Assembly: GCA_032358255.1 (NCBI GenBank)
Contig: JAULBX010023296.1
Location: 1-64,000 of the forward strand
Source of the DNA: Heterotrichella gracilis
Taxonomy: Eukaryota > Sar > Xanthophyceae > Tribonematales > Xanthonemataceae
DNA length: 64,000 bases
Reading direction: 5' to 3'
The translations under genes and the position numbers were made by a program. The notes beneath the pieces are model-generated. The model was not told the origin of the DNA. It worked only from the letters and a program-made list of their open reading frames with translations, and did no database searches. This document shows, in pieces, positions 1-64,000 of the stretch; the stretch's first letter is position 1; every line of letters begins with the position of its first letter.

Positions 1-900
1 TTTTCGCAAGGTAAGTTGTTATTTTTTAATCACAGAATAGGCTTTAAAATGCTCTTTGTTTCATGAAAAAATATTAAAGTATCATGAAGTTATGAGATTT
101 TGATTTCGGAAATTTTATAAAAACGGACATTTTCAAAAATGGCCGGTTTCAAACAACCACATTGAAATTTATCCTCGGGCGCGCAAAGGGTTAATTAGCA
201 GTATTGACAAACTTTCCTGTTTTTCAAAATTGTGATAATTAACATTTAGTTAAAAGACATTAATTAAGAACTTTAATTTCTACTTAATTTATTCATTGAG
301 CAGGTTTTATAATTATTTTCCTGTAATGTTGTATATAAACTTTGATTTGGATTGAATTTATTATATCCATCTAGACTCTATACACTACACTCTGATGATG
401 GATGACCTTTGGAAATTAAGGTCGAAATATATTAGTTTTGAATTATTTTGTTTTAGTATATTTCACAATTAAAATGATTAAGTTTATAACAATTTTATTC
501 ATTGTCAAACTATTTGTCCAAAAGAACATATTTCAACATATTAAAGAGAAACATGGACAAGAAACACTCAAAGCAAAAAAAAAAAGTTTCAAAAACTGAG
601 TTAACAACACGGGTAGCTGCCGGGCTAGTCGGTCAACGCGCTACGTTCGAGCGATCACGAAAGAAAGATACAAGATACATTTGAGCGCCGATCCACGATG
701 GACCATTTATTTTCAAGTTCATCGGGTGAACTTGCAAATTTTTTTGTCCGATTTACGAGCTATTTTTGGGGAATTTGCTGCATGTTGATTAGCGCCACGC
801 TGATCGAAAGATCGTAAGCTTAATCATGCTGGACAAGTCGATGATCAGCGATTTGTCGCCGACTTATTAGCGCAGAGGTGCGAACGCTCAAGAAGGTGAA
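1..900. other. AT-rich segment of unlike composition, no gene recognised
   Basis: This left-edge segment is strongly AT-rich and lacks the GC-rich exons, CATGCA runs and TTTAGGG motifs of the rest of the window. The only open frame (502-684, plus, TTG start, 60 codons, Lys-rich) resembles nothing I know. A CTGATGA ... GAAA motif with a stem lies at 391-430 and is discussed in the findings. The change to the Kelch gene occurs near 870-900. It could be a transposon end, a low-GC intergenic block or a foreign or chimeric stretch; sequence alone does not decide. Confidence 0.5.
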
Positions 901-945
901 TTAAAGTGCTTCCGCTGTTTACGGTTTGGGTTCTTTGGCTGCAAG

Positions 946-1861
946 GGTGTACTGTTTGGGTCTAATGGTCATGAGTACATGAGCCCCATGGAGCGACTGG
1001 ATCCCAGGGAGGGGAGATACCGGGAGGTGGGTGTAGGGGGTTGCGGGTGGTGGGGGGGGAGAGCAGCTCTTGAATTAAAGGGGGGTAGGGGGGTTACAAG
1101 GTTTACTGGCAATGGGGATGTGGGCGGCGTGGCTTTGGCGCTTAGGGTTTAGGGTTTTGGACCCTGCCGCTGCGCGATGTGCCAGCAGTGCTCTACTTTC
1201 ATGTACTAAATGCCAGGGTACATAGTTTTTGCACCCTAAACCCTGAAGCCACCCCACCCTAACCCTAAACCCCACCCGTCCCGCAGGTTGCGCCCATGCG
1301 CCACAAGCGCGGCAGCATCTCGCTGGTCACCCACCAGGACCGCCTGTACGCCATTGGCGGTTAACGTGTAGGGTTTAGGGTTTCGGACCCTGCCGCTGCG
1401 CGATGCGACAGGATGCCCTACCTTCGTGTACCTAAATATGGGCCACTAGTAGAATCACAATTTGAACCCTGAACCCTAAACCCTAAACCCCACCCACCCC
1501 ACAGGTTGCGCCCATGCGCGACAAGCGCGGCAGCATCTCGCTGGTCACCCACCAGGACCGCCTGTACGCCATGGGCGGCTACTGCCCCGAGGAGTTCCTG
1601 GACGTGGTGGAGGAGTACGAGCCCCGCATGGACAAGTGGCGCGACCTGGCCAGCATGGGCAGCTCGCGCGCCTATGGCGTGGCCGCGGCGCTGGCGGGCG
1701 GGATCTACGCGCTGGGCGGCATGAGTGGGAATTTGTTCAACACCACGGTGGAGCGGTACGACATCGGGGCGGACCGCTGGGAGGAGGTGGTTGTGCCGGA
1801 CGGCGAGGCGCGGCTGCAGCGCGCGTTCAGCGCGGTGGCGGTGGTGGAGGCGCTGGCGTGA
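946..1861 (+). CDS. Kelch-repeat protein, 3' part of gene
   Basis: Only the C-terminal part is recognisable. An exon ending at 1026 encodes part of a Kelch blade (SPMERLDP, then RYRE). The intron starts GTGGGT at 1027, and splicing to 1505 restores REVAPMRD in phase 0. The last exon, 1505-1861, encodes two further blades with the usual double Gly (YAMGG, YALGG) and the Tyr...Trp spacing (VERYDIGADRW), then stops with TGA. Kelch blades form beta-propellers that bind other proteins, often as substrate adaptors for ubiquitin ligases; nothing here shows the partner. An internal tandem duplication gives a second, dead copy of the last exon's start at 1287-1362, which runs into TAA after the double Gly. 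Upstream the frame stays open to about 904, but the 5' end of the gene is not seen before the AT-rich segment, so the gene may be truncated at a junction. Confidence 0.75.
1143..1580 (+). repeat. ~218-bp tandem duplication inside the Kelch gene
   Basis: The block 1143-1362 (TTTAGGG-like tract, intron end, first 76 nt of the exon) is repeated at about 1366-1580. The exon starts at 1287 and 1505 match almost perfectly over 76 nt. Each copy carries the phrase GACCCTGCCGCTGCGCGATG next to TTTAGGG motifs. Confidence 0.85.
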
Positions 1862-3458
1862 TGGGGAGGAAATGGGTTTGGGTGCGGTGCTCTCGGGGGG
1901 CATGTGCGCGCTGGAGGGCATCTGACTGTTCTACATTGTGGTGGAGGTATGGTCTTGTGGTGAGAGTGCAGGGAGTTGGATGTGCCGGGCAGTGGGATAG
2001 GGAGGCAGCTGGGTTCTGTGCAGTGTTGGTGATTGTGCTGGAGCGTGAGGATTTGGAGGCGCGGCATGTGTATGGGTTTTCAGCGGACAGCTGCGCTGTG
2101 CAAGCGCACTGCAATTCTCGACAGAAAGTAATTTGTTCTGCCAAACTCTGTGTGCTTGAAGATTGAAATGTAGGCACGTGCAGGCTGTGTTTTGGAAAGG
2201 GTTCACAGAGGTTCTCTTGTCCCCTCCGACGCTTCATGCATAATGCCTGCTACCCCCGCCTGTGAAGTTCTGTTAGAAATTAGTGCCTTACAATGACTGG
2301 GATGGCGTAGTCGTTGTGTACAGGGGAATCAGTAACCCATGTCTTCGTTCTAGTAAAGGGCGGAGAGTGTGCTCAGTTTGTGCGTTTTGTTGCTGCAGTT
2401 CTGCAAGCCTACACTTGTCTTGCAGCTGCAGTTGCCAATTGCACATGCCTGGTCCCATCTGGCGCCGCTGCCCTACAGGGTTTCTTTGTATGGCACCCTT
2501 GGTCTAGGATTAGACCCAGTGCACACATGCCCTGCACAAGTTGCCTGGTGGACTGTGCAGGTTGCGGCGGGTCACAGCCATGAATTTTAGTCTTGGCGTG
2601 GGCTTAGTCTACAGCCCTGTAGACGGGTTGTGTATAGAGCCACGCCAAGCCTTGCCCGTGCCTTGCCTTGCCAGGCCCCCTGCCTAGCCAGTGACTCGTG
2701 GCAGCACCATGGTTGTAGCCATGGCACAGCAACATTGCAACTATGGCTTGACCTCCGTTGTGGCACCAGGAACCACCACCAGGTTAAGTGGGTATTGTAC
2801 CGATAGGGGACACTGTCCTATAGGAATATATTGAGGCGCATGGTGACGAGGCGTTGGCACATGGCCAAAACCGGGGGCCATCAGCTACTGGGCAGGTGGT
2901 GACATGTGTACCCAACAATCATTGATTTTCACGACATTCGAACTGCAACGGCTCGGCCGAATTGCCGGTATCAAAAGTTCCCATCACCGCGGAGTGCAAC
3001 TGGCTGGCTGTGAACAGCGAGCGAGCATGGTCGCACATGCATGCATGCATGCATCTTGCAATGTTGGCTAGCCAGATGCCCCTCTACTGAGGTACAAGGT
3101 GCCATTTCCCTTTCTGTCTCCTTTACTAAACTCACGTATCAGTACCACAAATGACGTACCAGGTCGCGGCTTGCAGATATTCAAAACGCTGAGCTGTTGA
3201 CCCCTGCGCTATGCGGAAGCAGCCTCCTATTGACCGACCTTCTGCGCAAGTGCGCCCAACTTGGCAAAAACTTACGGGCGCGTGCGTCCTAGCTGCTTAC
3301 ACCCCTGTTTTCTTCCCTATTACTTCTCGACGGTCGATGCCTATATAATAGCATTATGGACGTCTTCTCAAAGCATCTACCTACTTTCGCCTTCCACTCT
3401 CGAGTCCAACCCACCTTCTCGCTTCCGACTAGCTTTCGAAAGACTCAAACTTTCCGAC
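1862..3458. other. Intergenic region
   Basis: This holds the 3' flank of the Kelch gene and the upstream region of the first LEA-like gene. No coding exon is recognised. A TGCATGCA run lies at about 3037-3054 and a TATA-like CTATATAATA at 3341-3350, about 110 nt before the ATG. Confidence 0.6.
3341..3350 (+). promoter_or_regulatory. TATA-like box of LEA-like gene 1
   Basis: CTATATAATA lies about 110 nt upstream of the ATG at 3459. The position suits a TATA box with a 5' UTR of roughly 80 nt. No transcript evidence. Confidence 0.45.
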
Positions 3459-4400
3459 ATGGTAAGTGCCTAGCCAACTGTGTATGCATTAGCAAACTTT
3501 AAGCACTTGGCACAACGGTTCACCCTACTGTTGAGTGTTTGGAATAGTGTTTGCACCATCACTAGTGAAAATATATTCGTCTGTGTATTCAATATGGTGC
3601 TGCGTATTTAGCTAGCGTATACCATGCAGGCTCGTAGCTTTTATGACCTTGTACGGTACTGGCGATAGGTTAGCTATCGAGGCTGTATTTGTAGCTTCTG
3701 CAGCATGGTCGTGGGGTACATGGGGAATCACAGTATTTCTCTAAACAGGCTCATTGTAGCTGCACTCTTGTGGTGTCTAGTGTGAAGTTATTAGCCGCTA
3801 GATATGCCTCCCACCCCTCAACCCCCGCCCTCACCCACCCTTCCCCCCACCCATCCACCTCCCAGCCTTAACCTTTTCCTTCCCCACCCCTTGCAGGACG
3901 CCGCCAAGAACGCCGTGCACAAGGTCAAGGAGTACATCCCAGGCACTGAGGAGCACAAGGTTGCCAAGGCTGTGGACAACGTGACCCCCGGGGGCCATGG
4001 CGTGCACAACAAGGGTGGCATCGGCGGCACAGCCCTGGGCGCAGGCCACACCCACAACAACGCAGGCGGCATCGCCCAGCACATCCCAGGAACTGAGGCC
4101 AACAAGCACGCCACCGGGGACTACCGCTCCACCGCTGACAAAGTGAAGGTAAGAAACTTTGTTACACAGATCTACCCTTCCAGCCCAGCATGCTTTGACC
4201 TGGTTGAACAAGTGTCAGTGCTATGGGGTTGAAGGGGGAGAGCAGCGATGTTGTGGGTGGGACAGGTCTACATGCCCTGTTATTCCACTAAAATCCATTG
4301 GATGATAAGTGCTAATGGATGATAAGTGTTAATCAAGTTTCTCTTTCCTTCTGTGCAGGCGCAAGTGCCAGGCACCACTGAGTACAAGATCCACCACTAA
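3459..4400 (+). CDS. LEA/dehydrin-like stress protein 1
   Basis: Three exons: 3459-3461 (the ATG alone, followed at once by GTAAGT), 3897-4148 and 4359-4400; phases close and give 98 residues. The protein is hydrophilic and rich in Gly, His and Lys, with no hydrophobic segment. It carries three copies of a short module: YIPGTEEHK near the N terminus, HIPGTEANK in the middle and VPGTTEYK at the C terminus, with a Gly/His/Asn linker between. Its composition resembles late-embryogenesis-abundant and dehydrin-like proteins that protect membranes or proteins during drying or cold, but I cannot assign a specific LEA family. A paralogue follows at 5808-7822 with the same exon plan, showing tandem duplication. 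The start is chosen because only the ATG next to the splice donor links in phase to the exon-2 frame. Function is inferred from composition. Confidence 0.75.
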
Positions 4401-5807
4401 GCCATTGCAAGCTTGCAAGCGCAATCTTTGACATTACCTTCTTACCTGGTTGAGGAGGATAAAGCAAACGCTTTGTTGGGCCAATCATAACTACCATTAT
4501 GTAGCAGTAGAGTTTGCCACAGGGAAAATAATGCAGTACCACTTGGACTTTTTCTGTTGACGAGTGTGATACATCATCTTCTCTTGTTGCGTGCGCACGT
4601 TGTGTATCTGTTTTTCTACCTGTTTATGGGTGTTTTGATGAATTATGCTTGTATCAATCGTGTGCTTGTATGCTACGTTATGAATATGCCTACGGCATAT
4701 TGATGGGGACATGTCACTTTGTGATCTGTCTGACAATGTAATATATTCAAAATACTTATAAGCTTGAAATAAGCATTATTAACGCGTGAAAACATGAGTT
4801 AGAAAATTTCGCAACTGCATCCTGATGAAGTCAATTGCATATTGCAACAAACTATACACATCTTAATACATGGTGTTGGCCATAAAACATGCAGGCTGCT
4901 TGAGCATCATGGCATGGAGGAGGTTGCATAACAAATCTTGGCAAGTGGGAGGTTGTGCATACAGTGTGCAATCCTCGTGAAGCTCTGGCGCTGCATCTGT
5001 CAACATGCAGTTTGTTGCACAACCCCAATGCATATGCATGACACATGCAATTTGGCATGACATTGTCCTACAACATATGCAGGGGGAAAAGGTTGAAGCA
5101 TAGTTCAGCATGGTGCAGTGCATGCCATGGCACTAAAAACATCTAGCTGGCAATTTTATGTACGGCAAGAAATGCTAATAATGCAAAATACAAGTCGTGA
5201 TGGTTGTCAGGTGGGGTAGTCAACCCATTGCAACCTCCAAGGGCTGAGAAGCTTTTACCATCCAGGTGTTGATGTTATCAATTCCATAATATGATGATAC
5301 GAATGAACTCATGCACTACTGTGCACAGGGATGTTTAGAGGCTGTGCTGTAGTAGCTAGCCAGGGTCTCATGAAGGTCTGCAGCTTTGGACAAAACCCTA
5401 ATCCTCTTGACTCAAGAGACCCCTACAAAGGGTTCATGCAGGGGTTCTGGAAAAAGCACTCGAGTGAATCTGGTTGAATCTGGATGCTGGTTGAACCATG
5501 GTGCGTAGCTGCGGGGCCCCTACCTAGATAAGGGTCATGGCTGACGTATGAAACCCTGACGAGGCAAAAGCCAGTTGTTGCTGCAGCAGGGTCGCAGCTA
5601 CGGCCAAGTGGCACGCTGACGAGGCAGCTTTTCACCAGCACCTGCAAGTAGCAGCACGACGACTATAAAGGGCTACCCAAAGAACTCTTGGGCTTTAAAA
5701 GCAACTAGCTGTCCTCTACGTATCTTCGTCACGCTGTGAAGACATCGGAAGCAAGCTTAACCATCATCATTGAGTAGAGGAGTTCGACTCTCAAGACATC
5801 AACCACC
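4401..5807. other. Intergenic region between the two LEA-like genes
   Basis: Contains the 3' UTR of gene 1 and the promoter of gene 2, including CTATAAAGG at 5663-5671. No coding exon is seen. Confidence 0.6.
5663..5671 (+). promoter_or_regulatory. TATA-like box of LEA-like gene 2
   Basis: CTATAAAGG lies about 140 nt before the ATG at 5808, a spacing similar to that in the paralogue upstream. Confidence 0.4.
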
Positions 5808-7822
5808 ATGGTAAGCTAGCCTGCACTTGGTGCCACTCGAGACCTTTGCTCCAAGAGGTGCGGCAAAAACTCTGGACGTTTCGAACCGAAATTCCTGTGC
5901 TTTTACTGAAGTTGAAACCATAAATGCCTGGATAGTATACCGTGCAGCCAGTTCGCAAAAGGGCCAAGGCATCATTGCCTGGTAGCTCAAGGGCTAGGCA
6001 CGGCTTTCAGGTGCTGCGCATGCAGTTGCTGGCTGTTACCAGCTCTGGTGCTCAGCGTCTGCCATGTCGTGAAAGGGGTCAAAAGCCATTGCACACTGAA
6101 CACTGTGCGAGCAGCCCCTTTTTTATTACCATTTGAAAGCCTTTGTGTCAATGCATGCAAATGCACTCTTGATCAGTACACACGCCTCACACGGGTATGC
6201 AGTTCCTAGATCGCAGGAAAATATAATTTGCGCCTCAATTTCCAGTATTATTTTGCCATGCCTGCAATTACTGTGGTACCCCAATCGCGTAGCAAATGAC
6301 TCCCAGTCACACCCCTGTTCCTCGCCTGTAGGATACCGCCAGGGCTGCCGCACAGAAGGCCAAGGAGTACATCCCTGGGACTGAGGAGCACAGGATTTCC
6401 TCGGAGGCGCAGCAGGCAGGGGGGGACCTGACAGGGGGAGTCACCCACGGGGGGATCCCCGGGGCAGGCATGGGCACTGGGACCGGCACTGGCATGGGGA
6501 CGGGTATGTATGGACACTGCCAATGGTTGTGTCCATGGGGGCTTGTCAGCATTATCAAATCATTCTGCGCCTTGTGACACCCATGGACTTGGTAAATACA
6601 TGCCAGAATATGCAGCGGAATTGTGTTCATCATAATAATGTTGGATTTGCATTGGTGCATGCACTATGGCCCACGATGGGTGGCCATTGCAGTGGTTGTG
6701 ATATTTTAGCATGGTAGAACTAGTTTGCATTAGCAACAATGCAGGCAACATCATGGAATGGCAGTCATCATTGTACATTGTTAGCGCATGCAGTGGAATT
6801 CGGTTACATCACCATATTCCACTGCACGCCGCTAGCAATATTGTACTGCGCAAATGAGCCTGTCCACCCTACTAGGCCCATATGCTTATGTATGCGCCGC
6901 GCGTGTACAGCGATCATATGATATGGTATAGCATGCAGTCATGGTGGGGTTATGCTTCAAACATTGCATCAGCCCAAATTGATTGTGCTCATGCAACGTT
7001 TGAAGTGTAACAGCACAATGACTGCATCCTCTACTATATCAGATGATCTACCACAATGGTGGCATGCCAATGCGTTGGTATAATCATGTACCCATGTTCT
7101 GTGTGTACATTGCATACTTGCAGCTGGCAGCAAGCTTGTCTAGGCGTCATGCAGTGATTTCACCATACTGCCTCTACATTTTGCAGCCCACCACACCGGC
7201 ACCACTGGTATGGGGGACACCGGCACCACTGGCATGACCGGCACCGGCATGGGCGCCACTGGCATGGGTGGCACTGGGCTGGGGGGTGCTGGCTACGGCA
7301 CTGGCCACGGCGTGAGCCACACCACCGCTGGCACTGGCCAGGGCGGTGTTGCTCAGTACATCCCTGGGACTGAGGCGCACAAGGAGGCCACTGGGGATAC
7401 CCGCTCCACCATGGAGAAGGTCAAGGTAGGCACCTGGGTTACATGTATCATACACTGACCTTGGTGCCGCAACCGCAACAGGCTGGCAATTCTAGCTGTT
7501 ATAAAAATTTAATCATCAGACCAAAATCCAGTGCAATGTGCAGCGAGCAACATAAGCTAAACCTTTGTAAAGGTGTGCTGTGCGTGTTAGTAGAACCCCA
7601 CTGCCACAAATATTACGTGCAATTGACTGTGGACAGATACACAGTGCATTGAGCTTGCTGAACAAAATAGCCGTACAACAGCACAGCAACTGTTACAGTA
7701 ACTGCATAACTATGTAGTAATTTAAGGCTGGCCCACACAAATAGAGCATTGACTAACTAATGTGCAATTCCTGCCTACAGGAGCATGTCCCCGGGACCCA
7801 GCAGTACCGTGAGACTCACTAA
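5808..7822 (+). CDS. LEA/dehydrin-like stress protein 2
   Basis: Four exons: 5808-5810 (again only the ATG, then GTAAGC), 6332-6503, 7187-7425 and 7781-7822; phases 0, 1 and 0 close and give 151 residues. It begins like its neighbour (AKEYIPGTEEH), has a longer Gly/Thr/Met repeat region made of TGTGMG-like units, a second module YIPGTEAHK followed by EATGDTRST, and a C-terminal VPGTQQYR. It is hydrophilic with no signal peptide or membrane segment, so cytosolic or nuclear. Compared with gene 1, one extra intron splits the enlarged Gly-rich linker, suggesting that linker expansion followed duplication. A protective role in desiccation or cold is inferred from composition only. Confidence 0.75.
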
Positions 7823-8268
7823 GCTCCCTACAGATTATTCTGGCAGCGGCAAAATGAGAAGAAAGTAAAGTCCAACATCGGGAAAGAAAAAGTGTGAACA
7901 GTAAAGACCCATGCATGTTGTTGCTCTGAATGATGTCTACATAAATTTTTATGTTTTATGAACTTTGCGCTATGCGTACATGTTGTACAAGACGATGTTG
8001 GGCCAGTGCCAAGGCCTGGCCATGCTGTGAAAAACTGCTTTGCTTGTTGCGTAATGCGCAAATTGTCAACACTGAATGGTTCTGTTGCGTTCTGTGGGAC
8101 TGAGTTTGTAATACAAGTCTATTAATACGCTACATGATAAAATTGTCGTTGACCGCTTGAGCAGTCTTCAGATCGAAGTGCATAATGGCAGCTAAGCTGA
8201 AGGCATGCTCCTTCAAAAAGACACCCGACAGGGTGGCAAACTGTGTCATTCCACCATCATACGCCACT
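7823..8268. other. Convergent 3' region
   Basis: The 3' flanks of LEA-like gene 2 (plus) and kinase-like gene 1 (minus) meet here. Nothing else is recognised. Confidence 0.5.
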
Positions 8269-10654
8269 TTAAGTAGCTGATGTACTTCCAAACAATGCAT
8301 TGCTGCTCTGGTTGAGCACCTGCAAAGCCTGGCGTGCTGTGGGCCTGGCAAGTGGGTCGTGGCTCAAGCACTGCTGCACCAGCTCCAGCACTGCTGTGGG
8401 GCAATCCTTGGGTGCCTCAAGCGGCAGTAGGCGCTCCTGCCGCCTCTCAACCAGCTGGCCCGAGGCGATGCTGTGCAGCACCACCCCAAAGCTGTACATG
8501 TCTGCGGAGGTGCTTGCACCGCTGCCCAGCAATGCTTCTGGAGCCACATGCGCATAGACACCTGCGTGCAGAGCATTGACTAAGGAATTCGGGTTCAGGG
8601 TGGAGAAATTATGTATTTGCACAGGCGCATAGGATGGGCACAAATTATCTATGAACTATGCATGGCCTTGTCTGCCCCAGCAGTGCTTCTGGGGCCACAT
8701 GTGCATAAGACACTGGTGGATGGCATTGTCTGATTGGGAAAGGTGGAGGTGCTACCAGGAGCAGACACAGCTCCTGATGATCAAGTGTGCAGTTCCTGGC
8801 TAGCATAAATACTGTATCTGAAGACAGCGTACCTTGCAGAAGCATCTCCCAAAGAAATTGAATGCAAAACTGCTCCATAGATGACTGCAAGTCATGGCAG
8901 GTATCTATGTGCGAGGGTTGCACTGGAAAACTTCACTTGCACCCTGGTGCCCTCCCCTCTCACCTGACACTGTACCAAAACGAACATCCTGTGTGTGAGT
9001 AACACTCCAGACCTGGACCCTGTCGCCCCATTTCTCACCTCATCCCTCCTTAAGGGCGAATGATATTATTTTGCCAAGCACAACCCATGGAAATGCTTTT
9101 CCGCCCAATAGCATATTTTCGCAAAGCGCAGCCCGTACCTGGACCACGTGCCTCTGCCACATGCACTGCACCTGCCGGCACCACAGCTGCCAGGCCCAAG
9201 CTCGCCAGCTTCACGTCCGCAAGGTCCCTGCCCAGCAAGATGTTGCTTGGCCTGAGGTCCATGTGGATCACCTTGCGCATGTGTAGGTAGGCGAGGCCTT
9301 GGGCAACGCCCATAGCCACAACCTGGCCGCTGTACATGTGGAACGTGGCTGGAATTAGTCTACCTGATCAAGAGGCGTGTGCGAGTTGAGATGTGGGAAG
9401 TATATGCGTATGCCTATTTAGTGGCTTGCACATGCAGATGCATGCAGCCATGGCCGTCTGACACAGGAGAGGGACAGCTGGCTGTGGGATGGTAGCAGTA
9501 GGTATGGTGCAGGGTGCAGCGGCATGCGGCCCACACAGGGGTGTGATTGAAGCAGCAAATCAACACTTTGACACTAATTCCCATCGATCCTGACACCGAT
9601 TGCTGTATTGCAAGCACAAGGCATTTATAAGCTACATCACAGGTTAGCGCACACCCTAATCATTCAGTCATATATTTGTTTTTAAGAATGTTCAGTTATT
9701 AATCCGTGTAAATGATATAGTGGTTTGCAAACATTGCATCACCCATGCGATCAATATCCTTCCCACAGGGATGCGAGGCGCACCCGTTGTACCACCTCAG
9801 CCCTTTGGCCAGCGCCCTGCCCAAGTCACCCCCAGGCATGTGCTCCATCACCAGCGCCACCTGGCCGTCGACGCACAGTGCCCCAAACAGGGTCACCACC
9901 CGTACATTGTGCAGCCTGCGCAGTATCGCCAGCTCGTGCTGCAGCCGGTGGGTGCTGTCGGGGCTTGGGTGGGGCACCTTCACTGCCACCTCCTGGAGAC
10001 CGTTCCACAGGCCGAAATAGACCTGGAAGGTGTGGCAAGGGTGAGTTGAGTTGGGTGTGTGGCTGCCTGAAACTTTGATTGGTAACCTTATAACCTGACA
10101 TATGAGTAAGGTGGGTGGCGTTGGGCTGTGTGGATCTGTTGCCATGGTGCTTTGTCCAGCACATCCCCATGTGTGCATTGACCAGGTGGCCAGAATAGAG
10201 GGAGCTATCCTTGGTATACCGGAGAGCAGATTAGACACAGACAAGGTGACTATACAACAGCAACAGGCGCATGGAACCCCACCCCGCTCACCTCAGCCAC
10301 CATTCCTTTGCCCAAGCACTGTGGGAACCCATCCGTGCCTTTGAACAGCTCTATCTCACTTTCCTCCAGCAACCACTCCGTGGCAACTGCCTCCACTGCG
10401 TGTTCACACTCGCTTGAGCCAGCCGCCTCCGCACGAAAGCTATCTGAGGACCCTCTGGAATCGCTGCTTGAAGTCAGGGGGGGTAGCATGGATACCCTGT
10501 TGCTCGACTCTGAAGCTGAGGAGGAACTCGACAGTCGCAGGTAGTTGTGCAGCGCCCAGTGCTCCACGTCCCTGTGCAGAGCGTTGCTAGCTGTGTTCCG
10601 ATCAAAAGCTGGGTTCACAGGGCTTACAGGGCTTGCAGGACTTGCAGAGTCCAT
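8269..10654 (-). CDS. TKL-type protein kinase-like protein 1, altered DFG motif
   Basis: Four exons on the minus strand: 10654-10292, 10022-9784, 9329-9139 and 8561-8269; phases close and give 361 residues. Residues 1-95 are Ser-rich and low complexity. The kinase domain follows, with a glycine loop (LGKGMVAEVYFG), VAVK lysine (about 136), catalytic loop HMDLRPSN (223-230) and an APE motif (VAPEALLG). The DFG triplet is SLG (244-246), so the metal-binding Asp is lost, and HRD is HMD. This predicts weak or absent catalysis, perhaps a scaffold or regulator. The tandem neighbour at 12.5-14.8 kb has identical intron phases and an equal-length third exon (191 nt), hence a duplication. No signal peptide or membrane segment is visible. 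Intron 3 holds a copy of the start of exon 4 at 8673-8713. Confidence 0.85.
8673..8713 (-). repeat. Copy of the start of kinase-1 exon 4 in the preceding intron
   Basis: On the minus strand this stretch repeats the first ~40 nt of exon 4 (encoding YAHVAPEALLG) with a few changes. It lies in intron 3, about 110 nt before the true exon. An alternative acceptor or a decayed tandem copy. Confidence 0.75.
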
Positions 10655-12479
10655 CGGTCTTAGTTGGTGGTAGCGCAGAGTCTTGGCATGGACAGGAGTG
10701 CCGTGGCGCAGCGCAGCCCTGTACTCCCTTACAATGTTCCTCCTACTAACGCAGGTATGTTGAAGGCTTTACAGCAGACTGGATCCTGCCCAATGTTCCA
10801 TGTCAACCACCTTGTACGCCTTTTTGGGCGAGTTGGGACGGCTACGTGGCACGGTTTGGGGTATCCAGCTGAATGGACTGACCAGAGTCCGACCCTTTCA
10901 AAATCTGTACTTCACCAACTTTATATTCAGAGCGAAGGTCAAAGAACACGGCAGCTTGTTGCGACGCCAAATTGCGCCAAGGTTTAAAAGGGAAAGAGCA
11001 GGGTGCATGTGTGGAACGGCCAAACGTTGGAACTCGTGAGACGGAAATGCGTGCCCAGATCAAGGCGAACGCCGTGGGACTAGGCTTTTGGGAGTATTTG
11101 AAGGCTCCGCACGTGTATCTGCGTTGCCGCTGTACCCAATTGGGGTTCACAGACGCAATTTGAATGAGTGGTCAACATGCATGCATGCATCGGGCTAGCC
11201 TCACGTTAACGCAGGGCGTACTTGGTCGACACAGCACAGTTCTCAGCCACCATGGACTAGCTTATCTACATGTATTTACAGTATGTGTCCAGCACGCCAC
11301 TGTAGTTGCAGTCCGTGTCAAATCACCTGGGTTGGTGACCCGGCAGCGACGGGCGTTTTCACTAGCTTAGCCTAGGGTATCACAGGGTGGTTCAGCAGGC
11401 CAGTTGCCTGAGGTTGCAAACTCGCAGGGTACACTAGCAAGGGCCACACCGGTTCAAACCTTGGGAGGCCACGTTATGGGAGTCACCCACTTGGGTTCAA
11501 CACCATTTTCTGGCTTGGAAGGGAATTAAACAGTTTGAACGTTGGTGTACACGCAGTTGTATCAGAAAAAAATATGAACTCGCACACACTCGGACAGTGT
11601 CAGTCAGTGGTCCTGAAATGAAACAGCAGATCAATGGAAAGTCTTTGGTCTTGTGGGCACTGGCCCCAACCTAAAGTGTGGTAGTGCCCAGACTCACACC
11701 CCTCTAGCGCAAGATGAGGGGACACAATAGTACACTCCGGCTGACCTGACAACGCAGCATGGTGCCTACTGGCAGGTGTATACTTCATATGCCTACACGA
11801 TAGTAAGTATATCAGTACACCCTGCCACTGAAAAGCGCAGCTGAAAGTGCAGTGAATGTGGCATGGGAGAAAACGCTGGGCAGGGAAGGCTGAAAAGCTG
11901 TAGCACCCCTCACCCACAAGCCAATTTGTGAGCCAAAAGCTAAGGTGCAGCTCGTCTTTGACAAACTCGCTATTGCGGAGACCCACACACAAACCTGAGC
12001 CAAGGACAGCAGAATATAACTGATTCACTAGCTTAATAAAATTGCGTGTAGCAAAGAAGTGGGCACCACTGTCCAGTTGTAAACTCCTGCCTGTGCGGCA
12101 GCAACTTATATCGGGCAGGGAAAACATGCGTTGGCAGGTGATACTGCTTTATCGACAACCCTGGCGTGAGCAAACTGCACCTCTGTTTAAAAGTGAAAGG
12201 GCATATATACAAAAATCTTTGTAACAATTTTTGAAAACGAGCAAAACAAAAGCTCCTTGCAAATACAAAGCGAATTACTTTCCACGCCAACGTGGTCATA
12301 AGATGAAGGTATGAAAAAGTGATGATAAGTAAAATGGATGGGGGCAAGCTAGAAAACGCGACGCCTGGCTCAAGGCTGGGTATGCGCCATGTCTGCATGC
12401 ACGCACCCATCCACCCCACCCTCTACACCTGCTTGTGGACTGCCTTCGCGATAGCAGCAAAGTCGCCCCTCGAGCAGGA
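10655..12479. other. Intergenic region between the two kinase-like genes
   Basis: Upstream region of kinase gene 1 and 3' flank of kinase gene 2. A TGCATGCA run lies at 11178-11192, and a possible tRNA-derived SINE fragment at about 11375-11465. No coding exon is recognised. Confidence 0.55.
11375..11465 (+). repeat. Possible tRNA-derived SINE fragment (A-box and B-box)
   Basis: TGGTTCAGCAGG fits the pol III A-box pattern and GGTTCAAACC, about 70 nt downstream, fits the B-box. I cannot fold the stretch into a complete cloverleaf, so an intact tRNA gene is unlikely. No second copy was noticed in the window. Confidence 0.25.
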
Positions 12480-14813
12480 TCACTGCGGGCTGGCCTGCAG
12501 GGCCTGGAGCACCTCCAGCACATGCGGCCTGTGCTGCGGCTTGGGCATCACGCACCGCAGCGCCAGGCGCATGACAGCGGGCGGCAGCAGGCGCGGCATC
12601 TGCAGCGCCTGGTTGCGCTCGGTGGGCGCGGGGCTGCCGCCCAGGTTGAGCAGGATCATGCCCAGGCTGAAAATGTCGGCGGAGGGGCGCACCTTGCCCC
12701 AGTTGAGCACCTCGGGGGCTGTGTAGGAGCCTTGGCTGCCTGTGGGGTGCATGGAAAAGGACCTTGGCACCCGGCGCAGGTTGATGGAACCCACTCACAG
12801 TGAGTGTGCACGGGTGTTAGCTGGTCAAGACCAGCAAACGTTTCTGGGCGCACACCAATCAGCATGTAAGTGTGGGTGCATGAGATCTGCCCTCTGCCAA
12901 GGTCGACAGGGCCCAAGCATGGTGCTCAGCAGTAAGTCAAGTATGCCACCCAGACCCTTGCCAAGGGCCTTGGGATATTCAATACACACAATGCATATTG
13001 GGACAGGATTACTTGGCACCAATGCTGCGTACCGCTGGGATGTACAGTCAGCTTGCAGCACTACAAAAGTGCAGCAGTGAGATAGGCTACAAAGCATTTT
13101 CAGGTAAGCAAGCGACAGCAACTCTGAAGAGTGCTGCTATGAGTGTCTTGGCGCACAGCACAAGTGTGCGCAGGCCTACCTGCACTGTAGATGTCATACA
13201 CGCCAGACACATCCTTGGGCAGTACCGCTGCCATGCCAACATCTGACAGCTTCACGTCGTCCGTTGTGAGCCCCAGCAGCACGTTGCTTGGCTTGACATT
13301 GAGGTGGATGATCTTGCGGTTGTGCAAGTATGCCAACCCCTCGCAGATTGCCACTGCCACAGACCGGCCACTGCGCAAACAGGTGTGGTCGGTGAGGCGC
13401 TGCAGCAGCTCATTTGCCCTGTCTACGGTTTACTGCCCACTCATCCTAGCACCCCAAACCTGATGGTTTTCTGGCATGTGACCACCCATGTCTTCTACAC
13501 TGTGTAAGAGAACATATAAAAGTACTTGTATTGCTGTTGGGACTCAGCCTCCATGCGCCACACAGACCGCCATGCACAGAGCCGGGGATTTCATGCTTAC
13601 CCGTTGGGCCACCTCAACCCTTTGTCCAGCGCCTGCGCCAAGTTCCCCCCCTTCATGTACTCCATCACCACCGCAAGCTGACCGTCTAGCTTCACCATGC
13701 CATAGAAGGTGACCACCCGCGCGCACCGCAGCTTGCACAGGGTGGTGACTTCGCGCACCAGATTGCGCGCCATGAGCAGGTTTTTGTTGGAGGGCACCTT
13801 GATGGCCACCTCGTGGAGGGTGTTCCACGTCCCTCGGTACACCTGCAGGTGGTGTGCTTACTTCAGGGTTGGTCACCTAGATGTGCTTTAGGGCAGTGCA
13901 CTGCCAATGGCTACAATGCCATAGAAAACCTCAAGCTATATGCTAAAGTACGAGCCTTGTAGCATACATATACAAGCAATAAGCAAGCATACAAGCAACA
14001 CCGCATGGCGATATACATCATGGCTGGAGCACTGGTAACTGACAAGCAGGTTGGACCCACATGTGACACACAATCACCCACCTGGGCAACAGCTCCGCCA
14101 CCCAAGAGCACCCGCTTGCCGTAGACGTCCGTTGCAAACTCCACCTCGTCGGGTTGCAGCTGCCAGGTCTGTAGGGCTGGGTCAGCAAAGCATTCCGAGC
14201 TGAACGAGTCGGGTGCCCTCCCCACGCCGGAGCTTGCCATGGCTGTTGCAATCAGCACGGCGGTGGGTACGCTGTCGTGCCTGCCCACAGAGGATGCAAG
14301 GGAGGGGACCGACGCCTGGCTGGAGGTGCTGACGTTGGAGTGGTTCGGGTGGACGGCATGCAGGTCGCTGTCTCGGCTGGACATCCGGCTGTGGGTTGGC
14401 TGGACTCCTGTACCGCCCCTGTCGCCTACGGTACCCAGCTTCATCGGTAGCACGGAGGAGGAAGTGGAAGCCTCACTCTGTGAACACCTCAGGGACCGGC
14501 CGTGCAGCGAACCCCAGGACGAAGGCCCGACTTGGTCCTGGTCCTCGTCATCGAAAGGGCTGCTGTTTTTTCTGCCCTGCTGCTGTGTGGCAGCGACTAT
14601 GCTGGTGGCTGGGCGGGTGTGTGTGGAGGCGACCTGAGTCCCGTTGCTGGGCGCCGGTGATTTACACGAGACGTCCGCTGCGTGCAAGGATCGCCGAGGT
14701 TCTCGTGTACTTGCTTGGTCTGCACATCGCGCGGGGCTGTGATGAGGCTTCTCCTCGACGATTAGGCCGGCCCCAAAGCACCCACCAGACTGCGTGCTGG
14801 ATGCGTTACCCAT
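12480..14813 (-). CDS. TKL-type protein kinase-like protein 2, altered HRD motif
   Basis: Four exons on the minus strand: 14813-14082, 13842-13601, 13370-13180 and 12739-12480; phases match those of the neighbouring paralogue and give 474 residues. The N terminus MGNASS fits an N-myristoylation signal and is followed by a Cys at about residue 12, so plasma-membrane attachment is plausible. Residues 20-235 are Ser/Thr-rich and disordered-looking. The kinase domain has a glycine loop (LGGGAVAQVYRG), VAIK lysine (about 259), an APE motif (TAPEVLNWG) and a normal C-lobe. The catalytic HRD is HLN (347-349), losing the proton-accepting Asp; DFG is DVG (368-370), keeping the metal ligand. It is therefore probably a pseudokinase, with the opposite lesion to that of its neighbour. 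Its longer N-terminal region is the main difference. Confidence 0.85.
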
Positions 14814-16172
14814 CCCAGTGTCTGTTGCCAGACCACTCTGGAACCCCGGGTGTCAGTCCCGCTGCATCTACGTTTTGCAGGGCAAGGCGGAAGGGTGCAT
14901 GTGCGCGTGCATGTGATGGTACACCTCAGCACACCATTAGGCTAGCGTTGGCTTCTGTTGCACCCACCCGAAGATTCCCAGTCGGGTTTACAGGAGATAC
15001 GTAGTCACGCCGCAGCAATAGAGCGGAGTTAGAGGGATTATGGCGATCTAGCCGTTGGAACTCTCCAAGTTTGGAACTTTCCATCTCGCTTGTGCCGTGC
15101 AGGGTGGCGGTCCTGCCTCTGACAAATATGACTTTCAACACCCTTAGATATGACGTGGCATCGTTCCGGTGCGTGCGATTACGGACGGGCGAAGCGGACG
15201 GCGGATACATCATGCAATTTGCTGTAGAGGTAGTTGCCAGTCGTATATTTGTCGGATTACCAAGTCGCTGGAAACACGAGCAGTCAGAACTTCGCCCCTC
15301 ATACAGAACGGTTTGCCTTGCTGCTGTACCTGGTAACTTTTTGCCTTCACAACCGGCCAAGCTTTTGCCTCACAGCCTCACTAGTGTTTGCAGTGAGCTT
15401 GTGTTCTTCCCAAGATCCTGCACCTGCCACCCTTGCCACGAACAATGGTGGCAAATTTTGCAAACGATGGGCGAGGCATGAGCTTCTCTAATCCAACCAA
15501 CAGTCTGCCTGAGCGTACAAAGCTTCAAGACCGGTTCATAGCAACTCTGTTGAAGGTGCCGCAGCAGGCTCAAGTACCCTTGAAATTTACACCCCTTTCA
15601 AGTTGGAAAAGGCAAGAGCAATGCCCATTAGGGTGCTTGAATGCCCAATTAGGGTTTGTGACAAAAGCATGCAAGCATGCTCGCAAAAACCTGCTGTCAG
15701 TGCCCAGAATCCCAAACTAAAAATGTTCAAGTTGCTGTTTGCTGTGGACCAATCACCTAACTCCAAACAATCCCACATGTTTATCCCGGGTATCCTCCCA
15801 GACAAGGGTTTTCAACCTCCACTCAGCTGTGGTGAGCCACGCCACATAAAACCCCTTCTCACCCCCTTGCCAAAGCCAGCACAAAGGCAACTGAGCTACC
15901 ACATTGGAGGCTGTGCTTTAGAGGTTTACAGTCTAGCATGCAGTCCCTTCCACCCTCCAGAGCAGTGTTGCATGTATAAGTGACCAGCGCAAGGCCGTTT
16001 GAAAATCCTTTCTCCACAAGACGACCCCTGTAGGGGTGCCATTAGCTTGAGCAAGAGCACAAAATAAATCTAAGAAAAACATTGCTGGCAATATCAACCC
16101 CATGCTCCAAAGCGCACCCGCACTTGCCACTCCTAGCTGCCAAAGATAATTGGTTAAATTTGAGGGCGCCTC
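14814..16172. other. Intergenic region
   Basis: Upstream region of kinase gene 2 and 3' flank of the secreted-protein gene. Several open frames exist on both strands, but none shows a family motif or plausible exon structure. Confidence 0.5.
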
Positions 16173-18207
16173 CTAGGTCTCCAGTGTGGCGCACACCTGC
16201 ACACTCCCCACCTTTGTCCACGTCGGCTGGCACACCGACATGCCCAGCGGTATTGGTCCGGAACCTGAGTCTGCGGCTGGCACATATTTGACATCCGCAG
16301 TCACATCCAATTTAGGGCTACCGGTGCATCCAGTGGACTGGTATGCCACAACGCCGGGGCTGGAGCCGCCGCCAATCGTCCAGAACTCGGGGTCAAAGTC
16401 GAAGAAGTAAATGCCAATCTGAGGGGTGGGAACAGGCAAGTGAGCATGAGGCTGTGGGTAAAGAGCACTCAGTAAATTCAACCAAATTGCAACAATATTG
16501 TCTAAAATATTGCTGCTACATCTGACCTAATGTAGAAATCTATGCACACCTTCATTTTGCGGCCCCTCTACTTGATAGGTTCACCAGTGCAGCATAGGGA
16601 GGTTAAGGGTTTAGAAGGGTTAGTGTGACGCAACCCTAACCCTACCACATTACAGCAACCATATGGTACCAGGTTCACGCCACCGACAGCCTGTGATTGC
16701 ACTTCCCATGAAAATGCACGCCTGCTTATAAGCTATACATTGTTGCAGCTTTATCACATATACAACCCCAGAATCCCCGCCAACCTCCTCTGTCACCGCC
16801 ACAAGGTTCCCCAATGGCATGCCATGCCTGGCTTGCACCCCTGCTCACACGCCAACATGTGCTGTGCCTTTGAAGCTTGTTCTTTAGGGTTCAGAGTTCC
16901 GAACTGCGGCAACTAGGGTAACAATTGTGTGGTGGGCGCCCAAAAGTTTAACGTTGAAGGCTTCTGGCTGGTGACCAAGTGAAGTCGGTTTGGCAAAAGA
17001 CATGGTGTGAATATCATATTCACACTGATTTGAGGACTGGGATATCAAGGCATAAGGTTATATGTGCTCCCACCAGCGCCGCCACCAAACCACCACTACC
17101 ACCTATACTGTCACCACCACCCCCATCAACAAACCCACCGCGCTCATCTTTTTTACATTCCCTTGCGAGGCCTGGATGTCCCAAAAACGTTGTGTGGATA
17201 TGTTAAGGGCTGGGGTTTAAGGCAGCAAGTAAATTTTGCGCTCACCTTCTTGGCGCTCCCTGGGATGTCCCCGCACACACACCACAGGGGCTTCCCACCG
17301 TCCTGACCTTGAGGGCCTAGCGGAATCTGCCCCTGGGGCTCTGGCAATCCACTGACCTCGGGGCAGGTGGCATCTTGGGAGGTGTAAGTGGTGGTTTTGA
17401 TGGTGGGGACGGGTGGCTCTGGGGGTGGCGGCGCGGGGTCATTCGTTACAGTAGCGTCCAAGTTGACGGAAGAGGCTGCATTGGTCTGCGGGTGGAGGGG
17501 CTGATTGAATAGGCAGGAGGGTTGAGCGTGTAATACGGACAATTCAAAAATTGAGGGGTGAGGGTGAACCGGGACATTCCAATCTAAAAAACAATTTGTA
17601 TATGCATTGTGCAGATGCATGCGTGATTACATACTGTCTCTGCATGACAAGTCTGTGCGGCACAAGCCATGTGCCTGCCTGCCATGTGTCAGTGCTGCGC
17701 AAAAGGCCTGCTAGGGAAGTTTGCACTGTGACCATGTAACTGTAAGCAAGGACTCTTTGAATGGCATGGCAGGTAGGCAATGGCATCTGGACATCTAAAT
17801 CTGGACCTGGTAGCTTGCGGCAACAGATTACAAGGGAGAAGCTTTGCCTGTACAAGGTTTGTTGTGAAACCCTATGGAAAGCCCTAAACATGCAAACCAA
17901 CAACCTTGTACCCACATTGTTGTTGTGGGTACTGTAGCAGTATTCCACCTGAGTGGCACATGCAGTGTGGCACATGCAGATCCACGCAGAATACAAATGG
18001 TTTTTGGTGTGCTCCCATTTCTTCCCTTCTGAATTCACCGTTGGCAAGTCTTGCTTACCAGCTCAGTAAGCTTTAACAAGCTGAGCTAGATTGGTCTACC
18101 ATTAGTAATCACCACCATTGTGCACAAGCAACGCCACAACAATAAAGCAACCGTTTCACCACCTGCAATGTGAGCAGTGATAGCACCAGCACCAGCAGAG
18201 CCAGCAT
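16173..18207 (-). CDS. Secreted Cys-containing protein, unknown family
   Basis: Three minus-strand exons, 18207-18163, 17485-17246 and 16418-16173, join in phase 0 and give 176 residues. The first exon encodes little but a signal-peptide core (MLALLVLVLSLLTLQ). Next come a Pro-rich linker (PAPPPPEPPVP), then CPEV, then a segment containing CVCGDIPGS, and a C-terminal part with three Cys (CTG, CQP, CAT) and the aromatic cluster YFFDFDPEFW. Entry into the secretory pathway is well supported; a cell-wall or extracellular role is a guess. I recognise no family. An alternative upstream ATG (18429) would bury the hydrophobic stretch and is less likely. The ~680-bp first intron holds nothing recognisable. 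Confidence 0.6.
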
Positions 18208-19564
18208 GGTGGGCAGGGGGGGGGGGCATGTGAGCCATTTGGGACAGGCTGCTATCACTGCCTTAGCGGTACTTGAGGTGTCACCTGCACACGGGTCCAT
18301 ACATATCAGCGTGGGGTATGTCACGTACGGTTTAGGGGTGATTGATGCACTTTTATGCATGCCTTCAAGGCTTTGCATGGTCCGACCAGGTGGTGTACCT
18401 TCAAGCCGCTCAGCCTCGGAGTTATGCACGACCCACCTCAGTTGCGACTCAAGTTGAGGTGCTTACGCCCTTGAGCGCGAGTAATTCACTGCCACCGACT
18501 AGGCAACAAGTATTCAGAGTCTATGCAGAGGAAATGTTTTTTCCAGTCGACCGTATATAGGCGTCCTAGACTAGCCTGCTGAGCAACTTGCAACAACAAC
18601 CAGGCCTGACTTCCACTGCAACTTCGTTTGCAGTCACATAGTCGAGGTCCTGTCTAGCCAGTGCCACTGTATCGTAATAGTAAATTATACTATGGACTGG
18701 ACGCACCCAGGCACCAGCCTAGACTGGCCCAGTGCCAAGCATTGGTGGCAGTACTGATCAGTGATTGATCACACGTTCATACCACATAATATTAGTGAAG
18801 CTCTGAGCTGTGATTTTGAGCTAAAAGCATCAGGCTCTCCTTCAATCGGTTTCGCTGCAGCAGGGTGCATGATGTGCCCTCAGTATGTAGTAGTACTAGG
18901 TCATTTGAACTCAAAAAAATTACTGTTCCAAATGGCTGGCTGACGTCTCAGCGAGGACTGTGTGGCCAATTTTCCCTCAAGAAGATAACGTCAGTACATT
19001 GTTGGGCCGGCATCCACCAAAAGTCCATCTAGATTTCTCATAGGCTTGTCGCATTGCACCGCACACTCCATGCCTATGAGACATGTATGAGACAGCCTTG
19101 ACAAAGCCATGAAACAGCTTTAAGATCCCTGTGAGAAATACTATGATAGGCCTATAAGATGCCTGTGAGAAACCCTGTTTCCATACTATGTATTGTCTGC
19201 TCAGCTTCAACTATAGGCTATGCAGCATCAAGAGCCAACATGCGCTAAAATGTGCTGAAAAATATTTTATGCAAATGAAGCAAATGTTTGGAAATATTAC
19301 ACGGTGTGCCTTGCATTCATGGGCATTTAATAAACGACAGCACGCTCCGTGCGCAAAAGGACCTGGTGGCATGCCACATGTGTGGCGCTGCATGCAGCAA
19401 AACTGCAGGTAAATGGTACATGTGGCAACCAAAGGTGTGCCAATGGCAGGAGGACAATTAGTATTTCCTGATATTTAAGTCCTCTTGCCAATGGGTCAGC
19501 ATAGACTTCAATTTGCCATGTGCCTGGGCAGGCCATATCTGACCCTGCCAGACCGCCCCCTCAA
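18208..19564. other. Intergenic region
   Basis: No exon, RNA gene or repeat family is recognised. It separates the start of the secreted-protein gene from the 3' end of CFAP251, both minus strand. Confidence 0.5.
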
Positions 19565-22500
19565 TCAGTCCTGGGGTAGCCGCATCATTGCCTTTGGGTT
19601 TGGTCGTGCTGGCAGCAGGTCTGCCAACATCTGCTGGCATTCGCTGACTTCCTCGTCAGTGGCCTGCCCCTCCAGCTGAAACGTGACTGCCTTGATCAGC
19701 TGCTCGTCACTGCGCGCAAGCAAGCACAGGGTGCATCAGCCGGGAGGTGGCGCCAAGGTTTGCTTGAACAATTTGCGGAGCCTTGTGGGCAAAAGCGGCA
19801 TGGCAATACTTTGGCAATGCGCGCTAGATTCAAGGCCCCACAGCTAATGCATCACCTGCATGCAATTCATGAAATTTTACCTCCATGCATACTTGGGGAT
19901 GAGTGGTGTCTGGGTTTAGGGTTTAGGGTATAGGGTTTAGGATGACCCATATCTAGGAACCTTATGACCTAAACTCCATAAACCATCCCTGCAAGGCCAG
20001 CTCTTACCTGTGTTCCTCCATCACAAGCTCTGACATGGCAGCAACCACCTGCTTCTCTAGTGTGTCCCAGCCCTGTGGGGGCATGTGATTGATGGACAGC
20101 ACCAGTATCTGCTCAAAGTCAAGCTCCAGGGTCTCCAGCTGCTGCCAGTCGTCGTCTGCTGACCCGCCGGTGAGCTGAGCAGGTTTGATGTGGCAGTGCA
20201 TGTACAGCAGCTCGAGTTTGATCAACTTCAGCTGCTGCTGGGTTGCAAAGCAGCCCAGCGCATGGAGCAATGCTGGAAGCCTACTGGCTGAGATGGAGCC
20301 ACTGGTAGGCTCCTGGGGACCGGATTCCTGTAAAATGCAAAGGAACGATTACTTAAAATGAGCTGGGAGTCTGAAAAGGAATACTATTTGTACGCTTGTG
20401 CATTGACTATTAATATGGATGACGGGCAAAGAAAAGCTATTGTCAATGTCAAATGTGCATGCGCATTGTGTTAGCATTTATGTGTGGCCCTTGAGACTGA
20501 CCTGATGCAGACTGAAAGCTGTGAATGCTGCATGTAGCTCTTGCACAGCTTCAGTGCCAAGCTTCCCGATAGCCCATTCCAGGACGTCATCCTTGGCATT
20601 GCATTGGTGCGACCTTGCTACCCCAGCCTGCACACAGCAGATAACACAATTGGGAACCACATAACCGCAATTGATTGCTTGAACATTATCAATAGAGTCT
20701 GTTCACAGCAAATGACAATCTGCTATCTGCTATTCTTATTTATTTAGACTGCGGAGATGGTAAAAACTGCCAATTCCAACCAGCCCACCTGCCATATGTG
20801 TGCAATGCCTTGCTGGCCCGATGTGATCAGGCTGTCCCCATCGCAGCACACATCCACAGACACCACCCCACCGGGATGGGCCAGCACAGCTGAGGGCATG
20901 GTGAAGGGCTGCTCAGCAAACCAGGACATGAACAACCCAGCAGCATGCGTGTCGGTGGTGAAGGCAATCATGGGCTGTGGTGCGGATGGACTCCTGCAAT
21001 GACAAAAGCACACATATGCTGAATCTTCTGAGCCCCACTTGGGACAGCTGCCTCATGAGTCATGCCAGTCAGACCAGGTCATGCTTTCCGCTGTGAAATG
21101 CATTGCATTGCAAGGGTGCTGTACAAGCATACTACCCATGCTTCAAAGCGCAAAGTAGTTGCAAGGGAGTTAATTTTGATTTTGATTGATTTGAATTAAT
21201 TAAATTAATTAAAATGACAAGGATGCTTCTTCGTTAGCAGAAATTTCACTACAAACGCAGGTGACAATGGCCAGGCCAGGTGTTAACCAGTCTGGGTTGC
21301 TTCTCATTGACTGAACCATGCAATGCGTTGACAGTGATGGCACACATCTAGGGTAATTGATTTAGGGTACCCCAGCGCTTTCCCATCCACAACTCCTCAC
21401 CTGAAGACCAGCATGCTTGTCAACACGCCCCCGTACTCAGGTGCAGTGTGTGTGGCAACACAGCACTGCCAGGTGACGCAGTACGTCCTGATCTTGGAGG
21501 TTTCATCAGCAATCAGCAGCAGTGTGTCCGCACTGCCCTTGGCATAGTAGGGCAGGGGTGGGGCAAACGCCATGCAGGTGGGCTGGACTGTCATGCCAGT
21601 CATGATTGGGTGCCGGGTAAGCACTTGGATGCCCACAGCAGCGTGCAGCGAGTACTCAACCACGCAACCGTCCGACCCTGCAATTCACATGAAATACACA
21701 GGTATACTAGTTATGCGGGCATGTACACATGTACGCTCGTTATGCAGGCATTTACCAGCACATGCATGCCACTCCCCACCAGCATCCAGTGGCGGGTGAT
21801 CTCAAATTCAGAGTACACAGTCAGGAATAGCACCAGCATGCATACCTACTGAGAACAGCCTGACCGCCCCCGATGGATCCATGCCCATAGCAACACCCAC
21901 TACTGGGCATTTGGTGGGCGCAGGGCCACCCTTCCCAGGTTCCTTGCGGTGCGCTGCTTGCAACCCATGGTACTTCCAGGGCACCATTTGGCCGCTCAGG
22001 CCACGCGTAGGGGTGCGCACATACAGCAGGACAGCCTTCTTGGTCATTGCACACAGGTACTTGCCATCGGGGGAGAACTGGAGTTTGAGAATGCTCTGCA
22101 GGACGAGTGTTGCACATGAGCATAGGGAGGGCCAACAGCAAATTTACCCTTTGGAAATGTGGGCTTTTGGGATACCTTCAGACACAGGTCTGCATGATCG
22201 TTCTGCCTGGTGCCGCATGTGCATGACCGAATGCTAGCCTTGATGACTGGAGTGTGCACATTGATCACCACAAATACAGGTCTGCGTGTGAACTGTGAAC
22301 AGCCATGAAGGTAGGTTCATATGGTCCAGGTTCATGCATGGTCTAGGATTTAGGGTCCAGCACTATACTGTACGCATAGTCTAGGGTTTAGGGTTCAGGT
22401 CCACAGCCATGCAAGGGGTCCAGCTCCAAATAGCCACATGCATCTTCTCACCTCCTGCACGCTCTGAAACCTTGCTACATCACTCATGCTCTGGGTGTCC

Positions 22501-24271
22501 CAGAACAGCAGCTGACCGTCACAGTGCCCGCTTGCAAGTGCGGTCCCGTCCTTTGAGTAGCAGAGGGCGGTGCAGGCATCTGCCTTCACTGTGCATTGGG
22601 CCACTATTGATCTGCTGTCCACATCCCAGACATCGATGTACCCAGGGCGCCCAGTGGCAAAATGTTTGTGCGTTGGATGCGCTGCAATGACGCTGCAGGT
22701 GGGGTGCACTGTATCGAGGAGTGTCACTCCCGATCGCTGTGTGGCATCTGTCCCACGCTCGTATGTTTTGGCAGATAGTGTAACGATTTTTGCGTCGGCT
22801 GTTAAAGTCACAAAGTCATGCAAAGCCAGCTGAGTGCCATCCAAGTCCTTCACTGATTTTGTGCCCGTCACTAATTTGATGTCCCGAATCCCCCCTGCAT
22901 TCATGTTCTGCAACAAAGTGACTTGTTCAGCTGAGAATGGCATCTGAACATTTTCGAACATGCAATGCAATATTTATGGCTGGCAGGAGCAATGGTGCTA
23001 TTAAAAATCTCCAATAGTCCCATGCCATTGGGTTTGATGCATAAAATACCTAGGTAATGGTGTGACGTGCAGGTTCTCACCTCATACCATGCCATCAGCA
23101 GCAGGTCTCCGTTGTAACAGCGCACAAAACCATCTGCGCCTCCAGAAACAAAATATTGAGGTGGCGAGGCAACAAGCTTGGCGACTGGTGCACCGTGAAT
23201 CTGAACCAGTTTTGTTGCCTGCCAGCAATCCTTGCTCACTTCCTCCCACAGCACAGCATCTCCACGGACAGTTCCAGAGACAGCCTGCACACCATTGGAG
23301 GCAATGCGCCTGTTACAACAGCAGTGACAACAGACGTTTTTAAACCAAGCACCATCTTATGCTATCTTCCTGCGCCTGCTACTTTCAACTCTGGCCGCCA
23401 GAGCAATCATCAGATGGCCCCTCCCCGGAGGTGAAACACAGACCTACTAGTACTTGTATTTAATATAATTAGCAACATACCGGTGGACAAGGGCAACGTG
23501 AATGCACGCAATTGAAACCCACCTTTGCCTCCCCAGGCACAAATGCGGATGCTGTCAATTTGCCCACAGCTCTTGGAAACCGCTTTGGCACAAACTGCCC
23601 ATCCCGCTTGTGGAGTGCGTGCCCATGCTGCGGCTGGATGTCCTGCTTCCAAAAGGACACTGTTGTTGTCCCGTTGGTGATGAACTCCCCCGAGCTGTCT
23701 GTGCGCCAGGAGAGGGCTTGGATCGCGTATTTTGTGTCTAGGAGGTACACAGTCTGGGGCGCCTGCTGGCCAGCAAGGATGTCTTCTACCTTCCAAAGGG
23801 CAAGCTGCTGGGTGGTGGTTGGCTGGTCCCTCCCTGCTGCTTCTGTTGGGGCGCCTACTGTGAGCACATAGGTTTGGCAGGGCGATGCTTGCATGCAGAC
23901 CACTCCATTGGCATGAGGGGTCAGCACGGCGCCCATGGGTTCTGCCAAGCTAGTGTCCCATGCGACAAGCAACGCTGGGCTGCCAGTATCTGCCGTCAGG
24001 ACCAAGTTGCCAGTGCGCAAACCGTGCACAGCAGCTATGGGGTCTTTGTGGCCCTCTAGGAACCTTTGGCAGCCTGTGCTGGGATCATAGACCACCCCCA
24101 AATGACCCGCTGCATAACATATACGTCCATCCTGCACCCAAACCAGTGCGAGTCACAGCAGCCCCCAAACCGCCAGAGCACCAATGGCAAACACACTCGC
24201 AGTCAGCCGCGTACCTCAGCTTGCGCAAGCCCACATTCCAGCTGGGATACGCCAAAGCACCAGTTCAATTC
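19565..24271 (-). CDS. CFAP251: Cilia- and flagella-associated protein 251 (WDR66/FAP251)
   Basis: Ten minus-strand exons close in phase: 24271-24215, 24131-23523, 23284-23081, 22943-22452, 22095-21846, 21677-21401, 20993-20789, 20627-20502, 20327-20008, 19709-19565, giving 894 residues from the first exon found. The start codon and any further N-terminal exon are not resolved. WD40 blades run through most of the protein: LNWCFGV, then HLGVVYD, LEGHKDPI, LTADTGSPALLVAWD, a VGKL..SAF segment, YFVSGGADG and FSPDGKYLCA. The C-terminal ~200 residues align in order with the helical, EF-hand-like tail of WDR66 (LPALLHALGCF, LSINHMPP, DEEVSECQQML). In Chlamydomonas FAP251 belongs to the calmodulin- and spoke-associated complex at the base of radial spoke 3 in the axoneme. 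It marks a lineage with motile flagella at some stage. Confidence 0.9.
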
Positions 24272-25716
24272 CTGCAGTGGATCACAGAGCATCAAGGTTT
24301 TTTTCTTGCTTGTGCTCAAACGAGACAGTGGTTCACACCCCAATAGGTTGCCTCCTCATGCATGAGCCATAGAACAAGATGCAGATACAAGATGCAGGTG
24401 AATCGTCCCCACCACAGGGGATGCAGATGGTTTCGCAGTCTAGAGCAAGATCATATGTACTTGAACCTCACCAAAGTTGCTTCCATCCAACTGGCCTCAC
24501 GCACCAAACGACAGACTGCAGATTCCTGCGCAAGAGGTCAAAGTCATCTCCAGTCCGAGTTGAAACAGTTTGCATCCATCCATAGCATAGTAATTGCAGT
24601 CTAGGTGTTTCACACACTTTGCCCAGCAAGCCACTCCGGATATGGCAACGATACGGCATGTATCGCAGAAATGGCACATGCGGCTTTATATGCATGCATT
24701 GCGTTGCGTTTACCTCCTTACAGTATACACGCCCTTATCGAAGGATGTAACGGTGATGCATTGGCGACAACATATACGTACGATGGGCTTGTAGGGACCA
24801 GTCGTAACGGGTGTTTAAGTTGTGGGCGGCGAGGCTCGTTGCCATTCACCTGGTGAGGTGTGCGAGTCTGTTGTCAAACGGAAGAAAGATTATGAGGGGA
24901 TAGCGTATCTCAAGCGTTTTTGTTAAACGTGGAATGGAGGTTATACGCTTTGTGTGTGGCTCCTTAAAAATACCTGTAAGTTCAAGTGTGACTTAGGGGC
25001 TGGCAGGCCCTGCCACCTCAGCGAGTCCTATCAACTTTTGCCCACAGGGCCATGACAAAGCTGCAACCTCACTTCCAGTGCAGTGCACCCGGCAAACAAG
25101 CCAAGAGCACACTTTGCTGGAGGTGCTTCACGCTTGGAAAGTCCGGTGCCTGGTTCGCATCCACAGCTCATTCCTTTTACATTCACATACAGCGTGCCGC
25201 ACACTTGGTTTTCCACACGTACATCAGCTTTTGAGCTGCAGCAAGGTACACATTGGTTTCACGTTGAACACAGATTACAGGTGCTGCTGGTGAATATGGT
25301 GTTGCGCTAGTGCATCAGCGGTACAATCACAAGGGTAAAAACCTGGTACGCCATGCCTCAGTCGCGTAGCGGCAGATACAGCAATCTGACCTCCATACGC
25401 GGTAGTTTGCTCAAAACCCACAATGTTTGACTAGCAATCTGCGCGAACTAGTCTCGGAGAAAGGAATGAGACGTAACAAAACAGAACACTGAGCTCCGTT
25501 GTCCAAGTAGCTTCCATAGTCCTGCAGGTTGCCCAGGCTCATCTAGTATGAGCACCATGCCAGATTCAAGGCTTGTCCACATCACTGCCGTGGCACTAGC
25601 ACTGGCACAACAGATTGTAAAGTGCCACAGATGGTGCTACCACTAGCCTCACTGCTCCCAAGGAACCTCCCAAGGGCCTCGGCCCCCGATGACAATGCTG
25701 TCAGCACAGGTGTTGT
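24272..25716. other. Region upstream of CFAP251 and downstream of the dynamin gene
   Basis: Probably holds the unresolved first exon and promoter of CFAP251; a TATGCATGCAT sits at 24690-24700. No exon could be placed in it with confidence. The 3' flank of the dynamin gene fills the right side. Confidence 0.5.
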
Positions 25717-28700
25717 CTAGTAGGTCGCAGCTGACAACTCCTCCGAAGCGCGTTTCAACAGCTCCAAGCGGCGCATAGCTGCCTCCCTGCGCTTGATGAT
25801 GCCCTCATCCTCACCCAGCAAGCGCTGCACGCCTGCATCTCCCTCGCCCACCACTTGCTCGTTCAAAGCATCCAACAGAGCCTTCTTGGATTGTACAACC
25901 TGCATTCAACCCAAAAATACAACATTTCAAAAGCGTTCCATTGTCATAAAATGGCGTCGCGTGTGCCAATTGCACACCCTTTGCCCAGCCTGTTGCAAGT
26001 TGAGGAATCAATATGTGAGCCACACTTCAGTAAAGTTTGAGCAGGCACCCACCACGTGCCACACAGACAAGACACTCCAAGCAGGGGAGGATGGAAAATC
26101 AACTTGTGCAGACTTTGTACCAGTTCCTGGGTACGTACCAGGCAGTGTACGATGGCCTTTGGCACCGTGTGCCGCAATTGCGTGCACACCATGTTGACGT
26201 AGCCCGACACATGGTCAGCGATCCTGCGCAGCTCCCGCTCTTCTGACGTCTTGGCTGTGTCGCGCTCGTTGCCCTTCGTGATGGGTCCATCGACCTTGGT
26301 GCCAGACATGAGGATTTGGCGGAAATACTCCGCTGTGAGGTATGATGCCTCCATTTCCACAAGCGTCTGGACCATCCTCCTCGTCTCGTCCTTGAACTTG
26401 TCTGCATGGATCAACCAGGGTGAGCAAAAACAATCAGAGCTGGGTAGCCTGGCTCCGACATAAGCAAAAATGCAGGCGTTATGACTTGAGATCAAATCCT
26501 CAGGGCAAAAGTAAATGCTAGGAATATTACAGCAGGATACAGAATGGTGAATAATACGCAAGCATTTGGTCAGTGTGGAAGGGTACCCCCCAAGCAGATC
26601 ATACTGCAATAATTAGTGAACTGTGAAGTGCAGTAATCAATAGCCAACAGTGCACACTGTGAACGGCAGCAACAAAGGGCTACTGGTCCCACCACATGCA
26701 ATCAGATGAATCTGCTACCTTTGCTCACACAATCCATTCCACCAGGGAGGAGTATCATGTGATCGTATGTAACATCACCCCAATTTCACTGCAGCATCAT
26801 CAAACTATGCGAGCCAAATAACATACCGAGCGCTTTGTTTGCGGTGATGATGATTTCGCGCCTCAAGTTGCCAAACCGCTGCAACTGCCTCAGCTCATCG
26901 CTCTTTGACGTGCCCTCCACAATGTTCTTCAACACTATGTGCACATCGTCGACAGCAATGTCAGCTGGTCCCTGAGAGAAATAAAATGATGGGTTAAAAC
27001 ATCAGAATGAGATCTCAGTGTTCACCCGTATTGCCACAGAAAAGTGCTGCATCCCTGTCTCACCTTCAGTAGTACAAGGGCTTCCTCCAACAACCGCCTG
27101 TATCCCATTTCAGGGGCCACCAGATGTGGCTGATACCCATCGGCCTCATCGATGACCCGCTTGACGTTCTTTGAATCAAGGATCTTGTTGAAGTTGAGCT
27201 TCATGATGTTCTCAGTGAGCTTGTGCTCAAACACGCTCAAAATGCGCTCGCCACCTGCGGGAAACGCGCACATCAATCACCACAATTCCTGCACGTGGCT
27301 CCGACAAGAACCTGCAGCAGTACGCAAGCACATGCCAATCGCAGCTACTGGCGTACCTCCTTTTCCACCATCCACTGTCTTTGCAAAGGTCAACTCGAAG
27401 GTTTTGCAGAGCTGCAAGATGGTGTGCACCATGCCACCGCGTGTCGCCACCTGCATGCCTCCCAGAGAATTGATCTCGTTCTCCAAATCGACCACGCTGC
27501 ACAGAACACCACCTCATTAGCACTGTAGAAGTGCCGCAATTCCAACAGACTCCAATAAAGCCCTGTAAAGCATGCATGCCTGCGCATCTGCCCTGTGTTT
27601 GGAACTGCTGGAATTCAACAGACCCACAAAGCCCTAGCTGCTGCGCCAAGTGTTCATGCATGTTCCCTCTATCTAGCATGCATGCCTGCGCATTTGCTCT
27701 GGACTGATGCATGTGGACTGGATCATACAAATCACAACACCGGAAATACGCTTGTTCAGCATGGCTGGCAGTCACTCTCAAGCCCCCCAACAGTAGAGAA
27801 GGCAGCACGCTGCAAGTGTCCCCGCAATGATGATACAGGTTTGCAGTTCAACAGGTTTGCAACCAACCTCTTGGCAAGGAAGCTTTGAATGGCTGGGAGC
27901 TGCCTCTTGATGGCGCTGATCAGGTTATCGCTCAGCCTTTGTGACAGGTATGTTGTCCCCACATTTGGAAGGCCCTTGTACACGGATTTGCCAAAGTACT
28001 CCAACTCCTTCCTCCTGGCATCTTGCATGGACAGCTGTTGCAGACACCAACAAGGGAATGAGCGGATGATCGAGATTTGGGGCAGTTGGACACAGGCAAA
28101 AGAAAAACAGAAGCGACCATCTGCACAATTGGAAAGCAGGCAAACGGCAAGAGGCACCCATGCACACCTTGTTGTTGATATCTGCTTGCCCTCTGTTCAC
28201 CACCCCGATCCACCCGTTCTTCATCTTGACAGCATGACCCTCCAGCACGTCGCGCACGTCAGTACCTGGGTCCATGATATCCAGCTTTGTGAGCACACCA
28301 ATGGTACGGTCACCAGCTGGATCAACCTCCTTGGCAAGGCGCAGTGCCTCCGAGGTGGCCAGATCGGCGTTGGCTGGGGTGACAGCCAGGATGATGACGT
28401 TATCACCCTGCAATTCGATAGCGCCGCGTAAGCCGCTGGGAGTGGAAACCTCGCGCAGAAACAGAAGCCGTTTCCAACAGAACCAAGGGTTACCTTGACG
28501 TATGTGCGAGCCATGTTCTCCAAGTCCTGAACAATGCTCAAAGGCTGGCCATCGATGGGGATCTTGGTCAAACCTGCAGCACACCGCCGCTAAATGCATG
28601 CATACATTTCCCGACACCAAGGCACCAATGGTACCTTGTACTTGTGAATTCAAGCATTAAAAGTTGCTAATTACCTGGCATGTCCACCAGAGTCAGGTTG

Positions 28701-29329
28701 GGCACAGTCGGGGAGTGCACAGTCAGCTGGATGGGGTCTGGTGAAACAATGCGCTTGGTCTTGGCGCAATGGCGTGCAGTCTCCTCGCTGATTTCGTTTG
28801 ACATGTCATCTGGACGCAAACAAATCCCGCTCAGTAGCAGACCAGTGCAGAGAGTTGTATTAGTGTCCAGGCATGACAGCAAATCGTACATGGCCGACTG
28901 CTTACAATCAGCTTACCAAAGTTGTAGAACTTTTGCCCTGGCAAGTGGACAAACTCTCCCCACTCTGCAGCCTTCGGGTCTGCTTCTGGCACCAGCTGAA
29001 GGATAAGGGGACGCCTGGTGACAATCCCAGTCCCACGCGGCAGGAAGTCCCTCCCTACCACAGACTCCAGCACAGAACTCTTTCCAGAACTCTGCAGAGA
29101 AGCACAGGTGCTTGCATTTGTTCTGACAGTTCGCAAGTACAGTACCCAAATGTGTGTGTTGTGCTGAGTAGATCACCAAACTTGGTCTCACCTGTCCTCC
29201 AACCACCACGATTGTTGGAAGCATACTCCACAGAGTGGGCAACGAGCCATCGCTTGCAGCGTTATCTCCCAAAAGCGTGCAAGCCGCCTGGAGCCTGTTC
29301 ACCAACTGAATGACCGTGTCCATAGACAT
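25717..29329 (-). CDS. DRP1: Dynamin-related GTPase, plant DRP1 type
   Basis: Eleven minus-strand exons close in phase: 29329-29192, 29091-28917, 28809-28675, 28573-28494, 28407-28168, 28034-27868, 27496-27357, 27254-27064, 26971-26827, 26401-26139, 25899-25717, giving 618 residues, close to the ~610 of plant DRP1. The GTPase domain has the P-loop GGQSSGKSS (44-52), switch [15 protein letters not shown] and the TKLD specificity motif. Middle-domain signatures include [19 protein letters not shown], and the C-terminal effector domain ends with [13 protein letters not shown]. There is no PH or Pro-rich domain, as in DRP1 and unlike classical dynamin. The family assembles on membranes for clathrin-mediated uptake and cell-plate formation. 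A second ATG two codons in (MDTV) is an alternative start. Confidence 0.93.
27535..27705 (+). repeat. Imperfect direct repeat in dynamin intron 6
   Basis: AGCATGCATGCCTGCGCAT occurs at about 27569 and 27677, each copy followed by TGCCCTG or TGCTCTG. Related CAACAGAC...AAGCCCT phrases precede each copy. It is a duplication of roughly 70-110 bp within the intron. Confidence 0.6.
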
Positions 29330-30635
29330 CTTTGCTCAGTATCCTGAACACAAAACGTCCAGAGTTTAGTGTGGACCCAATTCCGTGTATGACAAGCAGT
29401 GCAGCACAGTAGGGTACAACACGACACCATGTGTCACATACAATCAAACAGACTTCAAGTGTTAAAAATGAGTGGCAGTGGCACAAACCCCCCAGAAGGG
29501 GCAACCACCCGCACCAAGCAACAGGAACCAAATGCAGCCAGAAATGGTGTGAAGAGCAACTAAACGGCTCCAACGTCAACAGCACGTACTTGGAAGGATG
29601 CCAAGAATACCCTGTGTAGCAACTACCAACGTACAAGGCAAGTGTTGCGCTGTTGGGTACTGATCTCGCGAACAAACGCTCGCTTCAAACGGGGTTCAAG
29701 ACAGATCTAGTACACCCAAGCCGTTGCTGACCCTGCGCAGGAACGCTGTTAAACAACTTGAAAGGCTTGCAGTGGAGTTCTAGCCGCCTTAGGCAAGCAT
29801 CACCCAGTTTATCGAGAGTTTTGCTGGGTCCTTCGCCCAAGAAGGTCCTTTGCAGCAGGGTCCCCAGCAGATTCTAAGGGCTCGCAAGGTGGAGTAGTAT
29901 AAATGCAACTGATCACACGAGGAATTAATTCCCCCCAAATTTAAATTTTAAAAGCCCTTTCTGATTCGTGAACATCATTCTCTTATATTCTATTGACAAT
30001 GTTCTGCTTGGTGGGCAATCGCATATTTTGGGTCGATCCATAACAGTAGAAATACATCCACATCTCCAAGCCTTTTCTGGGCAGCCTAATACATAGCACA
30101 TGCCCTGGGCAGGCATTGCCCATCGCCTGTTCGAGGTCAAAAAGGACGCCGGGCCGTGAGGCGTAAAGGCGTACTGGAAACCCTCAGGTTTACTGGGTAT
30201 ATTACCCCCGGGACTTGCGTAAATGCACAGATACTACACATGTGCCGCACCAACCTCTTGGCAGGAAGGGCTCACCATGAGGACCATGGACGTCACTTTT
30301 AGGAACGGCACCAATGCTGTGGGTACAGAGAAGGACAAGTAGTTTACTTGATAATAATCTGGTGAAGGGACAGAAGGTATATCCATGTATTAATTGTTGG
30401 TAAATCAAAGCCAAGTCGCCCGCTGCGCTGCTATAACATGTTGATGGTTGTCCAGCTGGCCACCCACCATGATGCCAACCATATGGTACCATAGACCTTT
30501 GGCAATGTTTGCCAGCATGGGGATCGTACCCTGCAGGAACCCTCCTGGCTGGCAACACCAAAATGTGCTTTCATGCACCACGCCCATGGGTTCACATGCT
30601 ACTGCTCCAGGCGACACCAGCACGCACCGCACGCC
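29330..30635. other. Intergenic region
   Basis: Dynamin upstream region and the 3' flank of the TPR gene. A minus-strand open frame at 30405-30632 looks mildly hydrophobic but has no family motif or splice partner; it is not called. Confidence 0.5.
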
Positions 30636-32237
30636 TCATCGCAGCTCCAGGAATCGCTGCAGCGCACTGATCATGCGCGGCGGCCAGTGCTTCTCCCTTG
30701 CCACCCACTGCACGTCCGTGTATCGACTGTCAAACTCACTTGCCAGCTCCCACTGCTGCTCTGCGCGCGACAGCTGGCTGGGGCGCTCCACATACAGTAT
30801 GGCCGCCATGGCAGCATGCACCTCTGCATACCCTCGCAGGGACACCTCCTCATCTTGAAGCTCCAGCAGGGCTTGGTCGGTGCGGCCCACCTGGTAGAGC
30901 ATGAGCGCGCGGTCCAGGCGGGAGTACTCGGTGATGGCCAGGTCAGGGAAGCGCGTCACAATATCTGTGTAGAGGGAGAGGGCCTGCAGGATGCAGGATG
31001 CCCAGTTTCGAGTGTGTTTTATAAACCAGTGGGGTCATCTGCATGACCCATTAAAGATGAAGCACATCTGTACAAAGCTCTGGGGAGTCATGCAGGATGC
31101 CAGAAGTTAAGGGAAGATCCTTAGGGTTGAGTGTGACACATGATGCTTGCCGTTGATCAAGTGAAAGGGCCCAGTGTTCGAAAGCAACAACAGGTCTGAA
31201 CCATCACCCTGTGGCGTGCATTGTGCCAGCTACTCTCCGCATCTGAGCAGGCCTGCCGTGGCTGCACCAGCAATATTCAGCTCATGCGCATGCACCGGCT
31301 CGCGACTGACCTGATCAAAATCGCCATCATCCACCGCTGTCCATGCCTGCTGGCGCAGCTGCAGCAACTGGTCCACCTGCTGCGCCACACTGACCTCCTC
31401 TGGGTTTCGAGGCGGCATCTTGTATTGGTAGGCGGTGGGGCCTGCGCACCGGAAGTGGTTGCATACCTTTTAATGCATGGGCAAATAGGGTATACTCCAT
31501 GCTGCACAGCGGCCATTGCTGCTACCATGTCTGACGCCTTAGACTTGCAAACATTACCGTGCAGCCTGTCCACTATGCAGAGAATGCGGTCCAATTGAGC
31601 CAGTCAGCACGAAGCGACCAGGCCAAGAGTGCCTACTACAGTGATGCCCTCACCTGGCCTGCTCCTAAAGCGCTTGTACTCCTCCAAAGGGGTGATTTGG
31701 GATCCTGTTTGTCCATTCACCATATCTTCTGTGGGTATTCTTGCCTGCGCTGCTTGCACATGCCCCAGAGCGAGCCCGGCTACACAAGCCATAACTAGCT
31801 GTGCTGGAAGTTGTTCTGTTGTCATTGGCCCCAAGCTGAACAGTGACTGCTGCCAGCAAGACCCGGGTTGGGCTGTTTCGGCTGACTGTGAGTTACCAGA
31901 ACAGTGTGCAGCTCCCCGATGCTGCAAACCCCGGCTGTTAGTCGCTTGTGGGCATGGATGGCCAGCACTGGTGCACTGTCTGCTGCTCCAAAGCCTGCTG
32001 GACACCCCTACCCCGAGAGGTGCGGAAACCAGTGCCTGCAGTGAGCATAGGTGCCACTAAAAAATCCTAACTGGAAGACCCAGTGAGAATGGTCGTCACT
32101 ACACACTAACATGGTTCAGCAGCCACTTGTAATGCATGCATGCATCAAGCCAAGCATGCACCAGGCAATTATTGTCAAATAATCCCACATCCATACACTC
32201 AATATGCACCTTCTAAGACACCCACCTGTCCAAGCAT
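30636..32237 (-). CDS. TPR-like protein, probably thylakoid lumen
   Basis: Exons on the minus strand: 32237-32226 (12 nt, MLGQ, tentative), 32035-31654, 31441-31311 and 30983-30636; phases 0, 1 and 0 close and give 290 residues. The N terminus is rich in Ser, Arg and Gln, like a chloroplast transit peptide. A hydrophobic stretch ending VQAAQA follows, resembling a lumenal signal with an AxA cleavage site. The mature part starts near ARIPTEDM and contains two or more TPR-like helical pairs (QQAWTAVDDGDFDQALSLY; YSRLDRALMLYQVGRTDQALLEL) and a C-terminal WPPRMISALQRFLEL, a form I associate with chloroplast TPR proteins. Lumen targeting is an inference; the role is unknown, perhaps photosystem assembly. 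The smallest exon is the weakest part of the model. Confidence 0.7.
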
Positions 32238-33205
32238 CGAGTGGTGGTCCGTGAATGGAAGATTCCGACAGCTTCCGGTGACCCACTGATTAGCTACTAT
32301 TGTGGGCACGCTACAAGTTGATTGCTCCCAAGAATAATCACAAGTGCCGTATTAACGTCGATAACGCAAGGCTCAGCGGAAGCGATATATTGCATGTGGT
32401 GACACACAGCAATAGGGGCTAGCTCTGCTAGCAGTTGCACCCCAGAGTACACACAAGTAGATATTGGGCAGCAACTTGTGCATGAGGACCAGGGCCGTAT
32501 CTGCAAGTGTGTGGGCGAGGTTCAGTTTGGACTACAGACCATGACCGCCAAGACTGTCTTGACGCTTGGCAGCCAAGGCTTTGTGTTATTGATGCCTGCA
32601 ATTTGTGCTGCCTTAAGCTGGCAAAACCCTAAACCCTAAACCGCAAACTTTATGGGCGGCCCGTAACTGCAAAGTGGACACAGAGTAGAAATCACGATGA
32701 CCTGTTTAACCATTTGCAAATAGGAAGAGAAGGATAATACATTCATTGACAACAACCAGATGTAAAGGCAGACACAGCTTATTATTCACATTGAATCCCT
32801 TGTATGCCACTCAATATTGGTCAACTAAGTTGGTATGACAGACAGAATACGACTGCTTGGGCCCCAAGTTGGGGCAGCTTGAAATCATAACTGCTGATTG
32901 GCTGCTACCTTGGCATGCGAGGTGCGCAACTTGCGGAAATTTAGATAAGAAATCTGTGGAAGAGCCAGACTGTGTAAGGAAGCAAAAAGTGGTTGGGCAA
33001 GTTGCCCTGTCTTGATATGGCTGAGGAAATATATCAGTGCACAGTGAGAAGGTAAGAACACCAAAAACTCTAGGATCATCACAATACAAGTTTTGACTTG
33101 TGTTACCGTGCATTTGGCAGCTCAGACAACATAAGGTCTTGTGGATACATGCTGTCCGACTAATATTGACTGCAGCTGGTTGCACAGATTTTCTGTGCAA
33201 TGAAG
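32238..33205. other. Intergenic region
   Basis: Upstream of the TPR gene and downstream of the Kazal gene. A CCCTAAA tract (AAACCCTAAACCCTAAACC) lies at about 32624-32642. No coding exon is seen. Confidence 0.5.
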
Positions 33206-33658
33206 TCACTGAGAGCGGTCAGAAGCAAGCTTGCACTGCCCGTCGTGCAAAACTTCCACGTTGTTGCACACAGCCGCTGCGCAACGGTTGGCATATATCT
33301 GACCATCAACACCGCATACTGGATCGTATTCATGAGAGCATGGGCAAGGGCAAGGGCATGGGCCTTCACATTGAACTTGGACTTTGGCTCGTTTTGCATT
33401 GCAGATATTCAAATACGTGCTGCCGCTCTCACTGCAGACGGGCTTCATGGTGGTGGGGCATGGCTTTCTTGCCTTTGGCACACTTCCCTCCACAGCTGAG
33501 AGCATGTTCCTTCCTCTTATCCCAGCTCTGCTCCTGTCTGCAGCCAAACGGAAAAAGGGGTTGTTGCTACCACAAACATCCCAGGAACCATCACAGGCCT
33601 GATCCTCATAAGTGAGGCTATAGCTGCACAACCACAACAAAACTGATTTCATATCCAT
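33206..33658 (-). CDS. Kazal-type serine protease inhibitor, two domains
   Basis: A single minus-strand frame of 150 residues. The N terminus (MDMKSVLLWLCSYSL) is weakly hydrophobic and may be a signal peptide. There are two Kazal-like domains: a shorter one (CPTTMKPVCSESGSTYLNIC) and a standard one (CSHEYDPVCGVDGQIYANRC) followed by spaced Cys up to HDGQC. A CPCPCPC run joins them. Kazal domains insert a loop into the active site of subtilisin- or trypsin-like proteases; the reactive residue lies just before the conserved VC. A secreted or vacuolar inhibitor is likely. A stronger signal sequence occurs upstream on the same strand (about 33769, MVKALAVICFF), but I found no donor whose phase joins it to this frame, so the 5' end is uncertain. 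Confidence 0.78.
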   Translation of the reverse strand: MDMKSVLLWLCSYSLTYEDQACDGSWDVCGSNNPFFRLAADRSRAGIRGRNMLSAVEGSVPKARKPCPTTMKPVCSESGSTYLNICNAKRAKVQVQCEGPCPCPCPCSHEYDPVCGVDGQIYANRCAAAVCNNVEVLHDGQCKLASDRSQ

Positions 33659-34360
33659 TCAGAAATATATACCGTCTACAGGACACACCTTGGAACGCTG
33701 TGGTCTGACACTGTGTGCAGACCACCTGAAAGAAGCAAATCACAGCCAGCGCCTTCACCATGTTGACCATGCTGTAACTCGCTGCAATACACGATGCTTT
33801 GTGTAATAGGTGGAATACAACTAACTCATGTTGCAGAACAGAGCAGCTTCCAGGTGGAGTTACCAGCGTAGTTTTTCAGAATCCCTTGCGATTTTGCAAT
33901 CATGCTCACGGCATCATGACATGCGGTTGCAAATAGTTTTGCACACTGTGACAGACAGTAGGCTAGCCCTTTGATAGACTAGAGGTATTCTACTTCCAAA
34001 ATATCTCAACAGCAGTTATTTTTACCAGACTGGTCAGGGCATTGAACTCGCCAAGGAAACTCGGCAAAAATACTTCCCGCCATTTGATCGGGCGAAACTC
34101 GGCGGCCACGGCAGGCCCAACTGGAGGCGCTCTGCACCTGGAGGTGGGCGCCTGTTATATGAACTTCAGGCCATACACCTACACATAGCCACTGAGCTGG
34201 GTTTCACTCTCCTCGCTTCGGCTTCGAGTACTTGTTGCGTCCACCTCGGGTAACAGACAGTCCGTGTTCCTTATATGCATGCATGCAAACCAATTTTGGA
34301 TAACGAAGCCAGGTGCACCTCCCTCATAGCCCGGCAGAACAGAGGTGAAGTTGAGGAGCC
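33659..34360. promoter_or_regulatory. Divergent promoter region, Kazal gene and WDR74-like gene
   Basis: About 700 bp between the minus-strand Kazal gene and the plus-strand WDR74-like gene. A TATGCATGCATGC run lies at 34275-34287, some 75-85 nt before the WDR74 start. No coding exon is certain, although a signal-peptide-like ATG frame lies at about 33769 (minus). Confidence 0.5.
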
Positions 34361-36511
34361 ATGGAGCAGGAAATACAGGGGCTACGGGTGGTCACAACCG
34401 ACGACCTGGGCTTACTGAAAGGTGAGTAGGGCTAGCATACTGCAGTCTACTGAACTACTGAACCATGCAACGTTGGCAGTTCAATCAACGGTGGTTGATT
34501 GTCTTTTTGTTGCTGCAGCTGTTGAAGCAAAGGATCTGAAGCAGTTAGAGACAGCACAAGTCGTGAGCACATGGTGAGTTTACACGTTTCCACTTATCGC
34601 CCTTGCTTTAGGTTGTAGAGCATACCACTTGTGGGGACGTGTCAACACAGTATGGCAACGCATGAACTTACTGAGCACAACCTTACAGGGGTGAGCCAGA
34701 CAGATCTCGGGGGGTCAACTGCCTGACATGTTCCAGTGTCGCCGGCATCACAGACACAGGTGGGACCCATGACAGCTCACATTGGAATAGCATAATCTCT
34801 TAGCAGCGTTGGCAGTCTCGCCATGAATGGCAGCAAACGACAAAACAAAGCTATGCGCATGCCCATATGCACCTGGGGCATGGAACAACCCCGCATGTAC
34901 TGGCCCGCACATTCTTGTCCATGCACAATGCTGCTACCTTGGCAGTCTCGGCAACAGCAACGTACACCTGCTTGCAGATACGGCAGTCTTTGCGGCAGCT
35001 CGCAAGGGCGGACAGGTGGATATTATCAATCCATGCACTGGTGCAAGCTTTGGGAGCATATTGCCAGCAGCTCTGCAAGACGGACAATCGCAGCAGGTCA
35101 CAGTGAACGGGCTGCATATCCTGCGGGGTGGACAGGCTAGTACCAGGTGCGTTGCATGAACCAGTCCTAAGACTGTGCTGATGTGGCTGTCCACCTTGGC
35201 TGCATGTTGCCTTGCACTTGACGGTGAGGCTGTGTGATCGCCCACTTGCCTGAATGCCCTTTTTGGTGCTGCGCAGTGATTATTCGCTGCTGTGCTGCAC
35301 TGGCAATGGGTCTGCGAGGGTTTTCAGATGTCAGCAGGCAACTACAGCAACAGAACAGCCATCCTGGAATCAATCAGCCTCCTGGAGCATCCCAGAAAAT
35401 GTGTTGTGCACGGTACGTTGGTAATGCAGTGGGCGCAGGTGGATTACCATGGATGTTGAACTCGTCTGCTATGGCTCTCAGGATTCATAGCGGATTTTCT
35501 TAAATGTTCGATTGATGTGCGTGCAGGCTTTGCATGACCAGGCCAACCTCCTTGCTTTTGGATGCAAAGGGACCGAGGTTCGAACATGGGACCTCAGCAC
35601 CCAGCAATGTACATGGCAAGGAAAGGGTGGCAAGCCCAACATGCTGGGATTAGTGGACAAGCCATGGAATAGTGCAATAGCATTCCTCAATGCAGATGAC
35701 AGCAGAAAGGTGGTTGTTGGCACTGTGTACCACAAGTTGCGGCTGTATGACGTGGGTGCTCAGAAACGTCCAGTGATGGAGATCCCATTCGGCGAGGCCA
35801 AAGTGACGGCATTGGCGACCGAATCCTGTGGTGAGTACCTATCCAGTACGCACCATGGCATTGTTGTAGGCGCAATATTGCAGGCGCAAACGTTCATCTT
35901 ACATTTTGGCTTGACTGTGCGCTCATAAGCAATGTCTGTTTCATGTAAACAGGGCTGCGGTGCTGGGCGGCAAATGGGCTTGGCCAAATAGAGCTGTGGG
36001 ATTTGAGGTCCATGAAGATGAATGGTGCCATCAAGGGCTGTGGAGGTGCTGTTCAATCATTGGCTCTGCACCCAGAGGAGCCGCTGATTGCTAGCGTGGG
36101 GTTGGACCGGCATTTGCGTGTGCATGACAGCAACACCCGCCAGCTGAAGCTCAAGGTGTATATGAAGCAGCAGTTGACAGGTAAGCTTTGCAGGCAAGCC
36201 TTGTGTGTGACGCTGTCGTTTCTCCCTTTCTTTTTGGGCTATATACAATGGCAATGCAAGCTACTCTCTGAGGTCTGGTCCAGTTTAATAGGATGCACAG
36301 ACTCGACCCCTACCCTTCAGCGCCTTGTCTGCTACTCGCAGGTGTGGCGTTTTGCCCCGTGAAGCCTGCGCTCGCCAGCCAGAAGGAACCCAATCCTGAC
36401 GAGGATCGGCCACTTAGCACACCGTCCAATGATGCTGTCAGGGTGGAGGCCAAACGTGAAGGTGATGACAAGCCAAAGTCGAAGCGTAAGAAATCAAAAA
36501 CCAAGGCTTGA
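34361..36511 (+). CDS. WDR74: WD40 ribosome biogenesis factor, WDR74/NSA1-like
   Basis: Eight plus-strand exons close in phase: 34361-34421, 34519-34573, 34689-34759, 34978-35146, 35277-35412, 35527-35830, 35953-36180, 36342-36511, giving 397 residues (human WDR74 is about 385). It contains WD-type blades: FAAARKGGQVDIINP, TGNGSARVF, FGCKGTEVRTWDL, and the family-like VVVGTVYHKLRLYD followed by RPVMEIPFGE. Next come IELWDLRSMK and SVGLDRHLRVHD. The tail is highly basic (KPKSKRKKSKTKA), as expected for a nucleolar protein. NSA1/WDR74 takes part in maturation of pre-60S ribosomal particles in the nucleolus. Its last exon ends about 580 bp before UGDH. Confidence 0.85.
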
Positions 36512-37090
36512 TGGGATTGAGTTACTGAGGTTTATATTGCCAAGCCATGGCTCGTGATGCGACAAGGTTGCATGGACCCACACTGCCAAGCCATCTCCAC
36601 TGTGATTGCTGCTTCATACCCACTGCCACATGCATCAGGCACGTCGCACACTTTTCAGCACAGATTTCCTTCGCATTCAGAGTTGGAATAACAGCACACG
36701 CACTTGGGGTAAAGTGCGGCACATTGTGATACCCCTCACTGTGACACGCCGTATTCCTTTGTCAAGCTTGCAAAGACTCAACATGTTGGAGACCTCCTGC
36801 CCATCAAGCCTTGCGCTATTCGCGTGTCAAGCTCTTGAAGAATTGCTATGTTAATTCAGGGTTTTTTTGAATTAAATGGCCCAACTTGGACCCTTAATAG
36901 AACCCTAAATCCAAATCTTTTTCTTTTTCTTGACTCCGGAGCCCGCGGATCGGCCCGCGCGCAACGAACCAGGTGCTTTTGTAGTTGCCAAAGGCCAAAC
37001 AGCAGCAGAATTGCAAGTATATTTTGGTTGTGATCCGTTGACAGACGGCCCCCCCTTTCACTTCTGGTGTGACATATCGAGTTCGCCACG
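36512..37090. other. Intergenic region, promoter of UGDH
   Basis: Short region between two plus-strand genes. CCCTAAA-like words occur near 36900. No exon is seen. Confidence 0.5.
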
Positions 37091-39051
37091 ATGAAGATTT
37101 GCTGCATTGGTGCGGGCTATGTGGGTGGCCCCACCATGGCCATGATCGCCCTGAACTGTCCCGAGATCGAGGTGGTGGTCGTGGACATCAACGAGAAGCG
37201 CATTGCTGCGTGGAACAGCGAGACCCTCCCAATCTACGAGCCTGGTTTGGATGAGGTTGTCACCAAGTGCAGGGGAAGGAATTTGTTCTTCAGCACAGAA
37301 GTGCACAAGCACGTTGGCGAGGCAGACATCATCTTTGTCAGGTGAGGGCAGTGGCAGAGGCTCCCCTGCTGCTGTGTGACTGCGTCTGTTGCAAGTGTAC
37401 CAATCGTGGCCAACCTTGTGCAGTGTGAACACCCCCACGAAGACTCGTGGCGTAGGAGCAGGCAAGGCAGCTGATCTGACATACTGGGAGGGAGCAGCTC
37501 GCATGATCGCCTCTGTGTCAAAGTCCAGCAAGATCGTCGTGGAGAAGTCCACGGTGCCAGTGAAGACCGCAGAAGCAATTGAGAAGGTACTTGGCTGGTT
37601 GTTTTGCGTTCCACCTATTGCCGTACATGTGGGTCCATTCGGTTATGTGACGACGAGATGGTGACTGATCTATGTGCACCGTGTTCAGGTGCTGCGACGC
37701 AACTGTGCTGATGACAGCGTGCAGTTCGAGATCCTTTCCAACCCAGAATTCCTTGCTGAGGGAACTGCTATTGAGGACCTCACAATGCCCGACAGGGTGA
37801 GTACATGTTTCACCTCGTACCTTGTACCTCGTACTTCCCCTTATGGGTACTGTGATCAGCTATGGTGAACAAGGTGTAGCAACACCCAAGGACCACCTAG
37901 CTTTGCTTGGCACTGTGTTCCTGTAACAGGCTGTCCCAGGAGAGTGGCTGGGAACTTGTGACCTTGTAGACCTCCCACTCACAAGATCAAGCCTGTTTAC
38001 CAGCTGTGTGCTTGTCCAGGTTCTCATCGGTGGCAAGGACACAGAAAGCGGCAGGTTAGCTGTTGAGACGCTGGCCTCGGTCTACGCCCACTGGGTGCCC
38101 AGGGAGCGCATCCTCAAAGCCAACCTGTGGTCCGCTGAGCTGTCCAAGCTGACAGCCAATGCCATGCTGGCTCAGCGCATCTCTTCCATGAACACCATCT
38201 CTGCACTGTGCGAGGCAACAGGTGCAGATGTGCAGCAGGTGGCACACGCTATCGGGACCGACACCCGCATTGGCGGCAAGTTCTTGAATGCGTCTGTGGG
38301 CTTTGGAGGTTCCTGCTTCCAGAAGGATATCCTGAACCTGGTGTACATCTGCGAGACAGTGGGGTTGAAGGTTGTAGCAGACTACTGGCAGTCGGTAAGC
38401 CTGGTTCTGTTCCACCCCTTGTGTGACCTTGTGTCTGCTGCCTGGTATCAGCACTGCTGCCTGGTATCAGCAGTGCTTGTCCTTCAAGCTCACAAAACAA
38501 TTCCCCCTTGCCCATAGGTTGTGGGTATCAACGACTACCAGAAGCAGCGATTTGTGGAGCGTGTCATTTCCGCCATGTTCAACACCATTTCTGGAAAGAA
38601 GATTGCCGTCATGGGCTTTGCTTTCAAGAAGGATACTGGTGACACCCGTGAGACCCCAGCAATTGACGTGTGCCGGGGCCTGATCGGTGATGGTGCCAAG
38701 GTCTGCATCTTCGACCCCAAGGTGGAGAAAGAGCAGATCTTTGTTGACCTGGCCACCCCCAAGTTTGAGTGGGACCACCCTGGCCCCAAGCCAACAGCCA
38801 CCAGTGACAACATCAGCACCGTCACGGACCCCTATAAGGCCATGGACGGAGCGCATGGGCTGTGCGTGCTCACAGAGTGGGACGAGTTCAAGCACTATGA
38901 CTACCAGCGGGTCTACGACTCCATGGTGAAGCCCGCCTTCGTGTTTGATGGCCGCAACATATTGCCCCATGACAAGCTGAGGGAGATTGGGTTCATCGTG
39001 TACGCCTTGGGCAAGCCTTTGGACCCCTTCATGCAGAAGACCACATACTGA
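37091..39051 (+). CDS. UGD: UDP-glucose 6-dehydrogenase
   Basis: Five plus-strand exons, 37091-37341, 37424-37586, 37689-37796, 38020-38394 and 38518-39051, close in phase and give 476 residues (plant enzymes about 480). It oxidises UDP-glucose twice with NAD+ to UDP-glucuronate, precursor of acidic and pentose wall sugars, in the cytosol. Signatures in order: N-terminal Rossmann loop [11 protein letters not shown] (about 5-15), [16 protein letters not shown], the active-site [10 protein letters not shown] with catalytic Cys about 273, and the C-terminal domain [10 protein letters not shown] and LTEWDEF. All key residues are intact. The start fits the family: the Rossmann strand begins directly after Met. 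No targeting signal is present. Confidence 0.97.
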
Positions 39052-40061
39052 AGCCAACACTGAGCAGCCTGGTTCCTATGGTTCAGTTGCTTGACTAGTA
39101 CCCAGTACAGCCCTATTTACTTTTACGAGGCACTGATCTTTACCCCGTTTTCAGAAGGTGTATTATTCAACTGGGCCACTTGCATACCCTTGGAACTGTG
39201 CAACCCGTCAATTTGCTGTGTTGCGCCTGACAGCCTGCATTGGGCTAGCATGGAACGCACCTAATAACTGTGTACTGATGGACCACAGCCAACACAGACG
39301 TTGGCAAACATACCATACCAGTGTTGCCAGCCGTCTTAATGTATGTTTCTTGTGCTACAGAGCTAGCTAGTGAAGCCCTGTACAAAATGATTTTTATTTT
39401 GCTCTGTAACAGTCGTATTGCCAGATATCTGTCACAGTTCAGTGGCTTTCAGTCCTTGGCATGACAATAACAGGCCCGGTCGGGTGGGGTCCGAGGGATG
39501 CCACTGTGTGGAGGAACGCACTGTCACAGATAGATCGAGGGCTGCCTTTGCCAGCAATTCCGCTATGTTTGCAACAGCTACAGCAAGGGCCTGAAGTATT
39601 GATGGTGCCATGCCTGAACCATCCGATGGCATGCCAGGGGGGACTACAATAGGTTTGGGTCCCCTCTGCAGAGCCAGCCACCAAGTACTTCAGTGGCTGC
39701 AAGCAGTCAAGTCCTTCAGTGACGTCAGAAACACAGCTGCTGCCTTCCCTTTCCTTTATCACCATTAAGGCTGAAGCACAGATATTTGGCTTGCAGTTCT
39801 GCAGCCCGTTCTCAGTTAGCTGTGGCCCAATCAACACCCCTGTGGTGCATGCATGTCCACATCGCCTTTTGTCACCGCGCTTGCACCCTACAGCCACAGG
39901 CTGCACTTCCATTCATCGAGCCTTTGCTTCGATTTTAACTGAGTACCAAAGTGCGGTGTTCGTCTTGGCGCACTGCTGCCTGTCACAGCTGATTACACCC
40001 CCAAAGCAAATGTGCAGTTGGTACAACTCAGCACTGGCGGAACACTTGACGTCAGACAATA
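39052..40061. other. Intergenic region
   Basis: 3' flank of UGDH and upstream of LSM1. No coding exon, RNA gene or repeat family is recognised. Confidence 0.5.
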
Positions 40062-40433
40062 ATGGAAGACGTTCCACCCCCTGGCATAGCTTTAATTGAG
40101 GACTTGGACAAAAAGCTGTTGGTTCAGCTTCGTGATGGCCGCAAGCTAGTTGGGGTGATGAGGTGCTTTGATCAGTTCGCCAACTTGGTGTTGGAGGGAA
40201 CTGTGGAGCGGGTCGTTGTGGGGAGTCTATATGCCGAGATACCTTTGGGTCTGCATGTTGTCCGTGGTGAAAACGTGGTGCTGTTGGGGGAGATTGATGA
40301 GGCCAGAGACCCACCTGACTGCATGATTAAGGTCACAGAGCCAGAAATCCGGGCAGCAGAAAGGGCTGAGAGGGAGGCTGAGAAGCTCAAAGGCGAAATG
40401 CGGGCAAGAATGGATTTCCTAGACCTGGAGTAA
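40062..40433 (+). CDS. LSM1: U6 snRNA-associated Sm-like protein LSm1
   Basis: A single uninterrupted exon of 123 residues. The Sm1 motif (LLVQLRDGRKLVGVMRCFDQFANLVLEG) and the Sm2 motif (VVRGENVVLLGEID) are both present, followed by the charged C-terminal helix typical of LSm1. LSm1 replaces LSm8 in the cytoplasmic LSm1-7 ring, which binds oligoadenylated mRNA 3' ends and promotes decapping with Pat1. The absence of introns is unusual beside neighbours with four to ten each. Confidence 0.93.
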   Translation: MEDVPPPGIALIEDLDKKLLVQLRDGRKLVGVMRCFDQFANLVLEGTVERVVVGSLYAEIPLGLHVVRGENVVLLGEIDEARDPPDCMIKVTEPEIRAAERAEREAEKLKGEMRARMDFLDLE

Positions 40434-41141
40434 GTTTTTTCTCAAGCACCTGGTGCCCAACACCTGCTGCAGCATCTGCCATTTGCTTTCTTGGCCAGCA
40501 AGGCAGCCTGAGTTTTTTAAGGTGATGTTGCAGCGCTGAAGGTTGAGCAACAGTGTAGTTACTTGGTTATACGTCTTGAAAGCGTCAACGCTCTCACAAC
40601 CTTCTCAGCTATGCTTTTACTTCTAACTCTGATTATTGACTGGACGCCCCAACGCACGTTTCCCGCCTTTGGCATATATTTGACGTTATTTTGCAGCCAG
40701 CATGGTTGTGGGCCCCTTTTTGAAAAGGCACCAACCAGTTTTCGCAGTGTTGCTATTTGCCAGCAGTCTAAGTAACGTGAGGCCTGACCCATCCCTGTAC
40801 AACGTTGCTGGTCAGGAGCAACAGGACCACACAGTGTTCAGGTTACTAATCCCATCTTGGCTTGACTGCTGAGTTCCGCTGTAACATCGTTGTCATCCTG
40901 CAATGACCCGCCGATAGGGGCACCACCAATGGCAATAGATGGGCTTGCACGGGTTGTTGTCCCAGGGCCACAGCATATAGTAAAAGAATTACGCTCATTG
41001 TAACAAATATGGACCAAGCGCGGAGCGAGCATGTGCCTCTGTGCAGCAATCACCAGTGGATGCACAGTCACACCACATGTGCACAATCATTGCATGGCCA
41101 TTGCAACAACCTTGGCAGACCAATTCCCACAGTGCCCATTT
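40434..41141. other. Convergent 3' region between LSM1 and presenilin
   Basis: About 700 bp holding the 3' flanks of the two converging genes. Nothing else is recognised. Confidence 0.5.
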
Positions 41142-44100
41142 CTAGAAGAACAACAGCTGCGTAGACAGTGGAAGAATGAAGGGCTCCAACACCCACCTCG
41201 ACAGAAAATAAAACACAACCCCTAGTGCAATAGAAATAGGGAGTGCAGGCAAGGCCTTTCTGTAGATGGCCAGCAGTATCAGGGTTGAACACAACCCAGC
41301 GATGATGCCCAGGTACGAGGCAAAGACAGCAAGCAAGTCATACATGGCGGCGCGGCCAACAAGTAAACCGTAGAAAATGAAGTCGCCCAGGCCAAGCTTG
41401 ATGGTGTCAGGCAGGCCAAAGGGGTCATCATCATCTTCCAGCATGAATGTAGCATGGCCTGCAGGCACAACATGGGGGCAGTGGTTGTGGGATGTACAAG
41501 ACTGTATGGCATGATGCAAGCCTTGACAACAGGATGCACCCCCTAAGTCTGAAATGCAGGGGTAGCCGTGCCATGCCCAAGGAACATCCACGCTGCATCC
41601 ATTCGCCATTCATGGTCTAGTCTGGTCATGATCATGGTCAAGTCAGGTTATGGTGGTACCACGTCATGGTCAAGGATGGTCATGGTCAAGTCATGGTGGC
41701 ATGATCAAGTCAACCATTATATCAATTGCCAACACACCACCGCCTCATTATGACAAGCTGAAGCACTGGTACCGCATCTAACAAACACCAGCATCGCAGC
41801 ACACTACCAACGTCAGCAGCTACCTTGCGAATGCTCAGGGCTGTCCCGCCCGTCATGCGCAGCCACCGGCCTCCATCCGCCAGCCGAAGCCGGCCGCCCC
41901 TCCCCACCAAGCTCCGGGCTGTTTTGCACTGGTGTCAACCCCTTGATGAGGACCCGCGACAGGTGCGGCGAGGGCGGCAGATCAGCGGCGTCCTCTACCA
42001 CGGTGCCGGACGGGCCAGCTGTGCTGTGCCGGGCACTGAGGATGTACTGCGCCTCTGGGTGGCTAGGGTCGAGGCTCAGTGCCGAGGATGGCCGCTGGGC
42101 TGGACCGGATGGCGGCGAGGACAAGCCAACATTGCCTAGGAGAGGGGGGTTGTCCATGCCAGTCAGCAGGTGCATCTAATTGGTGACGCAAGCAAGTGGG
42201 TAATATGACACTGCACAATCAGGTGTGGCACATGCAATGTACAGTGCTGCGCATGTCGCACTGATAGTGTCCAAGCTTGTGATTGCATTCAAGCCACACA
42301 AGGGCCTGTTCCCCATGCCACACGTCACCCTGCACGCACCCAGCAGCCTCTGCCGATCATCATCCCCACCATCCTCCTCGCCATCTGCCTGCACGGGGCC
42401 ATCACCCTGCGCCGCCTGCGAACCCCTGCTGCCCGGTCGCAGCTGCTCCTGCCTAGACCCTTCACTGGGGTCTGGGGCCACCTGTGGCAGCGCACTGTAC
42501 GGAGCTCGCCCTGGGGCAGCTGCTTGCTCAGCAACATCGATGTGCAGGGCGCCCGGTGGGGTGATGGCGGCGTTGGCTGGGGATTGGACCGGCAGGGCCT
42601 GGCGATCCATGCGCTGCCGCTCCAAAGCGCGTGTCTGCATGCGCATCATCCCCTCAATGCAAGCCTCATAAGTGGGCTAAGCAAACACAAGGGACCATTG
42701 CAAGGCAGTAGCAGTTTTAAATGACGCTTGCAGATTGGGACAGCGATGCCTGTGCAAAGGTTGCGCAGCTGCCCTAGAACAACTAGGCACAGCTGCATGG
42801 CAACAGGTGAGCAGTCTTACCGTAGGTCGGGACTCAAACACCAGCGCTGGGATGTCCTCATCCCGCTCATTGGCCAGCTCCACCAGCACCTGTAAGCATG
42901 CACTAATGATGGCTCATGACTGAATGATGGTTAGTGATGATTCATACGGACATGTATAATAATTTACGGGTTTATCAATGATAATTAAAGTAATTGTCAG
43001 AAAAATGTTGGATGATCGCCATGACAGGTTTTAAAAATTTCCAAGACCATGCAGCATGATGGAAATGCCCCCATCCATGCATTGCCATTGCTGTGTTCCT
43101 GCATTTGCACGCCGCCGGCGCACATGGGGTGCAAAAACAGGCTATGCACGTTTGACGCAGGCTGCCCATGTGGCACACACAATACCTTGAGCGGCCCATG
43201 TGGCGTGAGGACCGCATACAAATCGTACAGGGCCATTGCAATCAGCAGCACCCACGTCGTCCATTCGGGTATCCATGAGAACACAAATGCCACGATCACG
43301 CCAGTGAGGACCAGGTAGCCCTGCTTCATGGTGATTGGCACTGGCAGGTAAAACAGGCCCACCACACCAACCACCTGCGATAGTGTATGATGTCAGGTAT
43401 AGGGCCTTGCACCCACGGTGAGTAAGCCAGGTTGCCAATTAAGTTGATGCAGGTTAAGGGGAGCGGTGCTTACCGAGAAGTTGTATAGGATGAAGAAGTA
43501 CGATATCGCATCGAGGTGCAATTGCGCCTTGCTGATCAGCTGCAGGGTGATCATGCCAGCCATCACAAAGAATATGCTGAAGCCCGCAAAGCCCATGTAA
43601 GCATAAATCACCTTGGTGCACTAAGAAAGGTGGCAAAGGCTTGTCAGAGGAGGCTGCAAATCCGTTGGAGCAATAACATTGTGCTAGGCTATGTTAGGTA
43701 GCCATATGGCAAGCGCATGCAGCTGCAGCAAGACATGCGGTTGGCAGGGTTGCCATCTGGATAAACCTACCCCATATTTGAAGAGCATTAGCAACCCGAA
43801 AGTCATGACCGTAACACAGCCAACGAATATCGCTGCGTTGATCAGGGACCCAAGCATCTTGGTCCCTGTTGAGTCATCGGCCTACACCAAGCAGGAACAT
43901 GAACAAAGTTCAAGCAGACGTGCTGCTTGCTTATGGCATTTGACATGCATATTAACCCAAATACCCACATCTTGTTTGGGAGGGGTGGTTAGTGTGCCAC
44001 CTGTTGTAGGCAAGCTGAGCCTAAAGAAATAGCAAAGGGATACAGCATTGCCTACAATGTATGGCGCTTCTTGCGGGCACGTTGCAGGCAAGCGTTCAGT

Positions 44101-44271
44101 ACTCACGTCTTCAGAGTAGTATGCCGAGGCAATGAGGACAGCGGAAGGGTTGGACTCTCCGTTGGGGTTCAACACCCTGACCAAGGCCACAGTCAGGGCC
44201 ATACAGAGTGACACCGGTGACACAATCCCATTGACCTCAGCGCCCAGGTCATCCAGTATGCTCACTGCCAT
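41142..44271 (-). CDS. PSN: Presenilin, intramembrane aspartyl protease
   Basis: Eight minus-strand exons close in phase: 44271-44107, 43881-43771, 43620-43474, 43374-43186, 42889-42821, 42676-42340, 42135-41824, 41458-41142, giving 548 residues. Both catalytic Asp are present: ALYDLYAVL (Asp about 192) and LGLGD (Asp about 469), as is the PALP motif (514-517). Nine membrane segments can be placed. The cytoplasmic loop between the catalytic helices is very long (about 210 residues), rich in Pro, Gly, Ser and Gln; in animals this loop is cut during activation. Presenilin is the catalytic subunit of gamma-secretase; plant and algal homologues are known, often endomembrane-located. Phase forces the exon-7 acceptor at 42135, not the nearby one before 42175. 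Intron 7 contains a degenerate CATGGTCAAG repeat. Confidence 0.93.
41605..41712 (+). repeat. Degenerate CATGGTCAAG repeat in presenilin intron 7
   Basis: Words such as TCATGGTCAAG and GGTCATG recur six or more times within about 105 bp. A simple tandem repeat with no coding sense. Confidence 0.7.
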
Positions 44272-45361
44272 TGTACTCCGCTTGCAAAGCAATTCCCTGC
44301 TTTGCGTGGCCTACTTGGCTGGTCACAGCTACAGAACTCCTATGTGTAGCCTGCCACAGGGTTTGTGAACCCCTGCAACCTTTAGCTTGTGCAATAATGC
44401 GTCCAGAGCCAAATGGTGCCCGCGTCCATAGACCAGAGCTGCAAGCCCGGGAACAGCTTTAAAAGACGATAGATAGTGAAGTGGCTTTCATCCACCCCGT
44501 GGCAAGCTTCAAGTGTCGTTCACATATGAGATGAGTACACTTGTTGTTCGGACACCCACTATGCATGCATATGCAGTGGTGCCTACCCCTGCACCCTTTT
44601 ACACGATATTAACCCCTAGACACCCAGCGTGCGACATTCCATTCAATGATATATCGTCAATCTGAGGTTTCCGAAAGGTTTGGTTAAGATTAACAGAGGT
44701 GTTGGACCAAACGATATAAAAATGATATTGTTTATCTCATTAAATATATTTCGCCCAACAATTTAGTTATGCCATTGAACGTGAACGTGGACATCGTGTA
44801 TGTATATTGACGGCGGTTATTCTAATAATAACTACAGTGTATGCCGCCAAGGTGAACACAGCAAAAAACACCAGGTTGGGCGCATATGACACCACATTGT
44901 GCCGTAGTTGACGAGCTACCGTATGTGTACATCACTTTTCTAGGGTTCCTGGGATACCCCAAGTTGCTGAGGCTCTTGCAGCACGTGCACTGACAGCTTA
45001 TTGAACAAAAGCACAACGGCACCACAAGAACACATCAAAATGGTGCACTGCCTGAAAAGCCATGTTCATTGGGGACTCAGCTTATGTTCAAAATCCATTC
45101 AAGCCACAGTGTAGTCCATGCAATGCCATAGGCCATAGGCGGCTAAGCATACCTATCACTGTAACTGTAAGTGTACATCCATTAAGGGTTATTAGATGGT
45201 GGGAGCTTTGCGAGCACTGCAATGATACAAGGAAAAGCGCCCACGACTGACAAGTTGACGACTAGCACGGCGAGAACAACTGCCCTGATAAATTTAGCAA
45301 ATGGCCTTACAGCTGCAACCGAAGGTTTCTGTGCAGTCTGCAGTTAGTGGTTGTATGGTCC
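44272..45361. other. Intergenic region
   Basis: Upstream of presenilin and downstream of RPC7. TATGCATGCATATGCA lies at 44562-44577, about 290 nt before the presenilin start. No exon is seen; the centre is AT-rich. Confidence 0.5.
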
Positions 45362-47441
45362 TCAGTACCATGACTCGTCATTGGGACCATCGTCAATTTC
45401 GCCATACTCATCATCGTCATCAAAGTGCTCCCCCTGCAAACAAAATGCTCGCTCATACTTAAGACACAGTATTCACCACATGCCTACACAGCATATACAC
45501 AGCAAAGAGTCCAATGCACGGGCAGATCACCATGCTCAGTAACGACTGGAAAGGCATACATTGGCATACAGTTGCATCACTTCTAGTACTGGGCTCCTTA
45601 GACTATTTGATTATTCACCCACCTGGTAGTAATCTCCATCATCATCCTCTTCCTCCGCCTCCTCCTCAAATGCAGCTTCCTCATCCCCCGCCTCTGCCTT
45701 CCTCTTGCCCTCTTCCTCCCCTTGCTCCCCTTCCTCTTGACCCGCCAGCTTGGTTTCTATGCTGGCCAGCTGATCAAGTCGGCCTAGGTCTGCAAACCAA
45801 AGGAAATGCCCAATAACATGACGTGAGCACGGCATGCGAAGCTTAAATCCTAAACCCTAATGCTGCTCTCACGACGGCTACTGCCATGCACAGAGCAGGT
45901 GTTCAGTCACGCACTGCGATGCAAAAGAATGGAATAAAACATTACCCTGCCCATTCATAAAACGGGCAAAGCAAGAGGAATCATGGGCGGCAAGGTACAG
46001 CACTGAGCCAAAAGCAATGAGTTAGGTAATGCATGGTGCCTGTACCTACCTTCCTCATCCGTCCTGCTTTGGCTCTGCCAGTAGAGCTGCTGGGCCTTGG
46101 CAGTGGCTGCTCGGGTAGATGCCCTGAAGCACCACAGCCAGGAATTTGTCATGCTGTTGCTTTCTTAGAAACACTAGCCTCATGGCGATGGTCAGGCTGA
46201 CGTTGGTCGCATCACACATTATTGTACAGTGCTCAACATCATGCCAGCACCAAGCTGCAGCGGTCATTTCCCAGATGTCCCTCGGAGCTAATACAGCTGA
46301 CTAAGCACCTTGCTGATCCCTGGGGTGTGGCAAACTGTTGCATCGGACATGCATTACCCTATCAAACAAGCACCATTGACACCGCAACACCACCGCATTT
46401 CTACCGTGCCCGCGTAGGAAATGCAATCCACATTCCCCTGTAACCACTAGAAGCTGAGCCTCAATCCGTGAATGCAGCTGACAATCGCCATACACGCCAC
46501 ACATCAGTTGCTCGGTCTGTCCTGCACCCCCTGTGTCTAACCATGTTTTGTACTCACTGCCTGTCCTTGGTGCTGTACAGCTCCTCTGGGAAGTAGTTCT
46601 TGTCCAAGGTGAGTACGGATGTGAGGGGGAGGCACTTGGGGCGCCCCCGCGAGTGCGTCGCCTCATAATAGCTCTGTACATCCGAGTCTCCACCTGGCAG
46701 CAATAACAGGTGCAACTTTATACTACACACCATGCAAAGTGCACTGCTGCGGTGGGTGTGTCGAGGCCCCCGGTCCTAGGTAACAGGTGTGGGTTGTGGT
46801 GGTGGGCATGCTGCAAGGGTTGTATTGAATTGACGAGCAGAGTGACGTCTCAGCAGTCTGTGCTTACCGGTGGAGGTTTTACTGTTCTGTAAATGGTACG
46901 GGGATGACCTGTAGAATGACCGCAACTGGCGCCTCCGCCGCTGCACGACACCACACGTGGGGGTTCAAAGTGTGGTCATGCAACATTGCAAACAGCAAGG
47001 TCTTGGTGACATGACGACACATGACCACTGACTTCCACTTGCAGACAGGTTTTTACGGTTTACACTTTGCATGACATTATTCAGGGTTTTCACTTTGTCA
47101 GCAGGTGGCTCACCAGCAGGCGTTCATCGTCAGCTGACTGTGTGGGAAGAGGCGGCAACTTCCTTTCCTGAACACACCCAGAAAAGGAACTGAGGGACAC
47201 ATTAAGTCTTCCAAGTTACACAGTCTTAAAACCAGCTATGCAGGTGGTCAAAGTGCACAGGGGGTAGCAATCAAGCGCGCTTGCACATGCATGCATATGC
47301 AACCTGTCGCACCGGGAAGAGGGGAGGAGGCCCAGAGACTTGCGTGGGCAAGACTGTGCCATCGTCATCCCTGGCTGCGGGGCCACCAGCAGCTCCTCTG
47401 CCCCTTCCCCAGCCCCCTCGACCCCTGCCCCTGCCAGCCAT
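45362..47441 (-). CDS. RPC7: RNA polymerase III subunit RPC7/RPC31-like
   Basis: Seven minus-strand exons close in phase: 47441-47304, 47167-47114, 46940-46868, 46693-46558, 46123-46050, 45789-45623, 45433-45362, giving 237 residues (human POLR3G about 223). The layout matches the family: a Gly/Arg-rich start (MAGRGRGRGG), a PPPLFP patch, LPPLP followed by DDERLL, a short FYRSSPYHL segment, NYFPEEL, a charged middle, and a long acidic C-terminal tail (EEEAEEEDDDGDYYQ) ending in an Asp/Glu-rich sequence with terminal Trp-Tyr. RPC7 is one of three subunits of the pol III-specific initiation subcomplex that makes tRNA and 5S rRNA. Similarity is recognisable by order of short motifs, not by strong identity. 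Intron 1 has a non-ideal donor (GTTGCA), the weakest junction. Confidence 0.78.
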
Positions 47442-48962
47442 GCCTGTCTACACTAGCTGGGCATGGGCGGTTTGAAGAAACCCTCGCCAGTCGTGGTTTC
47501 TTCGACCCCAGCGCCTGAAAGCGATCGGACTTACGAGTTTGATATTTCTATGCTGGAAAGCACCGTGGAAACGGTTCGAAGCACGCCAGCCCGCTCAACT
47601 ATCTCACGGCTGTCACATGCATGCATAACCGCATGCATGCATCCGTTGTACGTCCAACGCAGGGTGTAGATTGTCCAGTGAATAAGGCAGGCATTGAGGA
47701 TAGGCTATCCACGCGTTATTAGGTTGAAAGCGTGGAAGACAGTGCACTTTCTCTCTTAAAAATACCTGCCCAAAGGTCCTTGGGTCACACAGGCGCCGGT
47801 CGGTGGAGTTTCGCTACCAAGTGCTTGGACTTGGTCCAAGATAAGACTGCACTTCTTTTCCCTGCAAAGTGGGCTCTATTCTATAACGCAAGTAGCAACT
47901 AGCAAGAGACCATCTGTGAGTTCAGAAAGTCATGCACAAACTCACACTCGGGTTGTTGATGGCATCGTCGTGGATGGCATCGAGTTCCTGTTGAGGATAT
48001 ACACACCCCTCCAAAATGCTGTGTGTGGTGCCTTGTACACGCCTTTCAGCGTGCCACCTCACCACTAAGCGCCATGTGTTGCAGTCCTTGGCGCCACAGG
48101 CAGTGCAAACATCCAGGGCGCACAATGGCCACTGCATGAGCATGAGCGGTCTGGTGAACTCGAGCAGGGTTATATCCAGTACACAGCTGCCCAGCCAAGT
48201 AAGCCAAGTTGCTTTGCCCACCAGCACCAAAGTTGGGCATGGCAGGAGGCGTGGAGCAAGGCAGTTGTGTGTCCCACAGGCTACAACACAAGCGTCTGAA
48301 CCACTGGAAAGGTAAACCCAGCGCCCTTCTCAGCACGGCGCACCACTGTGCGGCAGCACGACATGTGCAGGCACTTGTCGAAGCACAACCCTGCTATCCT
48401 AGGCCTCTGTCTGTGCGTTCGACCCAACTGCGCCACTGCCGCAAGCTGCACGCAACCTAAACATTACACCCCCTGCTTTGAGCAGGACCGTGGTGCGGAG
48501 CCAGCACCTCCTCCCCTGTGGCCTCACCATAGAAGTCCTGCACCTCCCAGCAGCAGTCTCACAGGTAGGCCAGTGGCTGCACCCATGTATGTCACACTGG
48601 GATGGGGTACCGGCTGCTCTCGTGCACTCGGAGCACAGGGGAGACTTTCATTGGGGCGTTGAGAGCTTAGGGTTTAGGACGCCACACACGCCAGTGTAGG
48701 AGACAAATGGGCCATGTCCTTTGCCAACCCTGCTTGCCCCTGCTAGGGCATTGACCACTGCCAGTTAACGGAGACCGGGGAATGCTTCCATGCTGCTAAC
48801 CCTAAACCCTAGCGCAGAGAAAATTCTGTGGCCAGTGCCACAACCAGCAACAATCAGGCACAAAGTGTGTGCACCTTTTTGTGACCGGTCACAAACTTGG
48901 TGGAGTTCACAATCAGCCACAACCAGCCACAAAACCTTGATCACCACCACAAAGCAGATACC
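47442..48962. promoter_or_regulatory. Divergent upstream region of RPC7 and the alpha/beta hydrolase
   Basis: Contains a double TGCATGCA cluster at 47616-47643, about 175-200 nt before the RPC7 start, and CCCTAAA words near 48797. A minus-strand frame at 47922-48230 was considered and not called. No exon is otherwise seen. Confidence 0.5.
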
Positions 48963-51388
48963 ATGGTAACCCCACCCTTGGTGGCGCTGCAGGGCGCCAG
49001 GCCACCACTACTATTCATCCACGGCTCCTACCATGGCGCATGGTGTTGGCAGGTATGTGGCGCTACACGTGCACGCCCCTGCTGCAACTGCATACCATGC
49101 TGCGAACCAATTGTTTTTTCCGGGGTGTGATATACTAGAACCAATCATGACCACATGGGACCTAGGTGTTGCCCATCGGCGCCGAATTTATTCCCTGCAT
49201 GTGCACCAAAATCTGTCCATTGCTGACCACCCATCTGCAGCTGCATAGGATGAAATAGTTGCTCATTTGTATTGCCGCATGGCTACAAATCACCACCAGC
49301 GACATGAGAGGGGATATCCTGCAGTATGAAGGTACATATCATTCTGCATCCCCCACAAAATGGGGAAATATCGATGCCGCTGCTAACCTACCTTTTCGGC
49401 ATGCAGGAGAACTTCATGCCTTATTTTTCTGCACGTGGGTACGACACCTATGCCGTCAGCCTGCGGGGTCAGGGGGACAGCGACCGGGGGGACCTAAAAA
49501 TTGGGGGCACATTGCAGTCACATGCCGACGATCTGGCCAGCTTTGTGGCCACTATGGACAGCGCCCCAGTGCTGATTGGACACTCGTTCGGAGGCCTTTT
49601 GGTGCAAAAGTGAGGCAGAAAATTGCCGCATGACCTGCAGCTGCCTTGTCTGATTAAGGAATGCAGCAGGCCGCAATATAGGCAAAGGAGTGATGCCGCA
49701 TATACACAGGAAGGCACAACGATGTGCATGTGTACGGTAATACAGAATAATGATGGCATAATATGATATAATACGACATAATATAATATCGGCAGTATCA
49801 GTTTCTTCTGTCATGTGTTCTCCTTCCCCAGGTCTCTCACTGTGAGAAAGCAAGGGGCAAACTGTCTACTTCAATTAATGTATGTGGTGAATTTATGCAG
49901 GTATGTGACCCAGCTGGAAGACAAGCCGCCAATTGCTGGAGTTGCATGCCTGTGCTCTGTCCCGCACACAGGCAACAAGGAGATTGTGGCGCGGGTGTTC
50001 AAGCGGTCCCTGGTGGATGCCTTCAAGATCACATGGTGTGCCAAATGCTCTTGGACCCAGTGTGCAGTCAGTAATTGCTTTGGGCTGTTTTCTTGCACAT
50101 GTGCTGCCAACCGTTTTGTGCTGTAATAAAGCAGTGCATCCATGGGGTTTTGACACGCTTATTGCGCTTTAGTTCTACTACTTGGCACACTACAAACACC
50201 TGTGGTGCTATGTACCGCTGCGAGTTGGATGTTCGATCGGCGTGTGTGGTCATGTGCAGGGCCTTTGTGGGGAAGTCGTTTGCGCGCAGCCTGGACGCTG
50301 CACGGGAGGCCTTCTTCTCCCCAGACATCCCGCTGGAGGACCTGAAGCGGTGAGCAATCGCAGGGCTTGAAGCAGCCATCCTTATTAATGGTGAAATCAT
50401 ATGGGGTTGCTGCAGGCCTATGTGTGCAGCATGTAAGGGCATGCGCAGCAGTGGTCCATGCCTTTTCGGTGGAGATAGGTGTTTCTCTTGTACGACTACA
50501 ACGCTGCAGGACCAGGCCATGCAGCGTGATATCCCCATGTCAGCCGTGTACCCACACCACCACCAACCGTCCTCATTATCAACCCAGCTGCAGCTCCATC
50601 GGTTCAGGAGGAATCATTAACAGAGTAAAAGGCATTACTCTTCGGCCCGCCAAAATTGCCCCTCCCATTCACGCCAAGAGAATCAACACCGCATGCTGTT
50701 TCCTACTTGCGGGAATACCCTAATTATGAACCCCTAAACCCTACAACCCTCCGTTTCCAGGTACCAAGCCCAGCTGGCGGCCTGCAGCCCTGTGCGCATG
50801 CTCGACCTGTCAGACATGATGAAAGAGGTGCCCCTGCCCCCCCCGCCACCCAGCGCACCCCCCGCCTTTGTGCTTGGTGGGGACAGCGACCTGGTGGTGG
50901 ATGTGGAGGCTGTGCGGGAGCTGGGTGGGTACTACGGTGTGGAGCCGGTGGTGCTGCGGGGCATGGCGCACGACTGCATGCTGGTGAGTGGGGGGAGTAT
51001 GGTATGCTGCAGGGCATGGCGCATGACTGCATGCTGATGAGTTGTGGGAGGAGGGTGGGTGGTGGAGGGGACAGCGGGGTGGTATGCTGCGGGGCATGGG
51101 GCATGACTGCAAGCTGGTGAGTGGGGCGGGGGAGGGTGGGTGGGTGGTGGAGGGGGAGATGGATAATATGCTGTGGGGGTTGGTGTGTCGGGTGTGCAGC
51201 AACGTGTGGCAACTGTGGCGCTGCACGCAAGAGTTGTGGAGGCCAGCTTGGTGAGGGGACGAGGCGGGGAGGGTATGCTCTGTGTGGTGTGCGGTACCCA
51301 TGTGTATGTGTATGTGTGTGTGCAGGACACGCGCTGGGAGGAGGCAGCAGCGGCGCTGGACAAGTGGTTGGGAACAATCAGCAAGTAG
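48963..51388 (+). CDS. Alpha/beta hydrolase fold protein
   Basis: Six plus-strand exons close in phase: 48963-49052, 49407-49609, 49901-50035, 50260-50349, 50761-50983, 51326-51388, giving 267 residues. Fold markers appear in order: LLFIHGSYHGAWCW (oxyanion strand and loop), the nucleophile elbow GHSFGG (Ser about 90), an acidic GGDSD late in the protein and the catalytic His in GMAHD. This triad order fits esterases, lipases and methylesterase-like hydrolases; the substrate cannot be inferred. The short start (MVTPPLVALQG) follows a good context (ACCATGG), and there is no clear signal or transit peptide. The boundary of exon 5 with its intron is repeated twice more in the following intron. 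The 3' flank has a 21-nt near-perfect palindrome at 51501-51521. Confidence 0.85.
50957..51130 (+). repeat. Three tandem copies of the exon 5 / intron 5 boundary
   Basis: The end of exon 5 (GGCATGGCGCACGACTGCATG, then the donor) recurs at about 51003-51045 and 51081-51130 with small changes, spaced some 75-80 bp. The third copy keeps a CTGGTGAGTGG donor; the second has lost the GT. Confidence 0.85.
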
Positions 51389-52083
51389 CTTCCAATTGGC
51401 AAGGGCGGAGATGTAGCGAGTGCAAACATGGAGACGGTGACAGCTGGCTCTTTGACATGACCTCCATGGTCCTGGAGACGCCGTGCACTGTTTGGGAAAG
51501 AAAGAAATAAATTATTTCTTTAAAGAAAGAGAGGGATGCACAAAGGCGGAGTTAAGGGGCCACTGGCTTGCACCAGCCTGGTGGCACCGACTGTTTGTGA
51601 AGTAACAGTGTTGCCATTTTGAACTATATTCTTGGGTAGATTACCGTCAATAGCTCCCCCATCCTGCGGCAGCATGATTTAACACTGCCAGGACCTGGTC
51701 ATTATGCACACACATGCGACATATAATATGTTTTTGTGGCACACAACTTGTATGTGCAAAGTTCTCAATTTATTCTTATTGATGTTGAACTTGCAATCCA
51801 GTTGGTGGTCACTCCAGGCCATGCGCAGGGGTAGTATTTGCCAAGTACAGTAACTTTCACAGTGGTAGAAGAGTCTTCAAATGGAGACGGTGGTAATGTA
51901 ATAAAACTACATGGAGCATTTCAAAATCTGCAAATGCAGCAGCAATCAAAATTTGGGAGAGCAAAAGAATAGCAAGCCTGAGCAGTTGAGATACTCATTC
52001 CCAAACACGAGATCTGGATTCGTTAAGGTTACCAGGTCCTGAACCTAGTGCACATCTATCTCGCGGGCTTATCCCCTTGCCCT
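51389..52083. other. Convergent 3' region
   Basis: Lies between the alpha/beta hydrolase and the rhodanese/FSH1 gene. AAAGAAATAA, one A, then TTATTTCTTT form a 21-nt inverted repeat at 51501-51521, about 113 nt after the hydrolase stop; it may mark the transcript end. Confidence 0.5.
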
Positions 52084-55000
52084 TCACACCAGGAACTGCG
52101 AGAAAAACGCCCTGTACTGCTGCACGCTCGCCTTGTTGGCCGGGATAATGTGGCCCGCCGCGTGGCGCACGCACTGCGCCATGTCAGCATCAAAGGCATC
52201 CACCAGCGCCTCGCTCTCATTGGTGCTGATCTGGCGGTCATGTGACTGGCAGCCAAACACGTGCAGGGAGGGCAGGGCGATTGGCGCCACGTCAGCCAGG
52301 AGCTGCTCCAGGCAGGGCGCTTGGGGGAGGTAGCCCGAGCACAAGACGGCGAATCTGAATCCAAATGGTGGCTGGTGGGACGATTTCAGTCCCGCAGTGC
52401 CATCACCAGCTGGTCCATGAGGTGTGCCTTGTGTCTCAGGGAGTGCGTGTGGGGGGTGGTGGGCAAGCTCCAGCTCTGTGGTACCCAATCCTGGCTCATA
52501 TGGGGTGCCTTGTGTCGGATCATCATGTTGAGACAGTTGCTGCAACTGCTGCTGCTGTAGCGCACATAGCGCTACCGCCACCGCGCTGCCCTGCGAGAAG
52601 CCCAAAACCCCGTCAAAGGGCCCCTGCGTGGCCGCCACCTCCCGCAGGGCCGCCAGGCTGGCCCCCCACCCCAGGCTCTGCCCCCTGTGCTGGTTGTCAG
52701 TCACGTGGGGGGGCGCCTCCACCCACGTGGTACGGGACCCTGGTTGTTGCATGGCCTCATGTTCCCATTCGGACATGAGCCAGGCCCGCTTTGGGGCTGG
52801 CATCCCCTCCCGCTGGTGTTGATGGTCATGGCGCACCCCTTGCTGGTGACAGCTGGCGACAGGTGCAGCTGCCGTTGACCCACCGTGGCGCATGTCTGTC
52901 CTCCCTGATTGAGCACGCCATTGCTCCCCTTGGTGTGCTGTGGTGGGTCCCTCTTGGCTGCGCATCGGCGCATTGCAAGCATCTGCGTTCTCACCACAGC
53001 ATTCTGCCACATGGGTTGTTGCCGTGCTGTGGTGATGGCCATTTGCAGCCTGTGATTGAACACCGCGAGGGGAATGTATCCCTCCCTCAGCATTGCCAGC
53101 CTCCCCTGCCTCCATGGATGTGCCCCCACTGCTGCCAGCTGGGCTCATGCTCTCATGATGTGCCAGCTCAGCATCCAGAGAGGGTGGTTCCTCCCCGCTG
53201 CCAGTCGCCTTGCTACACTCCCCCTGGGAAACTGGCTCCTTGGTACTTTTTAGTGGTTCCTCCCCGCTGACTGTTGATAATTCCTCCCCGTTGCCAGTTG
53301 CTTCACTTCCCTCCTCCTTCGGTACTGGCTTCTTGATGATGTACGGCAGCTCATGGGGAGCATCAACAAAAACGAACTCAATTATGTCTTGCAGCTTCTT
53401 CCTCAGGGATGCTGTGCGGCCCTGCAAGGATGGAAAATTAGGGCTCAGGAAAGGCGTTGCAAAATGCTCCTCCTTCCTTAGGAACGCTGTGCGGCCAAGC
53501 GGCTAACAAATATACAAACGATTATTTTGTTTGAAGGCAAGCAGCTCAACAAAGGCCATGGGAAACATATTCAAATTGATGCAGTTAATGGCTTCCTTCA
53601 TCCACTGCGTGCCCTTGCAATGTGAGGCAATGTGCCTGCAATTCGAGTGGGCGAGCCATGTACCCTCCGCACAACCCACCTTTAGCCCGCTTGCGTTCTG
53701 CCTGAAGCCATGTAAGCACAGCACTCTGAGCTTGCGGGGAGGGTTGCCACCGGGACCTGCACACACCCCACCATGCATGAGCAATATTTCTGCGATCGTA
53801 CTGCCGTATGCCATCATTTTCCCACGCACCACATCCGAACCCAAATAACACATATTACGATTTTGTTTTGCAGGTCTTCATTGGAACCCATAGAAATGAT
53901 TACTATGCAAAGATACTTAATGCAGTAAACCTTTTAGTAATCATGCATAGCTTGCTTGGGTACTGTGCATAGCTGCGCATTTTGCACATACGTAAGCTGT
54001 AGGTCCACAGCTGCAGCCCTTGGCGCAAACATGTTATGAGCAGGTAAGCACACATAACCCCACCTGAGGGTATGCAGCCGCGCTTGGCACATATCTCACA
54101 CACCAGCTGCTCGCCAGGTGGCGCATCCACGGCCACGCACTCCCCGCACACCAGCACCAGCATGCGGCACCTGGGAAGGAAATGCATGGAAATCAGGAAG
54201 TTGATACATTTCAATGCCCGATGTTTTGGAATGCATCGGTTTTTTACATGTTTTGAGGAACGAGGAGAGACCAGGCAAGGGCAAGGACACCAAAAGGCAC
54301 GCAGGGGACCAACACATCTCTCATCCAAAGAACAATCCAAAGGCAAGCCTGCAGCGAGCAATGAATCAGTACTAATGATTGCAACATCAAGACAAGGTAC
54401 AGACAGTGAGCATGCGGCGCCTCTGGAGAGTAGCATGCAACAGGCAGACTGCAGGGTGCAGCTGAAAGATTCCTAACAAGCATGTTTCACCTGGCGCAGC
54501 GCTGCCTGGGCCCATAGTCATCACATGGCCTGGCACACAGCAGGCAGCACCCAACCACTGCAGCGGGTGCGGTGGGGTCAGTGGGTCCCACCGCCACCCT
54601 CTCGTCAAACACAAAATTCTTCCCCTTGAAGAAGCCGCCATCGGGGAAGGCCTCGAGGTAGCGCTGGATGCCACCTGGCAGGATGGCAGTGGAGGAGGGT
54701 GGTCAGACAGGGGACGGTACGCTAAGTGCATCTTCAGATGTGTAATATAATGTTTGCGAGTTAACAGCAGAGTCATGATTAAGCCCCCCACTGTCCTTTC
54801 GGACCTCAAGGCAGCCCAGGCTAAGCAATTCCCAAATCTCTGAGAGATTTCTGGGTAATGCATGTTGACCTACCCTGCAGCTGGAGCACGTCGTTGAACA
54901 TGTCCCCCTTGGCCATGAGGTAGGCGGATGCACGCTCGCAGCGCACACCCCCAGTGCAGTACATAAGCACCTTCCTGCCCTTGAGGCGCTGCTGGTGTGC

Positions 55001-56623
55001 GTCCAGCCAGGCGGGGAGCTCGCTGAAGCAGCGCAGCTGGGGGTCCAGGAGAGAAACGCCCTCCTGAGAGTGAGAGGGAAAAGGGTTCGTATTCTACCGT
55101 ATGTAGAGTGTTTTTATTGCGATGTTTTTGCCTACAATTTTGCTGTCCCAGCCGGGGGTCCAGACACAAACTCCTGACATTAGGTTACAAGAAAAACGTA
55201 AATATAATACGATGATCATTGTGCATTTGTTATTCCCTTGTGATAATTTCATTACTCGTCAGGATGATTTTTGTAACATATTACACTCCCAGCACAGCAA
55301 CAAATGCTTAAGCATAATTATAAAAACAAGGTGCAGTTGCAGGTTCTCACAAATTGCCTCGCGACATTATGGCGCTGCGCAACCCTTACCCAACCACCCC
55401 ATCCCCACACACACCACGTCAAAATGGCCGATGCGCGTCTCATACAGGTTGCGCGCATCCAGCAGCACCGCCTCCCCTTCTGCGCCCCCCTGTGACGCCT
55501 CCCTCAGGGCCTGGTGGAACTGCTGGGGCGACACGTGGCGGGCACCGGAGGGCACCACGCTGCCTGTGCCGGTCTGTGTGTGTGTGGGTGCGGCCGCTGA
55601 GCGCTGGGAAGAACCAATGGTCACTACTTCCTGCGCAGCAAGGAAATCGAATATATTTCTAGTCCAAAGCGTGGTCCATAGCGTGGCAATTTTATTTATT
55701 CCTGATATGTTTATAGTGATTTGGTATGTATTTAAGGGCTTGCGCGCTGTGAACCCCGGTGCTGCTGTAGGCATACCCCACATACAACCCTTGGCTGATG
55801 ACACCATTCCTTCCAAAGCACCTACCTTGTCAGCTGGATCCTGGTCCATAGCGCGGCAAGGCAACCACGCATGTGTGCTTATTCAGTAAAGAATAAAAAA
55901 ATTAGTAAAATAAATATTTACCTTACACAGGGCCACCGTGAGGGTGCTGAACTTGGATGCCTCCACCGCCTGCTGGTTCAGCGCCCCCCCCGACTCAGCC
56001 AGCTTGAAGTCGATGTCTGACCCAAACAGCGGGTGCGCCTCCAGGGCCTGTATGTGTTGCTGCAGGCTGCGCATGGACCCGCCAACCTGCAGGTGATGGA
56101 CAGGAATGAGGGGGTGGCGTGGTCAGCTCTTTCCATGTAGAGCTCACCATAGGTTGGATGGGGTTTTGCACTACCAGGGCTTGTGTGTGGCGTTTGGAGG
56201 CTGTGCAAGGAGCCGCCAATCTAGGCGGTGACATGGCGGGCTGAGGGAGTGGGCGTGCCCACAGCATTTACTAGTGGCTGTCACTGTAGTGGTCACTGCA
56301 GGTGGGACCTTGAGCTGGGCTGCGTCGGGCGGAGTCTGTTGTCCCCTTATCAGTGACAGGGAGCCGGTAGTCCCCTGTGTTTACTGTTCGAGTAGGACGT
56401 CCTGTGGCCATTGCCATGGTGCCAGCCTTGGCTATCTGGCTGAACCTAGACACTAGTGAGTGCTTCTTGCTCCTACCGTCACGTTCAGGCCGTCCTCAGC
56501 AACTCGTATCCGGCCGCGAAGCTCCAACTGCCTACACGATTGCTCCATCCAGTCCCTGACTTCGACTTGCACCTCCCGGAGGTCGACATACTTGTAGTAC
56601 AATAGCACACCTTGGGGTTCCAT
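52084..56623 (-). CDS. Rhodanese (TRHO-type) / FSH1 serine hydrolase fusion
   Basis: Eight minus-strand exons close in phase: 56623-56477, 56086-55922, 55630-55418, 55063-54874, 54674-54491, 54170-54064, 53756-53680, 53421-52084, giving 806 residues. Residues 1-335 form a TRHO/UPF0176-type protein: N-terminal domain ([15 protein letters not shown]...), rhodanese domain with active-site CTGGVR (Cys about 211), and a Cys-rich tail ([23 protein letters not shown]) that may bind metal. Bacterial TRHO hydroxylates tRNA uridine-34. Residues from about 340 form an FSH1/OVCA2-type serine hydrolase: [18 protein letters not shown], nucleophile GFSQGS and late His in GHIIP. An insert of ~185 low-complexity residues separates FVDAPHEL from the rest. 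The phase-1 join between the two halves is exact. I recall an Arabidopsis protein (At1g09280) of the same plan. Confidence 0.87.
53471..53496 (-). repeat. Copy of the start of exon 8 in the preceding intron
   Basis: On the minus strand this reads GGCCGCACAGCGTTCCTAAG, against the true exon start GGCCGCACAGCATCCCTGAG at 53421. It sits about 75 bp upstream in intron 7. Confidence 0.8.
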
Positions 56624-57131
56624 CGTGAGTGGTTGGTTAAAGTTTGTTACAAGTGTGTGAATGACGGAGGTACCTTGCTATAAAAGCCGAGCAGTGGTGC
56701 GTATGCATGCATGCATATGGTGCGAGACGTGACATACGCCAATTGCACTCCAGCAAGGTGAACAGAAGTGCTTGACATTGGTCTTCAGATAGATAACCAG
56801 TTGCGCTTGGCGGTCATGCTACCACCTTCATAGCCAGTTCATTTGGGACAAGGCGTCCTCACACTCTAGTGCCCTCGGACCGTACCTGCCCTCGTGACGT
56901 ACATTGTGTCGCGTAAAAACATCAAAGCCGCTTCATACCCACAAGCAGACCCTAAGCGCCTGCAACCCTTAGTCTATACCGGGAAGGAGCCACTGGACCG
57001 TTCGTCGTATGTGAGTGTCGTAAATGCGCCCATGTGAATGCATGCATGTTTAGGGTTCGGCCACACCCACCCCTCGATCGACCCACTCTCACCGGGAAGG
57101 AACCAGTAACCCTAAACGCCCAGCCGCAAGC
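56624..57131. promoter_or_regulatory. Bidirectional promoter region with two TGCATGCA runs
   Basis: Only 508 bp separate the divergent starts of the rhodanese/FSH1 gene and the F-box/WD40 gene. One TGCATGCA run lies at 56702-56717 (about 80 nt from the left start) and another at 57037-57047 (about 85 nt from the right start), an almost symmetrical arrangement. Confidence 0.6.
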
Positions 57132-60100
57132 ATGGATGACGGCAGCACAGACGGTGTCTTACCTGAAGAAGGCCCACAGTCCAACTGGGACGACCTCCCG
57201 GACGGCTGCCTGCACCATGTGCTTCACTTCCTCCCTGTGCCCGATATGCTTTCGGTGCGCCAACTAGACAAGCGCTGCAAACGTCTGGCCTCGGAGGATG
57301 CACTCTGGAGGTAAACGCACGTTTCGTGAGTTGGGTTGGGGTGGTGAAATGAAACCTGACCTGTACATGCCTGTGTGAGCTGTGCCCACCCTGGTCGTTA
57401 CCCAGCATACCTACCCTGGGGACCCTTTTGCACTACGTCCCCACCTCATTCCATCACTACCACAAGTTTCGCCTCTTTCGTTCTCACGACCCGTTGCCGA
57501 CCAACCCAACAGCCAACCTTGTACCGTTTCCACTTTGTAAAACCCCCCATGCTGCCCCACCCACACCGCCCCCACCCCTCCAGGGACACGTTCGCAAAAA
57601 CCTTTGCGCACCACTACACCACCGCAGCCACTCCCGCCAGCGCATCCCACTGGGCGGAGCTGTATCAGACCCGGCATGCCAGGGAGGCCCGCTGGGCCCG
57701 TGGAGACGCCACCTGTCAGCCCCTGCTGTCACATACAGGGGTAGGTATGAGGTTTCTTGTATGTGCTAGGAGCACACACATCGGTTGTCGCCCTTAACCC
57801 CCAACCCTGACCTTTGGAACCTACCCCTGCCAGCCCCTCCTGTCACACACAGGGGTAGGTGCTAGGAGCGTGTGCACACACACCACTTGCCACTTGCCCC
57901 TTCTCCTGCCAACAGCTGACTGCCAACTGCTGCTCTGAGCCAACTGCTATTTTGGCACCGGAACCCCTCTGAATGTTGGTGAATGCACAACCACTATGGC
58001 AAAGGCGGTCGCCTAGGGTTTCCACCCGGGCTTGTCATGCCCTCGTGTCCTGAGAGCCCATTATGCGTGTGCTGCGCCTGTGTCTGGTGTGCGCTTCCTG
58101 CCAGGCATGGCCCGCAGCACGGATGTTTGCACTAGGGTTTGCACCTAGGGTTTGCACCTAGGGCCTTCATATGTGCATCCAGCCGCTGCCCTGGCGCCCT
58201 GAGAGTCCCCTCTATGTTGGTGCAGCCTGTGTTTGGGGTGCGCTTCCTAGAGGCGCCCTTCCCCCCAGGCATGGCCCTCAGCGCGGGTGTGCAGGGCAGT
58301 GGGGATGCATCTGAGCTGGTGCTGTGGCAGCTGGACAGCGAGCAAGGGGGGTATGGCAGGTGGGGGTGGTGCTGGGGAGGTAGTAGGTTGGGGTTGTTGC
58401 CATGCTTGTCACCTCTCTCCGCCGTAATGAGAAATGGAATTGGGGGTGGGGGGGCTTGGGGCACGCTTCCTTGATGTAGGATTTAGGGTATAGGGTTCAG
58501 GCGCCTGCCAAGCGGTGGCCACGTGCCAGGTGGCATCGTGTGGCCTCACAGGGATGTGCACGTGATCCGCCAGCCCTTAGCATACCCATTGCTTACCCAT
58601 TGCATACCCATGACCCCTGTGAAATTCACCTCAAATCTGCACCCTTCAGGGTCCACCAGCGGCTCATCCAGGAGCCAGAGGATGACCTGGCGGGGCTGTT
58701 CAACGCATGCCAGCTGGCGGGCACCTGCCGAGTGGCAGCCTGTGGCTTCACGGGGGACGTGCATGTGATCGACCTGTCCCCGCTGGAGATTGATGGCCTC
58801 ACCCGAGACGAGCTGCTGCAGTATGTGGAGTCCATGCACCTGGCACCGGCGCACGAAGCCTGCACCATGAGTCTGGAGGTGGGTTGCAGGGTTTACGGTT
58901 TAGAGTCGATGCACCTGGTGCCGGCTGACGAAGCCTGCACCATGGGATTGGAGGTGGGTTTTGGGTTTAGAATTTAGAGTTGATGCACCTGCCGCCGGCT
59001 GAGGACGCGTGCACCATGGGGTTAAAGGTGGATGTAGGGTTTAGGGTTTGGGGTTTGGGGTCGTGGGAGGTTGAGTGGCAACATCATGGGCAGTGGTGAT
59101 AACGGTTAATGTCAGTGCGGGGCTGCACTGTTTGCCTTACACCCTGTAGCACGCAAGCTGTAACTTGACCACTGCCCCATCATCCCCGGCACGGCTATCA
59201 AAGCCGTTGGCCACCGGTGGCATGGCTCTAAACCCTGCAACCCCAACCCTAAACCCAAATTCCCTCCTCCGTACCCCCCGCAGGGGCTGCCAGACATGCT
59301 GCGCACCCCGCCCTGACACTTAAACCCTAAACCCCAACTTCCTCGCCAGGCATGAGCTGTCAGATCTGCTGAGCAACCCCGCCCTGAACCTAAACCCTGA
59401 ACCCCAACTTCCTCACCACGCAGGAGCTGTCAGACCTGCTGTGCGCCGCCGGCCCCGCCCTGGTCCCCCGCCACAGCGCCACCCTGTGCGGCCATGTGCA
59501 GGCGGTGCCGGGGGTGTGCAGCCAGCCTGGCATGCTGGCCACCTCGTCGTTCGATGGGACCATCCGGCTGTGGGATGTGCCGGTAAGCTCCTGCAAATGC
59601 TTTCGATGTAATGCTTGTCTTTCTATGTATGCATTTGGCATTCACCAGCATGTTCACTGGCACGTCTGTATATCCTTGGGATCCCGCTCCATCCCACTCC
59701 ATGAGCACTACGGAGAGACTATTGCTGGAGGATGATGTTTTTTTTTATATACGGTTAAGAGTATAGGTTGACCTCAGACAGCTAGCCCAACACGGAAGCC
59801 ATGATGGACCCTGTAGCTTCCTCGATGCCTTGCTCACCCACCTCACCTCTCTGTGGCAGCCAAGCACCGAGAGCAGCGCCCCACCCACCCACATCCACCC
59901 CACTGCCGTGCTGCTGGATGCGGGTAGCGTTGAGTCCCCCACCCTGGTAGACACCCGCTCTGTGTGCTGTGTGGCCCTCACTCCAGACTGCACGCGCCTG
60001 TCTTCGGGGTGTAATGACCTGCAGGTGGGGGTGCGAAACAATAGGTATTGAGGTCCTTCAATCCTCAACCTATCAGGAGGATGGATACATATACAGTTTT

Positions 60101-62148
60101 AGTCAAATCTAAAGTAGACGATTGGAAGGCCTCAAGTTGTAATGAATGTTGTTGAAATGTTTGTAACCTGCATACCTGCTAGCATGGAACGAACTTACTG
60201 GTCCTGCAGGCCTTTGAGCAGGATTGCCTGCCTCGCATGACCATGGGGGTGGCAGTGAGGATTGTTAAAGGGGACGGGCTAGGGAAAAGTGTCCAGGTCA
60301 AGCTGTGGGATGTGGGCAGCAGCAAAGTAACGACAAGGGTTTCACTCTAAAGTTTGTCTAGGGGCTCTCCTATGAGTTGCCCATGGTTTGGTCAGGATTC
60401 CATAACGGTTCACGTGTTCTTGCCCCCCATTCCTGTTCACCCAGCCCCCCCCAAAATTGCGCGCAGATCAAGCTGTGGGATGTGGCCAGCAGCAAGCTGG
60501 TGTCGAGGCTGGAGGGCAACCAGGGGTGGGTGTGGTGCCTTGAGCCCATGGACGATGCACACCACGTGCTCATCAGCGGGGCGGTGGATGGCTGTGTGCG
60601 CGTGTTTGACTCGCGATCGGGCAGGCAGGAGGCGCACCTGTCGGTGGGGCAACCCACCTCCTCAGGTAAACCCTGAACCCTGAACCCAAAAACCTGAACC
60701 CTCAACTTTCAACCCTAAAGCGCTCGGGCAGGCAGGAGGCGCACCTGTGAGTGGGCCAAGGCACATCCTCTGGTAAACCCTAAATCCCTAGAAACCTGTC
60801 ACTTTGGACTATTTCCAATGCTTTGATGACAAATTTCCCTCCTTGCAGACGATCTGTACTGTGTTGTTTTCCCCTGTTTCTCTTATCGCAGGCGATCTGC
60901 CTCACACCACCTTCCCCCACTGCAGGCGAGCTGTGGTCCCAGGGGCACCCTGTGGCGGGCATGGCGCTGCGACCAGATGGGCGCCTGCTGGTGTGCGGTG
61001 TGTTTGACGGCGCGGTACAGGTGCGGTGGTCACTGCGTAGGGGTTTCTAAGGGATTTAGGGTTTAGGGGTGGCTTTCAGCTGTTTGACTGCGCAGTGCCG
61101 GTGCGGCTCAGAGGGTTTAGGGTTTAGTGTTTGGCTTACAGCTGTCCATGTCAAGCAGCATGCTGCGCAAGGGATTGTGTGGTGTGAAGCATGCAGTGTA
61201 GGGCTTTGGGGTTTCTTGAATGCAGGGGGCTGAGATACACAGTACGTATCTGTACCCACAACACAAGCCCTAGGTATTGGTTACAAGCCTTCTTGGAAAT
61301 ACAGCCAGGTCAGCAGTCACCCCGTACAGCTGGCACCACCCACACACCTATCTTGGCCATGCATCACCCATTCCTTCATGCACAGCGCAGACACACGCCC
61401 CATGACAGCTGGCATCTAGCCACTCACTCTGGCAAGGCCCACACCCGATCAACTGGCCAGCAGCTCGCGCCCAGCGCAGAAGAGCTGCGGGCCAGCTGGA
61501 TTGGCATGGGCATTGCCAGGGCGAGCGGCGTGATGCCGGCTGCCGTGGGTGTGCGGCATTATGCAGCAAATGCGCTGGGAATTGGGGTGGCATGTTCCGC
61601 AGCGCCGGTTCTCATGTACTGGCGGCGGTTAGTGGCTGTGCCAGGCTGTGGTACCCCATGAGCATAGCCACTGGCCGCCGCAGCTACATGCGCACCGGCC
61701 CTGCGGGATATGCAATTTCGACTCCCAGCGCATTTGCTGGGTTTACACCAGCCGCTGCGCACAGACAGCGTAGCTAACATGGCCTGACCCTCCCCCCTGA
61801 ACAGCCCACTGGCATGTCAGGTCTAACCCTGAGTGAAAGGCATGAATTTCGAATTAAATAATATACCCACTCAACCCCTACGTCTAGTCAGCACAACCCA
61901 ATACATCATATTTAGGGTTTAGGGTCTAGAATAAAAACCCGAAGCCCGCTGACACTCCCCTCCTTCCCTCGTCCCAGGTGGTCGACCTCCGCTGTCTGAA
62001 AACCCTACAGACCCTAAGCAGCCTGTACGGCCTGGGGGACGCCACCGAGGATGGGCACAGCGATCGGGTGACGCGCGTGGCGTGCCAAGATGATAGGGTG
62101 CTGTCAGCATCTTTTGACATGCAGGTGTGCTTGTGGCAGTTTGACTGA
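57132..62148 (+). CDS. F-box / WD40 repeat protein
   Basis: Ten plus-strand exons close in phase: 57132-57310, 57584-57740, 58226-58350, 58650-58878, 59424-59582, 59860-60024, 60210-60296, 60467-60665, 60926-61020, 61978-62148, giving 521 residues. The N-terminal F-box (about residues 19-60) reads WDDLPDGCLHHVLHFLPVPDML..., with VRQLDKRCKRLA and ALWR. WD-type blades follow: LSAGVQG...LVLWQL, VAACGFTGDVHVIDL, LATSSFDGTIRLWDV, IKLWDVASSKLV, VLISGAVDGCVRVFD, LLVCGVFDGAVQ and VLSASFDMQVCLWQF. Such proteins bind SKP1 through the F-box and present substrates to an SCF ubiquitin ligase; the substrate is unknown. Exons 3 and 7 are the least certain. Introns 2-9 carry many partial copies of adjacent exon edges, TTTAGGG-like tracts and, in the last one, a long hairpin. 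Confidence 0.82.
57827..57866 (+). repeat. Copy of the end of F-box exon 2
   Basis: CAGCCCCTCCTGTCACACACAGGGGTAGG repeats the exon 2 end and donor (57717-57746). It lies about 110 bp downstream in the intron. Confidence 0.8.
58074..58117 (+). repeat. Copy of the start of F-box exon 3
   Basis: GCCTGTGTCTGGTGTGCGCTTCCTG and CAGGCATGGCC repeat the start of exon 3 (58226 onward) but lack an internal stretch of about 15 bp. It lies about 150 bp upstream. Repeats of the word TTTGCACCTAGGG separate the two. Confidence 0.75.
58832..59032 (+). repeat. Three tandem copies of the F-box exon 4 end
   Basis: The exon end encoding MHLAPAHEACTM and its donor (to 58885) is repeated at about 58903-58960 and 58980-59032, with a period near 75 bp. 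TTTAGGG/TTTACGG words lie between and after the copies. Confidence 0.85.
59279..59460 (+). repeat. Three tandem copies of the F-box exon 5 start
   Basis: CAGGxxCTGTCAGACCTGCTG-type exon starts occur at 59279, 59348 and the true 59421. Each copy is followed by a CCCCGCCCTG word, and the copies are separated by CCTAAACCCTAAACCCCAACTTCCTC. Confidence 0.85.
60297..60327 (+). repeat. Copy of the start of the F-box exon at 60467
   Basis: GTCAAGCTGTGGGATGTGGGCAGCAGCAAAG repeats ATCAAGCTGTGGGATGTGGC... at 60467. It lies directly after the preceding exon's donor site. Confidence 0.8.
60720..60779 (+). repeat. Copy of the end of the F-box exon at 60665
   Basis: CGCTCGGGCAGGCAGGAGGCGCACCTG... down to TCCTCTGGTAAACCC repeats 60615-60672, with GTGAGTGGG where the true exon reads GTCGGTGGGG. 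It lies just downstream in the intron. Confidence 0.85.
61079..61108 (+). repeat. Copy of the end of the F-box exon at 61020
   Basis: CTGTTTGACTGCGCAGTGCCGGTGCGG repeats the exon end TGTTTGACGGCGCGGTACAG and its donor GTGCGG. TTTAGGGTTTAGG-like words flank it. Confidence 0.75.
61564..61739 (+). ncRNA. Intronic long hairpin, candidate small-RNA precursor
   Basis: Arms at 61564-61641 and 61662-61739 pair over about 78 nt around a 20-nt loop. The outer 17 bp are perfect (CAGCAAATGCGCTGGGA against its complement). Of roughly 15 other differences, about ten are G-U wobbles when read as plus-strand RNA; only about five are true mismatches, plus small bulges. The hairpin lies in the last intron of the F-box/WD40 gene in sense orientation. 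Algal miRNA precursors are often long intronic hairpins, so a miRNA or siRNA source is plausible; a fold-back transposon is the alternative. Confidence 0.55.
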
Positions 62149-63404
62149 GGGGAGGGAGGAGAGCGCCTTCCAGGGGATGCGCCATTTGGAAGAATTTGAA
62201 TTTGAGTTCAACCCCGCTGTGGTGTCACGCTGCCACAAGCACACCTGCAGGACGCTGACAGGGCCCTATCGCCCTGGCACGCCACGCATGGGGAGAAAAG
62301 CGCTCTCCTCGGGGCGTTGGGGATTGGCGCTGCAGGGCTGCTGTGGTATGGGAAGCGGGGAATTGCTGCTGGAGAAGTGCTGGGGAGACAATGCAACTGT
62401 GGAAGCTCTACCCTATGCCCTTGCGTGTCGAGTATATGTATTGAGCTGTTTGGGGGCAGTAATGGGGCATTGAGGGTAGGGAGGCGCGCACACTGTGAGG
62501 GCTGGTTGCCATGCCATGCCATGACAATGTTGGCAAGGCGCTACTGCACTGACAAGGCACTACCAGGTGGTGATGCATTAAACCACCACCGCAGGAGTTG
62601 CTGCAACTAGCTGACCCTGGGTTGTTAACGTGTGACCACAGCCTGTTCACCCGTTGTCATGGATGCTGAAGGAATAGGCCTGTTGTGTGACACTACCGGT
62701 ACTTGCTGATGGTCCAGCTTAACACTTGACGTCCTATGTGTCTGATTTCCTTTTCCTTTGTGAGCAAGTTTTCGTTTTCAAAGCCTTTATATCGCAATGG
62801 GGCACGTGGGGTGGCTGCAAGGGCGAGCTGCAGCATGCAGTCATGCTGACGAGGAGGTCACTGCCCTACCCACGTCACTAAGCTGAGCTCAGCAGCCAAT
62901 CAGGATGCAAATTGGGACCCCCTCGACATTTGCAGGGTCCCCGTGGAGGTTACCCCCCCAGGTTTCTGGATGTGCCAGAACGGGGGAGTGCCAAATCGGA
63001 ACATTTGTCTCAATATCCCGGGGGCCTTCCAGCCTGAGCGCTCTCGTGCCAAACGGGTTGATATAATAGCCTTCGCCACCAAAGTGTCGTCGAGACCAGG
63101 CTCGGAACGCGTAGCAGGCCAACGCATTGCGTTTGCGAGCCTTGTCATCCGCTGTCACATCACATTGTTAATTCCTTTTGTACGCTGCCACTCCCTCCCA
63201 TAAACAACGGCGGACTCTGCCACCAAAAGGTAGGTGCAGGTGCATGCGATGTTATCTGATACTGCAGTAACAAAGGCATCGCAAGCTTGAGAACCACGCA
63301 GGTTTGCGTTGATAACACCCTGATGCAGACTTTCCATTGCTGCAGGGCATTGTCAGTGACTGTTGGGAGTAGGTCTCGCCTATCGCAATTCGCACACTTT
63401 CAAG
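62149..63404. other. Intergenic region
   Basis: 3' flank of the F-box/WD40 gene and the promoter of the carrier gene. Overlapping open frames at 62889-63203 on both strands show no family motif and are not called. Confidence 0.5.
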
Positions 63405-63985
63405 ATGGCAGCTGCACCGGAAGCGCAGAAGGAGAGGAAAAAGGTGTTAATCCACCCCGCCATCAAGGGATTGGCAGGTAATTCTGTTGCGCCAGTATTG
63501 AGACTGCTTGCTGGAAGCCCTTGGTGCATAGCGTTTTGCACAGTCTGCCGCAATGCATGCACTCAGTCAGGTCGGCGTTCGGAACGATGATGACTCATCT
63601 ATGCCTGTGACTGGTAAGGTATCAAAGTACCTAATATAGATAGCATAAGCTGACTTGCCCTCAGGAGGCCTGGCATGTGTACTTTGTTCTTATAGTCTCG
63701 GCACGTGTGTCATGCATGCGGCACGTTGCAAACCCCCGCCTGCCGCACGCAGCTTTTCGCACAAGCCATGCTTCCTGGCTGCAAGCTGAACGTTACCTAG
63801 GCATGCAATGCTTTCAAACAGGCTAATGGTAGAGGCGTGTCGTCCCTAGGCGTCATCAACTTGAATGTGACTCACTGCTTTGGCTCACTCAGGGTCCATG
63901 GGAGGCGTGGTGGAGGCAACTTGCCTGCAGCCAATCGACACCATCAAGACACGCCTGCAGCTTGACCATCATGGCAAATACAGGG
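63405..63985 (+). CDS. Mitochondrial succinate/fumarate-type carrier, 5' part
   Basis: Two exons are seen, 63405-63477 and 63893-63985; both end in phase 1 and the second has a GTAAGG donor, so the gene continues past the window. The 55 residues seen start MAAAPEAQKERKK, then IHPAIKGLAG, GSMGGVVEATCLQPIDTIKTRLQLD. The PIDTIK sequence is the mitochondrial carrier signature (PxDxxK) at the end of the first helix. The Gly-rich segment followed by CLQPID and TRLQLD is, as I recall, typical of plant and yeast succinate/fumarate carriers (SFC1). Such carriers exchange dicarboxylates across the inner membrane and link the glyoxylate cycle to mitochondria. The carrier-family call is firm; the substrate call is moderate. 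Confidence 0.82.
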
Positions 63986-64000
63986 GTAAGGCAACCTGCA

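Follow-up and report, generated by a model that had tools for sequence, protein, structure and literature searches.

The edges of exons in the genome of Heterotrichella gracilis repeatedly recur as direct copies within the adjoining introns, and short runs of the organism's own telomeric repeat mark many of the seams between the copies, in the arrangement segment X, telomeric run, segment X. The exon-edge copies were first noticed in a window of 64,000 nucleotides (C233:1-64000 of a 68.5-Mb, 903-contig assembly), and they are confirmed as a real feature that reaches beyond that window and across a 304-kb sample. The copies decay neutrally, and the introns that hold them are longer. They are probably, though by no means certainly, footprints of the repair of double-strand breaks, in which a staggered break would have been filled in at both ends, supplied with telomeric filler and closed by end joining.

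The sample consisted of the window, 90 kb more of C233 and fifteen 10-kb stretches; the fifteen stretches outside C233 are all contig starts. Two stretches, L002 (from G000 C1, a contig of 894 kb) and L009 (from C100, 109 kb), were left out because their G+C content was under 45%. The first 10 kb of these contigs are 36-37% G+C and carry long ORFs of bacterial look, presumably with gliding/secretion-type C-terminal domains, and the two contigs are probably those of a Bacteroidota companion in the assembly. Gene models were predicted ab initio by a gene finder self-trained on the 304 kb, which settled at 64 genes containing 441 introns; the predicted splice consensus is MAG/GTRNG at donors and TGCAG/G at acceptors. 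Across all predicted introns, about 5% of donors have GC instead of GT. The models contain errors: one predicted exon, at 57853, is 2 nt long, and intronic copies were in some cases called as exons. The 441 introns were reduced to 401 with both exons of at least 20 nt, and then to 386 of 60-1200 nt.

At about 10% of splice sites in the 304 kb, the exon edge recurs in its own intron, as compared with 0.2-0.3% for swapped introns. When 60-nt exon edges were aligned, a score of at least 80 was reached against the edge's own intron at 35 donor and 40 acceptor sides (386 of each), versus 6/3844 and 10/3844, respectively, against introns of other genes. This excess upholds the original prediction that introns repeatedly contain neighbouring exon edges. 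Under strict scoring of exons of at least 120 nt, matches were found for 24/278 donors and 25/278 acceptors, with 0 and 0 in the controls. Match coverage peaks in the first 30-40 exon nucleotides from the splice site and is near zero by 100 nt. That acceptor-side copies lie upstream and donor-side copies downstream, as was also predicted, is a pattern forced by geometry. It is conceivable that the copies arose instead by templated insertion or proximal DNA capture of the polymerase theta or SDSA type, which would copy an exon edge into a break; such capture at breaks is known in vertebrates (PMC2671141, in the part of that paper available), and non-telomeric fillers of 40-140 nt do occur between copies. 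Both orientations would be expected from such a process, whereas the reverse-complement control reached a score of at least 80 for only 2/386 donors (one of the two at 150 or more) and 0/386 acceptors; moreover, copies abut the telomeric run on either side, and templated insertion is accordingly considered improbable.

A strict scan of the sample recovered 204 local pairs, or 202 once two telomeric arrays were removed, of which 142 are 70-90% identical, 30 at least 90% and 30 less than 70%. The copies are thus decayed to different degrees, as had been claimed, and their many ages bear out a local duplication process. Assembly artefact found no support, save that a few near-identical pairs could individually be of this kind; with 172 of the 202 pairs below 90% identity, it is a highly improbable explanation of the whole. 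With telomeric words masked, intron regions (which took in up to 100 nt of exon per side) yielded 116 pairs in 74 of 386, or 6.4 per 10 kb; intergenic pieces yielded 21 pairs in 11 of 126 (2.7 per 10 kb), and of the 271 exons of at least 150 nt, 14 held 30 pairs between them (4.1 per 10 kb). No pairs arose in the Markov controls for any of the three classes. The process is evidently fresh enough to be read, as 76 of the 386 introns hold at least one recognisable local duplication, many of them with a telomeric seam, and 48 hold a pair that spans a splice site.

One group of cases in the window lies in an F-box/WD40 gene (57132 to about 61020; Table 1), for which the WD40 match is above the Pfam cut-off and the F-box match just below it. 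The gene finder joins this gene to a downstream one (57132-65650), the protein of which is taken to resemble a mitochondrial carrier, and the border near 61020-62022 is uncertain. The prediction that at least seven exon edges are copied in the F-box/WD40 gene holds once weak copies are counted: strict copies were recovered for six edges and weak ones for two more, and three other exon edges that were tried gave poor matches only. At exon 4, the first copy of X stops 2 nt short of the telomeric run, telomeric sequence follows the second copy as well, and the array (58829-59049) comprises three copies, the third extending to about 59049 (TRF period 74). The exon 5 array resolves into the pairs 59241-59307/59382-59447 and 59250-59384/59321-59454, and CCCTAAA-like words precede its acceptor-side copies. 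At the start of exon 8, the gene model called part of the copy at 60294-60495 as exon. At its end, the strict pair is 60613-60680/60720-60787 (85%); the X copies abut the telomeric run with 0 nt on either side, and some telomeric sequence also lies past the second copy.

Table 1. Exon-edge copies in the window and examples of direct repeats that flank a telomeric run (X-tel-X).
Locus	Feature	Position	Strand	Details
Kelch gene	acceptor-side duplication	1143-1363/1369-1581	+	81%; 94% over last 108 nt
Kinase gene	acceptor-side copy	8525-8581/8676-8731	-	83%; no telomeric 6-mers in filler
Hydrolase gene	donor-side copies	50898-50993, 51028-51126, 51081-51183	+	gap without telomeric 6-mers
F-box/WD40	donor-side copy pair	57701-57746/57815-57860	+	83%; telomeric fraction of gap 0.09
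F-box/WD40	exon 3 start, acceptor-side copy	58038-58099/58187-58248	+	78%; telomeric fraction of gap 0.18
F-box/WD40	exon 3 start, second acceptor-side copy	58091-58126/58255-58290	+	83%; telomeric fraction of gap 0.12
F-box/WD40	X, first copy: exon 4 end and donor site	58829..58885	+	ungapped 57-nt direct repeat, 49/57
F-box/WD40	telomeric seam AGGGTTTACGGTTTAG between exon 4 X copies	58888..58903	+	purity 0.94
F-box/WD40	exon 4 X, second copy, intronic	58904..58960	+	57-nt direct repeat
F-box/WD40	three acceptor-side copies: intron end and exon 5 start	59250..59454	+	TRF period 70, 2.3 copies
F-box/WD40	exon 8 start, acceptor-side copy	60294-60325/60464-60495	+	94%
F-box/WD40	X, first copy: exon 8 end to donor site's first base	60613..60666	+	54-nt repeat, 46/54
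F-box/WD40	telomeric seam, 53 nt, CCCTAAA/CCCTGAA orientation	60667..60719	+	purity 0.83
F-box/WD40	exon 8 X, second copy, intronic	60720..60773	+	54-nt repeat
F-box/WD40	weak acceptor-side copy	60829-60857/60906-60934	+	21/29
F-box/WD40	exon 9 end, weak donor-side copy	61001-61026/61081-61106	+	22/26
F-box/WD40	X-tel-X examples	58829-58960 and 60613-60773		
L016	X-tel-X example	102		53/55 nt; outside predicted genes
C233	X-tel-X example	73445		50/52 nt
L031	X-tel-X example	500		45/52 nt
L040	X-tel-X example	500		15/15 nt
L015	X-tel-X example	9252		27/32 nt; outside predicted genes; run is pure repeat

Cases had also been reported in four other genes of the window. Those in the Kelch, kinase and hydrolase genes were all recovered, the hydrolase copies as three overlapping units (50898-51183), and protein matches support the Kelch and kinase labels. 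The Kelch unit has a TTTAGGG run at its start and CCCTAAA runs ahead of each acceptor. In the rhodanese/FSH1 gene, the case at 53471 is weak, a 32-nt match at 81% that is absent from the window's 21 strict pairs; a different exon edge of this gene is copied at 56034-56117/56167-56252 (70%). A direct repeat pair in the same gene (53188-53335, 76%) lies wholly within a predicted long exon and is one exonic pair that selection has not removed.

The telomere repeat of this organism is TTTAGGG, as seen from long runs at the starts of contigs C70, C140, C526, C609, C717 and C770; (CCCTAAA)2CCC has 2437 overlapping matches genome-wide and its reversed control has 1. The short internal runs therefore consist of the organism's own telomeric repeat, as is expected of interstitial telomeric sequences. 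Among 7-mers seen at least 15 times in introns, the top 14 by over-representation comprise every permutation of the telomere repeat, read on either strand. Exact TTTAGGG/CCCTAAA words number 139 in 127 kb of intron, 31 in 82 kb of intergenic sequence and 2 in 95 kb of exon, while 108 independent runs of at least 14 telomeric bases are divided into 83 intronic, 22 intergenic and 3 exonic; run density is higher in introns than between genes (83/105 in introns, p=1e-4).

The placement of this sequence relative to the copies was examined with one duplication per locus and a gap of 8-150 nt (n=46, once 11 loci whose two copies each lie partly in predicted exon had been set aside). Telomeric 6-mers cover 20.8% of the junction between the copies, whereas coverage is 5.8% in the outer flank and 4.0% at the copy end (p=3e-4 and 2e-5), and at least one such 6-mer is present in 30 of 46 seams as compared with 16 of 46 outer flanks; the other 16 gapped loci have a junction without any. 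The same effect is seen at the nine loci without exon, where coverage is 22.9% in the seam and 4.9% in the outer flank. Beside the exonic breakpoint of 72 intronic copies, telomeric sequence covers 27-29% of the first 30 nt, compared with 9.9% at random places in the same introns (sd 2.8, maximum 20.1, 500 draws). TTTAGGG-like words thus often separate the copies, as the original prediction had it; what that prediction missed is that they mark the seam itself, which bears on the mechanism.

A converse test started from the telomeric runs, with no gene model, and compared the sequence before each run with that after it. Direct repeats abut the run with a score of at least 12 at 14 of 137 runs (which include those of 20 further stretches), versus 0/534 when flanks were swapped between runs, and 117 of the 137 runs have no flanking repeat at a score of at least 6. 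In the first set, an abutting rule (score of at least 80, both distances at most 15) was satisfied at 17/108 runs versus 10/2180 random places, the rule having been chosen after that set was seen. It was fixed before the 20 further stretches, drawn from the (CCCTAAA)2CCC matches on C2, C3, C4, C6, C8 and C9, were examined. These gave 3/20, as compared with 16/1000 at places taken at random within those loci (p=0.005) and 0/380 for swapped flanks; C2 and C3 had each given one stretch to the first set. Without the abutting rule, flanking repeats are found at 26.9% of telomeric runs and 6.9% of random places.

At the 15 best loci the median length is 52 bp for the duplicated segment (range 15-73 bp) and 30 nt for the insert. 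Direct repeats of tens of base pairs are as expected of tandem duplication at staggered breaks, and their abutment on the run has the look of a break-processing footprint. Telomeric 6-mers also lie beyond the copies, within 30 nt of one or both of them, at 8 of the 15 loci (at one of them by a single base), and L016 102 sits in an array of units bearing telomeric sequence. Such loci would be explained if the duplicated unit carried the run beforehand, or if X and its run were duplicated jointly at a later stage. The other 7 loci have the run between the copies only, with no telomeric 6-mer within 30 nt outside, which fits a run inserted when X was doubled. Both classes set a duplication breakpoint at a telomeric run. 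Telomeric purity and X divergence gave no support for co-ageing (rho -0.13, p=0.65, n=15), and the edges of the 15 junctions are too decayed for their register with the telomeric repeat to be read. Several of the 15 inserts, when written with TTTAGGG on top, end in GGGTTT before the second copy, although the cases are few.

Because telomeric sequence lies outside the copies at those 8 best loci, plain duplication of telomere-bearing units has to be taken as a serious rival. On this account, slippage or unequal exchange, perhaps promoted by G-quadruplexes, would have duplicated units that already carried telomere-like runs, and the runs themselves would be fragile sites or bystanders derived from elsewhere. 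Arrays with telomeric sequence in each unit are in keeping with it, namely those at 58829-59049, at 59250-59454 and at L015 6027-6440. Moreover, the gap is under 8 nt in 46 of 106 independent loci, which are plain tandem duplications, and copies are found at 18/132 donors with telomeric sequence within 100 nt versus 13/254 others, and at 19/117 such acceptors versus 12/269 others. Against it, the telomeric sequence of the 46 gapped loci sits between the copies rather than in the outer flank or the copy end, and 7 of the 15 best loci have the run between the copies only. On balance, this rival is doubtful but a real possibility. The array at L015 6027-6440 consists of four 106-nt tandem units. 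Each combines the end of an exon with a stretch that is TTTAGGG-like along nearly all its length, opens with GTAGGG and closes with TTTAG, and so has donor- and acceptor-like ends.

The favoured reading, break repair with telomeric filler, could proceed as follows. A gene would suffer a staggered break of both strands that leaves complementary overhangs of roughly 15-75 nt, and fill-in of both ends, as is standard for staggered breaks, would leave the segment X between the nicks at each end. In many events a few telomeric repeats would then be set between the ends, either by telomerase or as captured telomeric DNA, before the ends are joined. Where X is wholly exonic, the gene would usually be broken and the event lost; an X that is intronic or crosses a splice site would presumably leave the protein unchanged, with splicing at the outer site. 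The second X would then decay as intron, and later duplication of X with its run could lengthen introns and build up arrays of two to about five copies. The genome encodes both a TERT and a Ku domain, and a role for Ku in these duplications is conceivable. The best Ku-domain match (G000:C771:556778-557047) runs through two stop codons and may contain an intron or be a broken copy. A search for CTC1_2 had no match in the genome, and its controls likewise gave nothing, so that this search is uninformative.

A variant in which telomerase acts as a rule at both ends, leaving TTTAGGG first and CCCTAAA last, was rejected, since 28 of 30 telomeric fillers are in one orientation only; the Kelch case, outside that set of 30, does show the order. 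Acceptor-side fillers are CCCTAAA in 9/11 cases and donor-side fillers TTTAGGG in 8/14. When all introns are taken together, TTTAGGG words are most concentrated close to donors and CCCTAAA words close to acceptors, and in introns without exon-edge duplications the former are about twofold denser in the first 50 nt, and the latter about twofold denser in the last 50 nt, than elsewhere in the intron. The orientation of the fillers on the two sides looks filtered, and CCCTAAA would seem to resemble a branch site and pyrimidine tract.

It is conceivable that the copies are functional, as alternative exon edges or splice sites under selection. They do hold splice sites, and some young copies are in frame in the gene models. 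The pattern of change, however, is that of an unconstrained copy next to a constrained exon: copy and exon differ by 0.152, 0.127 and 0.255 at first, second and third codon positions, respectively, and of the 27 indels found in exonic sequence 25 are frame-breaking (75 events). Divergence is 0.243 in the intronic part of the duplicates and 0.168 in the exonic part (35 events), the latter about what is expected from the neutral decay of one copy. This is as expected if the copy mutates freely while the exon gathers mostly silent changes. In the plant-type alpha-amylase gene, the gene finder called an intronic copy as exon, and the 15 residues so added have no counterpart in barley amylase 2qpu, which shows a gap there. 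Such a function is therefore unlikely in the extreme for the copies at large, and the suggestion that they supply alternative splice sites is not favoured, as they decay neutrally and show no coding constraint.

The proposal that introns are enlarged fared better. Introns with a splice-site-spanning copy have a median length of 395 nt, versus 245.5 nt for those without any pair, and the median duplicated unit is 107 nt. The proposal that the process acts at exon-intron boundaries in particular did not hold, as pairs also occur within introns and between genes. Splice-site-spanning pairs are found in 48 introns and internal pairs in 21; uniform placement predicts 0.74 spanning per internal event, whereas 2.59 were observed by pairs and 2.29 by introns. 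This excess is significant against uniform placement (p=7e-6). A copy held by selection, however, keeps its duplicate recognisable for longer, and with a twofold longer detectable life, which is the analysis's own estimate and was put at about twice at most, the p value becomes 0.11. The process is thus not specific to exon-intron borders, and the excess there is compatible with survivorship, which it fits because duplications at splice sites are harmless. A splice-site hotspot was rejected as unneeded after this correction, although there may be a small true preference for splice sites.

The further suggestion that the duplications create introns received at most a hint of support. The sequences around the donor and the acceptor match each other in register with a score of at least 8 in 9/379 introns versus 186/15117 swapped pairs, and with a score of at least 10 in 2/379 versus 25/15117. 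Intron birth by AGGT duplication was therefore set aside, although the candidates at L005 6910-7137, L020 4769-5190 and L003 5400-5573 look right individually.

Another means by which an insert could come to be flanked by direct repeats is the integration of mobile elements, or of members of an introner family, that duplicate their target sites. Against this, the lengths of the duplications vary from 15 to 73 bp. The matches of the F-box gene elsewhere in the genome fall on telomeric stretches only (6/7 on 60667-60732 and 1 on 59026-59061), the 222-bp array matches itself alone, and the flanks of 90 spaced runs share 345.5 10-mers versus 545 (sd 123) at random places. An early sign of a larger element around the telomeric runs, 2138 versus 1038 in sharing, had included the runs of one array and was discarded in view of the spaced-run figures. 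A mobile element has next to nothing to recommend it here.

It is tempting to suggest, albeit only tentatively, that introns in this lineage have grown in large part through telomere-type repair of broken genes by telomerase and the telomeric fill-in machinery. The repeats may be tolerated in introns because CCCTAAA near acceptors mimics a branch site and pyrimidine tract, with GGG-rich TTTAGGG near donors. Intron lengthening and the source of the added sequence are mostly unseen because intron sequence decays. The finding ties together telomere maintenance, break repair and gene architecture, and it has a practical side in that ab initio gene finders are misled by intronic exon copies.

Several known systems come close. 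In rodents, primates and the horse, short interstitial telomeric sequences have been inserted at double-strand breaks, with target duplication at 6/130 rodent, 4/25 primate and 3/66 horse loci (plus 2/66 mixed), i.e., from about 5% of loci in rodents and the horse to 16% in primates; in human, none of the short interstitial telomeric sequences are in exons and 31% are in introns, as chance predicts (PMC2246262, PMC7215372, as given in the accessible parts of those papers). Common to both systems, so far as these parts describe, are short internal runs put down to break repair and, sometimes, duplication of the target. In H. gracilis, however, repeats of 15-73 bp abut about 10% of the runs, whereas duplication is a minority outcome at the mammalian loci; the runs are denser in introns than between genes, unlike human introns that are hit as by chance; and the outcome includes exon-edge copies and longer introns. 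Insertion is also deduced here, while in the mammals it was demonstrated through empty sites.

On the mechanistic side, small tandem duplications are formed from breaks with 3' overhangs through CST-Pol alpha fill-in and NHEJ (PMC8355091, in the portion available). Those duplications, according to the same portion, share with the present ones direct repeats of less than 100 bp, complementary overhangs and a fill-in complex that is also telomeric; the present cases differ in being natural footprints with a telomeric seam, in which a role for CST or Ku is conceivable. Repeats between an intron and the adjacent exon in Daphnia neointrons have likewise been put down to staggered breaks, with introns that lengthen as here, but they are 4-12 bp long and mark new introns, whereas those of H. 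gracilis are tens of base pairs long, extend introns and often have a telomeric seam (PMC4202315, available part). Intron gain by tandem genomic duplication at AGGT similarly doubles a segment with splice sites, although the copies here mostly extend existing introns and the in-register similarity is at most a hint (PMC3443670, available part). In Drosophila, filler DNA was sought as a source of introns, and the excess of flanking repeats was not significant (PMC3296678, available part). The literature matches listed, largely without subscription papers, include neither telomeric seams at exon-edge duplications nor telomeric repeats as a main component of introns in algae, which is weak evidence of absence. 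The use of telomeric repeats in break repair is thus known, and what seems new in H. gracilis is the long flanking duplications and a scale at which introns are shaped.
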